This document shows, piece after piece, positions 1-64,000 of a stretch of 64,000 nt of DNA. Numbering within the stretch: the stretch's first letter is position 1; each line of letters starts with the position of its first letter. The DNA is from Kineosporia babensis. Its GTDB lineage: Bacteria > Actinomycetota > Actinomycetes > Actinomycetales > Kineosporiaceae. The stretch is from NCBI RefSeq assembly GCF_021129305.1, contig NZ_JAJOMB010000002.1, forward strand, positions 124,001-188,000, read 5' to 3'. A program made the translations under genes and the position numbers. The notes beneath the pieces are model-generated. The model saw only the letters and a list, made by a program, of their open reading frames with translations. It was not told the origin of the DNA and did not search any database.

Positions 1-897
1 GCCGATGCGCTGATCCGGGCCGGCGAGGTCGAGATCGTGGTGGCCGGCGGGATGGAGTCGATGACGCGGGCGCCGCACCTACTGCTCGGCAGCCGGGAAG
101 GCTTCAAGTACGGCGATGCGACGCTCAAGGACCACATGGAGCTGGACGGTCTGTACGACGCCTGGACGGATCAGGCGATGGGCGCGCTGACCGAGGCGGC
201 CAACGTGGACGACCGCTCGTTCAGCCGGGAGGAGATGGACGCGTTCGCGGTGGACTCACACCGCAAGGCGGCCCTGGCGGCCAAGAACGGGGTGTTCGAC
301 GACGAGATCGTCCCGGTGCCGATCCCGCAGCGAAAGGGCGACCCCCTGATCTTCGCCACCGATGAGGGAGTCCGGCCCGACACGTCGCTGGAACTGCTGG
401 CGCGTCTGCGTCCGGCCTTCCGTAAGGACGGCACGATCACCGCCGGTTCGTCCTCGCCCATCTCCGACGGGGCTGCCGCTGTGGTGGTCATGTCCCGCAC
501 CAAAGCGGAGGCCCTGGGCCTCACCTGGATTGCCGAGATCGGCGCGCACGGACAGGTCGCCGGCCCGGACTCCACGCTGCAGTCCCAGCCGGCCAACGCC
601 ATCCGGGCCGCCCTAGCGCGCGAAGGGCTGACCGTAGACGCCCTCGACCTGGTGGAGATCAACGAAGCCTTCGCCGCGGTGGGTCTGGCTTCCACCCGGG
701 AGCTGGGCCTTGATCCGTCGCGGGTGAATGTCAACGGGGGTGCGATCGCCACTGGGCACCCGATCGGGATGTCCGGCGCGCGTGTGGTGCTGCACCTGGC
801 TCTTGAGTTGGGACGTCGGGGTGGCGGAGTGGGGGTAGCGGCGCTTTGCGGCGGGGGAGGGCAGGGCGACGCCCTGATCGTGCGGGTCCGTAGGTAG
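1..897 (+). CDS. Acetyl-CoA C-acyltransferase (thiolase), 5'-truncated by window edge
   Basis: Thiolases condense or cleave acyl-CoA and acetyl-CoA in fatty-acid and polyketide-type metabolism. The reading frame is open from base 1, so the real start and the nucleophile Cys region lie outside the window; a GTG at 37 is internal. About 298 C-terminal residues are present. Family marks visible: GGMESM shortly after the window edge, the NEAFA motif (near 660) carrying a conserved Asn-Glu, [14 protein letters not shown] (near 736) with the catalytic His, and CGGGGQGDA near the end with the second catalytic Cys. These are the standard thiolase II C-terminal signatures. Substrate specificity (biosynthetic or degradative) cannot be told from this fragment. 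The next gene is convergent. Confidence 0.93.
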
Positions 898-950
898 GGC
901 CTGTCCTAGCCGGGTTTTTGCTTACGGACGTTGTTGGTCGGCGAACGCGC

Positions 951-1871
951 TCAGCCGAGTTCGCGTTCGGTCGGCTCGCGCAGGAGCGGGACTGACTGGA
1001 ACGCCGTGACCGCGGTGCCCACCATGCACAGCACGATGCCGATGTTCGGCGACCAGTGCACGGTCCGCGTCCCGAACGGCCCGGCCGACGTCTCCATCCC
1101 GCTGGTCAGGCCGATCACCGTGAACAGCAGGTAGCCGAAGAACCCCAGCAGGCTCAGCCCGAGCAGGGTCAGGCCGGCGGTCGGGCGCAGCCGGCTCCGG
1201 CGGGTGAGCACCACCAGCAGCCCGAGCAGCATGCCGAACAGGAACGACAGAACCAGGACAGCCGGCCGGACCTGCCAGGTGAGCAGGAACCCGGCCTCCT
1301 GGTAGCTGACGAAGGGCAGCACGGAGCCCAGTGCGACCGCCAGCGCTGCGCTCAGAGCGATCCACTGGCTGGTCCGGAATCCGGTCTGGCCAAGGATTTT
1401 GGTGATGCCGGCGAAGAGCTGATCGGGGACGGCTGCGGTCCCGGGGGATCGGCCGGTGCGGTTCGTGGGTGGCTGGGCCGGTCCACCGAGCTGAGCCTCG
1501 AGGGGCTGGGCAGATTGAGCTGGCGAGGCGGCTGAGTCTGGGGCGGTTGGGCCGGGCTGCGGCGAGGCCCAGGCGGCCGGCGGATTCGGGCTGCTCCAGT
1601 ACACCTTCGGCGTGGCCTGCGCGGCAGTGCTCCGGGTCGGCTGCGAAGCGTCCCCGGCGGTGCTCTGGGTCGGCGGCGCAGCGTCTCCGGCCCAGATCAC
1701 CGGGTCTGCGGTTGCCGGCTCTTCACTGCGGCTGACCACTTCTTCCGGCACCCAGAACAGCCAGCCCTGAGGCGCGGCCGGCCACGCCGGATCCGGCTGC
1801 CAGCCTTCCGGTGGGTCCCAGCCCTCGGGCGGCGCGGGCCATCCGGGCGGCGGATTGAAGCGAAGTGCCAT
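951..1871 (-). CDS. Pro/Trp-rich four-helix membrane protein, unknown function
   Basis: A 306-residue protein. The first 40 residues are a Pro/Gly/Trp-rich segment with repeated PPGW, PPEGW and PQGW motifs, a type of cytoplasmic N-terminus often found on actinobacterial membrane proteins. A Ser/Pro/Ala-rich linker (about 45-150) follows. The C-terminal half contains four hydrophobic segments, roughly at residues 168-190, 200-222, 232-255 and 275-295. No catalytic motif is visible. It is convergent with the thiolase fragment and divergent from the thiamine-binding-like gene, with about 215 bp between the two starts. Topology suggests a small integral membrane protein with a disordered cytoplasmic head; function is not inferable. 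Confidence 0.75.
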   Translation of the reverse strand: MALRFNPPPGWPAPPEGWDPPEGWQPDPAWPAAPQGWLFWVPEEVVSRSEEPATADPVIWAGDAAPPTQSTAGDASQPTRSTAAQATPKVYWSSPNPPAAWASPQPGPTAPDSAASPAQSAQPLEAQLGGPAQPPTNRTGRSPGTAAVPDQLFAGITKILGQTGFRTSQWIALSAALAVALGSVLPFVSYQEAGFLLTWQVRPAVLVLSFLFGMLLGLLVVLTRRSRLRPTAGLTLLGLSLLGFFGYLLFTVIGLTSGMETSAGPFGTRTVHWSPNIGIVLCMVGTAVTAFQSVPLLREPTERELG

Positions 1872-2086
1872 CTGGCGTGCCTGCCCTTCCGCGGCCGTTC
1901 CGTCGACCTTGCCAGGCGTCCGCCGTGAGCGGCGCCTGTCGTGACGCAGAGCCTAGCGACGCAGTGATCATCAGCATCCTCAGCCGCTGCCCGACGGCTC
2001 CGCGCGGCACGACATCATCGCAGTTCAGCTGCCTCTTGTTATGGAGGCGAAATGTTTGCCGGGCAACTGCGGCTAGGGTGGACCGC

Positions 2087-2452
2087 GTGTTGTTCGCGTT
2101 CTCGGTCGCGCCCAGTGGGGCCGGCGAATCGGTGTCCGCGGCGGTGGCCGATGCAGTTGCCGTCGTCCGTTCCTCCGGTCTGCCCAACCACACGGATTCC
2201 ATGTTCACCACCATCGAGGGTGACTGGGACGAGTGCATGGACGTGATCAAACGTGCCTGCGAAGCGGTGGGCCGGCACGGCAACCGGGTCTCGCTGGTGC
2301 TCAAGGCCGACATCCGCCCCGGGTACGCCGGCGAGATGGACGCCAAGGTCGACCGGCTCGAGGCAGCCCTCGAGGCGCGCGCAGGCCTGCCCGGCACCTC
2401 CCAAGGCCAGGACGGCCCGGCCACCGGCGTAGCGCCGGTGCCGACCGACTGA
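2087..2452 (+). CDS. Thiamine-binding-like protein (YqgV/MTH1187 family)
   Basis: About 121 residues. The run LFAFSVAPSG at the N-terminus, followed by AVAVVRSSGLP, and the pattern TTIEGDWDECMDVIKRA fit the small ferredoxin-fold thiamine-binding (DUF77/YqgV) family. Members bind thiamine or related ligands as oligomers and have no known catalysis. The GTG at 2087 is chosen because the family begins directly with the first beta strand and an AGGG at 2075 is suitably placed; GTG 2078 would add three residues. Longer in-frame extensions upstream do not look like this family. It is followed after 12 bp by the large acidic membrane protein, so it probably leads an operon with the next three genes. 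Confidence 0.8.
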   Translation: MLFAFSVAPSGAGESVSAAVADAVAVVRSSGLPNHTDSMFTTIEGDWDECMDVIKRACEAVGRHGNRVSLVLKADIRPGYAGEMDAKVDRLEAALEARAGLPGTSQGQDGPATGVAPVPTD

Positions 2453-2464
2453 TCCGGAGCGCCC

Positions 2465-4060
2465 ATGTCAGACAGCCACACCAATCCCTCCGGCCTGCCC
2501 GCGGCCGGTCCAAGAATCGGCACCGAGACTGCACCCAACCCCGCCGAGGAACTCTCGGTCGCTCATGACGCCGCCCCGGCCGAGTCCGATGACGAAGGTG
2601 GCTCGGGTCAGAGCGAAGAGAAAACGGCTGCGCCCGAGACCGCCGGTCACAACGGCGCTGAGGCCCCGGCGGACGCGAAGGCCACCGACGGCCCGAGCCG
2701 GCCCGAAAATCCCAAGGCGGACGCCGAAACTGGCGAGCCAGAAGGCAGTACCGCTCCCGAACCCGACAAGCCGGGCAAAGACGTTGGTGGCTCGGATAGG
2801 TCAGCGGATGCCGAGCCTGCGAGCGGCGAGGCCCCTAAAGGTGCGTCCCCAGAAGACGGGACCCAGGCCGGACCGGCGCCAACCACCGCGCGCAGGACCA
2901 TGGGTGGTACGGCAGCCGGAGCTGTCCATCGCCAGGCCGCAGCCGCTTTGGAGCGCAAGCCCGCCGAACCGGCTTCCCCCGATGCAGAAGAAGCACCAGG
3001 CCGGGCCGCCACCGAACCCAAGCCTTCAGGAACGGCCTCGGACTCGGCGCCTCTTGAGGCGGAGCGCAATGATCAGCTCGCCATCGCCAAGCGCAAGCCC
3101 TGGTCCGCGAACCGGCCGGACACCGCGCCCATCGCCCGGCCGGAGCCAGCCGCCACCAACGTGAGCCAGGCGGACCCGCGTCCCCCATCGGCTTCGGCCA
3201 GCCACGCCACCGAGGCGCCGCCAGCAGACCAAGATGTGCCGGAGAAACCGGTTTTCGCCTCTCGCCGGGAGCGCAAGCTCTACGAGACCGGCGCGATCAG
3301 CCTCCCTGGCGTCACCACCGAAGACACCGTCGCCGACCAACCCGGTGGCCCGCAAACGTCCCCCATCAGTGCACCGGAAACCGCGCCCACCGGCATCAAC
3401 CCCCAGCCGGAACGGAAGCAGCCGGGCCGCCTGATCCAGAAGCTCAGCGTCGGTGCTGCCGCCCTGATCGCCCTGGCCGGTGTCGTCGTCCTGGTCGTCG
3501 GCGGTCTGAAGGCCACGGTCTGGGCACCCAGCGATGTGGTGGTGGGCAAGCTCGGCGCGAACTCGCAGAAGTTCCTCACCACCGAGGTCGGCGCTCTGGA
3601 AATGGCCGGGCCCCGGCTGCAGATCCAGGTTCAGGGAGCCGGCAGCGATCCGGTGTTCATCGGGATCGGCCGGGCCTCGGACGTGGACGCCTATCTGGGC
3701 GAGGCGGCCAGCGACCGGATCGTCGGCCTCGACCGGGATCAGGAGAACAGGCTGATCACCGAGACCGCCGGCAGTGACACCGCCGAGGTGCTCGACCCGG
3801 CCGGCGCCGACGTCTGGAAGGTCAGCGTGCTGGGGCAGGGTTCGGCCGAGCTCACCTGGCCCGAGCCGGCCGAAGGGCAGTGGCGGATGGTGATCGCGAC
3901 CGACGGCACCGGCCCCGCCCCCCAGGACGTCACCCTGACCTGGTCCGGCCAGGAGCCGGTGAACCGGGCGCCGGTCTGGATCGCCGTGGGCGCGGTCCTG
4001 CTCGGGGCCGGGCTGATCGGCCTTTTCCTGCTCAGGGCCCGCAACCGGAGGCCGTCATGA
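2465..4060 (+). CDS. Long acidic/Pro-rich membrane protein with extracytoplasmic domain
   Basis: 531 residues. The first ~315 residues are low-complexity (Ala, Pro, Glu, Asp, Ser, Thr) and probably disordered and cytoplasmic. A hydrophobic segment (about residues 328-347, LSVGAAALIALAGVVVLVVG) is followed by a ~165-residue extracytoplasmic-looking domain and a second membrane helix near the C-terminus (about 503-523), ending in a short basic tail. The last codons overlap the next start in an ATGA arrangement, showing translational coupling to the lipoprotein. No enzyme motif is seen. The coupled lipoprotein and the two-helix topology suggest a cell-envelope partner role; the function is unknown. 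Confidence 0.75.
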   Translation: MSDSHTNPSGLPAAGPRIGTETAPNPAEELSVAHDAAPAESDDEGGSGQSEEKTAAPETAGHNGAEAPADAKATDGPSRPENPKADAETGEPEGSTAPEPDKPGKDVGGSDRSADAEPASGEAPKGASPEDGTQAGPAPTTARRTMGGTAAGAVHRQAAAALERKPAEPASPDAEEAPGRAATEPKPSGTASDSAPLEAERNDQLAIAKRKPWSANRPDTAPIARPEPAATNVSQADPRPPSASASHATEAPPADQDVPEKPVFASRRERKLYETGAISLPGVTTEDTVADQPGGPQTSPISAPETAPTGINPQPERKQPGRLIQKLSVGAAALIALAGVVVLVVGGLKATVWAPSDVVVGKLGANSQKFLTTEVGALEMAGPRLQIQVQGAGSDPVFIGIGRASDVDAYLGEAASDRIVGLDRDQENRLITETAGSDTAEVLDPAGADVWKVSVLGQGSAELTWPEPAEGQWRMVIATDGTGPAPQDVTLTWSGQEPVNRAPVWIAVGAVLLGAGLIGLFLLRARNRRPS

Positions 4061-5046
4061 TCCGCCGTCGCACCGCGCTCGGCCTGCTGCTGACCCCGCT
4101 CGTGGTGGCCGGTTGCGGCCAGGAGGCCCTGGTGGTCACCGCGCCGCAGGCCGACCCCCAGGCCTACCCGGTGGTGGACTCCGGCCAGGCCGTCTCGATC
4201 CTCGACGCGGTCGATCAGGCCGTGGCCGCCGGAGTCAGCGCCAAGGACACGTCCGAGACCGCCGACGCCCGGCTGAGCGGCCCGTACCTGATGCTGGCGC
4301 TGGCCCGGGCCCGGGTCGCGGCCCGGCGCGAGCGCAAGATCGAGGCGCCGGACGAGGTCACCCGCGAAGCGCTGATCGTGCCCCGCAGCGTCACCTGGCC
4401 CCGGTTCTTCCTGGCGGTGGGGCGCAGCGAGAGTGCCTCCACGTACCTGGTCCGGGTGCTGCGTTCGGACACCGCCCGCGACCCGTACAGCCTGTGGGCC
4501 GAGGCGATGATGCTGCCCGGCGCCAGCCTGCCGGACGCCACCCAGGACGCGTCGGTGCTGGCCGAGGACGCGAGCGGGCTGCTGCTGACGCCCAAGGAAG
4601 CGATCGTGCGGTTCGCCGGTTATCTCAACGGCAAGGGCCGCGGCAGCGACGCCGAGAACTTCCGCCGCAGCGAGTACAGCGACCAGTTGCTGCAGCAGCT
4701 CGCGGCCGACACGGACGATCTGGAGCAGGTGGCGACGGTGAGCAGCCGGCACACCGCGGTGGACGAGACCCCGCTGGCGATGCGCACCGACGACGGCGGT
4801 GCTCTGGTGATCGGGCAGTTACGACAGACTTACACGGTGAAGGTGAAACCCGACTCCGGTGAGGTCAAGGTCCGCGACGCGGATCTGGCCGCGCTCGCCG
4901 GGGAGGAGGACGAGCTGAAGTTCGACGAGTCCTTCAGCCGTTCCGCGGTGGAGGTTGTGGTGCTGCACGTCCCGGCCCAGGATTCGAAGGAACGGATCCG
5001 CGTCGTCGCCGCCGCCAAGGGCGACGTCAAGGCCGTGGTGAAGTAA
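4057..5046 (+). CDS. Predicted lipoprotein, unknown function
   Basis: 329 residues starting at ATG 4057, which overlaps the upstream stop by four bases. The N-terminus has a twin-Arg-containing basic stretch (MIRRRTALG), a hydrophobic run and a lipobox ending VVAGC, so Cys 21 would be lipidated and the protein anchored to the outer face of the membrane. The remaining ~300 residues are hydrophilic and mainly helical with many Arg/Glu/Asp, without a recognised enzymatic signature. Coupling to the preceding two-helix membrane protein suggests they act together at the envelope. An alternative of a solute-binding protein is unlikely because no transporter genes are adjacent. Confidence 0.75.
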   Translation: MIRRRTALGLLLTPLVVAGCGQEALVVTAPQADPQAYPVVDSGQAVSILDAVDQAVAAGVSAKDTSETADARLSGPYLMLALARARVAARRERKIEAPDEVTREALIVPRSVTWPRFFLAVGRSESASTYLVRVLRSDTARDPYSLWAEAMMLPGASLPDATQDASVLAEDASGLLLTPKEAIVRFAGYLNGKGRGSDAENFRRSEYSDQLLQQLAADTDDLEQVATVSSRHTAVDETPLAMRTDDGGALVIGQLRQTYTVKVKPDSGEVKVRDADLAALAGEEDELKFDESFSRSAVEVVVLHVPAQDSKERIRVVAAAKGDVKAVVK

Positions 5047-5083
5047 TGACTCAGGTGTCGGGGCACGGAGAAAGGAACCCTCG

Positions 5084-6052
5084 ATGACGAACCAGCCGGG
5101 GATGCGAGCAGGCGCAGGCAGGCCCTCGCTCAACCTGCGCGGTGCGGTGGACCTCGGGGCACTGGCCGCGCGGCCCGCGCCCTCCGGCGCCGGTGGCGGC
5201 GCCTCGAACGGCCCGGCGGCAGCGCCGGGTTCTTTCGTCATCGACACGACGGACGCCACTTTCGCGACCGACGTGATGCAGCAGTCGCAGAGCGTGCCGG
5301 TGGTCCTGGACTTCTGGGCCACCTGGTGCGAGCCCTGCAAGCAGCTCTCACCGCTGCTGGAGTCGCTGGCCGCGGAGTACGGCGGCCGGTTGCTGCTGGC
5401 GAAGATCGACGTGGACGCCAACCCGCAGATCGCCCAGGCCTTCCAGGTGCAGTCGATCCCGAGCGTGTTCGCGGTGCTCAAGGGCCAGCCGATCCCGCTG
5501 TTCCAGGGCGCCCAGCCGGACGCCCAGGTGCGCGCGGTGTTCGACGAGCTGATGCGGGTGGCCCAGGCGAACGGGGTCACCGGCCGGCTGGCCGCCGAGC
5601 CCGCGGGTGAGGGCGAGGAGGAGCCGGAGGAGGAACCGCTGCCGCCGCTGCACCAGGCCGCCTACGACGCGATCGAGCAGGACGACCTGGACACGGCCAT
5701 CGCGGCCTACCAGCAGGCGCTGAAGGAGAACCCGGCCGACGACCTGGCCAAGGTCGGTCTGGCCCAGGTGCAGCTGATGAAGCGCACCGCCGGGGTGGAT
5801 CTGAACGAGGCCCGGGCGGCCGCCGCGCAGAACCCCGCCGATCCGGAAGCGCAGATCGTGGTGGCCGACCTGGACGTGCTGGGCGGTCACATCGAGGACG
5901 CGTTCGGCCGGCTGATCGACACGGTCCGGGTCACCTCGGGCGAGGACCGGGACAAGGTCCGCCAGCACCTGGTCGAGCTGTTCGAGGTGGTCGGCAAGGA
6001 GGACCCGCGGGTCGGCAAGGCCCGGATCGCGCTGGCGAACGCGCTGTTCTAA
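5084..6052 (+). CDS. Thioredoxin-TPR co-chaperone (YbbN/CnoX-like)
   Basis: 322 residues. A flexible N-terminus (1-48) precedes a thioredoxin fold (about 50-155) with VVLDFWATWCEPCK; Cys 82 and Cys 85 form an intact CxxC, and the cis-Pro motif SIPSV is present. The C-terminal half (about 190-322) is helical and contains tetratricopeptide-like repeats (YQQALKENPADDLAKVGLAQ). This is the architecture of YbbN/CnoX, a holdase that protects proteins and passes them to chaperones; many YbbN proteins lack the active CxxC, so an intact one hints at redox activity. GGAGAAAGGA precedes the ATG. A strong hairpin follows the stop (6062-6113), so it probably ends the operon. Confidence 0.9.
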   Translation: MTNQPGMRAGAGRPSLNLRGAVDLGALAARPAPSGAGGGASNGPAAAPGSFVIDTTDATFATDVMQQSQSVPVVLDFWATWCEPCKQLSPLLESLAAEYGGRLLLAKIDVDANPQIAQAFQVQSIPSVFAVLKGQPIPLFQGAQPDAQVRAVFDELMRVAQANGVTGRLAAEPAGEGEEEPEEEPLPPLHQAAYDAIEQDDLDTAIAAYQQALKENPADDLAKVGLAQVQLMKRTAGVDLNEARAAAAQNPADPEAQIVVADLDVLGGHIEDAFGRLIDTVRVTSGEDRDKVRQHLVELFEVVGKEDPRVGKARIALANALF

Positions 6053-6061
6053 AGCGATTTC

Positions 6062-6113
6062 GAACAACGGACGGTGTCGGCCTCTTTGGGAGGCCCGGCA
6101 CCGTTCGTTGTTC
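6062..6113 (+). terminator. Strong hairpin after the YbbN-like gene
   Basis: Starting ten bases after the stop codon, a long imperfect inverted repeat runs GAACAACGGACGGTG ... CACCGTTCGTTGTTC, with an inner GGCCTC/GAGGCC stem and a TTTGG loop. There is no U-tract, which is common in actinomycete terminators. It lies in the 269-bp gap before the next gene, of which the rest shows nothing specific. Confidence 0.75.
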
Positions 6114-6321
6114 TGGGACGTTCGTGGTGGGGATCCGACCGGCGTCGCGGCCGCCTGTGGCGAGCGGGCGAGGAGTGCGCCGTCCGTTCGCCGGATTCTG
6201 GCCGCAGCCGGGCCCGGCCGCCTGTCCGAAGGCGGCCCGACGGGGTTGAATGACAACACACGGTGACTCGATGTCACTGGTTGTCGTGTTCGCGGGCTTC
6301 GGCCCGGCTGGAGGGGGCCCT

Positions 6322-7539
6322 ATGTCGCGCATCTTCATCGTGGGTGCCGGAGCGGTGGGCGCGGCTACCGGCCGGGCGCTCGGGCATGCCGGGCACCGGG
6401 TCACCTTCGTCGACACCGATCCGCGCCGGGTGGCGGTTCTGGTCAACGAGGGTCTGGACGCCCGCCGCGACCTGGACCTGTCCGGGGAGCCGGAGTCGTT
6501 CATCTTCCTGTGCACCCCGACCCGGGTGGTGGCCGGCCGGCATCACCTGGCCGATGTCGCGGCCGGGGCGGAGGCGATCGGCCGGGCGATGGCCCACGCC
6601 GACTGCCCGCACACCGTGGTGGTGCGTTCCACCGTGCCCCCCGGCACCACCCGGGACCTGGTCCGCCCGCTGGTCGAGCTGCACTCCGGCCGGCGTGAAG
6701 GTACCGGTTTCGGCATCGCCGCCAGCCCGCACTTCGACACCCGCTCCAGCGCCGGGCGGGTCGGCCGGCACGCCCTGGAGACGGTGCGCCCGCCGTTGAC
6801 CGTGATCGGCTCGGACAGCGAGCGGGTGGTCAATGCGCTGCGCGACGTGCTGAACCCGATCGTGCCGCCGGGCGGGCAGATGCGGCTGCTCGACGACCCG
6901 GCCGAGGCCGAGATGATCAAGTGCGCGCACAGCCTGTTCAACGCCACGAAGATCAGCTTCTGGAACGAGATCTGGCGGGTCTGCGACCGGCTCGGCCTGG
7001 ACCCGGACGAGGTGGCCGGCACCGTGGCGACCTCGGCCGACGGCTCGCTGAACCCGGAGTACGGGATCTGGGGCGGAGCCCCGTACGGCGGCAATCAGCT
7101 GCCCGGCGACACCCAGGGCTTCCTGGGCTTCGCCGAGGAGATCGGCCTGCCGATGCCGTTGCTCAGCGCCGTGGTCGGGGTGAACTCCGGGTTCGAGCAG
7201 CGGCTGGAGGCCGAGATGGAGGCGCTCAGCATGCTGGCGGCCGGGCCGCACTACTACGCGCCGGAATTCGGCGATCTGGATCCGGAAGCTCTTGACGAGC
7301 AGTGCGATCCGGATCTGGAGATCCCGCTGATCGCTCGCCCGGCGGCCGACGGCGGTCCGGGACCGGACGCGTCCCTGATTGACGAAAGCCCTTCCAAGGC
7401 AAACGAAACCGAACCGACCGGGCGTACCGAGCTGGCCGGCGGTGAGGTGCGAGACGTGCGCACCGACCCGACGGCCAACCACCCCTCGCGCCGCCGGGCC
7501 GGACGTCGTCCGTGGATCCCGCGCCAGCTCGGCCGCTGA
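6322..7539 (+). CDS. UDP-glucose/GDP-mannose dehydrogenase-family protein lacking the catalytic Cys
   Basis: 405 residues from ATG 6322, preceded by GAGGGGG. An N-terminal Rossmann fold (VGAGAVGAATG, residues 7-17; acidic end of beta 2 at VDTDP) is followed by the usual central dimerisation helix with EMIKCAHSLFNATKISFWNEI, where the conserved Lys is kept. The normal nucleophile motif of this family, GYGGxCxPKD, is replaced by PYGGNQLPGDT near residue 260, so the catalytic Cys is Gln and the following Lys is Gly. The last ~75 residues are a basic, disordered tail instead of the usual second nucleotide domain. It may therefore be a single-step dehydrogenase or a non-catalytic sugar-nucleotide binder. 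Standing alone, between two terminators. Confidence 0.82.
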   Translation: MSRIFIVGAGAVGAATGRALGHAGHRVTFVDTDPRRVAVLVNEGLDARRDLDLSGEPESFIFLCTPTRVVAGRHHLADVAAGAEAIGRAMAHADCPHTVVVRSTVPPGTTRDLVRPLVELHSGRREGTGFGIAASPHFDTRSSAGRVGRHALETVRPPLTVIGSDSERVVNALRDVLNPIVPPGGQMRLLDDPAEAEMIKCAHSLFNATKISFWNEIWRVCDRLGLDPDEVAGTVATSADGSLNPEYGIWGGAPYGGNQLPGDTQGFLGFAEEIGLPMPLLSAVVGVNSGFEQRLEAEMEALSMLAAGPHYYAPEFGDLDPEALDEQCDPDLEIPLIARPAADGGPGPDASLIDESPSKANETEPTGRTELAGGEVRDVRTDPTANHPSRRRAGRRPWIPRQLGR

Positions 7540-7553
7540 TCGAGGTCAACGAA

Positions 7554-7587
7554 AAAGCCCGGCCAACAGATGAGTTGGCCGGGCTTT
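7554..7587. terminator. Bidirectional terminator
   Basis: Perfect 14-bp inverted repeat AAAGCCCGGCCAAC / GTTGGCCGGGCTTT with a six-base loop, lying between the convergent dehydrogenase-like and M13 peptidase genes. On the minus strand the stem is followed by TTTTTC and on the plus strand by CTTTCTC, so it can serve both, better for the peptidase gene. Confidence 0.9.
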
Positions 7588-7599
7588 CTCAGTTCGGGA

Positions 7600-9570
7600 T
7601 CACCAGATGCGCACGCGCTTGGCCTCGTCCAGCCAGAGCCCGTCGCCCTCCTTCAGCCCGAACGCCGCGTGGAACTCGTCGATGTTGCTGACCACGGCGT
7701 TGCAGCGGAACTCCTCGGGGGAGTGCGGGTCGAGCGCGAGCCGGCGGATCACCTCGGTGTCGCGGCCCTTGCTGCGCCAGCCCTGGGCCCACGAGACGAA
7801 GAACCGCTGCCAGCCGGTCAGGCCGTCCAGCTCCGCGGGCTCGGCGCCGTCCAGCGCGATCCGGTAGGCGGTGTAGGCGATCGAAAGCCCGCCCAGGTCA
7901 CCGATGTTCTCGCCGACCGTGAGCGCGCCGTTGACCTTGTGCCCCGGGGTCTGCCGGGGCTCCAGTGCGTCGTACTGCTCGATCAGGGCCTTGGTGCGCT
8001 TGTCGAACTCGGCCCGGTCGGCGTCCGTCCACCAGTCGTTCAGGTTGCCGGAACCGTCGTACTTGGAGCCCTGGTCGTCGAACCCGTGCCCGATCTCGTG
8101 CCCGATCACCGCGCCGATCGCCCCGTAGTTGGCGGCGTCGTCGGCCTCGGCGTCGAAGAACGGCGGCTGCAGGATCGCGGCCGGGAAGACGATCTCGTTC
8201 ATCAGCGGGTTGTAGTACGCGTTGACCGTCTGCGGGGTCATGAACCACTCGTCGCGGTCCACCGGCTTGCCGAGTTTCTCGATCTCCCGGGCGATCTCGT
8301 AGTCACCGGCGCGGCGCACGTTGCCGACCAGGTCGCCCGGCTTGATCTCCAGGCTGGAGTAGTCGCGCCACTTGTCCGGGTACCCGATCTTGGGGGTGAA
8401 GCTGTCCAGCTTCTCCAGCGCCCGGACCCGGGTGTCCTGACTCATCCAGTCCAGCTTGGTGATGCTCTGCCGGTAGGCCTCGACCAGGTTCGCCACCAGC
8501 TCGACCATCCGGGCCTTGGCGGCGGGGGAGAAGTGCTCCTCCACGTAGAGCTTGCCCACGGCCTCACCGAGCGAGCCCTCGACCATCGACACGCCCCGCT
8601 TCCAGCGCTCGCGCAGCTGGGTGGCGCCGGTCAGGGTCCGGCCGTAGAAGTCGAAGTTCTCCTGGACCAGCTCGGCGTTCAGCAGCGAGGCCGAGCCGTG
8701 CAGGGTGCGCCAGGTCAGCCAGGTCTTCCAGTCGGCGATCGGGACCTCGGACAGCGCCTTGCCCAGCGCCGTGAAGAAGCTCGGCTGGCGCACCACGACC
8801 TCGTCGAAGGCGCTCTGCGGCACGTTCAGCGCGTCGATCCAGGCGGTCCAGTCGAACTCCGGGATCAGCTCTTCCAGGGCCTTGCGGTCCATCTTGTTGT
8901 AGGTCTTGGTGGCGTCCCGGTTGGTCACCCGGTCCCAGTGTGAACCCGAGAGCCGGGTCTCCAGCGCCATCACCCGCTGCGCCGCGTCCGCCGCCCCGGC
9001 CTCGTCGGTGATCCCGGCCTTGACCAGCAGGCGGGCGACGTGGGCGAGGAACTCGGTGCGGATCTCGGCGAACGTGTCCTCACGGTAGTAGGACTCGTCG
9101 GGCAGGCTGAGCCCGCCCTGGGTGAGGTACATGACGTAGCGGTCGGAGGCCATCGCGTCGTTGTTGACGAAGTAGCCGAACGGGGCGCCGCTGCCGGCCC
9201 GCTCCAGCACCCCGAAGGCGTTGACCAGGCCGGCCAGGTTGGTGATCTCCTCGATCAGCGCCAGGTCGGCGGTGATCGGGGCGGTGCCGAGGCGCTCGAT
9301 CGTGGCTTCGTCGAGGAAGCTGGCGTACAGGTCGCCGACCTTCTGCGCCTCGCTGCCGGGCTCGGCGGTGGCGGCTGCATCGGCCGCCTTCTCCACGATC
9401 ACCCGTAACTGGGCCTCGGCCTCGTCCCGCAGCCGGTGGAAGGTGCCGTAGACCGACTTGTCCGCGGGGATCTCCGCGGTTTCCAGCCACCTCCCGTTCA
9501 CGTGCCGGAACAGGTCGTCCTGCGGCCTGATCGAGGGGTTGAGCTGCTCGATGTCGATACCGGACGTCAT
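7600..9570 (-). CDS. M13-family zinc metallopeptidase (PepO/neprilysin type)
   Basis: 656 residues, the full length of bacterial M13 endopeptidases. The zinc-binding motif HEIGHGFDDQG lies near residue 488 and the third-ligand motif ENIGDLGG near 552; the NAYYNP motif, which binds substrate backbone in neprilysin, lies near 445. The N-terminus (SIRPQDDLFRHVNGRWL) is the typical start of bacterial members and there is no signal peptide, so the enzyme is probably cytoplasmic or released without a Sec signal. The ATG at 9570 is well placed before the conserved region. Likely role: cleavage of oligopeptides. It ends at a strong terminator. Convergent with the upstream dehydrogenase-like gene; glgB lies 47 bp upstream on the same strand. 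Confidence 0.95.
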   Translation of the reverse strand: MTSGIDIEQLNPSIRPQDDLFRHVNGRWLETAEIPADKSVYGTFHRLRDEAEAQLRVIVEKAADAAATAEPGSEAQKVGDLYASFLDEATIERLGTAPITADLALIEEITNLAGLVNAFGVLERAGSGAPFGYFVNNDAMASDRYVMYLTQGGLSLPDESYYREDTFAEIRTEFLAHVARLLVKAGITDEAGAADAAQRVMALETRLSGSHWDRVTNRDATKTYNKMDRKALEELIPEFDWTAWIDALNVPQSAFDEVVVRQPSFFTALGKALSEVPIADWKTWLTWRTLHGSASLLNAELVQENFDFYGRTLTGATQLRERWKRGVSMVEGSLGEAVGKLYVEEHFSPAAKARMVELVANLVEAYRQSITKLDWMSQDTRVRALEKLDSFTPKIGYPDKWRDYSSLEIKPGDLVGNVRRAGDYEIAREIEKLGKPVDRDEWFMTPQTVNAYYNPLMNEIVFPAAILQPPFFDAEADDAANYGAIGAVIGHEIGHGFDDQGSKYDGSGNLNDWWTDADRAEFDKRTKALIEQYDALEPRQTPGHKVNGALTVGENIGDLGGLSIAYTAYRIALDGAEPAELDGLTGWQRFFVSWAQGWRSKGRDTEVIRRLALDPHSPEEFRCNAVVSNIDEFHAAFGLKEGDGLWLDEAKRVRIW

Positions 9571-9617
9571 CGCCCGAGCGTATCCACCAACCCCTCGATC
9601 CGGACAGGACCCGCGGT

Positions 9618-11999
<2,382 letters not shown>

Positions 12000-12180
12000 G
12001 GCGCCTCGCCACCGCCGGTGGAGTGGTGAGGTGGATCTCGGCCCGCGAATACCCTACTTGGAGTAGTCTCTCGCTTACCCTAAGCCTCAATGCCGTGGTC
12101 AGGGCGTTTCTGACCGTCGCAGTGGATCAAGATAACGATTCGGTGCGCCGGCTTCGGCAGTGATCGGGAGGGCGGAGCTC

Positions 12181-12804
12181 ATGGGCCCGAAGGTGTTGCT
12201 GGTCTGCACCGCCAACATCTGCCGGTCGCCCGCCGCCGAGCGTCTGCTCGCCGGTCGCCTGGGCGGGGCGGTCGAGTTCTCGAGCAGAGGGACGCGTTCG
12301 GTCACCGGCGCAGGTATCTGCGACTTCTCGGGATCCTGGGTGGAGACCCACGGCGGGCTGGTGCGGGCGCACGAGTCCCGGCAGCTGGAAGTCGCGGACA
12401 TCCGGGCCGCGACGATGATTCTCACCGCCTCGCAGGCTCAGCGCGGACGGGTGATCGAGATGCGGCCCTCGGCCCAGGTGCGCACCTTCACTCTGCTGCA
12501 CGCCGCCCGGACCGCGCAGTGGCTGGCGGCTTCCGGCCGGACTCCGCCGCGCGACGTGGACCTGGCCGACCGCCTGCTCTGGCTGGTCGAGGAACTGGAC
12601 GCGAACCGGGGCTCGGCGCCGCGGGCACTGGCTGGTCCGACGGCCGATGACGAAGACGAACTGCCCGACCCGCACCGCGGCGGTCGGCATCCGCAGGTGT
12701 TCGCCCGGCTGCAGGCCGCGGTGGAAGACCTGTGTGCTCCCTTGCTGTTCCGCGGGCCGGCGCTGCGCCGCGACCGTGCCCGCCTGCGCCAGAAGACCAG
12801 CTGA
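12181..12804 (+). CDS. Low-molecular-weight protein-tyrosine phosphatase
   Basis: 207 residues from ATG 12181 with GGGAGG nine bases upstream. The P-loop VCTANICRSP near the N-terminus gives CX5R (Cys 9 to Arg 15), and the general-acid motif DPHRGG near residue 162 supplies the Asp. These enzymes dephosphorylate tyrosines; bacterial examples often reverse the autophosphorylation of BY-kinases that control polysaccharide export. It is somewhat longer than the usual 150-160 residues because of inserts before the acid loop. A BY-kinase gene (13403-16795) lies 600 bp away on the opposite strand, so it is a plausible partner, but they are not in one operon. Confidence 0.9.
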   Translation: MGPKVLLVCTANICRSPAAERLLAGRLGGAVEFSSRGTRSVTGAGICDFSGSWVETHGGLVRAHESRQLEVADIRAATMILTASQAQRGRVIEMRPSAQVRTFTLLHAARTAQWLAASGRTPPRDVDLADRLLWLVEELDANRGSAPRALAGPTADDEDELPDPHRGGRHPQVFARLQAAVEDLCAPLLFRGPALRRDRARLRQKTS

Positions 12805-12807
12805 CTT

Positions 12808-13101
12808 CTAGCTGATGCCCTCGCAGGAGGGGCACAGCTCGCGGATGCTGCCGACCGGGCCGGAACGGCGCCAGTCGTTCCACTCCGCGGTGTAGACCGT
12901 GCCCGCGCCCCGGCAGGTGCCGCACGACGTGGCCTCGGCCAGGTCGATCTCGTCGTCGCGGCGGTTGCGCAGCAGTAGGGCCAGGCCCGCGACCATCAGC
13001 AGCGAGGGCAGCCAGAGCAGGGTGTAGTCGCCGAGCAGCAGGTTGGTGACGTAAAGGACAGACGCGGCGAGCGCCAGAAGGGCCCCGAACACAGCGTTCA
13101 C
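12808..13101 (-). CDS. Small membrane protein with two CxxC pairs (zinc-ribbon-like)
   Basis: 97 residues. Two hydrophobic segments (about 4-22 and 27-45) are followed by a charged linker and a C-terminal metal-binding-like module with CGTCRGAGT (about 60-68) and CPSCEG (about 90-95). The CxxCxGxG form resembles the zinc repeats of DnaJ, one repeat only. The protein probably sits in the membrane with the metal-binding part inside. Its stop lies three bases from the stop of the phosphatase gene, so the two genes are convergent. Function unknown; a redox or assembly role for the Cys pairs is possible. Confidence 0.75.
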   Translation of the reverse strand: MNAVFGALLALAASVLYVTNLLLGDYTLLWLPSLLMVAGLALLLRNRRDDEIDLAEATSCGTCRGAGTVYTAEWNDWRRSGPVGSIRELCPSCEGIS

Positions 13102-13402
13102 GTCGCTCCTCCCGAGTTTCCGCTTTCGACGTTCTGCGGTTGCCCGAATGCGCCCGGCCTTGACCGGCGCGCTCTTCAGTGAGCCGATACGACCGGAGCC
13201 TGGGCTCCGCCTGTTCCGGCCATCCTAGGGGTGGCAAACGCGGCGGGGAAGGGCGAATCCGGTTTGTGACACAAGGCTTCTCAGGCCAGGCTCAGCCAAT
13301 CGCCGAGTGGTTCGCCCACGCAACCAGTCGCGAGCACGAAAAATGCGGTGCGGCACTGGATGCCGCACCGCATTTGTGGAGCTTTCGCCCTTTCGGGCGG
13401 TC
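13102..13402. promoter_or_regulatory. Gene-free stretch between small membrane protein and kinase
   Basis: About 300 bp. It holds the upstream region of the 97-residue membrane protein (minus strand) and, at its right end, the terminator of the long tyrosine kinase. Apart from the terminator nothing coding or conserved is evident. Confidence 0.5.
13341..13375 (-). terminator. Rho-independent terminator of the long BY-kinase gene
   Basis: Perfect 15-bp inverted repeat AAATGCGGTGCGGCA / TGCCGCACCGCATTT with a five-base loop. On the minus strand the stem is followed by further T residues (TTTTTCG), giving a classic intrinsic terminator 28 bases after the kinase stop codon. Confidence 0.95.
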
Positions 13403-16400
13403 TCAGATCGAGCGTCGGGAGCGGTGGTGCCGGGGAACTCCGGTAGGCACGTGCGGCATCACGGCCTGCGGGGGGATGAGCAGTTCGCGCTCGTCCTCCA
13501 GCAGGTCGAGGTCCGGTGCGGAAAGATCCACCAGCAGTGGCGGGATCTCCTCGAACTCGTCCGTCGCCGGGCCGGGCCGATTGCGCGATCGGGCGGGCGC
13601 GGGTCCGGACGGCTGCGGCGGTACCGAGGCGCTGGGCTCGGGGGAGTGTCCACCCTCGTCCGCGAGCACCGGTTCGGACCAGGCCTCAGCCTGCTCGGCC
13701 CGAGGCCCGGCCTGCGACTCAGTCTGGGGCCTGGCCTGCGACTCGGTCTGGGGTTCGGACGGTTCGGCATCCGGTTCTGGTGCGAACCACGCCCCCTGCG
13801 ACCAGCCGGCCTGCGGAAACGCCTGCTCGGCGGACCGCGGGCCCGCAGCCGCGTTGCCGGTGGAGAAGCCCGGCTTGGCGGTCGGACGAGTATCCGTCCA
13901 AGCGCCAGCACCAGCTCCGCCGCCGGCCCCAGCTCGGCCTGTCCTCCGGGGGAGGGGGTCCCCGGCCTGCTCGACCGGCTCGGCTACGGCACCGAAGCGG
14001 CCTTGGCCGGCGTGGTCGCCCGGTCCAGGGCGAGCCCCGGCCCAGTCCTCATGCGTTGCTCCAGCCGCGGCTTGAGTCCCGCTCGAGGCATCTACGGCCG
14101 CCTGGATGTCGGCGAGTTGAAGACCCGAGGGAGCCGTGTCCGGCGCTGGCCAGTCCTGGTCGGCCGGCGGTCCAGCGGCCTCTTCCGGATCGGCCACGTC
14201 CTGGCGAAGTGGTTGCAGGCGAAGCTCTTCCGGAACATCCCCGGTGCGCAGTCGGGCCCGGCGCTGGGCGGGATCGGCGGCTGGGTCGTTCGGATCCGGA
14301 TGGTGATGTACCTCGAGGCGATCCGGCTGGCGCTGCGAAAGAACCTGATGGGCAACGTATTCCAGGTCGATCGTGTGCGAGACTTCGAGGCCTTCGGTGC
14401 GAGAGATCACGGTCAGCTCGTCTGCTGTGGTGGTGGTCACCACCGGCAGCGGCCCGGACGAGGACAGTCCGCCGAACACCGAGATCCCGCCCGTTCCAAG
14501 AGCTTCAGCAGCGCTCGTCCGGGTGTTGGGGGAGCCGGCGATCGGAGCCCGGCCCAGGTCCGGCACCGAGCCCGCGGACCCAGAAGAGTCAGGACTCGGC
14601 CCGCGCCCGAAATCCCGCGCTGAAGAAGCCGAGGAACCAAGAGCAGCCGGACCACTGGCCGCCGCCGGCCCACTCAAGGCCGACCCACCAGAACCAGAAC
14701 CGGGCCCACCCAGGCCCAGCCCACCCGTCCCGAATCCACCGGGCCCAGGCCCACCGGAGCCCGGGGAAGCCGCAGCTCCGAAACCGCCGGAGCCCGGCTC
14801 ACCAGAACCTCGCGAAGCAGTAGTCCCGAAGCTCCCGGAGCCCGGCTCACCGGCGCCTCGCGAAGCAGTAGTCCCGAAGCTCCCGGAGCCCGGCTCACCG
14901 GAACCTCGCGAAGCAGTAGCCCCGAAGCCCCCGGAACCCGGTCCACCGGAACCTCGCGAAGCCGTAGCCCCCAAGCCCCCGGCGCTCGGCCCACCAGAAC
15001 CCCGCGAAGTAGTAACCCCGGAGCCCGGCTCACCAGAACCCTGCGAAGCTGCAGCCCCGAAGCTCCCGGAGCCCGGCCCACCAGAACCCCGCGAAGCCGC
15101 ACCCCCGAAGGCCGGCCCCTGAACACCGCCGCCCGAACCATCGGCCCGCCCCGGTCCGCTCACCGAAATCCCGTCACCCGGACGGGAATCACCCTCAATC
15201 GGGTCCAGCGGAAGCGAAGCCGCAGCGGCATCCGGAAGCACGATCCGAGCCGACGAACCCGGAGCCGACGAACCCGGAGCCGACGAACCCGGAGCTGGCG
15301 AGACCGGATCCGGCCCAGCCGCCGCCTTCTCCCGCCGCCCCCGCCGGGACTTCTTCTCCGAGGCCAGCTCCGAAGCAAACACAGCCTCAGACGAGGACGA
15401 GGACACAGCCGGGGCAGGTGTGGGGGCCGGGGGCTGACCGTAGCCGTACCCGTACCCCTGGTACCCGTTGCGCCCCTTCTTGCGCGGCGCGAAGTTCAGC
15501 ACCGTACCCAGCACCTTGGCGCTCACCGCCTCCAGCGCCTTCAACGCCCGCTCCGCCTCTTCCCGGCGGCTGCGGCCGTGCCGGATCACCAGGATCGCGC
15601 CGTCGGCCGCGGTGGCGATCAGCGCAGCATCGGTGACCGGCAGCAGCGGCGGGGCGTCCACCACCACCACGTCGTAATGCTCGGCCAGGGTGTCCAGCAG
15701 GTGCCGCATCTGCTGCGAGCCCAGCAGCTCCGAGGGGTTCGGGGGAGTGGGCCCGGACGGCAGCACGGCCAGCAGGTCCCGCTCGTAACCGACCACCACG
15801 TCGCGCAGGCTGTGCTGGCCGGCGAGCACGTTGGTCAGCCCGACCGCGTTGCTGATGCCCAGGTACTTGCCCACCGCAGGCTTGCGCAGGTCACCCTCGA
15901 CCAGCACCACCCGGGCGCCGCTCTGGGCCAGGATCAGTGCGATGTTGCAGGCCGTGGTGGTCTTGCCCTCGTCCGGCAGCGCCGAGGTCACCGCGATCAC
16001 CCGCGGCGGGTGGTCCACGTCGGCGAACTGCAGGTTGGTGCGCAGCGTGCGGAAGGCCTCGGCCCGCCCGCCGAACGCGTCGGCGGTGACCAGCGGCTGT
16101 TTCGGCGCCGCGGCGTCGAACGGCACCACGCCCAGCGGCACCGACCCGGTGAGCTGCTCGATGTCGGAACTGCCGCGCAGCGTGGTGTTGAGCTGGTCGC
16201 GCAGCACGGCTGCGCCGACTCCCAGGCCCAGGCCCAGCAGCAGACCCAGGGCGATGTTCAGCGGTACCCGCGGCGAGACCGGCTCGGTAGGAGCCAGGGC
16301 CGGCCGGGTCACGGTCAGCATCACCGTCGAGGGATTACGGCCGCCGTTCGACTCCAGGTCGTTCACCGCGGTCTGCAGGTGGCCGGCGGTGGAGTTGGCG

Positions 16401-16795
16401 ATCGCCGCAGCCACCTGCGGATCGGCGTCGGTGGCGGTGATGTCGATCAGCACGGTGTCCAGCTGCGGGCTGGCCTCGATCTTGGCGGCCAGCCCGGCGG
16501 CCTTGTAGGGCAGCCGCAGGTCGCGGATCACGGGATCGGTGACGGTGCTGGTGGTCGCCATGCTGGCGTACGACTTCACCCGCTGCTGGCTGAAGGTGCT
16601 GCTCTGGGAGAGCTCGCTCAGCGCGTCGTCACCACCACCCTGGCCCTGCACCGAGACGAAGACCTGGGTCTGTGCCTGGTACATCGGCGTCTGCCGGCTG
16701 GTCCAGCCGATCGCTGCGGCCAGGCCGAGGGCCGTGAGGATCACGACGATCAGCCAGTGCTGCCGCAGCACCTTCACATACTGGGTCAGAGTCAT
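13403..16795 (-). CDS. Wzz/CpsD-type tyrosine autokinase with a ~670-residue repetitive tail
   Basis: 1130 residues. A Wzz chain-length domain with two membrane helices (about 13-32 and 178-198) is fused to a bacterial tyrosine kinase domain: Walker A SALPDEGKTTT (271-281), Walker A' VVLVEGDLRKP (296-306), Walker B VVVVDAPPLLP (376-386). A tyrosine cluster YQGYGYGYG (445-453) just after the kinase is the likely autophosphorylation site. The protein should control polysaccharide chain length and export at the membrane. Unusually, ~670 more residues follow: a Gly/Ser/Pro-rich stretch with about eight 16-residue repeats and an acidic, Pro-rich end. Related to the 478-residue kinase at 29687-31123, which lacks the tail. 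No glycosyltransferase genes are adjacent. Confidence 0.93.
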   Translation of the reverse strand: MTLTQYVKVLRQHWLIVVILTALGLAAAIGWTSRQTPMYQAQTQVFVSVQGQGGGDDALSELSQSSTFSQQRVKSYASMATTSTVTDPVIRDLRLPYKAAGLAAKIEASPQLDTVLIDITATDADPQVAAAIANSTAGHLQTAVNDLESNGGRNPSTVMLTVTRPALAPTEPVSPRVPLNIALGLLLGLGLGVGAAVLRDQLNTTLRGSSDIEQLTGSVPLGVVPFDAAAPKQPLVTADAFGGRAEAFRTLRTNLQFADVDHPPRVIAVTSALPDEGKTTTACNIALILAQSGARVVLVEGDLRKPAVGKYLGISNAVGLTNVLAGQHSLRDVVVGYERDLLAVLPSGPTPPNPSELLGSQQMRHLLDTLAEHYDVVVVDAPPLLPVTDAALIATAADGAILVIRHGRSRREEAERALKALEAVSAKVLGTVLNFAPRKKGRNGYQGYGYGYGQPPAPTPAPAVSSSSSEAVFASELASEKKSRRGRREKAAAGPDPVSPAPGSSAPGSSAPGSSARIVLPDAAAASLPLDPIEGDSRPGDGISVSGPGRADGSGGGVQGPAFGGAASRGSGGPGSGSFGAAASQGSGEPGSGVTTSRGSGGPSAGGLGATASRGSGGPGSGGFGATASRGSGEPGSGSFGTTASRGAGEPGSGSFGTTASRGSGEPGSGGFGAAASPGSGGPGPGGFGTGGLGLGGPGSGSGGSALSGPAAASGPAALGSSASSARDFGRGPSPDSSGSAGSVPDLGRAPIAGSPNTRTSAAEALGTGGISVFGGLSSSGPLPVVTTTTADELTVISRTEGLEVSHTIDLEYVAHQVLSQRQPDRLEVHHHPDPNDPAADPAQRRARLRTGDVPEELRLQPLRQDVADPEEAAGPPADQDWPAPDTAPSGLQLADIQAAVDASSGTQAAAGATHEDWAGARPGPGDHAGQGRFGAVAEPVEQAGDPLPRRTGRAGAGGGAGAGAWTDTRPTAKPGFSTGNAAAGPRSAEQAFPQAGWSQGAWFAPEPDAEPSEPQTESQARPQTESQAGPRAEQAEAWSEPVLADEGGHSPEPSASVPPQPSGPAPARSRNRPGPATDEFEEIPPLLVDLSAPDLDLLEDERELLIPPQAVMPHVPTGVPRHHRSRRSI
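14755..15110 (-). repeat. 48-bp in-frame tandem repeats in kinase tail
   Basis: About eight imperfect copies of a 48-bp unit encode 16-residue repeats of the form GTTASRGSGEPGSGSF; one copy is shortened. The clearest three consecutive units run from 14785 to 14928 with few differences. The phase is kept at 48 bp, so the array stays in frame. The Gly/Ser-rich composition points to a flexible spacer. Array length is likely to vary among strains. Confidence 0.9.
15250..15297 (-). repeat. 15-bp tandem repeat encoding APGSS units
   Basis: Three near-identical 15-bp copies around GAACCCGGAGCCGAC encode three APGSS units (SAPGSSAPGSSAPGSSA) in the kinase tail, immediately before the longer Gly-rich array. 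Simple slippage-prone repeat inside a coding region. Confidence 0.8.
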
Positions 16796-16972
16796 GTCGG
16801 ATCACCGAACTGCCATCCCATGAGCGGCCTTATCATTGCACTCCATTCACCGGCCTGAGCGCCCTACCGTAGTCACTTCTGGCTACAGAGTGGGGTTAAA
16901 CGATCGCTCTGAGTCATGTGAGTCGGGTGCAGTCAAGCAGGTCCCGTTGAATTCGCCCAGTCGGCCGGACGG

Positions 16973-17209
16973 CTACCTGACCGTCAGCGGAACGTCGCGC
17001 CCGGTCTGGGCCACTTCGTCGCACCAGCTGAGCACCCCGGCCACGACCTCGTCGTCGAGTGATCGGCGGCCGGCCTCGACCTCACGCAGAAGATGGGAGC
17101 GCAGGGCCCGGGCCTCGCGGCGCCGACGAGCGACCCCGCTCAGCCGGCCGGTGATCACGTAGCCCAAAGCGAGCAGGGCGACGAACCCGGCCAGGATCAG
17201 CTCCTCCAT
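16973..17209 (-). CDS. Small membrane-anchored protein, unknown
   Basis: About 78 residues from ATG 17209 (a GTG two codons upstream is an alternative). One hydrophobic helix at the N-terminus (about 4-22) is followed by a highly basic stretch (ARRRREARALRSHLLR) and a helical acidic region with one Trp and one Cys. No family was recognised. Codon use agrees with neighbouring genes. It stands alone 180 bp upstream of the long kinase gene on the same strand, so it might be a membrane anchor connected with it, but this is only inferred from position. Confidence 0.55.
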   Translation of the reverse strand: MEELILAGFVALLALGYVITGRLSGVARRRREARALRSHLLREVEAGRRSLDDEVVAGVLSWCDEVAQTGRDVPLTVR

Positions 17210-17351
17210 GGCCACAGAGCGTACTCAGTCGATTACGACATGTCCGGCGGTTGTCCGAATCCTTGGCACATGGTCACGTTCCGCCAGGTCAGCGGGGAGA
17301 GCGGTGCATCGGGAGGGCAGTATCCGAAGGTTTGAGACCTGGACACGAACA

Positions 17352-17395
17352 AATGGGGGACGCAGTGGTCGCCACGACCACAAACGTCCCCCATT
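17352..17395 (-). terminator. Hairpin terminator of the DUF1232 gene
   Basis: Outer stem AATGGGGGACG / CGTCCCCCATT with an inner perfect stem GTGGTCG / CGACCAC. On the minus strand it follows the stop of the DUF1232 gene by about 17 bases and is followed by TGTTCG. The rest of the gap to the next gene has no clear feature. Confidence 0.85.
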
Positions 17396-17411
17396 GGGTG
17401 TTGGTGGGGTT

Positions 17412-17801
17412 CTACTGACGGACGTCCCGGTCGCGCCGGTCCACGTCGTTCGAGCGGCGCCGGTTCAGGCCCTCGCGGGTGGTCTCACGGAAGGCGATGC
17501 CGGCGGCCTGGCGCAGCGGCATGTTCGTCCGCCGGGCCTTGATCAGGTGGAAGACATAGAAGGCGACGATCGTGATCACCCCCGCGTCGTCGATCATCCC
17601 GAACGGGCCGAAGGCGGCCTCCGGCACCGCGTCGACCGGGCTGATCAGGTAGGCGAACGAGGCGACCATGGCGGCGATCCCGCGCAGCGGCAGCCGGTAC
17701 TTGTAGATCACGAAGAGCCCGACGGCCAGCAGGGTCACCGCGACCAGAATCAGGACCGCGACGAACCCGACCACGACCACCAGGGCGGTGTTGTCACCCA
17801 T
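17412..17801 (-). CDS. YkvA-like DUF1232 membrane protein
   Basis: 129 residues. A strong N-terminal helix (about 6-30, VVVVGFVAVLILVAVTLLAVG) is followed by the DUF1232 signature YLISPVDAVPE...GMIDDAGVI (about 51-75) and a C-terminal charged tail. DUF1232 proteins are small membrane-associated proteins of unknown function, found in many bacteria. Length and motif order are normal. It is a single gene with its own terminator; the start overlaps no other gene. The neighbouring HNH lipoprotein gene is divergent, with 150 bp between the two starts. Confidence 0.85.
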   Translation of the reverse strand: MGDNTALVVVVGFVAVLILVAVTLLAVGLFVIYKYRLPLRGIAAMVASFAYLISPVDAVPEAAFGPFGMIDDAGVITIVAFYVFHLIKARRTNMPLRQAAGIAFRETTREGLNRRRSNDVDRRDRDVRQ

Positions 17802-17954
17802 CTTGTGCCCCTTCCCTCGTGCTCTTCATGGTGAGCCTGATCCACAGCGTTGCATCTTCCGGGTGACCCTGCAGGCCGCCGGGGGCAACGCAGTGCGGCG
17901 CACCGCGGTGGATCAGGACGAGCGACCCATACGGGACGAGGATACGGTTCTGGT

Positions 17955-18863
17955 GTGAATCTTGTTCGGTCATCCGGCTCTGCCCTGCTTGCTCTTGCCC
18001 TCGCCCTGGGCCTGTCCGGGTGCGACGTCGACCTGGGCCTGGGCAGTGCCTCGGCCTCGGAGGACAGCACCGGTGCCGACGTCCAGGACGCCAACGACGG
18101 CCCGCTGGCCACCAAGGTGCTGGACACCCTCTCGGTGAAGGGCCGGGCCGCGAGCACCGGCTACTCCCGGGAGGAGTTCGGCAGTGCCTGGAAGGACGTC
18201 GACCAGAACGGCTGCGACCAGCGCAACGACGTGCTCAAGCGGGACCTGACCGGCGAGAAGTTCCGGGACGGCACCAAGGAGTGCGTGGTGATCAGCGGCA
18301 CGCTGGAGGACCGCTACACCGGCGAGACGATCGAGTTCAGCAAGGAACGCGCCTCCGAGATCCAGATCGACCACGTCGTGGCCCTGCAGAACGCCTGGGT
18401 GACCGGTGCGTTCCAGTGGACCGAGGAGAAGCGCACCGAGTTCGCCAACGACCCGCTGAACCTGCTGGCCGCCGACGGCCCGGCCAACTCCTCGAAGGGG
18501 GCCGGCGACGCGGCCACCTGGCTGCCGTCGAACAAGTCGTTCCGCTGTGACTACGTGGCCCGGCAGATCGCGGTGAAGTCCAAGTACGGCAACTGGGTCA
18601 CCTCAGGCGAGAAGAAGGCGATCAGCGGCATCCTGGAGAGCTGCCCGGAGCAGAAGGTGCCCACGTCGGGGGCGGTCCCCGCACCTGAGGGGGACGCCCC
18701 CGCCGACAAGAACGCGGACGCCGAGAGTGACAATGGTGACGCGGAGACACCGGGCGCGTTCTGCTCTTCCGAGGGGGAGAAGGCCAAGGACTCCGACGGC
18801 GACACGCTGACCTGCAGCACGAAGGGCGATGACGACCGGGCCCGGTGGCGGTCCGCCGGGTGA
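17955..18863 (+). CDS. Secreted HNH (GmrSD-C/DUF1524-like) nuclease-family lipoprotein
   Basis: About 302 residues from GTG 17955. The signal peptide (LLALALALGLSGC) ends in a lipobox, so lipidation is expected. The central domain carries the HNH signature typical of secreted DUF1524/GmrSD-C-type proteins: EIQIDHVVALQNAW with the His, then NDPLNLLAADGPANSSKG and a C-terminal basic segment FRCDYVARQIAVK. Two Cys pairs could form disulfides. The tail (about 235-302) is acidic, then has a short Cys-containing end similar to calcium-binding repeats (DSDGDTLTC). Likely role: extracellular or wall-bound DNA/RNA cleavage, perhaps for nutrient use or defence. No immunity gene is visible next to it. 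Confidence 0.85.
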   Translation: MNLVRSSGSALLALALALGLSGCDVDLGLGSASASEDSTGADVQDANDGPLATKVLDTLSVKGRAASTGYSREEFGSAWKDVDQNGCDQRNDVLKRDLTGEKFRDGTKECVVISGTLEDRYTGETIEFSKERASEIQIDHVVALQNAWVTGAFQWTEEKRTEFANDPLNLLAADGPANSSKGAGDAATWLPSNKSFRCDYVARQIAVKSKYGNWVTSGEKKAISGILESCPEQKVPTSGAVPAPEGDAPADKNADAESDNGDAETPGAFCSSEGEKAKDSDGDTLTCSTKGDDDRARWRSAG

Positions 18864-18907
18864 TCCCGGTTGGCTCAATCTGAGACGGTTGTCAGCTACC
18901 TTCACTG

Positions 18908-18926
18908 TTAGGTTAGGCATACCTCA
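18908..18926. promoter_or_regulatory. IdeR/DtxR-type iron box
   Basis: TTAGGTTAGGCATACCTCA matches 16 of 19 positions of the classical iron box TTAGGTTAGGCTAACCTAA. It lies 20 bp before the start of a siderophore-interacting protein gene, exactly where an iron-dependent repressor would block transcription. The match is a direct reading; binding is inferred. Confidence 0.88.
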
Positions 18927-18946
18927 CTTTGGAAGGTGGTACCCAC

Positions 18947-19822
18947 ATGTCCATGGCTTCGCGCATGGCCGAAGGGGTCCGGAATCGGGTCGGTGGCCGC
19001 GGCGAGGGCCGTGGCGGCGCGACCCTGACCATCAAGGTCGCCCGTACCGAGCAGCTCAGCCCGACCATGGTCCGGGTCGTCTTCACCGGTGACGACCTGG
19101 CCCAGTTCGAGATGAACGAGTTCAGCGACGCCTACGTCAAGCTGATCTACCCGCGGGCCGGTGTCGAGTACCCCTCGCCGCTGGACATGAAGGTGATCCG
19201 CCAGACGCTGCCGCAGGAACAGTGGCCGCAGAACCGGACCTACACGGTGCGTCGCTGGGACGCCGCCGCCAACGAGTTGACCATCGACTTCGTGGTGCAC
19301 GGGGACGAGGGGCTGGCCGGTCCCTGGGCCCGCGACGCCCAGCCCGGTGACGAGATCTGGCTGGCCGGCCCGGGCGGCGGCTACTCGCCCGACCACTCTG
19401 CCGACTGGTATCTGCTGGCCGGGGACGAGAGCGCGCTGCCGGCCATCGCGGCCTCGCTCGAGGCGCTGCCGTCGGACGCGGTCGGCCACGCGCTGATCGA
19501 GATCCACGATCCGGCCTCGGAGCTGAAGCTCACCGCCCCGGCCGGCGTGGAGGTCAGCTGGCTGCTCGACACCGAGCGGGCGCCCGGAACCGTTCTGGTC
19601 GAGGCGCTGACCGCGCTCACGTTCAAGGAGGGCAAGGTGCACGCGTTCGTCCACGGCGAAGCGGCCGCGGTGCGTGACCTGCGCCGGTTCCTCAAGCGTG
19701 AGCGCGGGGTCAAGCAGGCCATGCTGTCGATCTCCGGCTACTGGCGGATCGGCGCCAACGACGAGGAGTGGCGCGCGGTCAAGGGCGACTGGAACCAGCA
19801 GATCGAGCAGTCCGAGGGCTGA
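18947..19822 (+). CDS. Siderophore-interacting FAD/NAD(P)H ferric reductase
   Basis: About 291 residues from ATG 18947 (GGAAGG upstream). It belongs to the SIP/ViuB family that reduces iron in ferric siderophores in the cytosol. Visible marks: an FAD-binding barrel with RTYTVRRWD (about 92-100) and FVVHGDEGLAGPWA, then the NAD(P)H part with the conserved AGDESALPAI and a C-terminal GVKQAMLSISGYWRIG. The iron box at 18908 predicts induction under iron limitation through an IdeR-like repressor. It is a single gene convergent with the next, with only four bases between the two stops. No siderophore biosynthesis genes lie in the window. Confidence 0.93.
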   Translation: MSMASRMAEGVRNRVGGRGEGRGGATLTIKVARTEQLSPTMVRVVFTGDDLAQFEMNEFSDAYVKLIYPRAGVEYPSPLDMKVIRQTLPQEQWPQNRTYTVRRWDAAANELTIDFVVHGDEGLAGPWARDAQPGDEIWLAGPGGGYSPDHSADWYLLAGDESALPAIAASLEALPSDAVGHALIEIHDPASELKLTAPAGVEVSWLLDTERAPGTVLVEALTALTFKEGKVHAFVHGEAAAVRDLRRFLKRERGVKQAMLSISGYWRIGANDEEWRAVKGDWNQQIEQSEG

Positions 19823-19826
19823 TCCT

Positions 19827-21491
19827 TCACCGCAGGCGGCGGGTGGTCGCGTCGACCACCCGCAGCCAGCGGTAGCCGTAGCGGCCCAGAGAGACTTCGG
19901 CGCGCCCGCCCTCGTCCGTTGTCTGGTTGTCGGTCCCGAGGAGATCGAGCAACTGCGCATTGGAGACGTCCGTGCCCAGGTCGAGCGGCACGCTCACCTC
20001 TTCGGGGCTGAAATTGTGGACGGCCAGCAGGGTTTCGTCCTGCCAGCGGACCTGGTGCGCGAACACGGCTCGGTGCGGTTGCTCCAGCACGGCGAAGTCG
20101 CCCCAGCCCAGCTCCGGGCTGTTGCGGTAGCGCGAGATCAGCTGGCGCACGAAGTTCAGCAGGCTGTCCGGGTCGGCGCGCTGGGCCTCCACATTGACCT
20201 GCTGCGGGCCGTAGGCGCCGGCCACGACCGGCGCGGCCAGTTCATTGGCGCTGCGGGAGAACCCGGCCTGAGCCTCGCTGGTCCACTGCATCGGGGTGCG
20301 TACGGCATTGCGGTCCCCGACATCCAGGTTCTCGCCCATGCCGATCTCCTCGCCGTAGAACAGCACCGGCGTGCCGGGCAGGGCGAAGAGCAGGCTGTAG
20401 ACCATCCGGATCCGGTCCCGGTCGCCGTCCAGCATCGGGGGAAGCCGGCGGATCAGACCCCGGCCGAAGATCTGCATGCGTTCTTCCGGGCCGAACGCGT
20501 CGAACACCTCTTGCCGTTCGGACTCGCTGAGCTTGTCCAGGGTCAGCTCGTCGTGGTTGCGCACGAACGTTCCCCACTGGCACTCGCCCGGGATGGGCGG
20601 GCGGCTCTGTAGCGCCTTGGCCAGGGGTTCGGCGTCCTGCCGGGCCAGCGCCAGGTACATGTTCTGCATGGTGATGAAGTCGAACTGCAGCGTCAGTTCG
20701 CCCCCTTGTGCGCCCCCGAAGAACTCCAACTGCTGCTCGTAGGGCACGTTCACCTCGCCCAGCAGGATCGCGTCGCCGGTGCGCCGGTTCAGGAATGCCC
20801 GAAGGTGCCGCACCACCTCGTGCGGATCGGGCAGTTCCTCGGGTGACTCGCCCAGCGGGTCGATGAAGAACGGGACGGCGTCCACCCGGAACCCGGACAC
20901 CCCCAGCGCCAGCCAGAAGCCGACGATCCGGGCGATCTCGTCGCGCACCGCCGGGTTGGTGACGTTCAGGTCGGGCTGGTGCCGGTAGAAGTGGTGCAGG
21001 TAGTACTGGCCGGTCGGCTCGTCCAGGGTCCAGACGCTGTCCTCCTGGTCGGGGAAGACCGGCGCGGGCTCGTTCTCCGGCTTCTCGTCCACCCAGACGT
21101 ACCAGTCACGGTACTTGCTGTCCCGGGAGCGGCGCGCCTGCACGAACCAGGGGTGCTGGTCAGAGGTGTGATTGACGACCAGGTCGACGATCACTCGGAT
21201 GCCCCGGTCGTGTGCCGTCCGGATCGCCTCGACCAGATCGCCGTGCGTGCCCAGCCGGGGATCGACGCCGTAGAAGTCGGTGATGTCGTAGCCGTCGTCC
21301 CGGTCGGGGGTGGGGTAGAAGGGCATCAGCCACAGGCAGGTGATGCCGAGCTCGGCCAGGTAGTCGATGCGCTGGGCGAGACCGGCGAAGTCACCGGTGC
21401 CGTCGTCGTTCCAGTCCAGGAATGTCTCGACATCGAGACAATAGACCACCGCTGTTTTCCACCATAGGTCCGCCGTGTCCGTGATCCGCAT
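19827..21491 (-). CDS. GH13 trehalose-synthase-like enzyme
   Basis: 554 residues. The order and spacing of motifs match the TreS branch of GH13: WWKTAVVYCLDVETFLD at the start, DLVVNHTSDQHPWF (region I), GVSGFRVDAVPFFID with the nucleophile Asp (II), ILLGEVNVPYEQ with Glu (III), FVRNHDELTLDKL (IV), and MGENLDVGDRNAVRTPMQW. TreS interconverts maltose and trehalose; this copy is more divergent in the N-terminus and may be an alpha-glucosyltransferase or hydrolase of related specificity. No maltokinase domain or pep2 gene is attached, unlike in many actinomycetes. The C-terminal beta domain is complete. Confidence 0.85.
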   Translation of the reverse strand: MRITDTADLWWKTAVVYCLDVETFLDWNDDGTGDFAGLAQRIDYLAELGITCLWLMPFYPTPDRDDGYDITDFYGVDPRLGTHGDLVEAIRTAHDRGIRVIVDLVVNHTSDQHPWFVQARRSRDSKYRDWYVWVDEKPENEPAPVFPDQEDSVWTLDEPTGQYYLHHFYRHQPDLNVTNPAVRDEIARIVGFWLALGVSGFRVDAVPFFIDPLGESPEELPDPHEVVRHLRAFLNRRTGDAILLGEVNVPYEQQLEFFGGAQGGELTLQFDFITMQNMYLALARQDAEPLAKALQSRPPIPGECQWGTFVRNHDELTLDKLSESERQEVFDAFGPEERMQIFGRGLIRRLPPMLDGDRDRIRMVYSLLFALPGTPVLFYGEEIGMGENLDVGDRNAVRTPMQWTSEAQAGFSRSANELAAPVVAGAYGPQQVNVEAQRADPDSLLNFVRQLISRYRNSPELGWGDFAVLEQPHRAVFAHQVRWQDETLLAVHNFSPEEVSVPLDLGTDVSNAQLLDLLGTDNQTTDEGGRAEVSLGRYGYRWLRVVDATTRRLR

Positions 21492-21668
21492 GATTGCCGT
21501 TTATCACTTCTGGGCAACATCCGCGTTTTCACTTCCCGGTCCTCAGCGAAGTTCATTCGGTGGGCGTACTGTGGGTGTTGCGGTCATTGGAGATACGCGT
21601 CCATTGCGGATTGGCGCCATCTCCCGGCAGACCGTGACGATAGAGAAGGAGATGGGGGTCAACCCACG

Positions 21669-21989
21669 ATGGACCCGACACAGTTGGTCGACGAAGCGCT
21701 CCGCCGCTTCACCGTCATGCAGGCCGCGCAGGTTTCCGGTGCCGCCGCGATCGAGCAGCCGGCCCTGGTAGCCACGTTCCAGCACCTCGCCAAGCTTGAC
21801 GGGTGGGCGAAGATCGCCATCGACCGCCTGGTCGCAGACCCTGAGAACGCCCGGGCCGCAGCCGATCTCCGGCAGAGCATGAACCAGGCGGTGCGCCTGC
21901 ACCCGCAGTTCATGCGCACGCTGTCCGAGGTCTGCGCCACGACGGGATCGGCGCTCCCGCCGAAGGTCCCGGCACCCGGCCAGGCGTAA
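21669..21989 (+). CDS. Small helical protein, unknown
   Basis: 106 residues from ATG 21669, with AGGAGATGGGGG upstream. It is almost wholly helical, Ala-rich, without signal peptide or membrane segment, and contains no catalytic motif. Sequence features: repeated hydrophobic heptads (LVDEALRRFTVMQAAQ; LAKLDGWAKIAIDRLV) that could form a helical bundle. Followed directly by a very strong hairpin (22007-22048). The upstream 178 bp separates it from the divergent trehalose-synthase-like gene. Family not recognised. Confidence 0.65.
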   Translation: MDPTQLVDEALRRFTVMQAAQVSGAAAIEQPALVATFQHLAKLDGWAKIAIDRLVADPENARAAADLRQSMNQAVRLHPQFMRTLSEVCATTGSALPPKVPAPGQA

Positions 21990-22006
21990 GGGCGCGTCCT
22001 GATTTG

Positions 22007-22048
22007 AGAAAGGCTGTCCGGACAATTACCTGTCCGGACAGCCTTTCT
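22007..22048 (+). terminator. Strong terminator-like hairpin
   Basis: Perfect inverted repeat of at least 18 bp, GAAAGGCTGTCCGGACA / TGTCCGGACAGCCTTTC plus an outer A-T pair, with loop ATTACC, then TGTTG. It lies 17 bases after the small helical protein's stop. Each arm itself contains the palindrome TGTCCGGACA, so it could alternatively be two tandem operator sites. Confidence 0.85.
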
Positions 22049-22876
22049 GTTGCATTGAACGTCGTTCGCATTTCTTCGGACGGTTGATCTTGCTGCGCTT
22101 TGCTGCACGCTTATGAACCCTGCGTGACGTATTGCCGGTCCCCGCCCAGCCATTTCCCGGGTATTCACCGGCGCGCAATGTATCCGCCCGATCGCTCGTC
22201 CGGGGTAATTCCTGAGGCCGGTGCGCCACGGGTTCACCAATTCCGGCGCCGGTCAACCGTCCCCACCGTTCAGCGCTTTTGTGCCCGCTCGACATTGCCA
22301 CTCCACCGCCTCGATCGCTAAGGCCAGTCGAACTCCTGAGCCACGCCGAAGCCCAGTTCCTGCTCGTCCGGACCGGCCCAGGCTGCGGCTTGTTGCTGCT
22401 CCTGGCTCGTACTCCTTGCGGCACCCTCACTGCCCTCGCCGGCTTGCTGCCCTCCTGCTCACTGCCTCGCACGGTCGCCTGCCGACGGGCAAAAAGTACT
22501 GCCCGCGATGTGTACGGATGAGACATTCGGTGCCATGTGTACACAGCGGCGAGAGTTGGGTCCGGTGGCGGCACGGCGTCCGCACCTCATGCTGAACTTG
22601 GTGCGGCGGCCACGAACGGGAACTCTCGCGTGGCCACGGATCGCGCGATTCGCCTGAGGCCCGACCGCGTCCCCATTTTTTGATCCCTTTCAGAGCAAAA
22701 ACTTGAAGACGTTGTGGGCCAGCGGGTTTGACATGTCCAGTTGTCTGGACAATCGAGAGTGAGTGCGACGTCACATCCCCGATCGGCCATCGGCGTGCCC
22801 GCAATCGCGGTTAATGGAGATGGCGGCGCGACCGCCGCCTCGCGCAGGCGCGGAGGAAACCGGACGAAAGGCCCTG
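22049..22876. other. Long gene-free region
   Basis: Between the hairpin at 22048 and the small gene at 22877 no credible coding region was seen: open frames on both strands are short, lack ribosome binding sites and have mixed, non-actinomycete codon patterns. It holds a perfect dyad TGTCCAG-TTGT-CTGGACA at 22734-22751 and a lower-GC patch around 22660-22720. It might encode a non-coding RNA or be the remains of a decayed gene; nothing in the sequence decides this. Confidence 0.5.
22734..22751. promoter_or_regulatory. Operator-like dyad TGTCCAG/CTGGACA
   Basis: Perfect 7-bp arms with a four-base spacer, about 125 bp upstream of the 64-residue protein gene. The half-sites resemble the TGTCCGGACA palindromes in the hairpin at 22007-22048. 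A binding site for a dimeric regulator is plausible but unproven. Confidence 0.4.
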
Positions 22877-23071
22877 ATGATCAGCAATCTGCGCACCCAG
22901 CTCGCCGAGCGACGGATGGTTCGGCAGCGTTCCCGCAAACTGGCCGATGAACTGGCCAGTTACAGCACCCCGGCCGAGCGCCAGGAACTGGACGCGATTC
23001 TCAGCCGGCACACCGAGGCCGAGATCGCCGAACTGGAAAGCCTTCTCAACAGTCAGGCGATCCGCCGGTAA
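22877..23071 (+). CDS. Short helical/coiled-coil protein
   Basis: 64 residues starting MISNLRTQLAERR. It is basic at the N-terminus and acidic at the C-terminus, fully helical with a heptad-like pattern, and contains no Cys or Trp. Choice of ATG 22877 rests on the GAAAGG five bases upstream and on the sharp change of codon pattern here; in-frame extension upstream lacks coding character. A terminator follows the stop. Similar short proteins are common in actinomycetes, without known function. Confidence 0.65.
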   Translation: MISNLRTQLAERRMVRQRSRKLADELASYSTPAERQELDAILSRHTEAEIAELESLLNSQAIRR

Positions 23072-23142
23072 GTTCGGCCGAAGGTCGATGCAGGACAACT
23101 GAATCCACGCGGCGCGCCAGTGACGCAGCGCCCATGATGATG

Positions 23143-23176
23143 CGGCGACACGAAGACGTGTCGCCGTTGTTGTTTT
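23143..23176 (+). terminator. Rho-independent terminator
   Basis: Perfect 10-bp stem CGGCGACACG / CGTGTCGCCG with tetraloop AAGA, followed by TTGTTGTTTT. A textbook intrinsic terminator for the 64-residue protein gene; convergent GNAT gene ends 18 bases away. Confidence 0.92.
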
Positions 23177-23193
23177 GCCGGCTGCCGTTTTCG

Positions 23194-23613
23194 TCAGCCG
23201 GGCAGATCCTTCTGCAGGTGGACCCGGGCGTGCCCGGCCGGAAATCCCTCGGTTCGGGCGGTTTCGGTGTACCCGTGCCGCCGGTAGAAATCCGGGGCCT
23301 GAAAAGTGAATGATGACAGGACGATCCGGGTGCAACCGCGTGCGACCGCCTCCTTCTCGGCGGCTTGCAGGAGCCGGCTGCCCCAGCCCTCGGTGCGCCG
23401 ATCGGCGCGCACCCACAGCATGGCGATCTCGCAGATGCGGCCCCAGGTCGCTCCGGTGAGACCCGCTACCAGGTCACCGTTCTCGTCCTCGGCCCGGACC
23501 GACAGCTCCTGCTCGTTGTGCTCACCCGTGGCCTCGCGGTTGAAGACAGCCAGTTCCTGGTCGATCCGCTCGGCCAGCCCGGAGTCGGCGGCGCCTACCG
23601 TCAGGTGCGTCAT
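23194..23613 (-). CDS. GNAT-family N-acetyltransferase
   Basis: 139 residues. The GNAT acetyl-CoA-binding region is seen as MLWVRADRRTEGWGSRLLQAAEKEAVARG (RRTEGWGS gives the Q/RxxGxG/A loop), followed by the C-terminal motif FYRRHGYTE, typical for small single-domain acetyltransferases. The substrate cannot be derived. Neighbours give no hint: the upstream gene is lpd on the same strand, separated by a hairpin, so it is probably transcribed alone. Confidence 0.88.
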   Translation of the reverse strand: MTHLTVGAADSGLAERIDQELAVFNREATGEHNEQELSVRAEDENGDLVAGLTGATWGRICEIAMLWVRADRRTEGWGSRLLQAAEKEAVARGCTRIVLSSFTFQAPDFYRRHGYTETARTEGFPAGHARVHLQKDLPG

Positions 23614-23638
23614 CGCAGCAACCTAGCCCGCCCAGCAC

Positions 23639-23671
23639 AACGGCCGCGACCCGGAGCAGGTCGCGGCCGTT
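23639..23671 (-). terminator. Hairpin terminator of lpd
   Basis: Perfect 13-bp stem AACGGCCGCGACC / GGTCGCGGCCGTT with a seven-base loop, 12 bases past the lpd stop on the minus strand. No T-tract; a GC-type terminator, as common in high-GC genomes. Confidence 0.85.
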
Positions 23672-23682
23672 CGGGACGGAAC

Positions 23683-25089
23683 TCAGAAGTTGATCATGTG
23701 CCCGGCCAGGCCGTGCACCGCTTCCTTGACGGCCTCGCTGAGCGTGGGGTGAGCGTGCACGTTGCGGGCGATCTCGTGCACCGTCAGGTCCCACTGCTGG
23801 GCCAGGGTCAGCTCGGGCAGCAGCTCGGTGACCTCGGGGCCGATCAGGTGCCCGCCGATCAGCTCGCCGTACTTGGCGTCGGCGATCAGCTTCACGAAGC
23901 CGACCGGCTCGGCCAGGCCGTGCGCCTTGCCGTTGGCGGTGAACGGGAACTTGGAGACCTTGACGTCGTAACCCTTTTCGCGGGCCTGGGCCTCGGTGTA
24001 GCCGAAGCTGGCGACCTGCGGGCTGCAGAACGTGGCGCGCGGGACCATGGCGTAGTCCAGCGTCATCGTCTCGGCCTCGGCGATGGTCTCCGCGGCGATG
24101 ATGCCCTGCGACTCGGCCACGTGGGCCAGCATCAGCTTGGCGGTGACGTCACCGATCGCGTAGATCCCGGGCACGTTGGTGCGCATGTGGTCGTCGACCT
24201 CGATGGCGCCGCGCTCGGTCAGCTTCACACCGGTGTTCTCCAGGCCGTAGCCCTTCGTCCGGGGCACGAAACCGATGGCCTGCATGACCTTCTCGGTCTC
24301 CAGGACCTGCTGCTTGCCGTCCTTGGTGACGGTGACCTTGACCGGGCCCGCGCCGTCCTCGATCGAGTCCACCCGGGTACCGGTCAGCAGCTTGATGCCG
24401 GCCTTCTTGTACCGCTTGGCCAGCTCGGCCGAGACGTCCGCGTCCTCCAGCGGCAGGATCCGGTCGAGGAACTCGACGATCGTGACGTCCACGCCGTAGT
24501 TGCTCAGCACGTAGGCGAACTCGATGCCGATCGCGCCGGCCCCGGCGATGATGATGCTCTTGGGCAGTTCGGCGGTCATGATCTGCTCTTCGTACGTCAC
24601 CACCCGCTCGGACAGCGACGTGCCGGGCAGCAACCGGGTGGTGGCCCCGGCCGCGATGATCGCGTTGTCGAAGGTGACCGTGTCCTGGCCACCGTCGTTC
24701 AGCTTGACCTGCAGGGTGTGCGCGTCGACGAACGTGCCCCAGCCGTTCAGCTCGTCGATGCCGTTCTTCTTCATCAGGAAGTGGACGCCCTTGACCCGGC
24801 CGTCCGCCACCGACCGGCTGCGCTGGAAGGCAGCCTTGAAGTCGAACGTGACCGAACCCTCGACCTGGATGCCGAACGTCTTGGCATCGTGCTGGAAGGT
24901 GTGCGCCAGATCGGCGTTGCGCAGCAGCGCCTTGGACGGGATGCAGCCCACGTTCAGGCAGACTCCGCCCCAGTACTTGCTCTCGACGATGGCCACCCGC
25001 TTGCCGAGTTGTGCCGCACGGATGGCGGCGACATACCCGCCCGGGCCGGCTCCCATAACGATGACGTCGTAATGACCAGGCATGTCCAC
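23683..25089 (-). CDS. lpd: Dihydrolipoyl dehydrogenase (E3)
   Basis: 468 residues. E3 re-oxidises the lipoyl groups of pyruvate and 2-oxoglutarate dehydrogenases. The FAD Rossmann motif [12 protein letters not shown] (10-21), the redox disulfide [15 protein letters not shown] (near 41-55), the NAD motif [12 protein letters not shown] (near 178) and the C-terminal His-Glu pair in [13 protein letters not shown] are all intact. GTG 25089 is preferred because GGGAGGT lies 11 bases upstream; ATG 25083 is the next choice. E1 and E2 genes are not adjacent, which is normal in actinomycetes. Confidence 0.97.
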
Positions 25090-25332
25090 ACACGTTAGTG
25101 ACCTCCCGCGGCGCCCGCCGCGCAGGTCCCCGTCCGGCGCGGGCGTGGCGTACCCGGCCCGCTCGACGCACCGGCGACCGCGAGCTCAGCGCTTTGTGAC
25201 CGGCGGGTTACTTTCTGGCGTTTTAGTCTTGTGATCTTCGGGTCGGGAATCGCAACATAAGTCTCCTTCCGGTCATTCCGGACGTGTCTCCCTGACATGG
25301 CTCCGCCATCACGTCTGCTGAGAGGACCCACC

Positions 25333-26433
25333 GTGAAACCCAGTCGCCTGCTCGTAGGCACCTGTGTCGCGCTCGCCACTTCCAGCCTCGCCCTGGTCGG
25401 ACTCGCAGGTCCAGCCAGTTCCGCGGTCGCGGATGAGACGAGCGGCACAACCGCGAAGGCCGAGGTGAGTGCCGCCCAGCAGGCCTCGGTCGGCCAGGAC
25501 AAGGCGGCCGACGCACTCGCCGCCCAGCTCGGCAAGGCCGGCGCCGGCGTGTTCTACGAAGGCGGGAAGCTGAAGGCCGCGGTCACCACCACGGGCGCGC
25601 TGAAGGTGGCCGAGGCCGCCGGGGCGAGCGCCGAACTGGTCGAGTACAGCGCCGCCCAGCTGACCTCGGCGACCAAGGAGCTGGACCGGACCGCGCGGAT
25701 CCCCGGCACCTCCTGGGCCGTCGACCCGGCCTCGAACCAGGTCCTGGTCAGCGTGGACAGCACGGTCAAGGGAGCCGACCTGGCCCAGGTGAAGGCAGCG
25801 GTGGCCGATCTCGGCGCCAAGGCCACGCTGGAGCAGGTGCCCGGCAAGTTCACCACCAAGATCAACGGCGGCACCGCGATCTACGGCCCCACCAGCGGCC
25901 GGTGCTCACTCGGTTTCAACGTGCGCCGGGGCACCACCGACTACTTCCTCACCGCCGGGCACTGCGCCGAGGCGATCAGCACCTGGTACGCCGGGGGCAA
26001 CGGCCGCACGCTGATCGGCCGTAACGCCGGCTACTCGTTCCCGGACAACGACTACGCCCTGGTGCAGTACACCGGCACGATCACCCGCGAGGGCACGGTG
26101 AACCTCTACAACGGCACCTCGCAGGACATCGCCAGTGCGGGCACGCCGACCGTGGGCCAGACCGTCTACCGCAGCGGCAGCACCACCGGCGTGCGCAGCG
26201 GCCGGGTCACCGCGCTGAACGCCACGGTCAACTACGACGACGGCACCACGGTTCGCGGCACGATCCGGACCAGCGTGTGCGCCGAGCCCGGCGACAGCGG
26301 CGGTTCGCTCTACGCCGGGACCGTGGCCTACGGGCTGACCTCGGGCGGCAGCGGGAACTGCTCGATCGGCGGGACCACCTATTTCCAGCCGGTCCCGGAG
26401 GCGCTGAGCGCCTACGGGGTGAGCATCTACTGA
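25333..26433 (+). CDS. Secreted S1 serine protease (streptogrisin/alpha-lytic type) with propeptide
   Basis: About 366 residues from GTG 25333 (GAGAGGA six bases upstream). A signal peptide ([21 protein letters not shown], cut near ASSA) is followed by a ~145-residue propeptide that acts as folding chaperone and inhibitor in this family. The mature chymotrypsin fold shows the His in LTAGHC, Asp in DNDYALV and Ser in GDSGGSL; Cys residues near each ([23 protein letters not shown]) fit the two typical disulfides. The enzyme is exported and probably degrades external protein. Two hairpins follow. Confidence 0.95.
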
Positions 26434-26436
26434 GAT

Positions 26437-26466
26437 GACGGCCCGGGGTAGGGGCCCCGGGCCGTC
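26437..26466 (+). terminator. First hairpin after the protease gene
   Basis: Perfect 12-bp stem GACGGCCCGGGG / CCCCGGGCCGTC four bases after the stop codon, with loop TAGGGG. Likely transcription terminator or mRNA-protecting hairpin. Confidence 0.85.
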
Positions 26467-26487
26467 CCAACCAAGGGGGCCTCGAAC

Positions 26488-26535
26488 GTGAGGACGCCGG
26501 TGAACCCTGACCACCGGCGTCCTCACTTCACTTTT
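26488..26535 (+). terminator. Second terminator after the protease gene
   Basis: Perfect 15-bp stem GTGAGGACGCCGGTG / CACCGGCGTCCTCAC followed by TTCACTTTT. Together with the hairpin at 26437 this makes a tandem terminator, consistent with a highly expressed secreted protease. Confidence 0.9.
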
Positions 26536-26602
26536 GCCACTTGCCGGTCTTGTGGATCAAGGTCGGGGTGGGGCGTCGCAGGGGAGGCCTTAGCCTGGAG
26601 AG

Positions 26603-27148
26603 ATGGCAGCGATCCGGTCCGGCGACGAGCCGGGCACCGCCCGCAGCCCGTTGCGGCTGAGGCTCGTCCTGGCCCTTTTCGGCCTGGTCTTCTCGGTGTT
26701 CGCGGTGGGACTGCTGGCCGGCCGGGCCCCGTTGGGTTACGTGCTGTTGTTCGCGGTGATGGGCCTGACTGCCGCGGTGGATGTCGGCGTGGTGCTGCGG
26801 CACCTGCGCCAGGGCCCGCACTTCCAGCCCGGCTCGCAGATTCCTCCCTACCGGGCGGTGAATCCGGATCCGGTGCCGCCCCGGCCCCGCCGCGAGGTGG
26901 ACGAGGGCACCCGGATCCGGCGCTATCTCACCGTGATGGGCAGTTGCCTGGTCCTGGTCGTGCTGGCCTGGGCCGTGGTCCGGCACTACTCGATGCCCGC
27001 CGCGCTGGTGATGAGCGCAGTGGCTGCGGTGCTGCCGCCGGTAGCGGTGATCATCGCCAACTACGGTGTGAATCTTCCTTCGCACGGCGCCGGGACGGGC
27101 CGTACGGACGGATCGGTTCGTCCCCGGGACGGGGGACTGGAAGACTGA
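26603..27148 (+). CDS. Four-helix membrane protein, DUF6343-like N-terminus
   Basis: 181 residues. The start RSGDEPGTARSPLRLRLVLALFGLVF closely resembles the opening of the DUF6343 family of actinobacterial membrane proteins. Hydrophobic segments occupy about 20-40, 44-65, 110-130 and 134-155; a Pro-rich loop separates the two pairs, and the tail is hydrophilic. This looks like two helical hairpins and no catalytic residues. The stop is 190 bp before the next gene. Function unknown. Name assignment is from memory of the family pattern. Confidence 0.7.
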   Translation: MAAIRSGDEPGTARSPLRLRLVLALFGLVFSVFAVGLLAGRAPLGYVLLFAVMGLTAAVDVGVVLRHLRQGPHFQPGSQIPPYRAVNPDPVPPRPRREVDEGTRIRRYLTVMGSCLVLVVLAWAVVRHYSMPAALVMSAVAAVLPPVAVIIANYGVNLPSHGAGTGRTDGSVRPRDGGLED

Positions 27149-27337
27149 TCACGACAACGCCTCATCCGGCGCAACCGACCCAGGGGTCTCATGCGTCAGA
27201 AGCAGGTGCCCTGGTCCGGATCGGAGGCGATCCACAGGGAATTGATCGGACAAAAGCCACACCGATGGGGCGATCCGGTTCGGGTGGATCGCTGCTGTCG
27301 CGTACCGTAGTACCCGGTAGAGGGAAGGAGCGTTGCC

Positions 27338-29179
27338 TTGTCGGAGCCGGCGCGCGGGTCGCAGGAATCGGGCAACCAGCTCATCGAGGGAGTGAACGCG
27401 GCTGAGTCGCAGACCGGGGCACTGGAGTACACCCCTGGTGTCGCGCAGACCACGCCGGACCTCGGTCCAGTGGGGTCCACCACGGTCACCGACCTGATCG
27501 ACTCCACCTCTACTGACGCGTCTTTTTCCAGCTCATCGGATGGTTCGGGACCAGTGCGACTGATCGGCGAGGACGAGACCTCGAAGGCGATGCAGGCGGC
27601 GGGAGCGGCAGCGGGCTCGCTCGGCGCCGACCCCGACGCGACCGTACGGGCGCCTCAGCCCGGCGCCGCCGAACTGCTGTCCACCGCAGGCCTGCCGGAC
27701 GTCACGGGGGACGTCACGGACACCGGCCTCACGCTGAGCGCGGCCTCGGTCGGGGCTGCGCTCGCGGCAACTGGAGCCCCCCTGAATATGGCGTCTGTCT
27801 CACCGTCCGACGAATCCCCGTCCTCCGGCTCGCTGCCGGTCGGCGGTGATTCCACCGAGCCGCACCCGTTCGTGCCCGACCCGGCTGCTTCGCCGGTGTC
27901 GCCACCGGCCGGCAACGCGCTGGGCGGCAGCGCGCCGGCCTTCGGGTCGCCGTCGCGTCCCGGGCGCAGCGGGGCCCCCGACACGGGTGCCTTCGTGCCG
28001 CGCGAGATGGTGGCCCGGCGTCGGGCCGCCGAGGCGATGACGCGCGCCATCGTGATGGCCCCGCCGCTGCCGCCGTCGATGATGACCAGCTCGATGTCGG
28101 CGCCCGGGGTGGCCACCCCGCCGAGCGGGCCGATCACCCAGCCGGACGGCGTGCCCGAGCCGGCCCCGGCCCGGCCGGCCGCCACCCGGACGGCGAAGAA
28201 CCGCAAGCGCAAGGGCCGCAAGCAGGGTGCGCACACGGCCGGCATCCCGCTGACCGCGCCGGCGAACCCGCAGGCGCCCGCCCAGCAGCCGCCCACCGGC
28301 CAGATGCCGATGCCCACCCCGGGCACCGGCTCGGTCCCGATGGGTTACCCGGCCCAGGGCTACCCGCAGGGCTACGCGCCCCAGGGGTATCCCCAGGGCT
28401 ACGCGCCGCAGGGTTATGCCCCCCAGGGTTATGCGCCGCAGGGGTACGCCCCGCAGGGCTACCAGCCGAACGTGCCCACCGGGGCGATGCCGACCAGCGC
28501 CATGGGTTCGGTCGGAGTGCCCACCGCTCCGCCGCACCAGCAGGCGCCGCCGCCGGTACGGCCTCCGGCCCGCCAGAGTCAGCTGCCGTCCGGGCCCGCC
28601 CGCTGGGGCATGCTCGCCGCGGTGGTGCTGGTGATCGGCGGCATCATCGCCGGTGTGTTGCTCAACCCGTTCGGCAGCGACGACAGCGACGGGCAGAAGG
28701 GCACAGCGGCCGTCGGCCCGACCCCGACCGCTTCCGAGGAGGCTCAGGCCGCGCCCACGGTCTCGCTGGAGTACACCACGAAGGAGTTCGCCGAGGTAGA
28801 TGAAGGAATCTCCGAGAAGTCGGATGGTACCTACCAGTCTCCCTGGTTCAAGTCCGCGAACTTCGGTGGCCTCAAGGACGGTGTGGGCCTGGTTGTCGAC
28901 GTGGGCAGCGCCAAGGAGGTCAGTGAGATCAGCGTGGAGGTCGGTGGATCGCCGATCACGCTCGGCCTACGGGCTGCCGACTCGTTCTCCGGCTCCAACC
29001 TGAGCAACTACGAGAAGGTCGTGGCGCAGGGCAGCAAGACCGGGGTGGTCGAGTTCGACGCATCCAAGGCCGGCGCCCACCAGTACTGGCTGATCTGGGT
29101 GACCAACCTGCCGCCGGACTCCGCGGGCACCTACCGGGCTGTCCTGAACGACATCAAGGTGACCGGCCCCGAGAGCTGA
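27338..29179 (+). CDS. Low-complexity membrane protein with discoidin-like C-terminal domain
   Basis: 613 residues from TTG 27338, with GAAGGAG seven bases upstream. Residues 1-270 are Ser/Pro/Ala/Gly-rich; a basic patch KNRKRKGRKQG precedes a Pro/Gly/Tyr-rich stretch with about seven PQGYA-type repeats (near 338-378). A membrane helix (about 424-444) leads to a ~150-residue extracytoplasmic domain. There the pattern KDGVGLVVDVGSAKEVSEI and a terminal VLNDIKVTG resemble the discoidin (F5/8C)-like module often attached to actinobacterial MviN/MurJ proteins and protein kinases. Predicted role: envelope protein with a glycan-binding outside domain. A terminator follows. Confidence 0.78.
   Translation: MSEPARGSQESGNQLIEGVNAAESQTGALEYTPGVAQTTPDLGPVGSTTVTDLIDSTSTDASFSSSSDGSGPVRLIGEDETSKAMQAAGAAAGSLGADPDATVRAPQPGAAELLSTAGLPDVTGDVTDTGLTLSAASVGAALAATGAPLNMASVSPSDESPSSGSLPVGGDSTEPHPFVPDPAASPVSPPAGNALGGSAPAFGSPSRPGRSGAPDTGAFVPREMVARRRAAEAMTRAIVMAPPLPPSMMTSSMSAPGVATPPSGPITQPDGVPEPAPARPAATRTAKNRKRKGRKQGAHTAGIPLTAPANPQAPAQQPPTGQMPMPTPGTGSVPMGYPAQGYPQGYAPQGYPQGYAPQGYAPQGYAPQGYAPQGYQPNVPTGAMPTSAMGSVGVPTAPPHQQAPPPVRPPARQSQLPSGPARWGMLAAVVLVIGGIIAGVLLNPFGSDDSDGQKGTAAVGPTPTASEEAQAAPTVSLEYTTKEFAEVDEGISEKSDGTYQSPWFKSANFGGLKDGVGLVVDVGSAKEVSEISVEVGGSPITLGLRAADSFSGSNLSNYEKVVAQGSKTGVVEFDASKAGAHQYWLIWVTNLPPDSAGTYRAVLNDIKVTGPES
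28347..28465 (+). repeat. 15-bp coding repeats (PQGYA units)
   Basis: Consecutive 15-bp or 24-bp near-copies encode QGYAPQGYPQ and PQGYA motifs, seven to eight in a row. Tyr recurs every five residues. Third positions differ between copies (GGGTAT, GGTTAT, GGCTAC), so the repeat has been under selection at protein level for a while. Confidence 0.85.
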
Positions 29180-29194
29180 TCCACACATCCCCGC

Positions 29195-29236
29195 AAGGGC
29201 GCGACCTCTGACCCGAGGCCGCGCCCTTCGGCGTTT
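29195..29236 (+). terminator. Terminator after the discoidin-domain gene
   Basis: Stem AAGGGCGCG-CCTC / GAGG-CGCGCCCTT with one internal mismatch, then CGGCGTTTT. It sits 15 bases past the stop codon; the convergent small gene ends at the T-tract. Confidence 0.88.
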
Positions 29237-29658
29237 TAGATCCGGGAGCGCAGCCCTTCCAGCACGTGGTCGGCCAGCGGCCAGCGTGGCACCACGCCGT
29301 CCACCGTCACCGCTACCGAGCCGCGATAGGTACGGACCCAGCTCACCCCGTCCCAACTCAGGGCTGCTCCCGGCTGGGCCAGCCAGCGACGTAGGGCGTC
29401 CCGGTCGAAGACGGCATGGCAGACGTCATCCATCCAGCACTCCACGTATGTGCGGTAGATGCGCAGCTCCAGCGTCACCGGGCCGCCCCCGGCATCGCGC
29501 AGGTCCAGAGCCACGCCAGCCATGAGTTCAGGGTGCGCCGGGTGGCCGCGGCCCGGCGACGGCGCGGCATGGCACAGCTTCTGCACCGCCACCGGCCTCA
29601 GCGGTTCAACCTCTCCGCTGAGGGAAGTGCGGCCTTGGCCGGAAGCTGGCGATGTCAC
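29236..29658 (-). CDS. Small protein of a two-member paralogous family (see 53236-53616)
   Basis: 140 residues from GTG 29658, or about 95 if ATG 29523 is the true start; neither start has a clear ribosome binding site. The core (VTLELRIYRTYVECWMDDVCHAVFDRDALRRWLAQPG is the region from about residue 60) predicts several beta strands with a short helix. It can be aligned with the protein at 53236-53616: both share a hydrophobic strand, then DR-x2-(L/F)-R-x-WL-x-(Q/R)PG and a final strand pair followed by a helix ending xxVL/QRLxxxI. Soluble, no signal peptide. The family is unknown to me. The gene is 28 bp from the second tyrosine kinase and on the same strand. Confidence 0.65.
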   Translation of the reverse strand: MTSPASGQGRTSLSGEVEPLRPVAVQKLCHAAPSPGRGHPAHPELMAGVALDLRDAGGGPVTLELRIYRTYVECWMDDVCHAVFDRDALRRWLAQPGAALSWDGVSWVRTYRGSVAVTVDGVVPRWPLADHVLEGLRSRI

Positions 29659-29686
29659 CGAGGCCGGGCGATCAAGGCGGTTGGCC

Positions 29687-31123
29687 TCAGGCGGTCGGGG
29701 CCGGGCTGTTCTCCCGATCCGGCAGGGTCACACTGGCCGGGCGTACCGCGCCCGTCGAAGTCTTGGCCGTATTGCCGTAGCCGTACCCATAGCCGTATCC
29801 GTCGTAGCCATTGCCACGCTTTCGCTTCGGCGCGAAATTCAGCACCGTTCCCAGCAGCTTCGCATTCACCGCGCTGAGCGCCTGCAACGCCCGCCCCGCA
29901 TCTTCCTTCCGGGTACTGCCGTGCCGTAGCACCAGCACCGCCCCGTCGGCGGCCGCGGCCAGCACCGCCGCGTCGGTGACCGGCAGCAGCGGGGGAGCGT
30001 CCACCACGACCACGTCGTAGTGATCGGCCAGCGTGGTCAGCAGGTCGGCCATCTGCTGCGATCCGAGCAGCTCGGACGGGTTGGGTGGGGTCGGGCCGGA
30101 AGGCAGCACGGCCAGCGTGTCGCGGCCGTAGACGGTGACCACCTCACGCAGCTCGTGCCGGCCGGCGAGGACCGTGGTCAGGCCCGCACCACTGCTGATG
30201 CCCAGGTATCGGCCCACCGCGGGCTTGCGCAGATCGCCGTCGACCAGCACCACCCGGGCCCCGCCGAGTGCCAGGGTCAGCGCGAGATTGCAGGCCGAGG
30301 TGCTCTTGCCCTCGTTCGGCAGGGGCGAGGTGACCACGATCACCCGGGGCGGCGAGTCCACGTCGGCGAACTGCAGATTGGTGCGCAGGGTGCGGAAGGC
30401 CTCGGCCCGGGCGCCGTGCTCGTCGGAGTCGACCAGGGGCTGCTTGCTGGTCTGGGCGTCGAACGGCACCACGCCGAGCGGGATCGCGCCGGTGAGCTTC
30501 TCGATGTCCGAGACCGTGCCGACCGTGGTGTTCAGCGCGTCGCGCAGCACCGCCGCCCCGATGCCCAGGCCCAGGCCGACCAGCAGCCCGAGCGCGAGAT
30601 TCAGCGGCACCCGCGGGGAGACCGGCGAGCCGGGCACCTCGGCCTGCTGGATCGGCGAGACCCGCACCGGCGAGGTGCGCTGCTGCGGAAGTCTTTCCAG
30701 CTGGGCCACGTAACTGGGGAACTTGTCGGCGATGCCGTTGGCGATCAGCGCGGCCCGCTGCGGGCTGGTGTCGGTGACGGTGATCTCCAGCAGCACCGTG
30801 TCGGCCGGGGTGCTCACGCTGATCTGCCCGGCGCTGACCGGCACTCCGTAGCCCTCGGAGACCGTGCTCAGCACGGCCGGGCTGGTGACCACGTCGGCGT
30901 ACGACTTGATCCGCTGCTGGATCAGCGAACTGCCCTGGCTCATCTGCGAAAGATCGCTGCCCTGGGCCTGTTCGGTGATCCCGATGAAGAGCTGGGTGCT
31001 GGCCGAGTACGTCCGTACCTGCCGGTCGGTGTAGACGAACGCCGCGCCCAGCCCGACCAGGGCCAGCAGCAGCACGACGTACCACTGCCGGCGCAGGACA
31101 TGCAGGTACTGAACGATGGTCAC
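29687..31123 (-). CDS. Wzz/CpsD-type tyrosine autokinase, short-tailed paralogue
   Basis: 478 residues. The layout copies the first half of the kinase at 13403-16795: two membrane helices (about 13-31 and 175-195), Walker A SPLPNEGKSTS (266-276), Walker A' VVLVDGDLRKP (291-301), Walker B VVVVDAPPLLP (370-380). The tyrosine cluster YDGYGYGYGYG is at 440-450, then only 28 residues remain. Long identical runs with the paralogue (for example PSGPTPPNPSELLGSQQM) show recent duplication. The downstream small gene (29236) may be cotranscribed. Expected function: chain-length control of exopolysaccharide with tyrosine phosphorylation as switch. Confidence 0.94.
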   Translation of the reverse strand: MTIVQYLHVLRRQWYVVLLLALVGLGAAFVYTDRQVRTYSASTQLFIGITEQAQGSDLSQMSQGSSLIQQRIKSYADVVTSPAVLSTVSEGYGVPVSAGQISVSTPADTVLLEITVTDTSPQRAALIANGIADKFPSYVAQLERLPQQRTSPVRVSPIQQAEVPGSPVSPRVPLNLALGLLVGLGLGIGAAVLRDALNTTVGTVSDIEKLTGAIPLGVVPFDAQTSKQPLVDSDEHGARAEAFRTLRTNLQFADVDSPPRVIVVTSPLPNEGKSTSACNLALTLALGGARVVLVDGDLRKPAVGRYLGISSGAGLTTVLAGRHELREVVTVYGRDTLAVLPSGPTPPNPSELLGSQQMADLLTTLADHYDVVVVDAPPLLPVTDAAVLAAAADGAVLVLRHGSTRKEDAGRALQALSAVNAKLLGTVLNFAPKRKRGNGYDGYGYGYGYGNTAKTSTGAVRPASVTLPDRENSPAPTA

Positions 31124-31163
31124 GCGCGTCCCCCAGGGCAGTGTCCGGACATCTGTTCAGCGT

Positions 31164-31177
31164 TGAACGAGCGTTCA
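31164..31177. promoter_or_regulatory. Perfect dyad TGAACGAGCGTTCA
   Basis: Perfect 6-bp arms with two-base spacer, 41 to 54 bp upstream of the short-tailed kinase start, so in promoter position for that gene. It overlaps a further GTTCA/TGAAC pair on its left. A repressor site is plausible. Confidence 0.5.
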
Positions 31178-31341
31178 TGCTATCCGCGCCGAAAGGCTCG
31201 CACCGGCGTTGCCGCAATCCGTTCGGGCCATGTCGGGATCGGTATTTCGGCCAACCGAATACCGGTCGTATGGAATGCTGGCGACCGGCCGTGAGCGGCT
31301 TGCGGAATTACGCCGTAAATAGTGCGCCTGGTTTCGTCTTA

Positions 31342-31411
31342 TTGCACGGTGCAGTGCAAGTGTGCGCCGGGTGTGCGTGGAGGTGCGCAGTGCCACTGCA
31401 CCCACGGTGCA
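31342..31411. promoter_or_regulatory. Two tandem TGCAC dyads upstream of XRE regulator
   Basis: TTGCAC-6-GTGCAA at 31342-31359 and TGCACC-3-GGTGCA at 31397-31411 share the TGCAC half-site; their centres are about 53 bp apart, near five helical turns. They lie 120-190 bp before the regulator start. Possible autoregulation by the XRE protein at 31530. Confidence 0.45.
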
Positions 31412-31529
31412 CCAGCAAACCAAACGCGTCAGCTTCTGGAGAAAGCGACGAATTCGTGCCTATGCTGACAATTACTGCACGCGCAGTAGGTGTCGGCGGA
31501 CCATATTTGCGCGATTGACGGGGGTCATC

Positions 31530-33164
31530 GTGATGACGGTGGAACGCTGGACAGGGCACGAAGCGTGGGCTTTGCGTCGGGCTCTGAGAATGACGGTGGT
31601 GGGATTTGCCGAATACCTAGGTGTCGGCACCCGCACCGTGAGCAAGTGGGAGGCACGCGGGGCTGACATCGAGCCGATGCCCGAGCTGCAGGCGGTGCTG
31701 GACACCGCCCTGGCCCGGGCCGACCGCGCAAGTGCCGAGCGGTTCCGGTTGCTGATCCAGGCGGGAACGGCGGCCCGGGCAGCTGCGGGCCGCAGGCGTG
31801 GTTCGGCGGAGAAGCCGGCCTCGGCTCCGGTGGCATCGGCGGCTCCGATGTCCCCGGTGGTCCGGCCGGCGCCCATGCCTGGGCGCTCCGTACGGGCCGC
31901 GCGAGCGGCTGCGGTCTCGGCCGAACCGGCGGCCCGGGTGGCCCGTACCTCGGTACGGGACCGCACGGTCCCGCCCAGCCGGTTGCGAGCGCGCCGGCCA
32001 CCCGGTCAGCCGGGTCCGGATCTACAGGCCGTCGGTGGCTCCGGCGGTCCGGTGGGCCCGGCCCCTCAGCCGGGCGCAACACCTGATTGGAGTACCGATC
32101 CGCTCCTGCAGCTCCAGGCCCGGACGGTGCCCGAGGGCGGGGCCCCGACGGTCTCGCCCACCCTGGCCTGTGCCCCTCCTGAGGCCCTGGCCGATGCCTG
32201 GGTCCGGGCCCGGGCCCACACGCCGGAACCGCCGGGCGGTCATCCGGCGGTCGGCCGCAGCGATGTCGAGGCGGTGCAGGAGACCGTCTCGTTCTTCAGC
32301 CGCGTCGATCACCGCCGCGGTGGCGGGCACGCCCGCACGGCCGTGCTGCAGTACCTCACCTCGGACGTGTCCGGATTCCTGCACGGACGCTTCACCGACG
32401 ATGCCCTCCGGCGCCAGATGTTCGCGGTCGCCGGGGAGCTCGCCTGCCTGGCCGGGTGGATGTCGTACGACGACGCCGAGCACGCCACCGCTCAGTGGGC
32501 CGGGTCGATCGCAGTGAAACTGGCAGCGGAGGCCGGCGACGCCCCGCTGACCGGTTTCGCACTGCGGGCGATGTCCCGGCAGGTGCTCGACCTGGGACAG
32601 CCCGATCGCTCCCGGGACCTGGCCGCAGCCGCGGTCAGCGGGGCGCGCTACCAGCTGGCCACCCCGCGTGAGCGGGCTCTGTTGTCGATGGGGCAGGCCC
32701 GGGCCCTGGCGGTGGCCGGGGACCGGCAGGCGGCCATGGTGGCGCTGAAACAGGCCGAGTCCGAACTGGCTGCGGCCTCTTCGGCGGACGCCGAACCGGA
32801 CCGGGTGTTCTTCGTCAGTGAGGCGTCCCTGGCCCATCAGTCCGGTTGCGTGCTGCGCGACCTCGGAGACCTGCGCGGCGCGCTGGAGGCCTTCGAACGC
32901 TCGGTGCAGAACCGGCAGCGGTCCAAGTTCCCGAGAGCACATGCGATCACCCTCGGTGACCTCGGTGACGTGCAGGCCCGGCTGGGCCGGCACGACGATG
33001 CCGTGGCCACCTGGTCGCAGGCGCTGGATGCGATGTCGGGCGTGCGCTCGGCCCGGACCCGCGCCATAGCCCGTCGCATCCGGGTGATGACGGCGAGCAA
33101 ACCGGTCAGGGTGGCGGGCTCGGAAGAGCTCGCCGCCCGGGTGGAGCACTACCTGGCCGGATAA
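31530..33164 (+). CDS. XRE-type HTH regulator with TPR-like C-terminal region
   Basis: About 544 residues from GTG 31530 (ATG 31533 is immediately next; GGGGG upstream). The N-terminal helix-turn-helix VERWTGHEAWALRRALRMTVVGFAEYLGVGTRTVSKWEARGADIEP is the common actinomycete family with the WEARG motif. A long Pro/Ala/Arg-rich linker (about 75-235) precedes a helical region with TPR features (for example GALEAFERSVQNR, GDVQARLGRHDDAVATWSQALD) that probably senses a ligand or peptide. A paralogue with nearly the same HTH lies at 47572-48786. A hairpin follows its stop. The target genes are not known; the upstream dyads hint at autoregulation. Confidence 0.87.
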   Translation: MMTVERWTGHEAWALRRALRMTVVGFAEYLGVGTRTVSKWEARGADIEPMPELQAVLDTALARADRASAERFRLLIQAGTAARAAAGRRRGSAEKPASAPVASAAPMSPVVRPAPMPGRSVRAARAAAVSAEPAARVARTSVRDRTVPPSRLRARRPPGQPGPDLQAVGGSGGPVGPAPQPGATPDWSTDPLLQLQARTVPEGGAPTVSPTLACAPPEALADAWVRARAHTPEPPGGHPAVGRSDVEAVQETVSFFSRVDHRRGGGHARTAVLQYLTSDVSGFLHGRFTDDALRRQMFAVAGELACLAGWMSYDDAEHATAQWAGSIAVKLAAEAGDAPLTGFALRAMSRQVLDLGQPDRSRDLAAAAVSGARYQLATPRERALLSMGQARALAVAGDRQAAMVALKQAESELAAASSADAEPDRVFFVSEASLAHQSGCVLRDLGDLRGALEAFERSVQNRQRSKFPRAHAITLGDLGDVQARLGRHDDAVATWSQALDAMSGVRSARTRAIARRIRVMTASKPVRVAGSEELAARVEHYLAG

Positions 33165-33175
33165 ACCGACGGTTC

Positions 33176-33215
33176 GTGGCCCACGTCCTCCCCACGCCGG
33201 CACCGCGTGGGCCAC
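33176..33215 (+). terminator. Hairpin after the XRE gene
   Basis: Perfect 10-bp stem GTGGCCCACG / CGTGGGCCAC with a 20-base loop, 11 bases after the stop codon of the XRE regulator. No T-tract. The remaining ~190 bp before the next gene have no other clear feature. Confidence 0.7.
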
Positions 33216-33402
33216 CTGACAGATGTCGGCTGGGTATTCGGGCACGCGCCGCCCGGGTACCCAGCCGATCTCACCATCCAGCTACTTCAGTCCCCGCGTC
33301 CTCTGGTCGAACGAACGCACGAAACAAGGCCGAAGTCGCCCACCGCGTCTGTCTGCGATTCGATGGGTGGAGTCAGGCCGAAGCCGACGGGGGAGGCGAA
33401 GG

Positions 33403-33891
33403 ATGGATCCGCACGTGTTCAACGGCCGCATCCTCGACGCCATACCCCGCAGCCCGGAGCAGTTCTGGGGTCGGCTGCACAGCGCTGCGCACGTTCTGGC
33501 TCAAGAGCCCCGGATGTTCTGGTCGTGCCTGGCCCTGCTCCTGGCCGGCGCTGCGCTGGTGTTCTTCCGCAGGCCGTCCGTCGCGATCCTGGCGCTCGCC
33601 CTGACCAGCTGGGCCTGGCTGAGGGCCAACCAGGCCCACGAGGGCGCGATCCTGGTGTTCCTGGCGCCCGGTCGCGGCATCACGGAGGCCGATCTGCTCG
33701 TCCCCGTCGTCATCGGCCTGGCCGCGGCGGCCCGGCTGCTGTGGCGGAGGCTCAGCCCGCGTATTCCTGCCCTGACGGCCCGTCGAAGCCGTTGCCAGGA
33801 TTCTCCCCCCGGTCGGCCGACTGGGACGGCAGACGGCCAGGATGCGTCTCCTGGTACGACCAGCGCTCCTCGGCCCAGACCTGCCCCCTGA
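33403..33891 (+). CDS. Small integral membrane protein overlapping a convergent gene
   Basis: 162 residues from ATG 33403, with GGGAGGCGAAGG upstream. Hydrophobic segments at about 40-57, 60-75 and 98-113 predict three membrane helices; a hydrophilic, Arg/Pro-rich tail (about 115-162) follows. No family recognised. Its last 140 bp overlap the 3' end of the molybdoenzyme gene on the other strand; the tail lacks conserved character and is probably read only because no stop occurs in this frame. The membrane part is clearly outside the overlap. Confidence 0.6.
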   Translation: MDPHVFNGRILDAIPRSPEQFWGRLHSAAHVLAQEPRMFWSCLALLLAGAALVFFRRPSVAILALALTSWAWLRANQAHEGAILVFLAPGRGITEADLLVPVVIGLAAAARLLWRRLSPRIPALTARRSRCQDSPPGRPTGTADGQDASPGTTSAPRPRPAP

Positions 33892-34465
33892 GGTGGTAGC
33901 CGCGCTCCTCCCAGAATCCACGCCGCGGCTCCAGCAGATACTCCCACCCCCGGAACCACTTGGGGCCCTTCCACGAGTACAGGTGCGGAATCACCAGCCG
34001 CACCGGGAAACCGTGCTCCGGGGTCAGCAGTTCGCCGTCCTGGTGGGTGGCCAGCATCGCGTTGTCGGCGAGCAGGTCGTCGAGCCGGACGTTGGCGCTG
34101 TAGCCGTACTGCCCGTAGACGATCACGTTGGTGATGCCCGGCAGCGGGGGGTAGGCCTCGACCACGTCGCGGGCCCGGATCCCCTCCCAGATGTTGTCCA
34201 GGGTGGTGAACTTCCCCGCGCAGTGCATGTCGGCGGTGAGTTCGGAGCGCGGCAGCTTCTCCAGTTCGCCCAGGGAGACCACGAACGACTCGTCGCTCTT
34301 GGTGGCCCCGCCGAAGCTCAGCATCCAGGAGTCCCGGTCCCGCACCTTCGGCACCGGCCCGTAGTGGCGCACCGGGCGGTCGGTGCGCCCGGTCTGGCCG
34401 GGAGGCATCAGACGATCGTCCGGGTTCTCACCCGGCGGATGGTCGTGGTCCGGTCCCTCCTGCAT
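33752..34465 (-). CDS. Sulfite-oxidase-like molybdopterin oxidoreductase
   Basis: About 237 residues from ATG 34465 (GAGGGGCGGG upstream; ATG 34477 is close). The Mo-binding Cys lies in ADMHCAGKFTTLDNIWEGI, and the later EHGFPVRLVIPHLYSWKGPKWFRGWEYL is the family's signature: both fit the small single-domain Moco oxidoreductases of the sulfite oxidase/YedY group. No twin-Arg signal is seen, so it should act in the cytoplasm. The substrate is unknown. It stands next to the mod operon for molybdate uptake, 220 bp away on the same strand, which supports the cofactor assignment. The C-terminal ~45 residues are probably disordered. Confidence 0.92.
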   Translation of the reverse strand: MQEGPDHDHPPGENPDDRLMPPGQTGRTDRPVRHYGPVPKVRDRDSWMLSFGGATKSDESFVVSLGELEKLPRSELTADMHCAGKFTTLDNIWEGIRARDVVEAYPPLPGITNVIVYGQYGYSANVRLDDLLADNAMLATHQDGELLTPEHGFPVRLVIPHLYSWKGPKWFRGWEYLLEPRRGFWEERGYHLRGQVWAEERWSYQETHPGRLPSQSADRGENPGNGFDGPSGQEYAG

Positions 34466-34699
34466 CCCGCCCCTCATCCCGCCCGTCTGGTCCTCGTCGT
34501 CCCGATGGTCCGTACGAAGTTCAAGTACCGACCGACGTCTCCATGTTCGACGCTGACCGCCCGATCCGCCCAATCCGCAGGTCAGCGGACTTCGGACTCT
34601 ACTGACCGGTTGCCGACGGCCGTTAACCAGGCCCGCTTGTGTGGCCGGTGGGATCCGTACGGGTCCGACTGCACCCGGTCATGACCGCAGGTGAGACCC

Positions 34700-35815
34700 T
34701 TAGGGCGCGGGATAGGCGGTGACTTCCCCGGCTTTTGCCGAGAGCTGGACCTCGAGCCCGGGCGTCAGCCGTAGTTCGGCCACGGCGGCCGCGGTGACGT
34801 CGACCAGCGCGTCCGGAGCACCCTTGACCGCCACCCGAACCCGGTCGGTGAGCAGTTCCACGCCGCTGACCGTGCCCGCCCAGACGTTGCGCGGCGACCC
34901 CTCCGGCAGTTCACCCAGATGCAGCGAGATCGCCGTCGGCGCCAGCACCGCCAGCACCTTCGCGTCGGCCGGCAGGCCTTCCGGAATGCTCGCGGCGATC
35001 AGCTCGCCCCCGGAGTCCAGCCGGATGCGCCCGTGCGCCGGATCGATCAGCCGTCCGGCGTAAAGGTTGAGCCCCATCAGCCGGGCCACGTATTCGGTGA
35101 CCGGCCGGCGGGCGACCTCGGCGGGCGTCCCGGTCTGCACGATCCGCCCCTCCTCCAGGACCAGGATCCGGTCGGCCAGGACCAGCGCCTCCAGCGGGTC
35201 GTGGGTGACGACGATGCTGGGGCCGCTGAACGAGGTCAGCCGCCGGCGCAGTTCGGACCGGATCTCCAGACGGGTGCGGGCGTCGAGGGCGGCCAGCGGT
35301 TCGTCCAGCAGCATCATCGCCGGGCCGGAGGCCAGCGCGCGGGCCAGCGCCACCCGCTGGGCCTGGCCGCCGGAGAGCTGAGCCGGACGGCGGGCAGCCA
35401 GGGCATCCAAGCCGAGCGTCTGCAGCGTCTCCAGCGCGTGGGCCCGGGCGGCAGCGCGCTTGACCCCCCGGGCGCGCGGGGCGAACGCCACGTTGTCGAG
35501 TACGGAAAGGTGCGGAAACAGGCGGTAGTCCTGGAAGACCAGCCCGATCCGGCGTTCGGTGGCGTCTTTGAAGACGTCGGTGGCCGGGTCGTCCCAGACC
35601 GTACCGGCAATGCTGATCCGGCCTTGGCGCAGCGGGATCAGCCCGGCGAGAGTGCGCAGCAGAGTGGTCTTTCCGGCGCCGTTGGGGCCGAGAACGGCCA
35701 GCACCTCGCCGCCCGGTACGCGGACATGGGCGCTCAGGGCGAAGGCGCCGCGGCTCACCTGCACGTCGGCGTCCAGTCCTTCAATCAGGGACGAGGTGCT
35801 CACCGGGGCGCTCAC
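34700..35815 (-). CDS. modC: Molybdate ABC transporter ATP-binding protein
   Basis: 371 residues from GTG 35815, which overlaps the modB stop (GTGA). ABC motifs are complete: Walker A GPNGAGKTT, Q-loop QDYRLFPH, signature LSGGQAQRVALARAL, Walker B MMLLDEPLAALD, switch His VVTHDPLEAL. The C-terminal third carries the TOBE/Mop-like domain typical of ModC (VELLTDRVRVAVKG). It powers molybdate import with ModA and ModB. The same reading frame is open further upstream through modB, but that part is antisense-like noise of a GC-rich sequence. It is the last gene of the mod operon. Confidence 0.95.
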   Translation of the reverse strand: MSAPVSTSSLIEGLDADVQVSRGAFALSAHVRVPGGEVLAVLGPNGAGKTTLLRTLAGLIPLRQGRISIAGTVWDDPATDVFKDATERRIGLVFQDYRLFPHLSVLDNVAFAPRARGVKRAAARAHALETLQTLGLDALAARRPAQLSGGQAQRVALARALASGPAMMLLDEPLAALDARTRLEIRSELRRRLTSFSGPSIVVTHDPLEALVLADRILVLEEGRIVQTGTPAEVARRPVTEYVARLMGLNLYAGRLIDPAHGRIRLDSGGELIAASIPEGLPADAKVLAVLAPTAISLHLGELPEGSPRNVWAGTVSGVELLTDRVRVAVKGAPDALVDVTAAAVAELRLTPGLEVQLSAKAGEVTAYPAP

Positions 35816-36627
35816 AGCCGGGTCCCGCTGTTGAGCCATCGGTCTCGGAGCAGGGCCAGCACGGTCACGGACACCACCAGAAGAACCAGGCTCAGGGCGA
35901 TCGCCGCATCCGGCTCGCTCTGCATGGTCTCGTAGATGTAGATCGGCATGGTCTGGGTGGTGCCGGGGAAGCTGCCGGCGAAGGTGGCGGTGGCGCCGAA
36001 CTCGCCCAGCGCCCGGGCCCAGGTCAGTACGCTGCCGGCGATCAGGCTGGGCCAGATCAGCGGCAGGGTGACCCGGCGGAAGGTGGCGAAGGGCCCCGAG
36101 CCCAGCGTGGCCGCGGCCTCTTCCAGGCCGCGGTCGGCGCTGCGCAGGGCACCCTCCACGGTGACCACGAGAAACGGCATGGCCACGAAGGTCTCGGCGA
36201 TGATCACGGCCCAGACGGTGAAGGGCAGCGAGAAACCGGTGTACTCGTAGATGTACTGCCCGAAGATGCCCCGGCGGCCGAAGGCCATCAGCAGGGCCAC
36301 GCCCCCGACCACCGGCGGCAGCACCAGCGGCAAAGTGACGAAGGCGCGCAGCAGACTGATCCCCGGGCGCCGGCTGCGGGCCAGTACCCAGGCCAGCGGG
36401 ACCCCGAGGAACAGCGACAGAGCGGTGGCTGCGGTCGCGGTGATCAGCGAGAGCCGCAGTGCCTGCAGTGCGGCCGGTTCGGCGAGCAGCTGCGGCAGCT
36501 CGGTCCAAGGGGTGCGCAGCAGCAGCCCGCTGAGCGGGAGCAACAGGAACAGCACCGCGAGCACCGCCGGCACCGCCAGCGGCCAGGGGACGCGGGTGTC
36601 GGGCTCGGTGTCCCGGCGGGCGCTCAC
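35812..36627 (-). CDS. modB: Molybdate ABC transporter permease
   Basis: 271 residues from GTG 36627. Five to six membrane helices are visible, with the ABC-permease EAA loop near EEAAATLGSGPFATFRRVTLPLIWPSLIAG. The start LPLSGLLLRTPW and VLARSRRPGISLLRAFVTLPLVLPPVVGG fit ModB. It pairs with the ATPase encoded immediately downstream (4-base overlap) and follows modA by 14 bp. Membrane part of the molybdate importer. Confidence 0.95.
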   Translation of the reverse strand: MSARRDTEPDTRVPWPLAVPAVLAVLFLLLPLSGLLLRTPWTELPQLLAEPAALQALRLSLITATAATALSLFLGVPLAWVLARSRRPGISLLRAFVTLPLVLPPVVGGVALLMAFGRRGIFGQYIYEYTGFSLPFTVWAVIIAETFVAMPFLVVTVEGALRSADRGLEEAAATLGSGPFATFRRVTLPLIWPSLIAGSVLTWARALGEFGATATFAGSFPGTTQTMPIYIYETMQSEPDAAIALSLVLLVVSVTVLALLRDRWLNSGTRL

Positions 36628-36641
36628 AGCAGAACCAGGGG

Positions 36642-37412
36642 TCAGGGCTTGGCGAAGCCGGCGGTCTCGAGCTCGGCGGCGCCGGCGTCGGACAGCACGT
36701 AGTCGACGAAAGCCTTGGCCAGATCGGCGTTCTTGCTCTCTTCGAGGGTGGCGATCGGGTAGGCGGTGCTGGCGTTGACGTCGGCCGGGATCTCCACCCC
36801 GGACACCTCCTCGCCGGCCGACTTCACGTCGGTGACGTAGACCAGGCCGGCGTCGGCCTCGCCCAGGGTGATCTTCGAGAGCGTGGACTTGACGTCGACC
36901 TCGTTGCTGACCGGGGTGACGTCGATGCCCGCGTTCTTGAACACCTCACGCGCGCTGACCCCGCACGGCACGTCCTCGGCGCAGAGCACCACCTTGACGT
37001 CCTTCTTGGCGAGGTCCTCGAGCGAGGTGATCTTGGCCGGGTTGTCGGCCGGGACCGCGATCTCCATCGTGTTGTTCGCGAAAGTCACCGGATCGGCGGC
37101 GCTCCCGCTCTCCACCACCTGGTCCATGTTCTTGGTGGAGGCGGAGGCGAACACGTCGGCCGGGGCGCCGGAGTTGATCTGCTCGGCCAGGCCGGAGCTC
37201 GGGCCGAAGCTGAGGGTGACCGTGGTACCCGGGTTCTCGGCCTCGAAGGCCTTGCCCAGGTTGCCGAACGACTCGGTCAGCGAGGCGGCCGCGAACACGG
37301 TGATCTCGCCGGACAAGCTGTCGCCGGAACCAGCCTCGGGGTCGTCGGCCGAACCCCCGCCGCAGGCGGCCAGGGCCAGCGCCGAGGCGGCGATGAGAGC
37401 GATCTTGCGCAT
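36642..37412 (-). CDS. modA: Molybdate-binding lipoprotein
   Basis: 256 residues. A short signal peptide ends with the lipobox LALAACGGG, so the protein is tethered outside the membrane. The mature part has the ModA pattern: ITVFAAASLTESFGNLGKAFE, VTLSFGPSSGLAEQINSGAPADVFASAS, and AGLVYVTDVKSAG near the C-terminal lobe. It captures molybdate or tungstate for ModBC. It is preceded by 17 bp from an HTH-Mop gene on the same strand, so all four genes probably form an operon. Confidence 0.96.
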   Translation of the reverse strand: MRKIALIAASALALAACGGGSADDPEAGSGDSLSGEITVFAAASLTESFGNLGKAFEAENPGTTVTLSFGPSSGLAEQINSGAPADVFASASTKNMDQVVESGSAADPVTFANNTMEIAVPADNPAKITSLEDLAKKDVKVVLCAEDVPCGVSAREVFKNAGIDVTPVSNEVDVKSTLSKITLGEADAGLVYVTDVKSAGEEVSGVEIPADVNASTAYPIATLEESKNADLAKAFVDYVLSDAGAAELETAGFAKP

Positions 37413-37429
37413 GGATTCTTCTCTTTCGG

Positions 37430-37855
37430 CTAGTCGGCGTCCGGGACCTCGACCACGACGTTCGTGGACTTGATCGAGGCCACCGCCAGGACGCCCGGTT
37501 CCAGGCCGAGCTCGTCGGCGGCTTCCCGGCTCATCAGGGAGACCACCCGGTACGGGCCGGCCTGGATCTCGACCTGAGCCATCACCGTGTCCCGCACCAC
37601 CCGGGTCACCAGACCGGTGAAGCGATTGCGGGCCGAGGAACGACCCAGGCCCTCCTGCTCGGCGGCCGCCGGGGTCTCGTGCGCCAGTTGCTCGGCGAAC
37701 CGGGCCAGTTCGGTGCCCTCGACCGCCCGCCGGCCGGACTCGTCGGTGGTGGTGGGCAGGCGACCGGAATCGGCCCAGCGGCGGATGGTGTCGTCGCTGA
37801 CGCCGAGCAGTTCGGCGGCCTGGCGGATCCGGAACAGGGTCACGGACGGGAGCAT
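37430..37855 (-). CDS. MerR-like HTH plus Mop (TOBE) domain regulator of molybdate uptake
   Basis: 141 residues. The N-terminal FRIRQAAELLGVSDDTIRRWADSGRLP is an excisionase/MerR-type DNA-binding helix-turn-helix (about 9-35). The C-terminal half (about 73-140) is a single Mop domain with ARNRFTGLVTRVVRDTVMAQVEI and SREAADELGLEPGVLAVASIKSTNVVVE, which binds molybdate. This combination suits a molybdate-responsive regulator, working like ModE but with a different HTH. Gene order regulator-modA-modB-modC and 17-bp gap argue that it controls the operon. ATG 37855 has no ribosome binding site, so leaderless translation or a start a few codons later is possible. Confidence 0.88.
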   Translation of the reverse strand: MLPSVTLFRIRQAAELLGVSDDTIRRWADSGRLPTTTDESGRRAVEGTELARFAEQLAHETPAAAEQEGLGRSSARNRFTGLVTRVVRDTVMAQVEIQAGPYRVVSLMSREAADELGLEPGVLAVASIKSTNVVVEVPDAD

Positions 37856-37923
37856 AACCGCAGAAGCGGCGCTGCTACCGGCTGGTGCTCCGCAGTTACG
37901 GTCCTGTGACCAGAAGGCGGAGC

Positions 37924-38229
37924 TCAGAGGCGGGAACTGGGCACCCGCACGGTGATCAACTGCAGCTCGTCGGCCAGCTCGTCGATCCGGGTGCGCTCCA
38001 GCGGGCCGGCCACGATCAGCGCGTGCAGGCCGTGCTTGTTGCCCAGCGCCCGTACCGCCTGCAGGGTCTCGTCCTCGTCACGCAGGCTGTCGGCCAGGTC
38101 GAAGGTCTCCAGCAGGGCGTACCCCTCGGCGCCGGCGCACAACGCGATCTCGATCCGGGCCCGGCGGCGTTGCTGGTCGGACGCGCCGGGGGCGGCCCGG
38201 AACAGGCCGACAGCAGGGGGATGGGGCAT
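37924..38229 (-). CDS. Small hypothetical protein
   Basis: 101 residues. The order of secondary structure (strand ARIEIALCAGAEG, helix DLADSLRDEDETLQAVRALGNK, strand HALIVAG, helix, strand LITVRVP) looks like an alpha/beta fold reminiscent of the N-terminal region of serine recombinases, but the catalytic Ser and Arg residues are not recognisable, so no function is assigned. It lies between the HTH-Mop regulator (same strand, 68 bp) and the divergent transporter. A remnant of a larger gene cannot be excluded. Confidence 0.45.
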   Translation of the reverse strand: MPHPPAVGLFRAAPGASDQQRRRARIEIALCAGAEGYALLETFDLADSLRDEDETLQAVRALGNKHGLHALIVAGPLERTRIDELADELQLITVRVPSSRL

Positions 38230-38325
38230 GTGACCAGAATCCGGGTAACGGCCCTGGGCGACGATGTTCCACCGGTGAACCCCCGATGCATCCTGCGAAG
38301 CTCGGCGGCAGCGGGTAATTTCGCA

Positions 38326-39612
38326 ATGGTGCCGTCACTCCCAGCCCGCCTCCGCACTAGCGTCGCACCTTCCACCGCCGCCCTGGTGATCGTCACCGGG
38401 GTGGGCCCGATCGCCACCGACTCCTACGTCGCCGCGCTGCCGGCCCTGCAGACCTCGCTCGACACCACCGCGGCCGTGGCCCAGCTCACCCTGACCGCGT
38501 TCATCGTCGGGATGGCGGCCGGGCAGATCCTGTTCGGGCCGGTCAGCGACGGCCGGGGCCGGCGCGGGCTGCTGCTCGGCGGAGCGATCGTCTTCACCGT
38601 CACCTCGCTGCTGTGCGCGCTCTCGCCCTCGGGCCCGCTGCTCGTCGCCATGCGCCTGCTGCAGGGGCTGGCGGCGGGCGCCGGCATCGCCATCGGCCGC
38701 GCGGTGGTCGGCGACGCCTATCCACCGGCCGAGGCGGCCCGGCGGTACGGCACTCTGGCGGCCATCGTCTTCCTCGGCCCGGTGCTGGCCCCGGCGGCCG
38801 GCGGCGCGGTGCTGGCGGTGGGGGACTGGCGCACCATCTTCTTCGTGCTCACCGGCTTCGGTGTGCTCATGGTGCTCAGCGTGCTGCTCGGCATCCCCGA
38901 GACGTTGCCGGCCTCCGAGCGGCACGGCAGCGGCTTGGGGGCGACCGTCCGCCGGATGGGCGACCTGGGAAGCGACTGGTCGTTCATGCGCCACGTCGTG
39001 CTGCAGTGCGTGGTCACCGGCGGCTTCTTCACCTACATCGGGGGCTCGTCGTTCGTGCTGCAAGAGGTGTACGGCATCTCCGAGGGCACCTACGCCACGG
39101 TGTTCGCGGTCAACGCCTGCGCGATGGCGGCCGCCACGCTGGTCTTCCGCGCCCTGGTCGGGCGGGTCTCCTCACAACGGCTGCGCCTGCTCGGGATGAG
39201 CCTCTCGGCGGCGGCCGCGGCCGGGGTGCTGGGTTGCGCCCTGTACGAGCGGGTGGACGGGCAGGCCCCGCCGCTGGCGGTGATCTGGGTCCTGCTCACC
39301 GTGCTGGTCGGCGGGATGGGCTTCACCATTCCGGCGGCCACGGCGCTGGGGCAGGAAGCCGGTGACCGTTCCCGGGGCACCGCGGCCGCGCTGATGGGTG
39401 GGCTGGTGTTCTTCTGCGGGGCGGCGGTGACGCCGCTGACCGGGCTGATCGGCTACGGGACGCTGCTGCCGATGGCTGCGCTGATGAGCGGCTTCTTCGT
39501 GCTCGCGCTGCTGTTGCTCGCCGTTCTCGGCCGCCCAGGTGGACCGGACCGCGTCGGCCGCCCAGAAACGTCTCCAGTTGTGGGCTCTGATCGTCGGCGC
39601 ACCCTGAACTAG
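38326..39612 (+). CDS. Bcr/CflA-family MFS drug exporter
   Basis: 428 residues from ATG 38326 with twelve predicted membrane helices. The first helix motif GVGPIATDSYVAALPALQTSL, the loop 2-3 GPVSDGRGRRGLLLGG and helix 5 region [26 protein letters not shown] are diagnostic of the Bcr/CflA subgroup of the major facilitator superfamily, proton-driven exporters of bicyclomycin, chloramphenicol or similar compounds. The actual substrate is unknown. The start lies on a divergent promoter region of about 97 bp shared with the 101-residue protein. Its C-terminus overlaps the next convergent gene by four bases. Confidence 0.93.
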   Translation: MVPSLPARLRTSVAPSTAALVIVTGVGPIATDSYVAALPALQTSLDTTAAVAQLTLTAFIVGMAAGQILFGPVSDGRGRRGLLLGGAIVFTVTSLLCALSPSGPLLVAMRLLQGLAAGAGIAIGRAVVGDAYPPAEAARRYGTLAAIVFLGPVLAPAAGGAVLAVGDWRTIFFVLTGFGVLMVLSVLLGIPETLPASERHGSGLGATVRRMGDLGSDWSFMRHVVLQCVVTGGFFTYIGGSSFVLQEVYGISEGTYATVFAVNACAMAAATLVFRALVGRVSSQRLRLLGMSLSAAAAAGVLGCALYERVDGQAPPLAVIWVLLTVLVGGMGFTIPAATALGQEAGDRSRGTAAALMGGLVFFCGAAVTPLTGLIGYGTLLPMAALMSGFFVLALLLLAVLGRPGGPDRVGRPETSPVVGSDRRRTLN

Positions 39613-39947
39613 TGGCGCCGGCGTCCCGTGCGCGGTCCGTGCCCGTGATCCACCCAGTCCACCCAGCGGTCCGAGCGGTGCAGTCCACCCCGGGAACGCC
39701 GGCGTGGCGCCACCCGGACCCGGAGAATGGCGGGGGACTGCTCGCTGGGGACCACCGAGACGATGTCGGGCAGCGCGCGGATCATCCGGCTGGCCGTGCC
39801 GTCCTTCCACTGACCGGCCCCGGAGTGCAGGTAGACCACCAGGACGTCCGGTTCGATCATGTCCTCACTGACGTCGAGCAGAACCAGCCCCCGCTGGAGC
39901 AGATCCCGCCGGAGCAGATCGGCCCGCATCTCCATCTCCGCACCCAT
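39609..39947 (-). CDS. Short basic protein, unknown
   Basis: About 112 residues from ATG 39947, preceded by GGGGTAGGGGTAGGG. The first 75 residues look like a folded alpha/beta unit (LLRRDLLQRGLVLLDVSEDMIEPDVLVVYLHSG; SRMIRALPDIVSVVPSEQSPAILRVRVAP); the end is Arg/His-rich. The family is not recognised. It is convergent with the exporter, overlapping by four bases. The frame stays open further upstream but without start signal or coding pattern. Confidence 0.5.
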   Translation of the reverse strand: MGAEMEMRADLLRRDLLQRGLVLLDVSEDMIEPDVLVVYLHSGAGQWKDGTASRMIRALPDIVSVVPSEQSPAILRVRVAPRRRSRGGLHRSDRWVDWVDHGHGPRTGRRRH

Positions 39948-40280
39948 CCCTACCCCTACCCCCTGCCGAAGCCCCCAAACAACGAAACCAGGGGATCTCG
40001 CGCCGGCCCGAGATTCCCTGGGAGGGCGAGACCAGCGATGGGTGATGGTCCCCAACCGCTGGCCTCGCCGATCTAGGGTGGCCAACCCCCGTTTGCTTGG
40101 CCACACCACCAGGGTCATACGGACGATGGCCGTAGTCATCCGTTCGATGAGGACAGCCTTAATGTCCTCATTGCACCTTTGTCGACGGGTGATGCTGGTC
40201 CACCTGATCGGAGAATCAGCACCAGGCAGATGCAGCGCAGCGGCTGCACCGGTGCGACGCAGCAGGGAGGCGCGAGACGC
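39948..40280. promoter_or_regulatory. Gene-free region with two perfect dyads
   Basis: 333 bp. GTGGCCAA-11-TTGGCCAC (40079-40105) and ATGAGGACA-7-TGTCCTCAT (40147-40171) are perfect inverted repeats. They are 110-200 bp upstream of the HAD gene start, so they may be operators or structured leader elements. No coding region seen. Confidence 0.5.
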
Positions 40281-40958
40281 ATGATCCGTTCGGTCGTGTT
40301 CGACGTAGGCGAGACGCTTCTGGACGACACGTCGGAGTGGGGCCGGTGGGCGGACTGGATCGGGGTGCCCCGGCACACCTTCTCCGCGGTGATGGGCGCC
40401 GTGGTGATGACCGGTCGCGACAACGGCGAGACGTTCCAGTACTTCCGGCCCGGGTTCGACATCCCCACGGAACGACAGCGCCGGGAAGACGCCGGTTGCG
40501 GTGAGCACATCAGCGAGAGCGACCTGTACCCGGACGTGCGCCCGGTCCTGCGGGCACTGCGGGAGGCCGGGTACTGGGTCGGGATCTCGGGCAATCAGTC
40601 GGCCCGCGCGGGTGATCTGCTGCGCGCGCTGGACCTGCCGGCCGACGCGGTGATGGTCTCCGGCGACCTGGGGCTGATCAAGCCGTCGGCCGCCTACTTC
40701 GACTGGCTGGCGGACTGGGCGCCGGGCGCGCGCGAGGAGATCCTCTACGTCGGCGACCACCGCGACTTCGACGTGCTGCCGGCCCGGGACCAGGGCTTTC
40801 ACGCCGCCCTGGTGCGCCGGGGCCCGTGGGGGCACCTGTGGGCCGACGACGAGGAGGTCAAGCAGACGGCGGACTGGGTGGTCGAGTCGCTGCGGGAACT
40901 GCCGGCCCTGCTGGGGCCGCGGAAACCGGCCGGGCCGGAGCCAGTACCTCACGGGTGA
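40281..40958 (+). CDS. HAD-superfamily hydrolase
   Basis: 225 residues from ATG 40281, GGGAGG ten bases upstream. HAD motifs in order: VVFDVGETLLDD (motif I; the nucleophile Asp is kept, the usual second Asp is Glu as in several HAD subgroups), GISGNQS (motif II), LIKPSAAYFDW (motif III Lys), YVGDHRDFDV (motif IV acidic pair). A helical cap sits between I and II. Likely a small-molecule phosphatase; the motif I variant DVGET leaves room for other phosphoryl chemistry. The last 100 bp overlap the regulator gene on the opposite strand. Confidence 0.87.
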   Translation: MIRSVVFDVGETLLDDTSEWGRWADWIGVPRHTFSAVMGAVVMTGRDNGETFQYFRPGFDIPTERQRREDAGCGEHISESDLYPDVRPVLRALREAGYWVGISGNQSARAGDLLRALDLPADAVMVSGDLGLIKPSAAYFDWLADWAPGAREEILYVGDHRDFDVLPARDQGFHAALVRRGPWGHLWADDEEVKQTADWVVESLRELPALLGPRKPAGPEPVPHG

Positions 40959-42213
40959 AGCCCTCCACCGCCGCGGCCCGGACCGAGCTGGTCCCGGCCA
41001 AGGCGGTGAGGGTGCTGTGCACGTCCGGGTCCACGCGGACGTTCTGCGGGGCGATCCGCTGGGCCGAGCGGAGCGTCTCCAGGACGTCGTCGTGCCGGCC
41101 GATCGCGAACTGGGCCCGGGCCAGGTCGACGTAGAAGTGCGAGCGGCGCTCGGCCGGCAGCGTCGGCGGCGGGGCCCAGTTGTGGGCCGTGGCCAGGGCG
41201 ATCTGCGGGGCGTCGAGCTCCACCGCGGTGGAGACCTCGTGGATCCGGACCGACTCCGGGCCGAACGCGGTTCCGGCCCAGATCCCCTCGCGCACCTGCG
41301 CGGCGGTGTCCTTGGCCTCGTCCAGGTGGTCCCAGGCCTGCTGGGTGAGCCCGGCCCGGGCGGCGGCGATGGCGGCGCGCATGTGCAGGGCGCCGTACTG
41401 CGCCAGCATCTCGTGCGGGCGCCCGTGCGGGCGGGCCTTGACCGCGTCGGCGGCCCGCTCCAGCATGATCCGCCCGGCCCGCGGCTCGCGGCCCAGGAAG
41501 AACGACTCGGCCCGGACGTAGGAGGTGGCGGCCACGCTGAACGGCTCGCCGGTCTGGGCGGCGGCCCAGCCCATGATGTGGATCAGCCGCCCGGACAGGT
41601 CGTGCAGGCCCAGCTTGGCGGCCACCGCGTCGGCGGCCCGCCAGGCCTGCACCAGCATCCGGGCCAGCTCCTGGCGCTGCTCGTCGGTGCGTTCCTCCAG
41701 CAGTGCGCGGGTGAGCTCGGGAATCAGGTCGGGCAGGGTCGAGAGCAGCTGCCGGTACTCGGAATTCAGGCGCTCGTCGATGAGATCGGCGGTGGCCAGC
41801 CGTAGTTCGGTCAGACCGCGCACCGGGCCGTCGTCGGGCAGGTCGTACAGGTCGGCCAGCCGGTGCAGGGCGCTGATCCCCGGGCCGTCCGCGGTGACCA
41901 GGCCGAGCCCGGAATCCAGCCGCCGGGGCCGGGCTTCGATCCGCCGCTCGGCCAGGTCGAACTCCAGGGCGGCGGTGGCCAGCCGGACCAGTTCCCCACC
42001 GGCCCCCAGAACCTCGTCGAGCCGGCGCGCGACGTCGGGCTGCGGGCGGCGCTCGGCCCGCTCCATCTTGGCGATCAGCGTGCCGCTGACGTGCACCTGG
42101 CGGCCGAGTTGGGACTGGGCGATCCCGGCCTGGGTGCGGTAGGCGCGCAGACGGGCGCCGAACCGGGCGAGCCGGGAGGCGTCGGGATCGAGGTCGCGCA
42201 ACGGCTGTGGCAT
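40858..42213 (-). CDS. XRE-family HTH regulator with TPR-type C-terminus
   Basis: 451 residues. An N-terminal XRE domain (FGARLRAYRTQAGIAQSQLGRQVHVSGTLIAKMERAERRPQ, about 18-58) is followed by a long helical region, with TPR-like segments near QQAWDHLDEAKDTA and AIGRHDDVLETLRSAQ. Such proteins in actinomycetes respond to small molecules or peptides. The final ~45 residues are Ala/Pro-rich and overlap the 3' end of the HAD gene. Upstream, the region 42214-42725 has dyads that may be its operator. Confidence 0.87.
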   Translation of the reverse strand: MPQPLRDLDPDASRLARFGARLRAYRTQAGIAQSQLGRQVHVSGTLIAKMERAERRPQPDVARRLDEVLGAGGELVRLATAALEFDLAERRIEARPRRLDSGLGLVTADGPGISALHRLADLYDLPDDGPVRGLTELRLATADLIDERLNSEYRQLLSTLPDLIPELTRALLEERTDEQRQELARMLVQAWRAADAVAAKLGLHDLSGRLIHIMGWAAAQTGEPFSVAATSYVRAESFFLGREPRAGRIMLERAADAVKARPHGRPHEMLAQYGALHMRAAIAAARAGLTQQAWDHLDEAKDTAAQVREGIWAGTAFGPESVRIHEVSTAVELDAPQIALATAHNWAPPPTLPAERRSHFYVDLARAQFAIGRHDDVLETLRSAQRIAPQNVRVDPDVHSTLTALAGTSSVRAAAVEGFTREVLAPARPVSAAPAGPAVPAATRPPSPPSA

Positions 42214-42298
42214 GGCTGGCCTCCCATCAAAGGTCCAGTCGCAGCGGGCCAGGCGGTCCGGCGAGGCATGCTGCTGTCATCACAATATGCAACCCTGT

Positions 42299-42331
42299 AC
42301 AAAAGGGTAAGTCCGAATTCGGCCCTTTTGT
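42299..42331. promoter_or_regulatory. Nested inverted repeat upstream of XRE gene
   Basis: Outer perfect arms ACAAAAGGG and CCCTTTTGT, inner perfect palindrome CCGAATTCGG at 42313-42322. It lies 85-120 bp upstream of the regulator start. AT-rich outer arms are unusual for this genome. Suggests a regulator-binding site or a cruciform. Confidence 0.5.
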
Positions 42332-42650
42332 CGAAACGGTCTGCGCGGGGGAGATTTCTCTGACCGTCCGTCCAGGGAAATTCCTACCGGGTTCCTCGTG
42401 AGTAGTCCGGCAAAGCCTTGATGAGCAGGCGTGTCGTCCGTACGGCCGAGTGCGGGCGGCGACTTGGTTGGCGGGGCCGCGGTGGGGCTCGAAGCTGTCC
42501 GTCACCGCGGTCCCGCCGGTCGATGGGGCACCCGGCGGAGGTGGCTGCCGAGCGGAGATCCTGCCAGTCGCAGTGCGTTACGAGACATCGTTGGTACGTC
42601 GCAGAAGGGGACAGCGCTGATGTCCTCTTGAGTCCTGGCCCGGGGTAAGG

Positions 42651-42680
42651 CAGTTCAGTGCAGTTCAGGCGCGTTCAGTG
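42651..42680. repeat. Three 10-bp near repeats
   Basis: CAGTTCAGTG, CAGTTCAGGC and GCGTTCAGTG follow one another with a 10-bp period, about one turn of DNA. They lie 45 bp past the stop of the minus-strand reductase gene. Confidence 0.5.
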
Positions 42681-42725
42681 GCACTCAAGCCCGGTCAGGT
42701 GTTCCCGGTTGAAGCGAGCCGGTGT

Positions 42726-43940
42726 TCAGGTTGAGGCCGGCCGCGGCACCGGTAGGCCGCTGAGGCCGCGCATCAGCCACCGGGCGGGGGCGAACCGCAG
42801 GACCCGGGCGACGTTGGTCTGTCCCCGGCCCAGGCGCTGGAACTCGCGCCAGCCCAGGGGCGTCCGGGTCAGCAGGGCGTGCATGACCGACGGGTGTCGC
42901 TCGAAGGCGCGCAGGAACACCCGCCCCGCGTCCATCTCCGGTCCCAGTTCCTGCGAGATCCGCATGGTGTAGTCGCGCACCACCCGGCTGAGACCGCCCA
43001 TGCTGGGCGGCATCCCGTTCGGGCCGGCCGCCTTGGCGGCGCACTCGCCGGCGATCCGGCCGGAGCGCAGGGCATAGGAAATGCCTTCTCGCGTCCAGGG
43101 TTCCAGCAGGCCGGCGGCGTCCCCGGCGACCAGTACGCGGCCCTGCCCGAGCGGTGAGTCGGGGGTGCGGCAGCGGGTCAGGTGACCGGACTCGTGGGTC
43201 ACCTCGGCATCGCCGAGCCCCTGCTGCTCCACGAAAGTCTTCAGATAGGAACGGGCTTCGTCGGCGGTGCCGCGCCGGGAGATCACGCCCACGGTGATGC
43301 TCGCGCCCTTGGGGAAGACCCAGCCGTACGAACCCGGAATCGGGCCCCAGTCCATGTGCACCCGTCCCGCCCAGGTGCGCCGCTGCTCCTCGGAGGCCTT
43401 GAGCTCGTACTCCAGGCCGAGGTCGACCTGCTCCAGCGACACCCCCACGTGCCGCGCGATCCGGCTGGCACTGCCGTCGGCGCCGACCACGTAGCGCGCC
43501 CGGATCGGTCCGTCCGAGCTGGACAGCAGCGCACCGTAGGCGTCCTCGGTCACCGCCGTCACGGTCACCCCGGAGCGGATCTCGACCCCCAGCGAGGCGG
43601 CGTGATCCAGCAGGGCGGCGTCGAACTCGCTGCGCTCGACCAGGCTCAGCATCCGCGACCGGGCGGCCCGGGCCGCCGGTTTCTGGCCCTGGGCGGTGAA
43701 CGAGGCCTTGACGATCTCCTGCCGCACCGGCACGTCCAGATCGGCGAGCTCGGCCAGGCTGCCCCCGATCAGACCCCCGCCGCAGGTCTTGTAACGCGGG
43801 AAGCGGGCGCGGTCCACGATCAGCGTGCGCGCCCCCAGCCGGGCCGCCGCGGCCGCCGCACTGCTGCCGGCCGGGCCCGCGCCCACCACGACAACGTCGT
43901 ATCCGGTCCTGTCGTCCTGCCCGGATCCACCCGCATGCAT
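42726..43940 (-). CDS. Geranylgeranyl-reductase-family flavoprotein
   Basis: 404 residues. The FAD Rossmann motif VVVVGAGPAGSSAAAAAARLG (about 16-36) is followed by the family-specific YKTCGGGLIGG and, near residue 285, VLVAGDAAGLLEPWTREGISYAL. It is a group A flavoprotein like menaquinone or isoprenoid saturases. In actinomycetes relatives reduce the isoprenoid side chain of menaquinone or of polyprenyl carriers; the substrate here is not certain. Single gene; ATG 43940 near a four-residue Gly/Ser-rich start. A short convergent-free gap of 58 bp separates it from kdpE. Confidence 0.85.
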   Translation of the reverse strand: MHAGGSGQDDRTGYDVVVVGAGPAGSSAAAAAARLGARTLIVDRARFPRYKTCGGGLIGGSLAELADLDVPVRQEIVKASFTAQGQKPAARAARSRMLSLVERSEFDAALLDHAASLGVEIRSGVTVTAVTEDAYGALLSSSDGPIRARYVVGADGSASRIARHVGVSLEQVDLGLEYELKASEEQRRTWAGRVHMDWGPIPGSYGWVFPKGASITVGVISRRGTADEARSYLKTFVEQQGLGDAEVTHESGHLTRCRTPDSPLGQGRVLVAGDAAGLLEPWTREGISYALRSGRIAGECAAKAAGPNGMPPSMGGLSRVVRDYTMRISQELGPEMDAGRVFLRAFERHPSVMHALLTRTPLGWREFQRLGRGQTNVARVLRFAPARWLMRGLSGLPVPRPAST

Positions 43941-43998
43941 TGCCGCATGGTAGCCAGCTCCGCTGAACGCCCGATGGTCAGGAAGTCCTAACCCGCAC

Positions 43999-44667
43999 TC
44001 AGGGCTGGAACCGGTAGCCCATCCCCGGCTCGGTGATCAGGTGTGCGGGCCGGGTCGGGTCGGTCTCCAGCTTGCGCCGCAGCTGGGCCATGTACTGCCG
44101 GACGTTCTGGGTCTCGGCCCGGTAGGTCGGGCCCCAGACCTGTTCCAGCAGGTAACGCTGGCTGAGCAGCTTGCCCGGCTCGGCCACCACGGCGGCCAGC
44201 AGCTGCCACTCGGTCTTGGTCAGGTGCACCTCGTCGGGGGTGATCGCGCGGTTGGCCAGATCGATCCGGAACCGGCCGATCAGCACGTCGGCCGGGGCGT
44301 CGGCGCTGCCCTGGCGCCGGGCCACCACCCGGATCCGGGCCAGCAGCTCGTCCACGCTGAACGGCTTGGTCACGTAGTCGTCGGCGCCGGCGTCCAGCGC
44401 GTGCACCTTGTCGTGGCTGTCGGACCGGCCGGACAGCACGATCACCGGAACCTTGGTCCAGGTCCGTAGTCGCCGGATCACCTCCACTCCGTCCAGGTCG
44501 GGCAGGCCGAGGTCGAGCACCACGATGTCCGGGTGGTCCTGCCGGGCGGCCTCCAGCGCGGCCTGCCCGCCGCCGGCCGTCACCACCTCGTACTGCCGGG
44601 CCAGCAGGTTGATCCGCAGCACCCGGATCATCTGCGGCTCGTCGTCCACCACCAGGATCTTGGTCAT
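43999..44667 (-). CDS. kdpE: OmpR-type response regulator KdpE
   Basis: 222 residues from ATG 44667, overlapping the kdpD stop by four bases (ATGA). Receiver domain with Asp 8/Asp 9 (VVDDEPQ), the phosphorylated Asp 52 in VVLDLGLPD and Lys in TKPFS, then a winged-helix output domain (HLTKTEWQLLAAVVAEPGKLLSQRYLLEQVWG). In other bacteria it turns on the K+ transporter kdpFABC on phosphorylation by KdpD. No kdpFABC genes are in the window. An in-frame upstream extension overlaps kdpD and is not likely translated. Confidence 0.93.
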   Translation of the reverse strand: MTKILVVDDEPQMIRVLRINLLARQYEVVTAGGGQAALEAARQDHPDIVVLDLGLPDLDGVEVIRRLRTWTKVPVIVLSGRSDSHDKVHALDAGADDYVTKPFSVDELLARIRVVARRQGSADAPADVLIGRFRIDLANRAITPDEVHLTKTEWQLLAAVVAEPGKLLSQRYLLEQVWGPTYRAETQNVRQYMAQLRRKLETDPTRPAHLITEPGMGYRFQP

Positions 44668-47180
44668 GCCAGCTCCACCTGCACCAGGCTCATGATCATG
44701 GTCAGCCCGCCGCCGGGCGTGGTGTCGGGGGTGAGGCTGCCGCCCATCGCCTCGGTCAGCCCTCGGGACAACGCCAGCCCGAGACCGACGCCGGTGCCGT
44801 TGTCCCGGTCGCCGAAGCGCTGGAACGGCAGGAACACGTCGTCCCACATCTCGGCCGGGATCCCCGGCCCACGGTCGATCACCCTGGTCTCCACCTTCCC
44901 GGCGTGGGCGCTCACCACGATCATCGGCGGGCGGCCGGGCGGGGAGTAGCGCAGGGCGTTGCGCAGCAGGTTCACCAGCACCCGCTCGATCAGCACCGGG
45001 TCGCCGGTCACCTCCAGGAACTCCTCCGGCAGGTGCACCTCGATCTCACGGCCGGGCGGGCCGATCTCGTCCAGGGCCATCGCCACCGTCTCGGCGATGC
45101 TGGTCGGCTGCGGGTGCATGGCCAGCGCGCCGGCCTGCAGCCGGCTCATGTCCAGCAGGTTGTCGACCAGCCGGGTCAGCCGGTCCAGCGACTCCTCCAC
45201 GCTGGCGAGCAGTTCGGCCTGGTCGTCGGCGCTGAACTCGACCCCGGGCGCGCGCAGCCCGCCGATCGCCGCCTTGGCCGAGGCGAGCGGGGTGCGCAGG
45301 TCGTGACTGACGGCCGAGAGCAGGGCGGTGCGCATCCGGTCGACCTCGGCCAGCGGCCCGGCCGCCGCGGCCTGTTCGCTGAGCTGCTGCTGGCGCATCG
45401 CCACCACCGCCTGGTTGGCGAACGCCTGCACCACCCGCCGGTCCTCGGCCGCCAGCGGGTGCCCGCACAGCACCAGCGAGACCTGCTCGTCGACCAGCAC
45501 CTCGGCGTCCCCCTCACCGGGGGTGCTCAGCGACTTCCCGACCGAGGCCACCACTTCCCAGGCCTCGGCGTCGTGCTGAATGTCCGGGCTGGGCGCGGCG
45601 TCCGGGCGCCGGTGCAGCAGCGTGGCGCCGTTGAAGCCGAAGGTCTCGAGCAGCTGGTCCAGCAGGGCGGGCAGCGGCTCGGCCCCGCGCAGCACGTTGC
45701 CGGCCAGGGTGGAGAGCGTCTCGGCCTCGGCCTGGGCGCTGGCCGCCTCCCGGGTGCGCCGGGCCGCGCGGTCGACGGTGGCGCTCACCGCGATCGCCAC
45801 CACCAGGAACACCGCCAGGGCGAGCACGTTCTCCCCGGACGCGATCGCCACCCCGTGAAAGGGCGGGGTGAAGAAGAAGTTCAGCATGAAGGTGCCCAGC
45901 AGAACCGCGACCAGGGCCGGCCAGAGCCCGCCGACCAGCGCCACCAGCACCACCGCGGCCAGGTAGAGCAGCACGTCGCTGTCCAGCGAGACCTGCTCGC
46001 GCAACCGGATCAGCAGCCCGGTGAGCGCGCCCAGGCCGAGGGTGGCCAGCAGGAAACCGGCGAGCCGCCGATTGCGGCTCAGCGCGCTGGCCCGGTGCGG
46101 CAGCGCCCGGCCCTTGCGTACCTGGCCGTGGGTGACCAGGTGGACGTCCATGCTGCCGGCGCCGTTGGTGGTGGTCACGCCGACGCCGGGGGAGAACAGC
46201 GACTGCAGTCGGCCGCGGCGGGAGACCCCGAGGACGAGTTCGGTGGCGTTGACGCCGCGGGCGAAGGCGAGCAGGGCCTTGGGGATGTCGTTGCCGACGA
46301 CCTGGTGGTAGGTGCCACCCAGGTCCTCGATCAGGGTGCGCTGAGCCACCAGGTGGGCATGGCTGCCACCACTGAGGCCGTCGTTGCGGGCCACGTGCAC
46401 GGCCAGGAGTTCGGCCCCGCGGGAACGGGCGGCCCGGCGGATCAGCGTCTCGCCTTCGGGCCCGCCGGTGAGGGCCACCACCACGCGCTTGCGGGCTTCC
46501 CAGGTGTCGGAGATGTTGTGCGAGGAGCGGTAGTCCTCGAGTTCGTCGTCGACCTTGTCGGCCAGCCAGAGCAGGGCCAGCTCGCGCAGCGCGGTCAGGT
46601 TCCCGACCCGGAAATAGTTGCCGAGAGCCGCGTCGATCTTCTCCGGCCGGTAGATGTTGCCGTGCGCCATCCGCCGCCGGATCGCCTCCGGCGCCATGTC
46701 CACCAACTCGATCGCCTCGGCCCGGCGCACCACCTCGTCCGGCACTGTCTCCCGCTGCGGCACTCCGGTGATCTGCCGCACGATGTCGTTGATCGACTCC
46801 AGATGCTGCACGTTCACCGTGGTCAGCACCGTCATCCCGGCGTCCAGCAGTTCCTCGATGTCCTGCCAGCGCTTCGCGTTGCGGGAGGTCGGGACATTGC
46901 TGTGGGCCAGCTCGTCGACCAGCACCACCTCCGCGCCCCGGGCCAGCACCGCATCCACATCCATCTCCGTGAACGTGGCACCCCGATAGTGAACGGTCCG
47001 CCGCGGGAGCACCTCGAGATCACCGATCATCGCCTCGGTCTGCTCCCGGCCATGAGTCTCCACGTACCCGACCACCACGTCGGTCCCCCGCTCACGGCGC
47101 CGATGCCCCTCCTCGAGCATCTTGTACGTCTTGCCCACCCCGGGGGCGGCACCCAGGTGCACCCGCAGCTGACCAGCCAT
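44664..47180 (-). CDS. kdpD: K+-sensing histidine kinase KdpD
   Basis: About 838 residues from ATG 47180 (MAGQLRVHLG); an upstream in-frame extension of 65 residues lacks coding character. The N-terminal KdpD domain has Walker A GAAPGVGKT (10-18) and VVLVDELAHSN (86-96); a USP-like domain follows (KRVVVALTGGPEGETLIRRAARS), four transmembrane helices in the middle (about 375-490), a GAF-like part, and the kinase core with SHDLRTPLASAKAAIGG (phospho-His) and HATPase motifs N-box LVNLLRNALRYSP and GTGVGLGLALSRG. It perceives low K+ or high ionic strength. It is coupled with kdpE. Two 13-bp direct repeats lie upstream. Confidence 0.95.
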   Translation of the reverse strand: MAGQLRVHLGAAPGVGKTYKMLEEGHRRRERGTDVVVGYVETHGREQTEAMIGDLEVLPRRTVHYRGATFTEMDVDAVLARGAEVVLVDELAHSNVPTSRNAKRWQDIEELLDAGMTVLTTVNVQHLESINDIVRQITGVPQRETVPDEVVRRAEAIELVDMAPEAIRRRMAHGNIYRPEKIDAALGNYFRVGNLTALRELALLWLADKVDDELEDYRSSHNISDTWEARKRVVVALTGGPEGETLIRRAARSRGAELLAVHVARNDGLSGGSHAHLVAQRTLIEDLGGTYHQVVGNDIPKALLAFARGVNATELVLGVSRRGRLQSLFSPGVGVTTTNGAGSMDVHLVTHGQVRKGRALPHRASALSRNRRLAGFLLATLGLGALTGLLIRLREQVSLDSDVLLYLAAVVLVALVGGLWPALVAVLLGTFMLNFFFTPPFHGVAIASGENVLALAVFLVVAIAVSATVDRAARRTREAASAQAEAETLSTLAGNVLRGAEPLPALLDQLLETFGFNGATLLHRRPDAAPSPDIQHDAEAWEVVASVGKSLSTPGEGDAEVLVDEQVSLVLCGHPLAAEDRRVVQAFANQAVVAMRQQQLSEQAAAAGPLAEVDRMRTALLSAVSHDLRTPLASAKAAIGGLRAPGVEFSADDQAELLASVEESLDRLTRLVDNLLDMSRLQAGALAMHPQPTSIAETVAMALDEIGPPGREIEVHLPEEFLEVTGDPVLIERVLVNLLRNALRYSPPGRPPMIVVSAHAGKVETRVIDRGPGIPAEMWDDVFLPFQRFGDRDNGTGVGLGLALSRGLTEAMGGSLTPDTTPGGGLTMIMSLVQVELA

Positions 47181-47571
47181 CGCGCTCAGCCTCGCCCCTC
47201 GACCAATGTCTCCACCCCAGCAGTGTTCCGGGCCCGGAACAGCACACCTCTGCTCGAAGAGGAAGGGCAGATGCGTTGACAGTTTCTTGATAAGTCTTGC
47301 AAAGATCCCGACAGCTTCTTGACGCGATCCGTGGCCCCGCACTGACCTGGGGTGATTCGCCTCACAGCAGGTCACCAGGGGTATTCACGCTCCGTCCCCA
47401 CCTGCCTCAAACGTCCGCCTAGGTAACCGTCAGTTACGCGCGGTGACGGATATGGCAACGGCAATGCAATGACCCTGGGGAATCCGTCAAACCCGACTTA
47501 ACCTGATTCGGGATTTCGGGAACCGGCTCGGCCCACAAGGCGGAGGGGTTCGTACGGAAATGGAGTGTCGT
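47181..47571. promoter_or_regulatory. Divergent promoter region of kdpD and an XRE gene
   Basis: 391 bp. Two direct repeats, GACAGTTTCTTGA (47278-47290) and GACAGCTTCTTGA (47310-47322), differ at one base and are 32 bp apart, about three DNA turns. They lie 98-142 bp upstream of kdpD. No gene in the region; 47400-47520 is somewhat lower in GC. Confidence 0.6.
47278..47322. promoter_or_regulatory. Paired 13-bp direct repeats upstream of kdpD
   Basis: GACAG(T/C)TTCTTGA occurs twice, with start-to-start distance 32 bp. OmpR-family regulators bind tandem repeats on the same DNA face, usually with 10-11 bp periods, so a KdpE site is possible; a third-turn spacing leaves open another protein. Confidence 0.5.
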
Positions 47572-48786
47572 GTGATCGCGGTCGAGCGTTGGACAGGGCG
47601 GGAGACCCGGGCTCTGCGCCGGGCCCTGCGGATGACGGTCATCGGGTTCGCCGACCACCTGGGGGTCGCGGTCCGGACGGTGAGCAACTGGGAGGCGCGC
47701 GGGGCCGACATCGAGCCGCTGCCGGAGATGCAGGCGGCTCTGGACACCGCGCTGAGCCGGGCCAGCCGGGAGTCGGTGCACCGGTTCCAGGCCTTCCTCG
47801 GCACCGGTGAACAGGCCGAGTTCGACCCGGCGCCGCTGCCGGAGGGCCGACGTGGCTCGGTCCGGCCCTCGCTGCCGGTCAGTGCGCAGGTGATCGACGA
47901 GCTCACCACGCTGCGGGCCTCACTGGTCCGCTCCGATTCCATGCTGGGCCCGGGCCGCCTGATCGCGACGGTGGGGGAACAGGTCTCGAACGTCCAGGAC
48001 ATGCTGGGGTCCGCTCGGGGGGATCTCAGGCGTCGGGTGTTCGACCTGGCCACCCTCTACGCGGAGTTCCAGGGCTGGTTGTTCGAGGATGCCGGCCAGT
48101 CGGTCCGCAGCGGAGCGTGGACGGGGCGCTCGGTGGAATGGGCCCAGGCCAGCGAGAACACCGACCTGGCGGCGTACACGCTGATGCGCCGGGCCCAGCA
48201 GGCGGCCGCCGGGCAGGAGTCCTCCCTGGCCATCGGGCTGGGCGAGGCGGCCGAGCGGAGGGCCGGCTCGGCGCCGCGGATCCGCGCGGCGGCGGCTCAG
48301 CAGCGGGCCGCCGGGCTGGCCATCGAAGGCGACGAGACCGGCGCCCTGCAGGCCATGGACCAGGCACTAGACCTGGTGCAGGAGGATCCCGGAGCGGCCC
48401 CGGCCGACCAGTGGTCGCTGGCCGAGTGGTGCACCGAGGGCTACGTCGCCGCGCAGCGGGCGAACGTGCTGATCACCCTGGGCCGGGCCCAGGAGGCGGT
48501 GGACTCCTACGAGCGGGCCCTGACCGAGTGGCCGCAGGAGTACCGGCGCGAGCGCGGCCTGCACATGGCCCGCAAGTCCAAGGCGCTGGCCATGCTGCGC
48601 CGGATCGACGAGGCGGTGGACGTGGGTTCCTCGGCGCTGGAGATCGCGGTGGACACCGGATCGCGGCGTACGCTGGACGAGCTGCAGGCGATGACCGACG
48701 TGGCGGCCGACCAGGACATCGCCGACCGGCGGGTGATCGAGTTCGGCGAATCGCTGGTCGGGGCCGTGCAGGCGGGTTCGCAGTGA
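47572..48786 (+). CDS. XRE-type HTH regulator, paralogue of 31530-33164
   Basis: About 404 residues. GTG 47572 is chosen because the paralogue starts at the corresponding GTG and GGAG lies six bases before; ATG 47560 (four codons earlier, with GGAGGGG) is an alternative. The HTH VERWTGRETRALRRALRMTVIGFADHLGVAVRTVSNWEARGADIEP agrees with the paralogue in most positions. The C-terminal region is helical with TPR-type units (GRAQEAVDSYERALTEW; AMLRRIDEAVDVGSSALEIA). Its stop overlaps the start of a RibD-like reductase gene (GTGA), so the pair is translationally coupled. Confidence 0.88.
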   Translation: MIAVERWTGRETRALRRALRMTVIGFADHLGVAVRTVSNWEARGADIEPLPEMQAALDTALSRASRESVHRFQAFLGTGEQAEFDPAPLPEGRRGSVRPSLPVSAQVIDELTTLRASLVRSDSMLGPGRLIATVGEQVSNVQDMLGSARGDLRRRVFDLATLYAEFQGWLFEDAGQSVRSGAWTGRSVEWAQASENTDLAAYTLMRRAQQAAAGQESSLAIGLGEAAERRAGSAPRIRAAAAQQRAAGLAIEGDETGALQAMDQALDLVQEDPGAAPADQWSLAEWCTEGYVAAQRANVLITLGRAQEAVDSYERALTEWPQEYRRERGLHMARKSKALAMLRRIDEAVDVGSSALEIAVDTGSRRTLDELQAMTDVAADQDIADRRVIEFGESLVGAVQAGSQ

Positions 48787-49526
48787 CGCTGACGCTGGGC
48801 CGTACCATCGAGGATCTGGTCGGCCGGGACGAGTGGGCGGCGGTGAACGAGCTCGGCCGGCCGTTCGTGGTGTACAAGTTCGCCGCCACGCTGGACGGCC
48901 GGATCGCGGCCGCGGACGGCACCAGCCAATGGATCACCAGTGCGGCCAGCCGGGCCGAGGTGCATCTGCTGCGGGCCGGTTGCGACGCCACCGTGGTGGG
49001 TTCGGGCACCCAGCAGGCGGACGACCCGAACCTCGCGGTCCGGGGGAACGACGACCCCCGGCTGGACCTGTCCGCGGTGCAGACCAAAGGGCAGCCCTAC
49101 CGGGTCGTGGTCGACACCAATGCCCGCACACCCGCGTCCGCCAAGGTGCTCGACAACTCGGCGCCGACGATCATCGCGGTGGCGCCCGACGCGTCCGCCG
49201 GTCATCTCTCCGGGGTGGAAGTGATCCGGATCCCGCGCGCTCCGCAGGGGCTTTCGGTTCCGGACCTACTGGATGTGCTCTACCGCAAGGGCATCCGGGC
49301 GGTCTTCCTGGAAGGCGGCCCCACGCTGGCCGGTTCGTTCATCGCCGACCGGCTGGTCGACCGGGTGATCAACTACGTGGCCCCGGCGCTGCTCGGCTCC
49401 GGCAAGAGCGGTCTGCTGAACGCCGGGATCGGCACGATGTCCGACATCCTGCGCCTGGAACTGCTCGACATCGCCCGCTCCGGGCCGGATCTGCGCCTGG
49501 TCGCCCGGCCCGCGCAGACCTACTGA
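48783..49526 (+). CDS. RibD C-terminal-like reductase
   Basis: 247 residues from GTG 48783, overlapping the regulator stop. It is a RibD C-terminal/dihydrofolate-reductase-like fold that works with NADPH: FVVYKFAATLDGRIAAADGTSQWITS (about 28-53), then AGCDATVVGSGTQQADDPNLAVR and AVFLEGGPTLAGSFIADRLVDRV near residue 180. In riboflavin synthesis this domain reduces the deaminated pyrimidine; here no deaminase domain is attached and no rib genes are near, so it may be a stand-alone pyrimidine reductase as common in actinomycetes. Coupling to an XRE regulator is unusual for a riboflavin enzyme. Confidence 0.88.
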   Translation: MTLTLGRTIEDLVGRDEWAAVNELGRPFVVYKFAATLDGRIAAADGTSQWITSAASRAEVHLLRAGCDATVVGSGTQQADDPNLAVRGNDDPRLDLSAVQTKGQPYRVVVDTNARTPASAKVLDNSAPTIIAVAPDASAGHLSGVEVIRIPRAPQGLSVPDLLDVLYRKGIRAVFLEGGPTLAGSFIADRLVDRVINYVAPALLGSGKSGLLNAGIGTMSDILRLELLDIARSGPDLRLVARPAQTY

Positions 49527-49532
49527 GCCGGA

Positions 49533-49934
49533 TCAGGCCGCGGCACAGGCCTGGTCGCGGGTACTCGCGGCCAGCGCCTGCCCGCTCTCGCCGAGCACGT
49601 CCACCGCGGTGACGGCCTGGTCGGCGTAGGCCAGTTCGGCGGCGGACGCGCAGACCAGCAGGGCCAGATCCACCTGCTGCCCGGTCAGCGCAGTGCTCAC
49701 CGCGATGCTGTGGCAGTCGCCGACCACCTCGACCTGGGTGACCCGCGGATCGCTGAGTTCGTGCGCCAGGTCGGTGCCGGTCGCGCACTCGGCGGGCAAC
49801 TCCTGGCCGGTGCTCGGCATCGGGCTCGGGACGGCCTGGTCGGGCTTCGGTTCCGAGGAACTGCTGCAGGCGGCCAGCGTCACCGCGGCGCCGGCGACGA
49901 ACCAGCCCCTGATCAGGATCCCCGAGAACTTCAT
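49533..49934 (-). CDS. Small lipoprotein at end of the PIG-L operon
   Basis: 133 residues. The signal peptide (IRGWFVAGAAVTLAAC) with lipobox TLAAC marks Cys 23 as the lipidated residue; a Ser/Pro-rich linker and a ~85-residue folded part with four Cys follow (ECATG, GDCHS, LLVCAS, DQACAA), which could form two disulfides. Its start overlaps the glycosyltransferase stop (ATGA), so it belongs to the same operon. Family unknown. Its export suggests it acts on or carries the product of the operon outside the membrane. Confidence 0.8.
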   Translation of the reverse strand: MKFSGILIRGWFVAGAAVTLAACSSSSEPKPDQAVPSPMPSTGQELPAECATGTDLAHELSDPRVTQVEVVGDCHSIAVSTALTGQQVDLALLVCASAAELAYADQAVTAVDVLGESGQALAASTRDQACAAA

Positions 49935-50689
49935 GAGCGGGAGCGTAGTACCTGCCGAGGGATAATCAGCGCATTCTGCCGCTCGTCCCGGGCCAGTCGG
50001 CTGAGCAGGCTGCCGAGGCCACCGTCGGCGCGCGGCGCAGTGCGGCCGCTGGTGTTCACGACCACCTCCGGTGCGCTGGCGACCGGCCAGCCCTTCGTCC
50101 GCAGGGCGGCCAGCAGCGCCGAGTCCTCACCCGGAACCTGTTCCGGCCAGCCGCCCACGTCCAGATACGCGTCGGCACGCACGGCCAGATTGGCGGCGTA
50201 GACGTGGTCGTGCCCGTCGCTGCGCAGGCCGGCGTGAACGATCTTCTGGTAGGCGTGGTTGCTTTCCCAGCCGTTCACCCGAACCATTCCGGCGACCGCG
50301 GCGCTGCCGGATCCGAAATACGGCCGGTAGCCTTCGATCCAGTCGGGCGGCACCCGGCTGTCCGCATCGGTGGACAGCAGCAGAGTTTCCTCGAACGGGA
50401 TGCCATAAGCGGCGAGCAGGTAGAGCCCGGCCATCGCCCCGGCCGAGCGCGCGGTGGCCACGTTCCCGTCGTTCAGCCGGAGCACCATGCCCTCGGTGAG
50501 GCCCCGGGTTCTCGAGAGAATCTGCCGGGCAACGTTTTCGGTGGAATCGCTGCAGTGGTGGGCGACCAGGACGACGGCTACCGGCCGACGGGTGGCGGCG
50601 GTGGCGGCGAGGACCGAATCCAGGCAGTCGCCGACCAGGCCGGCCTCGTCCTTGGCCGGGATCACGATCGTGAAAGCTTGTGGTTTCAT
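49931..50689 (-). CDS. Family 2 glycosyltransferase
   Basis: 252 residues from ATG 50689, which overlaps the methyltransferase stop (ATGA). GT-A fold: FTIVIPAKDEAGLVGDCLDSV at the start, the metal-binding LLSTDADSRVPPDWIEGY near residue 100, and GWPEQVPGEDSALLAAL near residue 190, with the catalytic ED. No membrane helices, so the enzyme is a cytoplasmic or peripheral transferase. It may add one sugar to a small acceptor. In this operon the acceptor may be the substrate of the PIG-L deacetylase and the methyltransferase. Confidence 0.9.
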   Translation of the reverse strand: MKPQAFTIVIPAKDEAGLVGDCLDSVLAATAATRRPVAVVLVAHHCSDSTENVARQILSRTRGLTEGMVLRLNDGNVATARSAGAMAGLYLLAAYGIPFEETLLLSTDADSRVPPDWIEGYRPYFGSGSAAVAGMVRVNGWESNHAYQKIVHAGLRSDGHDHVYAANLAVRADAYLDVGGWPEQVPGEDSALLAALRTKGWPVASAPEVVVNTSGRTAPRADGGLGSLLSRLARDERQNALIIPRQVLRSRS

Positions 50690-51258
50690 GGTTTTCTGAA
50701 GACGTCGAGGACGAATTCCTCGTCCTGGTGGGTGATCAGATGCTGCCAGCCGGTCCGGGAGCGCAACTGCCGATGAGTCTCGTCCCCGGACAGATAGGTG
50801 TCCTCGGCCGACCGCCGCCAGTGCACGACGACCAGGTCGCCCTGGCTCTCGAGGGCGTCCCAGGCCTTGTGCAGAGTCTGATCGCGATCGGAATCGTCGA
50901 GATAGTAGAGTATTTCGGAAAGGACGACGAGGTCGGCGCCGGTGGGTGCGGGAGAGTCGGGCAGCTTTTGGACGCTCCACGCGACATTGGCGGGAACGTC
51001 ACCGGAGCGGGCCTGGGCCACCGCGGTGGGGCTGAGGTCGGAGGAGATCACTTCTTCGGCCCGGGTGGCCAGCAGCCGCGTGAGAACCCCGATCGAGCAG
51101 GCCGGTTCCCAGACCCGGCGGTACCGGCGGCGGGGCAGGCAGGCTGCGGTGACGGCGTACTTGCGCTGCTCGTACCACGAGTCGCGATAGTTCCAGGGGT
51201 CGATGTCCGTCTGATAGCGCTGCTCGAAATCGGTAGTCACCGGTGGTTCTTTCGGCAA
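50686..51258 (-). CDS. SAM-dependent methyltransferase (NodS-like)
   Basis: 190 residues from TTG 51258 (AAGGAA eight bases before; GTG 51240 is an alternative). Class I methyltransferase: YEQRKYAVTAACLP, then motif I RRVWEPACSIGVLTRLLA, SSDLSPTAVAQAR (motif II acidic residue) and LVVLSEILYYLDD (post-motif). The pattern WNYRDSWYEQRKYAVTAA and length correspond to the NodS type, which in rhizobia N-methylates the deacetylated end sugar of Nod factors. Substrate here unknown. Its stop overlaps the glycosyltransferase start. Confidence 0.85.
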   Translation of the reverse strand: MPKEPPVTTDFEQRYQTDIDPWNYRDSWYEQRKYAVTAACLPRRRYRRVWEPACSIGVLTRLLATRAEEVISSDLSPTAVAQARSGDVPANVAWSVQKLPDSPAPTGADLVVLSEILYYLDDSDRDQTLHKAWDALESQGDLVVVHWRRSAEDTYLSGDETHRQLRSRTGWQHLITHQDEEFVLDVFRKP

Positions 51259-51289
51259 GGGCCCATTCCTTGTCGTGATGCGGGACTCT

Positions 51290-52057
51290 TCAGGGGTGGA
51301 GCGGGCGGAAGAACGGTTCCAGGCCGTCGGCGAACAACTCGAGCACGTGGTCGGGCAGAACCGGGCCGAAACGCGGGAAGGGCGAGTGGAGCTGGCTGAC
51401 GTGTGCCTCGACCGCCCGGCGTTTGGCCTGCCGTTCGGCGGCCGACAGGCAGACCACGGTGAGGTCGGCGGCCAGCACCCGGGGATCGTCGGGCCGGATG
51501 GAGTGGCGCATCCAGATCGGGTACTGCCACAGCTCCACCCCGGCTCGCACGGTGGCCAGGCGGGCGGCCCGGCCCACGGCCTGATGGTCGGGATGCGGAT
51601 CGTCCGGCCAGGGAGCCAGGACCAGGCCGTCGGCGGGCAGGAGAGCGGCGATGCGCTCGGTCACCTCGTCCTCGTGCTGGGTGGCCTCGCCGTCGGCGAT
51701 GTCGAAGAACACCGGCTGGGCGCCGTTTCGGCACAGATGCCGGATGGCGTCCCAGGTTTCGCGTCGTCGGGTGCGGATCAGGTCGCGGCGCTGGGCGGTG
51801 GTGGCCCCGGGGTAGCCGGCTGAGCCGTCGGTCACGATCACCACCGTCGGGGTGCAGCCGGCCGTGGTCAGGCGGTGCAGAACTCCACCGGCGCCGAGGG
51901 ATTCGTCATCCGGATGAGGAGCGATCACGGTGACCGGGCAGCCCGCGGTGATCGGCAGCAGGCGGGGTGCGGGGGCGGCTTCCAGAGTGGGGCGCCACAG
52001 ACTCGGCGGCAGGCCTTGGGCGGTGACTTCGACCGGGGCGGGGAGCTGATCGGTCAC
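51290..52057 (-). CDS. PIG-L family zinc deacetylase
   Basis: 255 residues from GTG 52057, overlapping the upstream acyl-CoA dehydrogenase-like stop (GTGA). The zinc motif VIAPHPDDESLGAGG (AHPDDE type) and the C-terminal PDDPHPDHQAVGR are both intact. PIG-L/LmbE enzymes remove acetyl groups from N-acetylglucosamine-type sugars (GlcNAc-PI, mycothiol precursors, antibiotics). No other mycothiol gene is near, so a role in a different amino-sugar product is more probable. Cytoplasmic. Second in a five-gene operon. Confidence 0.92.
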   Translation of the reverse strand: MTDQLPAPVEVTAQGLPPSLWRPTLEAAPAPRLLPITAGCPVTVIAPHPDDESLGAGGVLHRLTTAGCTPTVVIVTDGSAGYPGATTAQRRDLIRTRRRETWDAIRHLCRNGAQPVFFDIADGEATQHEDEVTERIAALLPADGLVLAPWPDDPHPDHQAVGRAARLATVRAGVELWQYPIWMRHSIRPDDPRVLAADLTVVCLSAAERQAKRRAVEAHVSQLHSPFPRFGPVLPDHVLELFADGLEPFFRPLHP

Positions 52058-53148
52058 CGGAAGGACCGCCCGAGCAGCGTGCCGTGTTCCAGCAGGTGCG
52101 TGCCGAGCAGCTCGTAGTCCGCCTCCGCGTGGTGCTGGCGCACGTAGATCTCCAGATCGGCCAGCCGGTGGGCGATCTCGCCGTTGCGGCACAGACCGTT
52201 GGGGCCGGTGACCCGGGGCGCGCGGGCGAGCACCTCGTTCACCGCCTGCTCCACCGCGGTGCGGGCGGCGGTCATGTCCGTCGCAGTTGGGTCTTCGTCG
52301 GTCTCGCGGGCTTGGCCGGCCTCGTGGCCGAGCTGGGTGAGCAGCGCGTCGGCGGCGGCGATCGCGGTAGCCATCGCGCCGAGGTGGGCGCGCTGGTGTG
52401 CGCTCGCGCGTTCCGGATGAGTGGTGGCCAGAACCGCATTGAGGACGCCGTGGGCGCCTCCCAGCCAGACCGCGGCAACGCCGGCCCCACCGAGCGCGAA
52501 ACCCGGACGATCAAGGTAGAAACCGGGCTCGCCGACGGCGGCCGCGGCGGGCACCTTGAGATCACGCACCTCGATGTCCACGCTGCGGCTGGCGTCCATC
52601 CCGAGGGCCGGCCAGGTGTCGTCGAGCCGGGTGAGCGCCGGGTCCTGCACATCGATGTCGACCAGCAGCTTGCCCTGGTCGGTGGCGACCACGGTGAGGG
52701 CACGGTCGAGGAACCAGGCGCCGGAGCAGAACCGCATCGTGCCCTCGACCCGCCAGCCCTGCTCGTCGGCGGTGGCCCTCAGCCCGGTGCCCCCGGAAGC
52801 GGAGGCCCAGACTCCGTAGATCGCCTCGGCCACCGGTTCCCGCCCGGCCTCCCGCAGGATCCGGACCGCGTCGATGTGCCCTTCGGTCAGCCGGGCCACA
52901 CACAGGTCGGCCCGGCCCAGAGCGGCCAGCGTCTGCCACAGCCGGGGCACCGGCGCGTTCGCGTCTACGCCACGGGCCTGCTCACGAACTGCTTCGGCCA
53001 CTCGTTCGGCGGCGTCCGGGGCCGTCCGGTCCACGTGGGGGCGGCCGGCCGGGGCGAGCAGCGTTCTCGGCGTTCTCGGCCCGGAGCCGGGACCGGCAGG
53101 GGTCTGCTCCGGGGGTGTCGTCAGGGTCGGATCTGTCAGCACTCCCAC
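52054..53148 (-). CDS. Acyl-CoA dehydrogenase-like protein
   Basis: 364 residues from GTG 53148. The central part shows acyl-CoA dehydrogenase features: a mid beta domain (GGTGLRATADEQGWRVEGTMRFCSGAWFLDRAL), the substrate-loop pattern TWPALGMDASRSVDIEVRDLKVP and a helical C-terminal half. The N-terminus is Pro-rich and shorter than usual; I could not identify a catalytic Glu at the expected place, so it may be a non-dehydrogenating relative. Such proteins repeatedly accompany PIG-L, methyltransferase and glycosyltransferase genes, and may install or modify an acyl chain. It is the first gene of the operon. Confidence 0.8.
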   Translation of the reverse strand: MGVLTDPTLTTPPEQTPAGPGSGPRTPRTLLAPAGRPHVDRTAPDAAERVAEAVREQARGVDANAPVPRLWQTLAALGRADLCVARLTEGHIDAVRILREAGREPVAEAIYGVWASASGGTGLRATADEQGWRVEGTMRFCSGAWFLDRALTVVATDQGKLLVDIDVQDPALTRLDDTWPALGMDASRSVDIEVRDLKVPAAAAVGEPGFYLDRPGFALGGAGVAAVWLGGAHGVLNAVLATTHPERASAHQRAHLGAMATAIAAADALLTQLGHEAGQARETDEDPTATDMTAARTAVEQAVNEVLARAPRVTGPNGLCRNGEIAHRLADLEIYVRQHHAEADYELLGTHLLEHGTLLGRSFR

Positions 53149-53235
53149 GCGATGAATCCTGACGCGGGAGCGGCGATCCGGCCCGTCCAGATGCCCCGCT
53201 CACCGATCGCGGGCGCCCGGACGGGCCGGCGGCCC

Positions 53236-53616
53236 TCAGATCACGTTGTCGAGCCGCTGCACCACGAAGTCCGGCACGGCGTAGGTCAGGCCGCCGATGA
53301 CGATGTAGATGCCGTCGGCCTCGCTGGTCCACACCACGTCGTCGACCGGCAGCGGGGTACCCGGGCGCAGCAGCCAGTCGCGGAAGTCACCGCGGTCGAT
53401 CACGGCGCGCTTGCGGGTGCCGTAGGTGATCGTCAGCTCGGACAGGTCGACGTCCACCACCACGGTGCCCACCCGCCAGCCGCGGCCGTTCTTGGCATCG
53501 AAGGTGAGGCGCCCCGTCCAGGCCTCGAGGTTGATCGTCACCGCGCTCTCGCGGATCGGGCTGTAACTGGTCGAGACACCCCCGACGGCGCCTGCACTCC
53601 TGCTCACCTGGCTCAT
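53236..53616 (-). CDS. Small beta-rich protein, paralogue of 29236-29658
   Basis: 126 residues from ATG 53616, with GGAGGTCC just upstream, a strong ribosome binding site that decides the start. Mainly beta strands: VTINLEAWTGRLTFDAKNGRGWRVGTVVVDVDLSELTITYG is the region from residue 26, followed by RAVIDRGDFRDWLLRPGTPLPVDDVVW and a closing helix VPDFVVQRLDNVI. It shares the DR-x-DF/AL-R-x-WL-x-RPG block and the end pattern with the protein at 29236. Soluble, no membrane signal. Unknown family. Promoter is likely within the adjacent 718-bp gap. Confidence 0.75.
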   Translation of the reverse strand: MSQVSRSAGAVGGVSTSYSPIRESAVTINLEAWTGRLTFDAKNGRGWRVGTVVVDVDLSELTITYGTRKRAVIDRGDFRDWLLRPGTPLPVDDVVWTSEADGIYIVIGGLTYAVPDFVVQRLDNVI

Positions 53617-54006
53617 GACCGGACCTCCATGACCTGCTGATCGGTATTGCTCACTGCTGTTCGTCACTCCTGCCATCAATCGGTGCCATCTGAGATGGCG
53701 AAGAGTCACTGGGTGCGCTATCGGTGAAAGAGCGCCTTCCGTTACGCCCCGTCGGAAACTGGGCCGAACGGGCGGGGTGCTCTTCATCCGGTGGTAGGGA
53801 ATTCCACTCACGGTTTCCGGAAGCTGCCTGAGAGTCATCGCAGGATTCACCCAGAACGGTGATCGGTCACCCGGTATGGAAGCTGCTCCCGGGGTGCACC
53901 GGCGTTGCCGTGAGGCCCCTGGGGTTGCACTTCCGGATGGCAATGTTTCGTCCCGGCCGCCGAAGCGGCGAGGCCCCCGTGGACTCGCCGCTTTCGGGCC
54001 GAACGG

Positions 54007-54058
54007 GCGCCGGGACGGGTGGAGGGTGTCGGCGGGTGACTGTCACCCGTCCCGGCGC
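54007..54058. promoter_or_regulatory. Mutually exclusive hairpins
   Basis: GCGCCGGGACGGGTG (54007-54021) pairs perfectly with CACCCGTCCCGGCGC (54044-54058). The right arm's beginning also pairs with CGGGTGAC (54033-54040) as CGGGTGAC-T-GTCACCCG. Both pairings cannot form together, so the element could switch in RNA, or the inner palindrome may be a DNA operator. Confidence 0.55.
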
Positions 54059-54242
54059 TGTTGGAAGAGCATTGCGCCCGGGCCGTCGCGGCGTACAGCC
54101 GTCGTGTGGAACGGCTCTCCTCCTCGCGCTGCCTACCGCCGGTGACTCGCCCGGCTAGGCGGCTCGGCAAGGCAGGGTGAATCTATCGGATATAGAGGAC
54201 AAACCGGATGTATTCATCGACTGCCTAGTCGGACTAGTCGGC

Positions 54243-54273
54243 TTGGCTACATTCTTTTTCAGTCGTTAGCCAA
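54243..54273. promoter_or_regulatory. Inverted repeat TTGGCTA/TAGCCAA
   Basis: Perfect 7-bp arms 17 bases apart, 62-92 bp upstream of the XRE regulator start and next to the tandem CTAGTCGG repeats. A candidate operator for autoregulation, overlapping the expected promoter. Confidence 0.5.
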
Positions 54274-54334
54274 TCCGTGACGGATCCCCTACCGTCGGTC
54301 AAGACGGGGAAAACGGGGAAACAGGAGTCGAGCG

Positions 54335-55714
54335 ATGAACGTGGAGCCAAGAAGTCCACTGCCCGCCGGCGAGGTCTGGGAACGCCTCGACATGCGTCGT
54401 GCGCTCGCGGCCCGGGACCTCGGCACGGTGTTCCGGTTGCTGCAGAAGCACGGCACGTCGCAGCGCACCATCGCGGCCCTCACCGGGATGTCCTCGTCCG
54501 AGGTGTACGAGGTGCTGCGGGGCCGCCGGGTGATGGCGTACGAGGTGCTCTGCCGGGTGGCCGACGGCTTCGGCGTCCCCCGCGGATACCTCGGCCTCGC
54601 CTACGACAACGACACCGCCTCCTGGCTGGACCAGAACCTGGTGCCGGCCCAGACCCGCACCGACCACGAGGACGACGCCCGGGGACACGCGCTGCTGGCC
54701 TACGCGGCGGAAGTGACCGTGGGGACGGCCGGTGAGCTGTCCTCGGAATGGTCCACCGTCCCGTCCGCCGCCACCCCCTTGCCCGGGCAGGTCGGCCCGG
54801 AAGACGTCGAGCAGGCCGAGGCGGTCACTGCGCAGCTGCGCCACCTCGACTACCGCTTCGGCGGCGGGGCCTGCCGCGACGCGGTCTCGGCGCACGCCCG
54901 CTGGGTGGACAAGCTCTGTGATCTGCCCAGCCGCCCGGCCACCGGGACCCGACTGCGGGTGGCGGCCGCCGACGTCCACAATCTGGCCGGCTGGACCGCG
55001 TTCGACGTGGGCCTCTACAACGTGGCCGGGCGCCACCTCGCGCTCGCTCTGGACTTCGCCCGGCAGGCCAAGGTGCCGTCGCTGACGGCCAACGTGCTCT
55101 ACCGGGCCGGGCGGGTCTACCTGCACCGCAAGCGGGTCAGCGAGGCACTGCGGTTCTTCCAGCTGGGTCAGCTGGCCGCGCAGGACTCCGGCTCGCGCCG
55201 CACGGTGGCGATGCTGTGCGCCAACATCGCCTGGACGTACGCCGAGATGGGCGACGAGGCCCAGGCGATCACCCACCTGAACCGGGCCGCCGACGAGTTC
55301 TCCCGGGCCGAGGACGCCGACAGCGAGCCGTGGGTGCAGTTCTTCCACGAGCTGGACGTGATGGCGCTGGAGGGGATGACCCGGCTGGCCATGGCCCGGA
55401 CCAACGAGGTCTACGCCACCCCGGCCCGGCAGGCACTGGAGCGCAGCGTGGCCGAGCGCACCGACAAGATGGCCCGCAGCCTGGCCTTCGAGCAGGGGGC
55501 CCTGGCCACGGCCTGTCTGCTCACCCACGACAGCCAGGCCGCGCTGGAGTTCGGCGAGCTGGCCCTGGACCAGGCCCACCGGTTGCGTTCGCGCCGGGTG
55601 ACCGACCGGCTGGCTCCGCTGCAGGAGCTGGCCCTGGACTGCCCGGACCGGGGAGCGCGCGGCGACGAGGTGCGCGACCTGGGCCGGCGGATAGAGCAGG
55701 TACTGCTGCCGTGA
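54335..55714 (+). CDS. XRE-type regulator with TPR-like region
   Basis: 459 residues from ATG 54335 (AGGAG seven bases upstream). N-terminal XRE domain: VFRLLQKHGTSQRTIAALTGMSSSEVYEVLRGRRVMAYEVLCRVADGFGVPRGYLGLAY (about 32-90). The rest is helical with repeated TPR patterns (NVAGRHLALALDFARQAKVPSLTANVLYRAGRVYLHRKRVSEALRFFQLGQLA starts near residue 229). It should bind DNA as repressor or activator and sense a ligand through the TPR part. Its stop overlaps the start of an APH-like kinase gene (GTGA), and 40 bp after that comes the MoxR gene, so it may regulate that system. Confidence 0.87.
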   Translation: MNVEPRSPLPAGEVWERLDMRRALAARDLGTVFRLLQKHGTSQRTIAALTGMSSSEVYEVLRGRRVMAYEVLCRVADGFGVPRGYLGLAYDNDTASWLDQNLVPAQTRTDHEDDARGHALLAYAAEVTVGTAGELSSEWSTVPSAATPLPGQVGPEDVEQAEAVTAQLRHLDYRFGGGACRDAVSAHARWVDKLCDLPSRPATGTRLRVAAADVHNLAGWTAFDVGLYNVAGRHLALALDFARQAKVPSLTANVLYRAGRVYLHRKRVSEALRFFQLGQLAAQDSGSRRTVAMLCANIAWTYAEMGDEAQAITHLNRAADEFSRAEDADSEPWVQFFHELDVMALEGMTRLAMARTNEVYATPARQALERSVAERTDKMARSLAFEQGALATACLLTHDSQAALEFGELALDQAHRLRSRRVTDRLAPLQELALDCPDRGARGDEVRDLGRRIEQVLLP

Positions 55715-56757
55715 GTCAGGCCGAGTCCAGTCCCGGGCTCGATCGTCCGGCGCTGGATCCGGCTGAGATCACCAGTACGGTGACCGCGGCCTGCCGGATC
55801 CTCGGTCTGGACCCCCGGGACCACACAGTTCTGAAGTTCACCAACAATGCGGTGCTGAGGCTGCCGCACGCCGGGGTGGTGGTGCGGATCGCCGGTTCGG
55901 CGGCGGTCGGTGACCGGGCCCGGCGGGTGGTGCACGTCGCCCGGTTGCTCGAGCAGCACGGGGTACCCGCGGTGCGACTGGCTCAGCCGGCCGACCAGCC
56001 GATGCTGGTGCGCGGGCACGAGGTCACGCTCTGGCACGACGTGCAGCCGGTGCGCGATCCGGTGCCCGAGGACCTGGCCGAGCTGCTCAAGGCGGTGCAC
56101 GCGGTGCCGATCGAGGCGCCGGCCGCTCCGGTGGTTCCGGCCCGGCGGGGGCGCAGCCGGCGTCGTCCCTCGGTGCCGGGGCAGAACACCGGGCCGTTGC
56201 CGGTGCAGTCCTCCTCCGCGGCCGACGGTGAGCTGGTGCGCTGGGGGCCGGTGGCCGGGATCCGCCGGCGGATCGCCTCGGCCGGTCTGGTGCCCCGCGA
56301 GGACCTGGCGTTCCTGCAGGCCGAGACCGATGCGGTGGCCGAGGAGCTGGCCGCGCTGAGCGAGCTGGAGCCGTTGCTGCCGGCCGGGCTGATCCATGGG
56401 GACTCGTTCCTGGGCAACGTGATCGTCGGTGAGAACGGGCCGGTGCTGTGCGATTTCGACTCCACCTGCTGGGGGCCGCGGGAGTGGGACCTGACCCCGA
56501 TCGCGGTCGGGGCGCTGCGCTTCGACTACGGCGGCGACCTGGCCGCCCGGTTCGCCGCCGGGTACGGGTACGACGTGCTGTCGTGGCCGGGTTTCCCGAC
56601 CCTGCGCCGGCTGCGGGAGCTGCAGCTGGTCACCAGCGTGCTGCCGGTGCTGGCGGCCAATCCCGGGTTGCAGCCGCAGTGGCGCTTCCGGGTGGACAGC
56701 CTGCGGCGCGGTGACCCGGAGGCCCGCTGGAGCACCTACGGCCAGGTCGCGGTCTGA
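55711..56757 (+). CDS. APH-type phosphotransferase
   Basis: 348 residues from GTG 55711, coupled to the regulator stop. Aminoglycoside-phosphotransferase/choline-kinase fold: nucleotide-binding strands VLKFTNNAVLRLPHAGVVVRIAG in the N-lobe, catalytic loop LIHGDSFLGNVIV (HxDxxxxN, near residue 230) and the metal motif VLCDFDSTCWGPREWDLTPIA. An Arg/Pro-rich insertion (about 145-170) separates the lobes. Substrate unknown; it may phosphorylate a small molecule that the paired TPR regulator senses. Only 39 bp lies between it and the MoxR gene, so cotranscription is likely. Confidence 0.85.
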   Translation: MSQAESSPGLDRPALDPAEITSTVTAACRILGLDPRDHTVLKFTNNAVLRLPHAGVVVRIAGSAAVGDRARRVVHVARLLEQHGVPAVRLAQPADQPMLVRGHEVTLWHDVQPVRDPVPEDLAELLKAVHAVPIEAPAAPVVPARRGRSRRRPSVPGQNTGPLPVQSSSAADGELVRWGPVAGIRRRIASAGLVPREDLAFLQAETDAVAEELAALSELEPLLPAGLIHGDSFLGNVIVGENGPVLCDFDSTCWGPREWDLTPIAVGALRFDYGGDLAARFAAGYGYDVLSWPGFPTLRRLRELQLVTSVLPVLAANPGLQPQWRFRVDSLRRGDPEARWSTYGQVAV

Positions 56758-56796
56758 TCCCCAAGACTGTCGGAGGGCGTTGATAACGTCCGCTGT

Positions 56797-57966
56797 GTGA
56801 CTGGGAACCAGACGGCGGGCAGTGCGCCCCGGCAGGTCGATCCGCCGGAGCACCGGTATGCCGCCGAGCTGCAGTTCCTGGCCGCTTATGACGACGGCGC
56901 CCGGCCTCCGGGGTGGTTGCTCACCCCGCGGGCCGTGGTGACCTTCGTGGTCGGCAGCGACGAGCGCCCATTGGTGTTGCCTGCGGGCACTGCGGCGCCC
57001 GAGGGAGTGCCGCCGCAGCTGGCGATCTCGGAAAAGTTCGTCGGGGAGCGGGCTCTGGTCGAGCGCTGCGTGGTCACGCTGGCCGGCGAGCGCGGCCTGC
57101 TGCTGGTCGGGGAACCGGGTACGGCCAAATCCATGCTGTCCGAGCTGCTCTCGGCCGCGGTGTGCGGTACCAGCGCTCTGGTGGTGCAGGGCACCGCCGG
57201 TACCACCGAGGATCAGCTGCGCTACGGCTGGAACTATGCGGCGCTGCTGGCCCAGGGTCCTACCCGTGGCGCGCTGGTTCCTTCACCGGTGATGAGCGCG
57301 ATGTCGGCCGGTGCGGTGGCGCGGGTCGAGGAGGTCACCCGCTGCCTGCCCGAGGTGCAGGACTCGCTCGTGAGTATCCTGTCCGACCGGCGGATCGCGG
57401 TTCCGGAGCTCTCCGGTGAGGACTCGGCGGTGCCCGCTGCCCCCGGCTTCTGCCTGATCGCCACCGCCAACCTGCGCGACCGCGGGGTTTCCGAGATGTC
57501 GGCCGCGTTGAAGCGGCGGTTCAACTTCGAGCAGGTACACCCGATCGCCGACATCGAGCTGGAGACCGCATTGGTACGGCGCCAGGCCGCGGCGGTGCTG
57601 GAGCGGGTCCATGCGCCCTTCGCCGTGGACGATGCGGTGCTCGAGGTCCTGGTCACCGCCTTCCGCGACCTGCGCACCGGGAGCACGGCCGAGGGCTGGG
57701 AGGTGGAGCGCCCGTCCACGGTGATGAGCACGGCCGAGGCCGTTTCGGTGGCCGCGGCGCTGGGCCTGGCCTCGGCGTACTTCCCGGCCGGGCACGATGC
57801 GCTGGCTCTGTTGCCGGGGCACTTGCTCGGGGTGGTGCGTAAGGACGACCCGGCCGACGCTGCGCGCCTGCTGGGCTATTGGGACGGTGCGGTGCGGCGT
57901 CGGGCCGAGCAGGGTGGCCAGTTGTGGCGCCAGGCCTGGGAACTGCGCGAGCAGCTGGAACTCTGA
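56797..57966 (+). CDS. MoxR-family AAA+ ATPase (YehL-like)
   Basis: 389 residues from GTG 56797. Walker A GEPGTAKS (105-112), Walker B region AGAVARVEEVTR (171-182, with Glu-Glu as acidic pair), sensor 1 CLIATANLRDRG (219-230), arginine-finger region KRRFNFE. The N-terminal ~75 residues are specific to this subgroup. MoxR ATPases act with VWA-domain proteins as chaperones for assembling or remodelling metal enzymes and surface proteins. The next gene encodes a DUF5682-VWA fusion, so gene order equals the E. coli yehL-yehM-yehP pattern. It follows the APH-like gene by 39 bp. Confidence 0.9.
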   Translation: MTGNQTAGSAPRQVDPPEHRYAAELQFLAAYDDGARPPGWLLTPRAVVTFVVGSDERPLVLPAGTAAPEGVPPQLAISEKFVGERALVERCVVTLAGERGLLLVGEPGTAKSMLSELLSAAVCGTSALVVQGTAGTTEDQLRYGWNYAALLAQGPTRGALVPSPVMSAMSAGAVARVEEVTRCLPEVQDSLVSILSDRRIAVPELSGEDSAVPAAPGFCLIATANLRDRGVSEMSAALKRRFNFEQVHPIADIELETALVRRQAAAVLERVHAPFAVDDAVLEVLVTAFRDLRTGSTAEGWEVERPSTVMSTAEAVSVAAALGLASAYFPAGHDALALLPGHLLGVVRKDDPADAARLLGYWDGAVRRRAEQGGQLWRQAWELREQLEL

Positions 57967-57973
57967 GGGTGCC

Positions 57974-60900
57974 ATGTCTCGTTCCTGGCCGGAGCCGCAG
58001 GCCGCGGTTGCCGAGTTGGTTTCTGCTCAGCCCTTTCTGATCGGAGTGCGGCATCATTCGCCTGCCCTGGCGGCCGTGATTCCGGCGCTGCTCGATGCCC
58101 TGCAACCAGACGCGCTGCTGATCGAGTTGCCGCCCCAGTTCGCCGATTGGCTGCCTTGGCTGGGGCATCCGCGCACGGTTGCCCCGGTGGCGCTGGCCGG
58201 GTCGGGGGAGCCGTTGCCGTTCTACCCGTTTGCGGACTTCTCGCCGGAACTGGTGGCCATCCGCTGGGCGGTCCAGCGCGGTGTGGAGATTGTGCCGTGT
58301 GACCTTCCTTTGGGCGATGCGGGATGGGCCGAGCGTGGCCCGAGGAGGCGGAAGAGCTTTGGCTCTCCTTTCTCCCAGGCGCTACGGAAAGCTCAGACCG
58401 GCCGGGACGGTGACGACCTGTGGGATCGGGTGGTCGAGGCGCCGGCTGCGGGCTGCACTCCGGAGCAGGTGCGGCGGGCGGCACTGGCGGTGGGTTGGGC
58501 GATGCGGGCCGATGAGGCTGCCGACGGCCGGGTTGCCGGGGTGGACCTGCGGCGGGAAGCGCAGATGCGGGCGGTCGTCCAGGATTATCGGCAGCAGCAT
58601 CATGAGGCACGGATCGTATTGCTGGTCGGTGCATTTCATGCTCCGGCGTTGATTGATTCTGCAACGGTGGACCCGGCTCGGGAATACAGGGTCGCGGCGC
58701 TGGACGAGCCGCGGCCGGTCCTTCAGGTGGTCACCAGCCTGGTTCCTTATGCAGATCCGTTGCTGGACAGTCGTTCTGGCTATCCGGCGGGCATTCGAGA
58801 CCCACGGTGGCAGGCGGAGACGGTTAAGGCGGGCGGTGATCCGGTCAAGCTTTCGGCTGCGGCGGCTCGGGTGGCCGTGGAGGTCTGTGCGGCGGTCCGG
58901 GAAGGCGGGCATCCGGCTGGGCCGGGAGAGGCTCGCGAAGTTGTCCGGCTGACCGAGGATCTCGCTCGGTTGCGGGGACTGCCGGCTCCCGGGCGCAGCG
59001 AGATCGTCGAGGCACTGACCACGGTGCTGGCGCAGGGCGAGACGCTGGGGCGGGGGCGAGTGGTGGCTCAGGCGATGGAGCAGGTGCTGATCGGTGAGCG
59101 TCGGGGTCGTCTGGCGCCGGGCACTCCCCGGTCGGGGCTCGGGCCTTCGCTGGAGGCCCTGCTCAAGGAGCTGAAGTTACCGAATCCGGATGCGCCGCTG
59201 CGTAAAGAGCTCCGGCTGGATCCGCTGCGCAGTCCGCTGGACCGCCGCCGCGAGGTCACTCTGCAGCGTATTCAGGCCTGCGAGATCTACTACGCCCTGG
59301 CCGCCGAGGTTCAAGGGGTTGGCGCGGCGGCGGCCCTGACCACGCACTGGCTCGCCGCCTGGACGCCCACCTGTGCGGCGCTCACCGAGGTCGCCGGTCT
59401 GCTCGGCGTGACTCTGGAGCAGGCGTCCGAGGGCACCCTTCGGCGTCAGCGGGAACGTGAGCGGGCCGATGGCGGAAGTACCGCCCAGCAGGTGCTCGAC
59501 GGATTGCTGGCAGCCGCCGAATGTGGCCTGTCCGCGCTGGCTTCCGACCGGCTGGACGATGTGATCCGGGTGTTGCCGACCACGGCCACCCTGCCCGAGC
59601 TGCTCACCGGCCTCGATCTGCTCAGCCGGCTGGAACAGGGTACCGTGCCCGGCATGGTCGGTCACCCGATCAGCGCTCTGGGCTCGGTCGTGGAGGAGGT
59701 GCACACCGCGGCGATTCGCCAGGTCGACGGGCTGGCCGGTTCCACCGATCTGGCCGATGCCCGGGCCCTGCTGGCTCTGGTGGTCCGCCACGACCAGATC
59801 GGCGCCGGGCTGCGGCTGGATGCAGCGCTGAAACGGCTTGCGGGTGAGGGCAGTCCGCTGATGCGTGGGGCCGCAGCGGCGGTGCGGGTGCTGCTCGGGC
59901 TGGACGAGGCGGCCGAGCTCGGTGACCGGGCGGCGGCGTGGCTCGACCTGGATGCCCCGGGTGAGATCACGGCCCGGTTGTCCGGCCTGCTCATCGTGGC
60001 CGGCCCGCTCCTGGAGGCCGGTGGCGACGTGCTGGATCCGTTGCTGGCCCGGTTGGAGCAGATGCCCGAGACGCTGTTCCTTCGGCGGTTGCCGGCCGTG
60101 CGGGGCGGCTTCGACGTGCTCACCCCGGCCGCCCGCAGCCGGTTGCTCACGGCGGTGGAAGCCCGGCTGGAAGATCGGCTCGACCTGGGCGTATCAACCG
60201 ATCCGGGGTTGCTCGGGCGCTGGGCCCAGGCCGATGCGCACGCCCTGGAGGTTCTGCGGGAACGCGGTCTGGCCAGTTCGGTCGCCCTTGCTCCGGCCGA
60301 TCGCTGGCGGCTGGTGCTCGGTCAGAAACAGGAGCAGTTGCCCGCCCAGGCCAAGCGGTACGGCGTGGCGTTGGACGAGCTCTACGGGCAGGACCGGGGC
60401 GAGGGAGCGGGCGGCGATCTGCGGGGGCCCGGTGCCGGAGACGGATCCGGGTATCCGGGCGTGCGGGAATGGTCCGAAGAGCTCACTCACCTGTTCGGCG
60501 CCACCGTGCGGGAAGAGGTGCTGGCCGCCGCTGCGTCCGGGGGCCGGGTGGATGCCGCCCTGGCGATTGACCCGGCTCTGGCCAGGCCTTCGGTCGAGCT
60601 GCTGACCAGTGTGCTTTCGCTGGTGGGGGCCTTGCCGGAGCGAACGGTGGCTCGGTTGCGCCCCCTGGTGGCCAAGGTGGTCGCCGACCTGACTCAAGAC
60701 CTCGCTCGCACCCTGACTCCGGCTCTGACCAGTCTGACCTCACCTCGGCCCACACGTCGTCCGGGCGGTCCGATCGACCTGCACCGCACCATCCGGGCCA
60801 ACCTCCGGACGGTACGCCACGGCCCCGACGGCACGCTCACGGTGATTCCCGAGCACCCGGTGTTCAAGACCCGGAGCAAACGCACCACCGATTGGCGGGT

Positions 60901-61384
60901 CATCCTGCTGGTCGATGTCTCCGGTTCGATGGAGGCTTCCACGGTCTGGTCGGCCATCACCGCTGCCGTGCTTTCCGGTGTGCCCGCGCTGACCACGCAT
61001 ATGCTGGCGTTCTCCACCGACGTCATCGATCTCACCGGCGTGGTCAGCGATCCGCTGTCACTGCTGCTGGAAGTCGATGTCGGCGGCGGAACTTCGATCG
61101 CCACCGGGCTGGCGGCCGCCCGTGAACTGGTCACGGTGCCCAGCCGCACGATGGTCGTGGTGGTGAGCGACTTCGAGGAGGGCGGGGCGATCGGCCCGTT
61201 GCTGGCCCAGGTGCGTCTGCTGGTGGATGCGGGGGTGCGGGTGCTGGGTTGCGCCGGCCTGGATGAGACGGGCGCGGCGCGGTACAGCGTCTCGGTGGCG
61301 AGTCAGCTGGTGGGGGCCGGCATGCCGGTCGCCGCGCTGAGCCCGTTGGAGCTGGCGCGCTGGGTCGGGGAGCAGGTCCGGTGA
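57974..61384 (+). CDS. DUF5682-VWA fusion protein (YehM+YehP-like)
   Basis: About 1136 residues from ATG 57974. The N-terminal DUF5682 part begins LIGVRHHSPALAAVIPALLDALQPDALLIELPP (from about residue 22) and goes on FYPFADFSPELVAIRWAVQRGVEIVPCDLP; a helical middle part (about 350-950) follows. The C-terminal 160 residues are a CoxE-like VWA domain with MIDAS VILLVDVSGSMEAS (Asp near 980) and later VSDFEEGG. In E. coli and many bacteria YehM (DUF5682) and YehP (VWA) are separate; here they are one polypeptide without intervening stop or frameshift. It should be the partner of the MoxR ATPase. No membrane helix. Confidence 0.88.
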   Translation: MSRSWPEPQAAVAELVSAQPFLIGVRHHSPALAAVIPALLDALQPDALLIELPPQFADWLPWLGHPRTVAPVALAGSGEPLPFYPFADFSPELVAIRWAVQRGVEIVPCDLPLGDAGWAERGPRRRKSFGSPFSQALRKAQTGRDGDDLWDRVVEAPAAGCTPEQVRRAALAVGWAMRADEAADGRVAGVDLRREAQMRAVVQDYRQQHHEARIVLLVGAFHAPALIDSATVDPAREYRVAALDEPRPVLQVVTSLVPYADPLLDSRSGYPAGIRDPRWQAETVKAGGDPVKLSAAAARVAVEVCAAVREGGHPAGPGEAREVVRLTEDLARLRGLPAPGRSEIVEALTTVLAQGETLGRGRVVAQAMEQVLIGERRGRLAPGTPRSGLGPSLEALLKELKLPNPDAPLRKELRLDPLRSPLDRRREVTLQRIQACEIYYALAAEVQGVGAAAALTTHWLAAWTPTCAALTEVAGLLGVTLEQASEGTLRRQRERERADGGSTAQQVLDGLLAAAECGLSALASDRLDDVIRVLPTTATLPELLTGLDLLSRLEQGTVPGMVGHPISALGSVVEEVHTAAIRQVDGLAGSTDLADARALLALVVRHDQIGAGLRLDAALKRLAGEGSPLMRGAAAAVRVLLGLDEAAELGDRAAAWLDLDAPGEITARLSGLLIVAGPLLEAGGDVLDPLLARLEQMPETLFLRRLPAVRGGFDVLTPAARSRLLTAVEARLEDRLDLGVSTDPGLLGRWAQADAHALEVLRERGLASSVALAPADRWRLVLGQKQEQLPAQAKRYGVALDELYGQDRGEGAGGDLRGPGAGDGSGYPGVREWSEELTHLFGATVREEVLAAAASGGRVDAALAIDPALARPSVELLTSVLSLVGALPERTVARLRPLVAKVVADLTQDLARTLTPALTSLTSPRPTRRPGGPIDLHRTIRANLRTVRHGPDGTLTVIPEHPVFKTRSKRTTDWRVILLVDVSGSMEASTVWSAITAAVLSGVPALTTHMLAFSTDVIDLTGVVSDPLSLLLEVDVGGGTSIATGLAAARELVTVPSRTMVVVVSDFEEGGAIGPLLAQVRLLVDAGVRVLGCAGLDETGAARYSVSVASQLVGAGMPVAALSPLELARWVGEQVR

Positions 61385-62745
61385 ACCTGCCCTGGAAACC
61401 GGCGGAACGGGCTGCTGCTCAGCTGGTTTGGGACGCGGCCGGGCAGTTGCTCGATTGCGGGCTGGCAGGAGCCGGGGCTGCGCTTCAGGGGCAGCTGCTG
61501 GCCGGAGTGCACCAGGCTCGGTTGCGTGCGTTGCATCGGCTGGCCTCGGCGACGACCAGGGTGGCCAGCGGGATTCGGGCGGCGCAGGCCGATGACGGGG
61601 ACTTCTCGCTGCCGTCGCTCACGGCCGATCTGCTGGAGGTGCTGTCGGTTGCCCATGCCGTGATCAGCGGGCGCGGCGATCCGGGGGAGTGGCGGGGGAC
61701 GGCGCGGACGGTTTACCAGGGTGTGGGGGATCTGCGGCTGGCCGGGTTGTGCATGGAGCCGGTGGTGAGTTCGGCGGGGTACGCGGGGGTGGTGGTCTGG
61801 CTGATTGATGCGGACGGACGGCTGTGGTCGGTTTCGGACGTCAAGCCGGGTGGGGCGGAACGCGTGCCGGGGTCGGCGGCCGGTGCCGTGGCGGTCGGGG
61901 AGACCGGGCTTTCGCACCGGGAACTGTCGCGCGCGGGGATGATCATGACCGCTGCTACTGCCAACAATGATGGACGTCTCGGGTCGGGTCACGCGGTCGG
62001 GGCGGTTCGTGCGGCAGGGCTCGCCTGGACGCAACCGCAGCTCGTGAGGCGGTTCGGTGTAGTGAACGCCGGTACTGCCCGGGCGAACGTTCCTCGTCTG
62101 CTGGATCTCACGGTCTGTGGCCACGAGCGCGCTGCCGTCCTGGCGGTGGACCGGGCGGGTACCGGGGTTCGTCTCGTTGCGCCGCCCGGGCCGGTGCCGC
62201 AGGACAACCTGCGGGTGCTGGCGGGCAAGGCCGGTCTGCGATTCCTGGCGGTCGCCCGGCCGCGGTCCGACGACGTCAACGCCTCGGCTCGATTCCTCGG
62301 GGTGCCAGGCACGATGGAGCTGGTCTCGGTCGGTGGTGCGGAGCTACGGCTGCCGGCGGTGCTGAACGGGCACGCCGACCTGGGGTTCGATCGGCTGAAC
62401 GCGCGCTCGCTGCGGCCCTCCGGCCCGGTGCCGGAGTATCCGCAGGTGAGTGATGTCACCGATCCGCTGCTCGGGTACCGGCGCCGGCTGGAGCGGGTGG
62501 TCTCCGGAGGCAGGCGCACGCTTTCCGTTCCGGGGGTGCCCCAAGAGGTCCGGTCGGAAGCTGCGCGCCTGCGCAGTGAGCAGCTGACCACCGCGGCCAC
62601 CCTGCTGGAGAACCTGCTGCAGGCGGCTCATCCGCACCGACGGGATGAGTTCGGCCGGCTCGCCGGTCCGGCCGATGACGCTCTGGCGAAGGCCTGGTTG
62701 GCCGCCGCTACTTATCGGCGGGCCCTGCTCGGAGCGCCCTTGTGA
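61381..62745 (+). CDS. Unrecognised protein in the yehQ-like position
   Basis: 454 residues from GTG 61381, overlapping the upstream stop (GTGA). The N-terminal 100 residues are helical, then VYQGVGDLRLAGLCMEPVVSSAGYAGVVVWLIDADGRLWSVSDVKPGG opens a beta-rich region with GLSHRELSRAGMIMTAATANNDGRLGSG. The C-terminal third is mixed. In yehLMPQ-type operons the fourth gene carries a SWIM zinc finger (CxCx..CxH); no such Cys/His cluster is visible here, so it is either a different protein or a SWIM-less relative. No signal peptide or membrane segment. Cotranslated with the fusion protein, so it is likely part of the complex. Confidence 0.78.
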   Translation: MNLPWKPAERAAAQLVWDAAGQLLDCGLAGAGAALQGQLLAGVHQARLRALHRLASATTRVASGIRAAQADDGDFSLPSLTADLLEVLSVAHAVISGRGDPGEWRGTARTVYQGVGDLRLAGLCMEPVVSSAGYAGVVVWLIDADGRLWSVSDVKPGGAERVPGSAAGAVAVGETGLSHRELSRAGMIMTAATANNDGRLGSGHAVGAVRAAGLAWTQPQLVRRFGVVNAGTARANVPRLLDLTVCGHERAAVLAVDRAGTGVRLVAPPGPVPQDNLRVLAGKAGLRFLAVARPRSDDVNASARFLGVPGTMELVSVGGAELRLPAVLNGHADLGFDRLNARSLRPSGPVPEYPQVSDVTDPLLGYRRRLERVVSGGRRTLSVPGVPQEVRSEAARLRSEQLTTAATLLENLLQAAHPHRRDEFGRLAGPADDALAKAWLAAATYRRALLGAPL

Positions 62746-62830
62746 TTCTTGGTGAATTTGAGGCTGGAGAGGCTGTGGCCTGGGCGGATTTAAGGGAGCG
62801 CGCCGAAGTAGCGCCTAGACTCCGGTCATC

Positions 62831-63325
62831 GTGACGGAGTTGAGCAGCGCCTCCCAGCCGGAGGCCGAGCAGGAGCAGGCGGCTGAGGGCGATTCCGTCG
62901 CCGTCTCGCGGTGGTCGCTCCAGGCCCCGGGGATCGACGTGTTCTGGCCGATTCTCGCGGCCGTTCTCACCACCATCGTCATCGTGGTCGCGTTGGTGGC
63001 GCACTCTTCGATGGCGGCGGTCGGCGTGGGTACTCCGCGGACCGACTGGGCGCCTCGGCCCACCCCCGAGGCCGACCAGCCGTTCGTGGTGGTGCAGGTG
63101 GCCAGCTTCCCCAGCCGGGACGAGGGGCAGAGCGAGGTGCGCAAGCTGCGGCAGTCCGGCCTGGACGCGGCGGTGCTGAAGTCCGACCGCTACGCCCCGA
63201 TGAACGAGGGCTGGTACGTGGTCTACATCGGGCCGTTCACCGCGGACGCCGAGGGCCGGGCGCAGGCCAAGAAGTTCACCAAGGACATCGAGGGCTCACT
63301 CGTGCGCACTCTCCACCGGCGCTGA
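62831..63325 (+). CDS. Membrane-anchored SPOR-domain protein
   Basis: 164 residues from GTG 62831. An acidic cytoplasmic start (1-25), one membrane helix (about 38-60, FWPILAAVLTTIVIVVALVA) and a periplasmic-side SPOR domain (about 84-155): FVVVQVASFPSRDEGQSEVRKLRQSGLDAAVLKSDRY begins it, and EGWYVVYIGPFTADAEGRAQAKKF ends it. SPOR domains bind denuded glycan strands at septa, so a role in cell-wall or division is probable. Its 3' end overlaps the TetR gene on the other strand by 30 bp. It may be the last gene after the MoxR group, but 85 bp separate them. Confidence 0.88.
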   Translation: MTELSSASQPEAEQEQAAEGDSVAVSRWSLQAPGIDVFWPILAAVLTTIVIVVALVAHSSMAAVGVGTPRTDWAPRPTPEADQPFVVVQVASFPSRDEGQSEVRKLRQSGLDAAVLKSDRYAPMNEGWYVVYIGPFTADAEGRAQAKKFTKDIEGSLVRTLHRR

Positions 63326-63949
63326 GAGCCCCACCGCGGGCAGGATCACGTGGTCGATCAGGCGCAGCATGCTCTCCCGGGAGGGCGCCTTCTGGTGGTA
63401 CAGCGCCCGGAACATGCCCATGGCCGGGCCGAGTGAGGACATCAGCTCGACGTCCACCCCGTCCTCGATCTCGCCGCGCTCGATCGCCCGCTGGAACACC
63501 GTTTGGTAGGCACTGGCCCGCGGCCGGAGCATGATGTCGTTGATCGCCTCGAGCAGTTCCGGGTGGGCGGAGATCATCGAGGCCACGCCGAGCATGATCC
63601 GCAGGTGGCGATTGCTGTCGCTGACCGCCTTCGGCTTCACCATCGCCACCAGGTCGCCGCGCAGCGTGCCGGTGTCCGGCGGCAGGAACACCTGGCCCTG
63701 GCCCGGGCCCGGATGCTGCTTCATGCAGGCGATCGCGTCGATCACCAGCTCGGCCTTGGACGGCCAGCGGCGGTAGAGCGTGGCCTTACCGGCCTTGGCC
63801 CGGGTGGCCACCATGTCGACCGTCATGCCCTCGTAGCCGACCTCGGCCAGGACGTCGAGCGCGGCCTCGAGGATCTCCGGGTCGCGGGAGTGGTCGCGCT
63901 TGCGACCGACCCTGCTCGGCCCGGCCGGCTTCGCCGTCGGCGTGGTCAT
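63296..63949 (-). CDS. TetR-family transcriptional regulator
   Basis: 217 residues. The N-terminal HTH is complete: DPEILEAALDVLAEVGYEGMTVDMVATRAKAGKATLYRRWPSKAELVIDAI (about 23-73), matching TetR family (the KATLYRRWPSKAELV recognition helix region is diagnostic). The helical C-terminus should bind a ligand. ATG 63949 has GAGGTG a few bases upstream. Targets are likely to lie beyond the window on the divergent side. It overlaps the SPOR gene at 3' ends. Confidence 0.93.
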   Translation of the reverse strand: MTTPTAKPAGPSRVGRKRDHSRDPEILEAALDVLAEVGYEGMTVDMVATRAKAGKATLYRRWPSKAELVIDAIACMKQHPGPGQGQVFLPPDTGTLRGDLVAMVKPKAVSDSNRHLRIMLGVASMISAHPELLEAINDIMLRPRASAYQTVFQRAIERGEIEDGVDVELMSSLGPAMGMFRALYHQKAPSRESMLRLIDHVILPAVGLSAPVESAHE

Positions 63950-64000
63950 CTCGGTGGCACCTCGGTTCGTTGTCCGGACTGCGTTCGCGTTGCCCGTCAG

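Follow-up and report, generated by a model that had tools for sequence, protein, structure and literature searches.

In RavA-ViaA and NorQ-NorD a MoxR ATPase is paired with a VWA-domain partner, as in the locus described here (PMC9976466, PMC10585395), and RavA and NorQ are placed in MoxR subfamilies other than YehL (PMC3893208). A MoxR and VWA core is also shared by the MoxR-vWA-centric ternary conflict systems of multicellular prokaryotes, actinobacteria included (PMC7159879); the terms SWIM, YehL and DUF4132 are absent from the main text of that account. For YehL-M-P-Q, a widespread set, no function was found in the literature surveyed.

The window (the whole stretch of DNA analysed, 64,000 nucleotides of Kineosporia babensis) contains at positions 56797-62745 three genes, encoding a MoxR ATPase, a DUF5682::VWA_CoxE fusion and a coupled 454-residue protein, with the GTG start of the third gene overlapping the stop of the fusion gene (GTGA); their features are listed in Table 1. 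The first-pass annotation took this for a variant of the YehLMPQ-type system with a novel third protein, of which the first part stands and the second does not. The MoxR protein has 46% identity with E. coli YehL, the two share their invariant motifs in the alignment, and the Pfam families are those of a YehL/M/P-type set. Its motifs include GEPGTAKS at residues 105-112, which we take to be Walker A, and VARVEEVTR from 174, presumably the Walker B region, followed by ATANLRDRG from 222 and ALKRRF from 237. In the MoxR tree the window protein lies among the YehL-type rows, where long branches meet.

Table 1. Features of the locus, in window coordinates.
Feature	Position	Strand	Details
39-bp gap	56758..56796	.	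G002 and G004 hold ~290-aa DUF4132 and ~1680-aa genes here (gene maps of three loci, flanking alignments)
MoxR/YehL-type AAA+ ATPase	56797..57966	+	389 aa, GTG start; AAA_5 E=6.2e-37 (Pfam)
DUF5682::VWA_CoxE fusion	57974..61384	+	1136 aa; both families full-length (Pfam)
DUF5682 N-terminal part, proposed TIKI/TraB-like	58052..58639	+	H27, H28, E51, R194, E195, H222
YehQ/SWIM-family protein without SWIM module	61381..62745	+	454 aa, GTG start
SWIM in-frame deletion junction	61389..61393	.	MNLP/WKPAE; DNA and protein alignments

The proposed profile check of the fusion bore out both of its parts: DUF5682 matches residues 36-881 (profile positions 1-727 of 727, E=6.7e-176) and VWA_CoxE residues 910-1131 (positions 1-222 of 222, E=3.3e-59). 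The VWA part is CoxE-like with a MIDAS like that of YehP, yet is fused rather than a separate protein, and its MIDAS residues are intact (DVSGS at 981, GGGTS at 1037, SDFEEGG at 1065). A single frame runs across DUF5682 and VWA in all seven aligned loci, namely the window (genome G000), five other genomes of the genus (G001-G005) and one same-family genome outside it (G006), which rules out a frame error joining two genes and upholds the earlier proposal that the two parts are locked in one subunit. The same fused frame is present in 80 of the 80 relatives among the matches listed, a count that is not a frequency since these were picked by similarity to the fused query. Among 394 class genomes at least 24 have it, and fused loci occur also in Planctomycetota. 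They form a single clade in the MoxR tree (SH-aLRT 98; 108 fused and 8 split rows, built without L074 and without MoxR matches no longer than 250 residues), inside which the window MoxR falls. The fusion is thus evidently old and widespread, not a one-off.

The third protein matches no Pfam family above cut-off, and for the window the first-pass observation that it shows no SWIM motif holds. This absence is peculiar to the window genome among G000-G006: C-x-C-x5-C-x-H is present in 6/6 orthologues (G001-G006), and the SWIM ligands are invariant in 26/26 orthologues of a wider alignment, from which locus L066 was omitted. DNA and protein alignments show that codon 4 is followed by a clean in-frame deletion, which removed the N-terminal SWIM zinc finger; at this junction the window protein is 135-264 codons shorter than the six orthologues, in each of which the Trp retained at the junction can be located. 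What remains shows homology to the YehQ C part (97.4%, E=9.4e-12). Rather than a novel protein standing in place of YehQ, as first proposed, the third protein is by these alignments a YehQ-type SWIM protein minus its N-terminal SWIM zinc finger. An unrelated enzyme was rejected on three counts: no family above cut-off, no PDB sequence match, and clear YehQ homology. The structure check suggested for it gave a model (pLDDT 88.5) with two beta-beta-beta-alpha-beta-beta units, predicted to be OB folds in tandem, spanning roughly residues 113-211 and 239-333. The best PDB matches in Foldseek were a HIN domain (E=4.4e-4) and POT1 (E=1.4e-3), with Ten1 also matched; a single match reached E<=0.001, and the leading matches had query TM-scores of 0.15-0.24. 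We describe the two OB folds as predicted.

The usual fused cassette has the order DUF4132, a ~1650-aa protein, MoxR, DUF5682::VWA and SWIM/OB. Over 80 named loci among the matches listed, these five same-strand families recur in 20-24 of 25 genus labels, and the next most recurrent neighbour family in only 3; since 47 of the 80 loci are from Streptomyces, counts of genus labels are the fairer measure, the labels of five loci being a family or record title rather than a genus. The window locus departs from this cassette in missing two genes and the SWIM module. Across the seven genomes G000-G006 the large (~1680-aa) gene is whole in five, a remnant in G003 and absent from G000, the small DUF4132 gene is present in five, and the SWIM module in six; searches of the whole window assembly found no match to the fused-type DUF4132 gene, to the ~1650-1680-aa cassette gene or to the SWIM module of the fused-type third gene. 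Comparison shows the window locus as a descendant of the five-gene cassette that lost its first two genes and the SWIM module. The large protein has no detectable similarity to YehI, and all of its family matches are sub-threshold.

Not every genome of the family has the locus: no match to the third protein was found in six other same-family genomes (G007-G012). A mobile island was considered and rejected: there is no tRNA in the window, GC is 0.70-0.72 over 54-64 kb, and the flanks are syntenic within the genus. As to carriage by phages, 600 pattern matches in viral contigs yielded no confirmed case, and one of 50,697 phage records has a partial match.

An XRE-APH pair just upstream had been suggested to control the locus. 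Its XRE protein is an NsdA-family TPR regulator, and the pair is also upstream in G001-G004. Two further cassette genes, however, lie between APH and MoxR in G002 and G004, and in G001 the same two genes follow APH to the contig end, another contig beginning in MoxR. The pair thus adjoins MoxR in the window only because of the deletion, and with these genes intervening and no sixth family in more than three labels, its control of the locus is not supported. The SOS pattern GAAC-N4-GTTC was found upstream of DUF4132 genes in 0/26 and 1/72 cases (expected 0.1 and 0.4) and around the MoxR start in 3/37 and 5/78 loci (expected 0.1 and 0.2); all eight of the latter sites are inside the MoxR gene, in frame, as codons for E-L-A-F or E-L-E-F, and so belong to the coding sequence and give no indication of control. 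SOS control was rejected on this one exact pattern.

TIKI enzymes follow a rule of two His and two Glu plus an Arg (PMC6254334). Near the N terminus of DUF5682, H27, H28, E51, R194, E195 and H222 are identical in 23/23 proteins, 15 of them aligned and eight, omitted from the diverse alignment when a motif search missed an anchor, checked afterwards (four of the eight have A for P30). The same six residues are found in 29/29 fused proteins. This region shows weak profile similarity to TraB/GumN, above controls: it scores 29.0 with the TraB profile, as against no more than 20.6 for eight profiles lacking this domain and no more than 15.6 for 60 column shuffles; DUF5682 in full length, with the domain included, reaches 31.5. 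A direct comparison with the TraB profile gives a weak match (probability 9.5%, 44 columns), and among the 15 diverse members ChaN is matched in two and TraB in one. ChaN and TraB families were absent from 60 actinomycete genomes each, so TraB sequences were taken from E. coli and plasmid records. The model of the fusion (mean pLDDT 75.7, pTM 0.64) has a strand-helix-strand order around the conserved H/E/R residues; as a whole it has no PDB match at E<=0.001 and no TIKI structure among the 50 matches listed, which are mostly VWA and helical-repeat chains, and a sequence profile search of the PDB found no TIKI protein. The conserved residues and profile scores suggest that the DUF5682 N terminus is probably a TIKI/TraB-type hydrolase domain.

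With slightly better than even confidence, we read the locus as a reduced member of the fused YehI-L-M-P-Q type, in which MoxR drives a VWA-fused putative TIKI hydrolase. The MoxR ring would use the MIDAS of the fused VWA as a substrate adaptor and so act on, or position, the attached DUF5682 part, whose N-terminal domain would be carried by a scaffold of helical repeats. With VWA and the putative enzyme in one polypeptide, substrate capture would always be tied to cleavage or remodelling. In cassettes with all five genes, the SWIM zinc finger and two OB folds may direct this complex to a target that is bound to nucleic acid or resembles it; with only the OB part left, the window genome would have a core with a narrower sensor, or have lost that input.

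Against this stands the possibility, less probable in our judgement but the most serious of the alternatives, that function went with the large genes and the SWIM module and that decay is in progress, the three genes being unbroken relics. Three separate parts are missing from the window genome, G003 likewise has its large gene reduced to two pieces, and one class genome (G266) has a plainly broken copy. On the window branch MoxR and the third protein are faster (1.5 and 1.38) than three flanking genes (0.83-1.11), and the end branch in the tree is 0.13, compared with 0.041 for the nearest row; these faster branches fit partial decay as well as altered function. The 1979 codons of the three genes, however, hold no stop and no frameshift, the start/stop overlap and the catalytic motifs are kept, and comparison with G001 (dN/dS 0.09 for MoxR, 0.12 for the fusion and 0.17 for the third gene) shows the surviving genes as still under purifying selection. 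The reduced core could instead borrow the SWIM and DUF4132 proteins of the complete unfused YehI-L-M-P-Q set (L012) that the window genome also carries, which includes the YehI-type DUF4132 gene absent from the window locus. Among the other five genomes of the genus an unfused set was found only in G005; that genome, though, also has a fused locus with SWIM, large and small genes, so that unfused and full fused sets are not mutually exclusive, and the two types differ strongly (against the fused profile the unfused DUF5682 reaches no better than E=4e-25), which leaves sharing of parts improbable. Lower still we rate an assembly or sequencing artefact, with the deletions as collapses in a draft of 89 contigs that is the one genome of its species in the set compared: two independent collapses would be needed at one locus, the SWIM junction is in frame with start codon and stop overlap preserved, and the missing parts are unmatched elsewhere in an assembly of 99.27% completeness. 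A conflict system whose third component is VMAP, iSTAND, FtsH or a beta-propeller (PMC7159879) is hardly credible, for although this is a MoxR-VWA pair in an actinomycete and the bpMoxR profile is weakly matched, that match (22.2 bits) is below the cut-off of 27, no such component was found among the Pfam matches of the locus, and PADLOC gave only matches at E 0.003 or weaker.

The window locus, on our favoured reading a reduced fused Yeh set, carries a natural deletion that parts the MoxR and DUF5682::VWA core from SWIM, DUF4132 and the large protein. More speculatively, and we hold this doubtful, it could be a natural minimal version in which MoxR and a single-chain MIDAS adaptor/TIKI-type hydrolase form an autonomous ATP-driven protease or unfoldase without zinc finger, ~1650-aa protein or DUF4132. 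Those three would then be targeting or control modules, not the engine, and all of the Yeh family would be TIKI enzymes powered by an AAA+ motor and guided by SWIM/OB proteins that bind nucleic acid. Testable handles are the fused subfamily with exactly five conserved genes, the putative TIKI site in DUF5682 and the predicted OB folds behind SWIM.

To our knowledge, RavA-ViaA and NorQ-NorD have no DUF5682, SWIM or DUF4132 partners. The E. coli locus yehI-yehK-yehL-yehM-yehP-yehQ has MoxR, DUF5682, CoxE-like VWA and YehQ-type protein in the same order as the window, with YehM and YehP as two proteins where the window has one, and with the DUF4132 and SWIM parts that the window is without. A DUF4132 gene is upstream both in E. 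coli and, in the annotated record, in the full fused cassette, whereas the ~1650-aa protein of the fused family has no similarity detected to E. coli YehI. The five-gene cassette occurs in Streptomyces, Micromonospora, Saccharothrix, Planctomycetota and others; in Streptomyces atratus NZ_CP108284, for example, its genes are annotated 'DUF4132 domain-containing protein', 'DNA-binding protein', 'AAA family ATPase', 'DUF5682 family protein' and 'hypothetical protein'. With it the window shares MoxR, the fused DUF5682::VWA and a homologous third gene, while it has lost the first two genes and, from the fifth, the SWIM module; the window locus is a cut-down form with motor and fused partner intact.

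The three genes lie together in the window (see table). By profile search both domains of the middle product are complete in one long chain, confirming the first-pass annotation that a single protein combines DUF5682 with VWA_CoxE; as they also share one frame in five other genomes of the genus and one of the same family (G006), the fusion is genuine. All of the motifs that we take to be Walker A and ATAN in MoxR, and the MIDAS DxSxS, GGGTS threonine and SDFEEGG aspartate in the fusion, are intact.

Genes of the window, and gene families among 80 named loci
Feature	Window position	Strand	Arrangement	Occurrence
MoxR	56797-57966	+	first of three genes head to tail
DUF5682::VWA_CoxE fusion, 1136 residues	57974-61384	+	second of three genes
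third protein, 454 residues	61381-62745	+	GTG start overlaps stop of fusion gene
~1650-aa protein family				75 of 80 loci
MoxR family				76 of 80 loci
fusion family				78 of 80 loci
SWIM protein family				72 of 80 loci
~290-aa DUF4132 protein family				70 of 80 loci

The third protein is, on its alignments, a SWIM protein minus its SWIM module. Its six orthologues in G001-G006 (the other genus genomes and G006) have 578-728 residues, with N-terminal residues similar to those of the window protein, followed by C-D/G-C-L-L-A-P-x-C-L-H, a variable linker, and a region matching the entire window protein at 55-77% identity; no match was found in six further genomes of the family. The window gene passes from codons 1-4 directly to a tryptophan found at position 140-269 in the six, and a DNA alignment with three orthologues has one clean gap at the SWIM region. 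The SWIM ligands are invariant in 26/26 aligned orthologues. Among the named loci, SWIM and the region beyond it (the C part) share one frame in 76/80; they lie in different frames at L093 and L143, and L109 and L127 are at contig ends. The module is present in 22 of 23 fused loci of a first set; the exception, L071, has no third gene at the usual place, and the gene after its fusion (L071:11800-12661) looks methyltransferase-like by eye. With these loci accounted for, the locus in the window is the sole one found, among the 23 and the 80, with a C part and no SWIM motif.

The third protein had been thought to take the place of YehQ. This is not borne out, since in a profile comparison its family aligns with a set of five YehQ-type proteins that includes YehQ of E. 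coli (378 columns, probability 97.4%, E=9.4e-12), and by this measure it evidently is YehQ. The predicted model (pLDDT 88.5, pTM 0.78) starts with a helical part, followed by two beta-beta-beta-alpha-beta-beta units and a helical end; its closest PDB matches are a HIN domain, the only one to reach E<=0.001 (E=4.4e-4), and POT1 (E=1.4e-3), both of which we take to be tandem OB proteins. Because query TM-scores are low, we infer tandem OB folds at the fold level, barrel by barrel.

Clustering the genes that a custom script called in the 80 named loci (25 genus labels) yielded five same-strand families, each in 20 to 24 labels; the next most recurrent reached 3. The small DUF4132 protein matches YehI in its C-terminal part (of YehI; E=1e-9), and the large protein resembled nothing tested. 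Of the seven genomes G000 (that of the window) to G006, five have the large gene whole and G003 has it as a remnant in two pieces; the small DUF4132 gene occurs in five and the SWIM module in six, G003 included. None of these three parts has a match in G000. In the MoxR tree the nearest row to the window is G001 (SH-aLRT 89 for the pair), where a row of genes in the order NsdA-like, APH, DUF4132, large gene reaches a contig end and a second contig starts inside MoxR. Because DUF4132 and the large gene follow APH there, the 39-bp spacer between APH and MoxR in the window is most plausibly a deletion scar. In the XRE-APH pair, the XRE protein (54335-55714) is a TPR regulator of the NsdA family (257 bits to NCBIfam NsdA_fam_reg, cut-off 75), and the gene of an APH-family kinase follows, overlapping its stop; the pair had been proposed to control the system, but with the spacer a likely scar, its closeness to MoxR says nothing on control.

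The three genes are still under selection: between the window and G001, dN/dS is 0.09 for MoxR, 0.12 for the fusion and 0.17 for the third protein. Measured to four other species, the mean dN of the window over that of G001 is 1.5, 1.17 and 1.38, respectively; three flanking genes give 0.83-1.11. Evolution of the cassette genes is somewhat fast in the window lineage. These data argue against simple decay and allow relaxed or shifted constraint. Elsewhere in the class, the fused cassette at L075 (G266:C26) is broken, its genes split across many frames.

The fusion is evidently old, judging from its distribution. DUF5682 and VWA share one open frame in at least 24 of a sample of 394 genomes of the class, the window genome counted, as confirmed on the individual loci. 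The best 80 of 242 confirmed GTDB relatives, selected by likeness to a fused query, are all fused (80/80), with hosts including Streptomyces (47/80), Micromonospora, Nonomuraea, Saccharothrix, Actinomyces, Corynebacterium, Planctomycetota and others. In a tree of MoxR sequences from 108 fused and 8 split rows, made by a quick method and with long branches for the split rows, every fused row falls on one side of a branch (SH-aLRT 98). A public Streptomyces record annotates the fusion as 'DUF5682 family protein'. A 14-kb 'Bacteriophage sp.' record from human faeces matches 52% of the fusion in two pieces (MT835988.1:9392-12824), and PHROGs phrog_30700 and phrog_31592 match its DUF5682 and VWA regions.

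The DUF5682 N-terminus is somewhat more likely than not to be a TIKI domain. Fifteen N-termini of diverse origin, from fused and unfused proteins, E. coli YehM and a divergent third set, invariantly carry H-H-x-P, an E 23-24 residues later (window spacing), an R-E pair and, 28 residues past that arginine, G-x-x-H. Eight further candidates, outside that alignment, retain the same key residues in every case (the two His, the Glu, R-E and the final His), with A for P in four. TraB/GumN proteins, in comparison, have G-x-x-H, E after 26, R, then G-x-x-H 24 residues on; TIKI enzymes are described as using 2His/2Glu and an arginine (PMC6254334). A Pfam scan of the fifteen matched the TIKI-superfamily families ChaN in two (best E 0.0043) and TraB in one (E 0.019), and five other families in one member each, one also at E 0.0043. 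The N-terminus profile scores 29.0 to TraB, against <=20.6 for eight profiles without the domain and <=15.6 for 60 shuffles; hhalign gives a probability of 9.5%. A PDB sequence search with DUF5682 returned chance matches only, and Foldseek with the whole fusion model found nothing at E<=0.001; none of the 50 matches listed is a TIKI chain.

In one study, depletion of DdrO strongly upregulates a Deinococcus DUF4132 gene, whose role the authors leave open; the same paper notes that MolR of E. coli has been described in the LexA regulon (PMC8533742). Together with the SWIM and OB folds, the DUF4132 data hint at nucleic-acid stress; an SOS-box scan gave no support for such control. One GAACGAGCGTTC palindrome, which we take to be actinobacterial SOS-box-like, lies at 31165, ~0.4 kb upstream of an HTH-looking gene at 31590. 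Open-licence PMC texts yielded no mention of DUF5682, nor of 'SWIM zinc finger' together with MoxR. With the literature offering little on these or on DUF4132, that MoxR would drive a MIDAS adaptor fused to a putative TIKI hydrolase, aimed by SWIM/OB, is the best-supported inference and not a finding.

Related sets occur elsewhere. A divergent set in G000 (L013:5164-11779, G000:C1) has another order (a 447-aa unknown, VWA, MoxR and a 934-aa DUF5682-like protein); a DUF5682 match scoring similarly low occurs in 6/6 genus genomes searched, and in G004 it has the same neighbours. Another subtype (L079:2647-10715, L080:7017-14510) has a protein with a SWIM motif (CSCPSRKxPCKH) and one of ~510-540 aa beside MoxR, DUF5682 and VWA. 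G000 also carries a complete unfused YehI-L-M-P-Q set (DUF4132 protein, MoxR, DUF5682, VWA, SWIM; L012:5448-15311, G000:C56), and within the genus an unfused set was found in G005 too (L201), where a tandem pair of ~1115-aa proteins with similar starts lies upstream of MoxR; in E. coli K-12, yehI, yehK, yehL, yehM, yehP and yehQ lie in a row.
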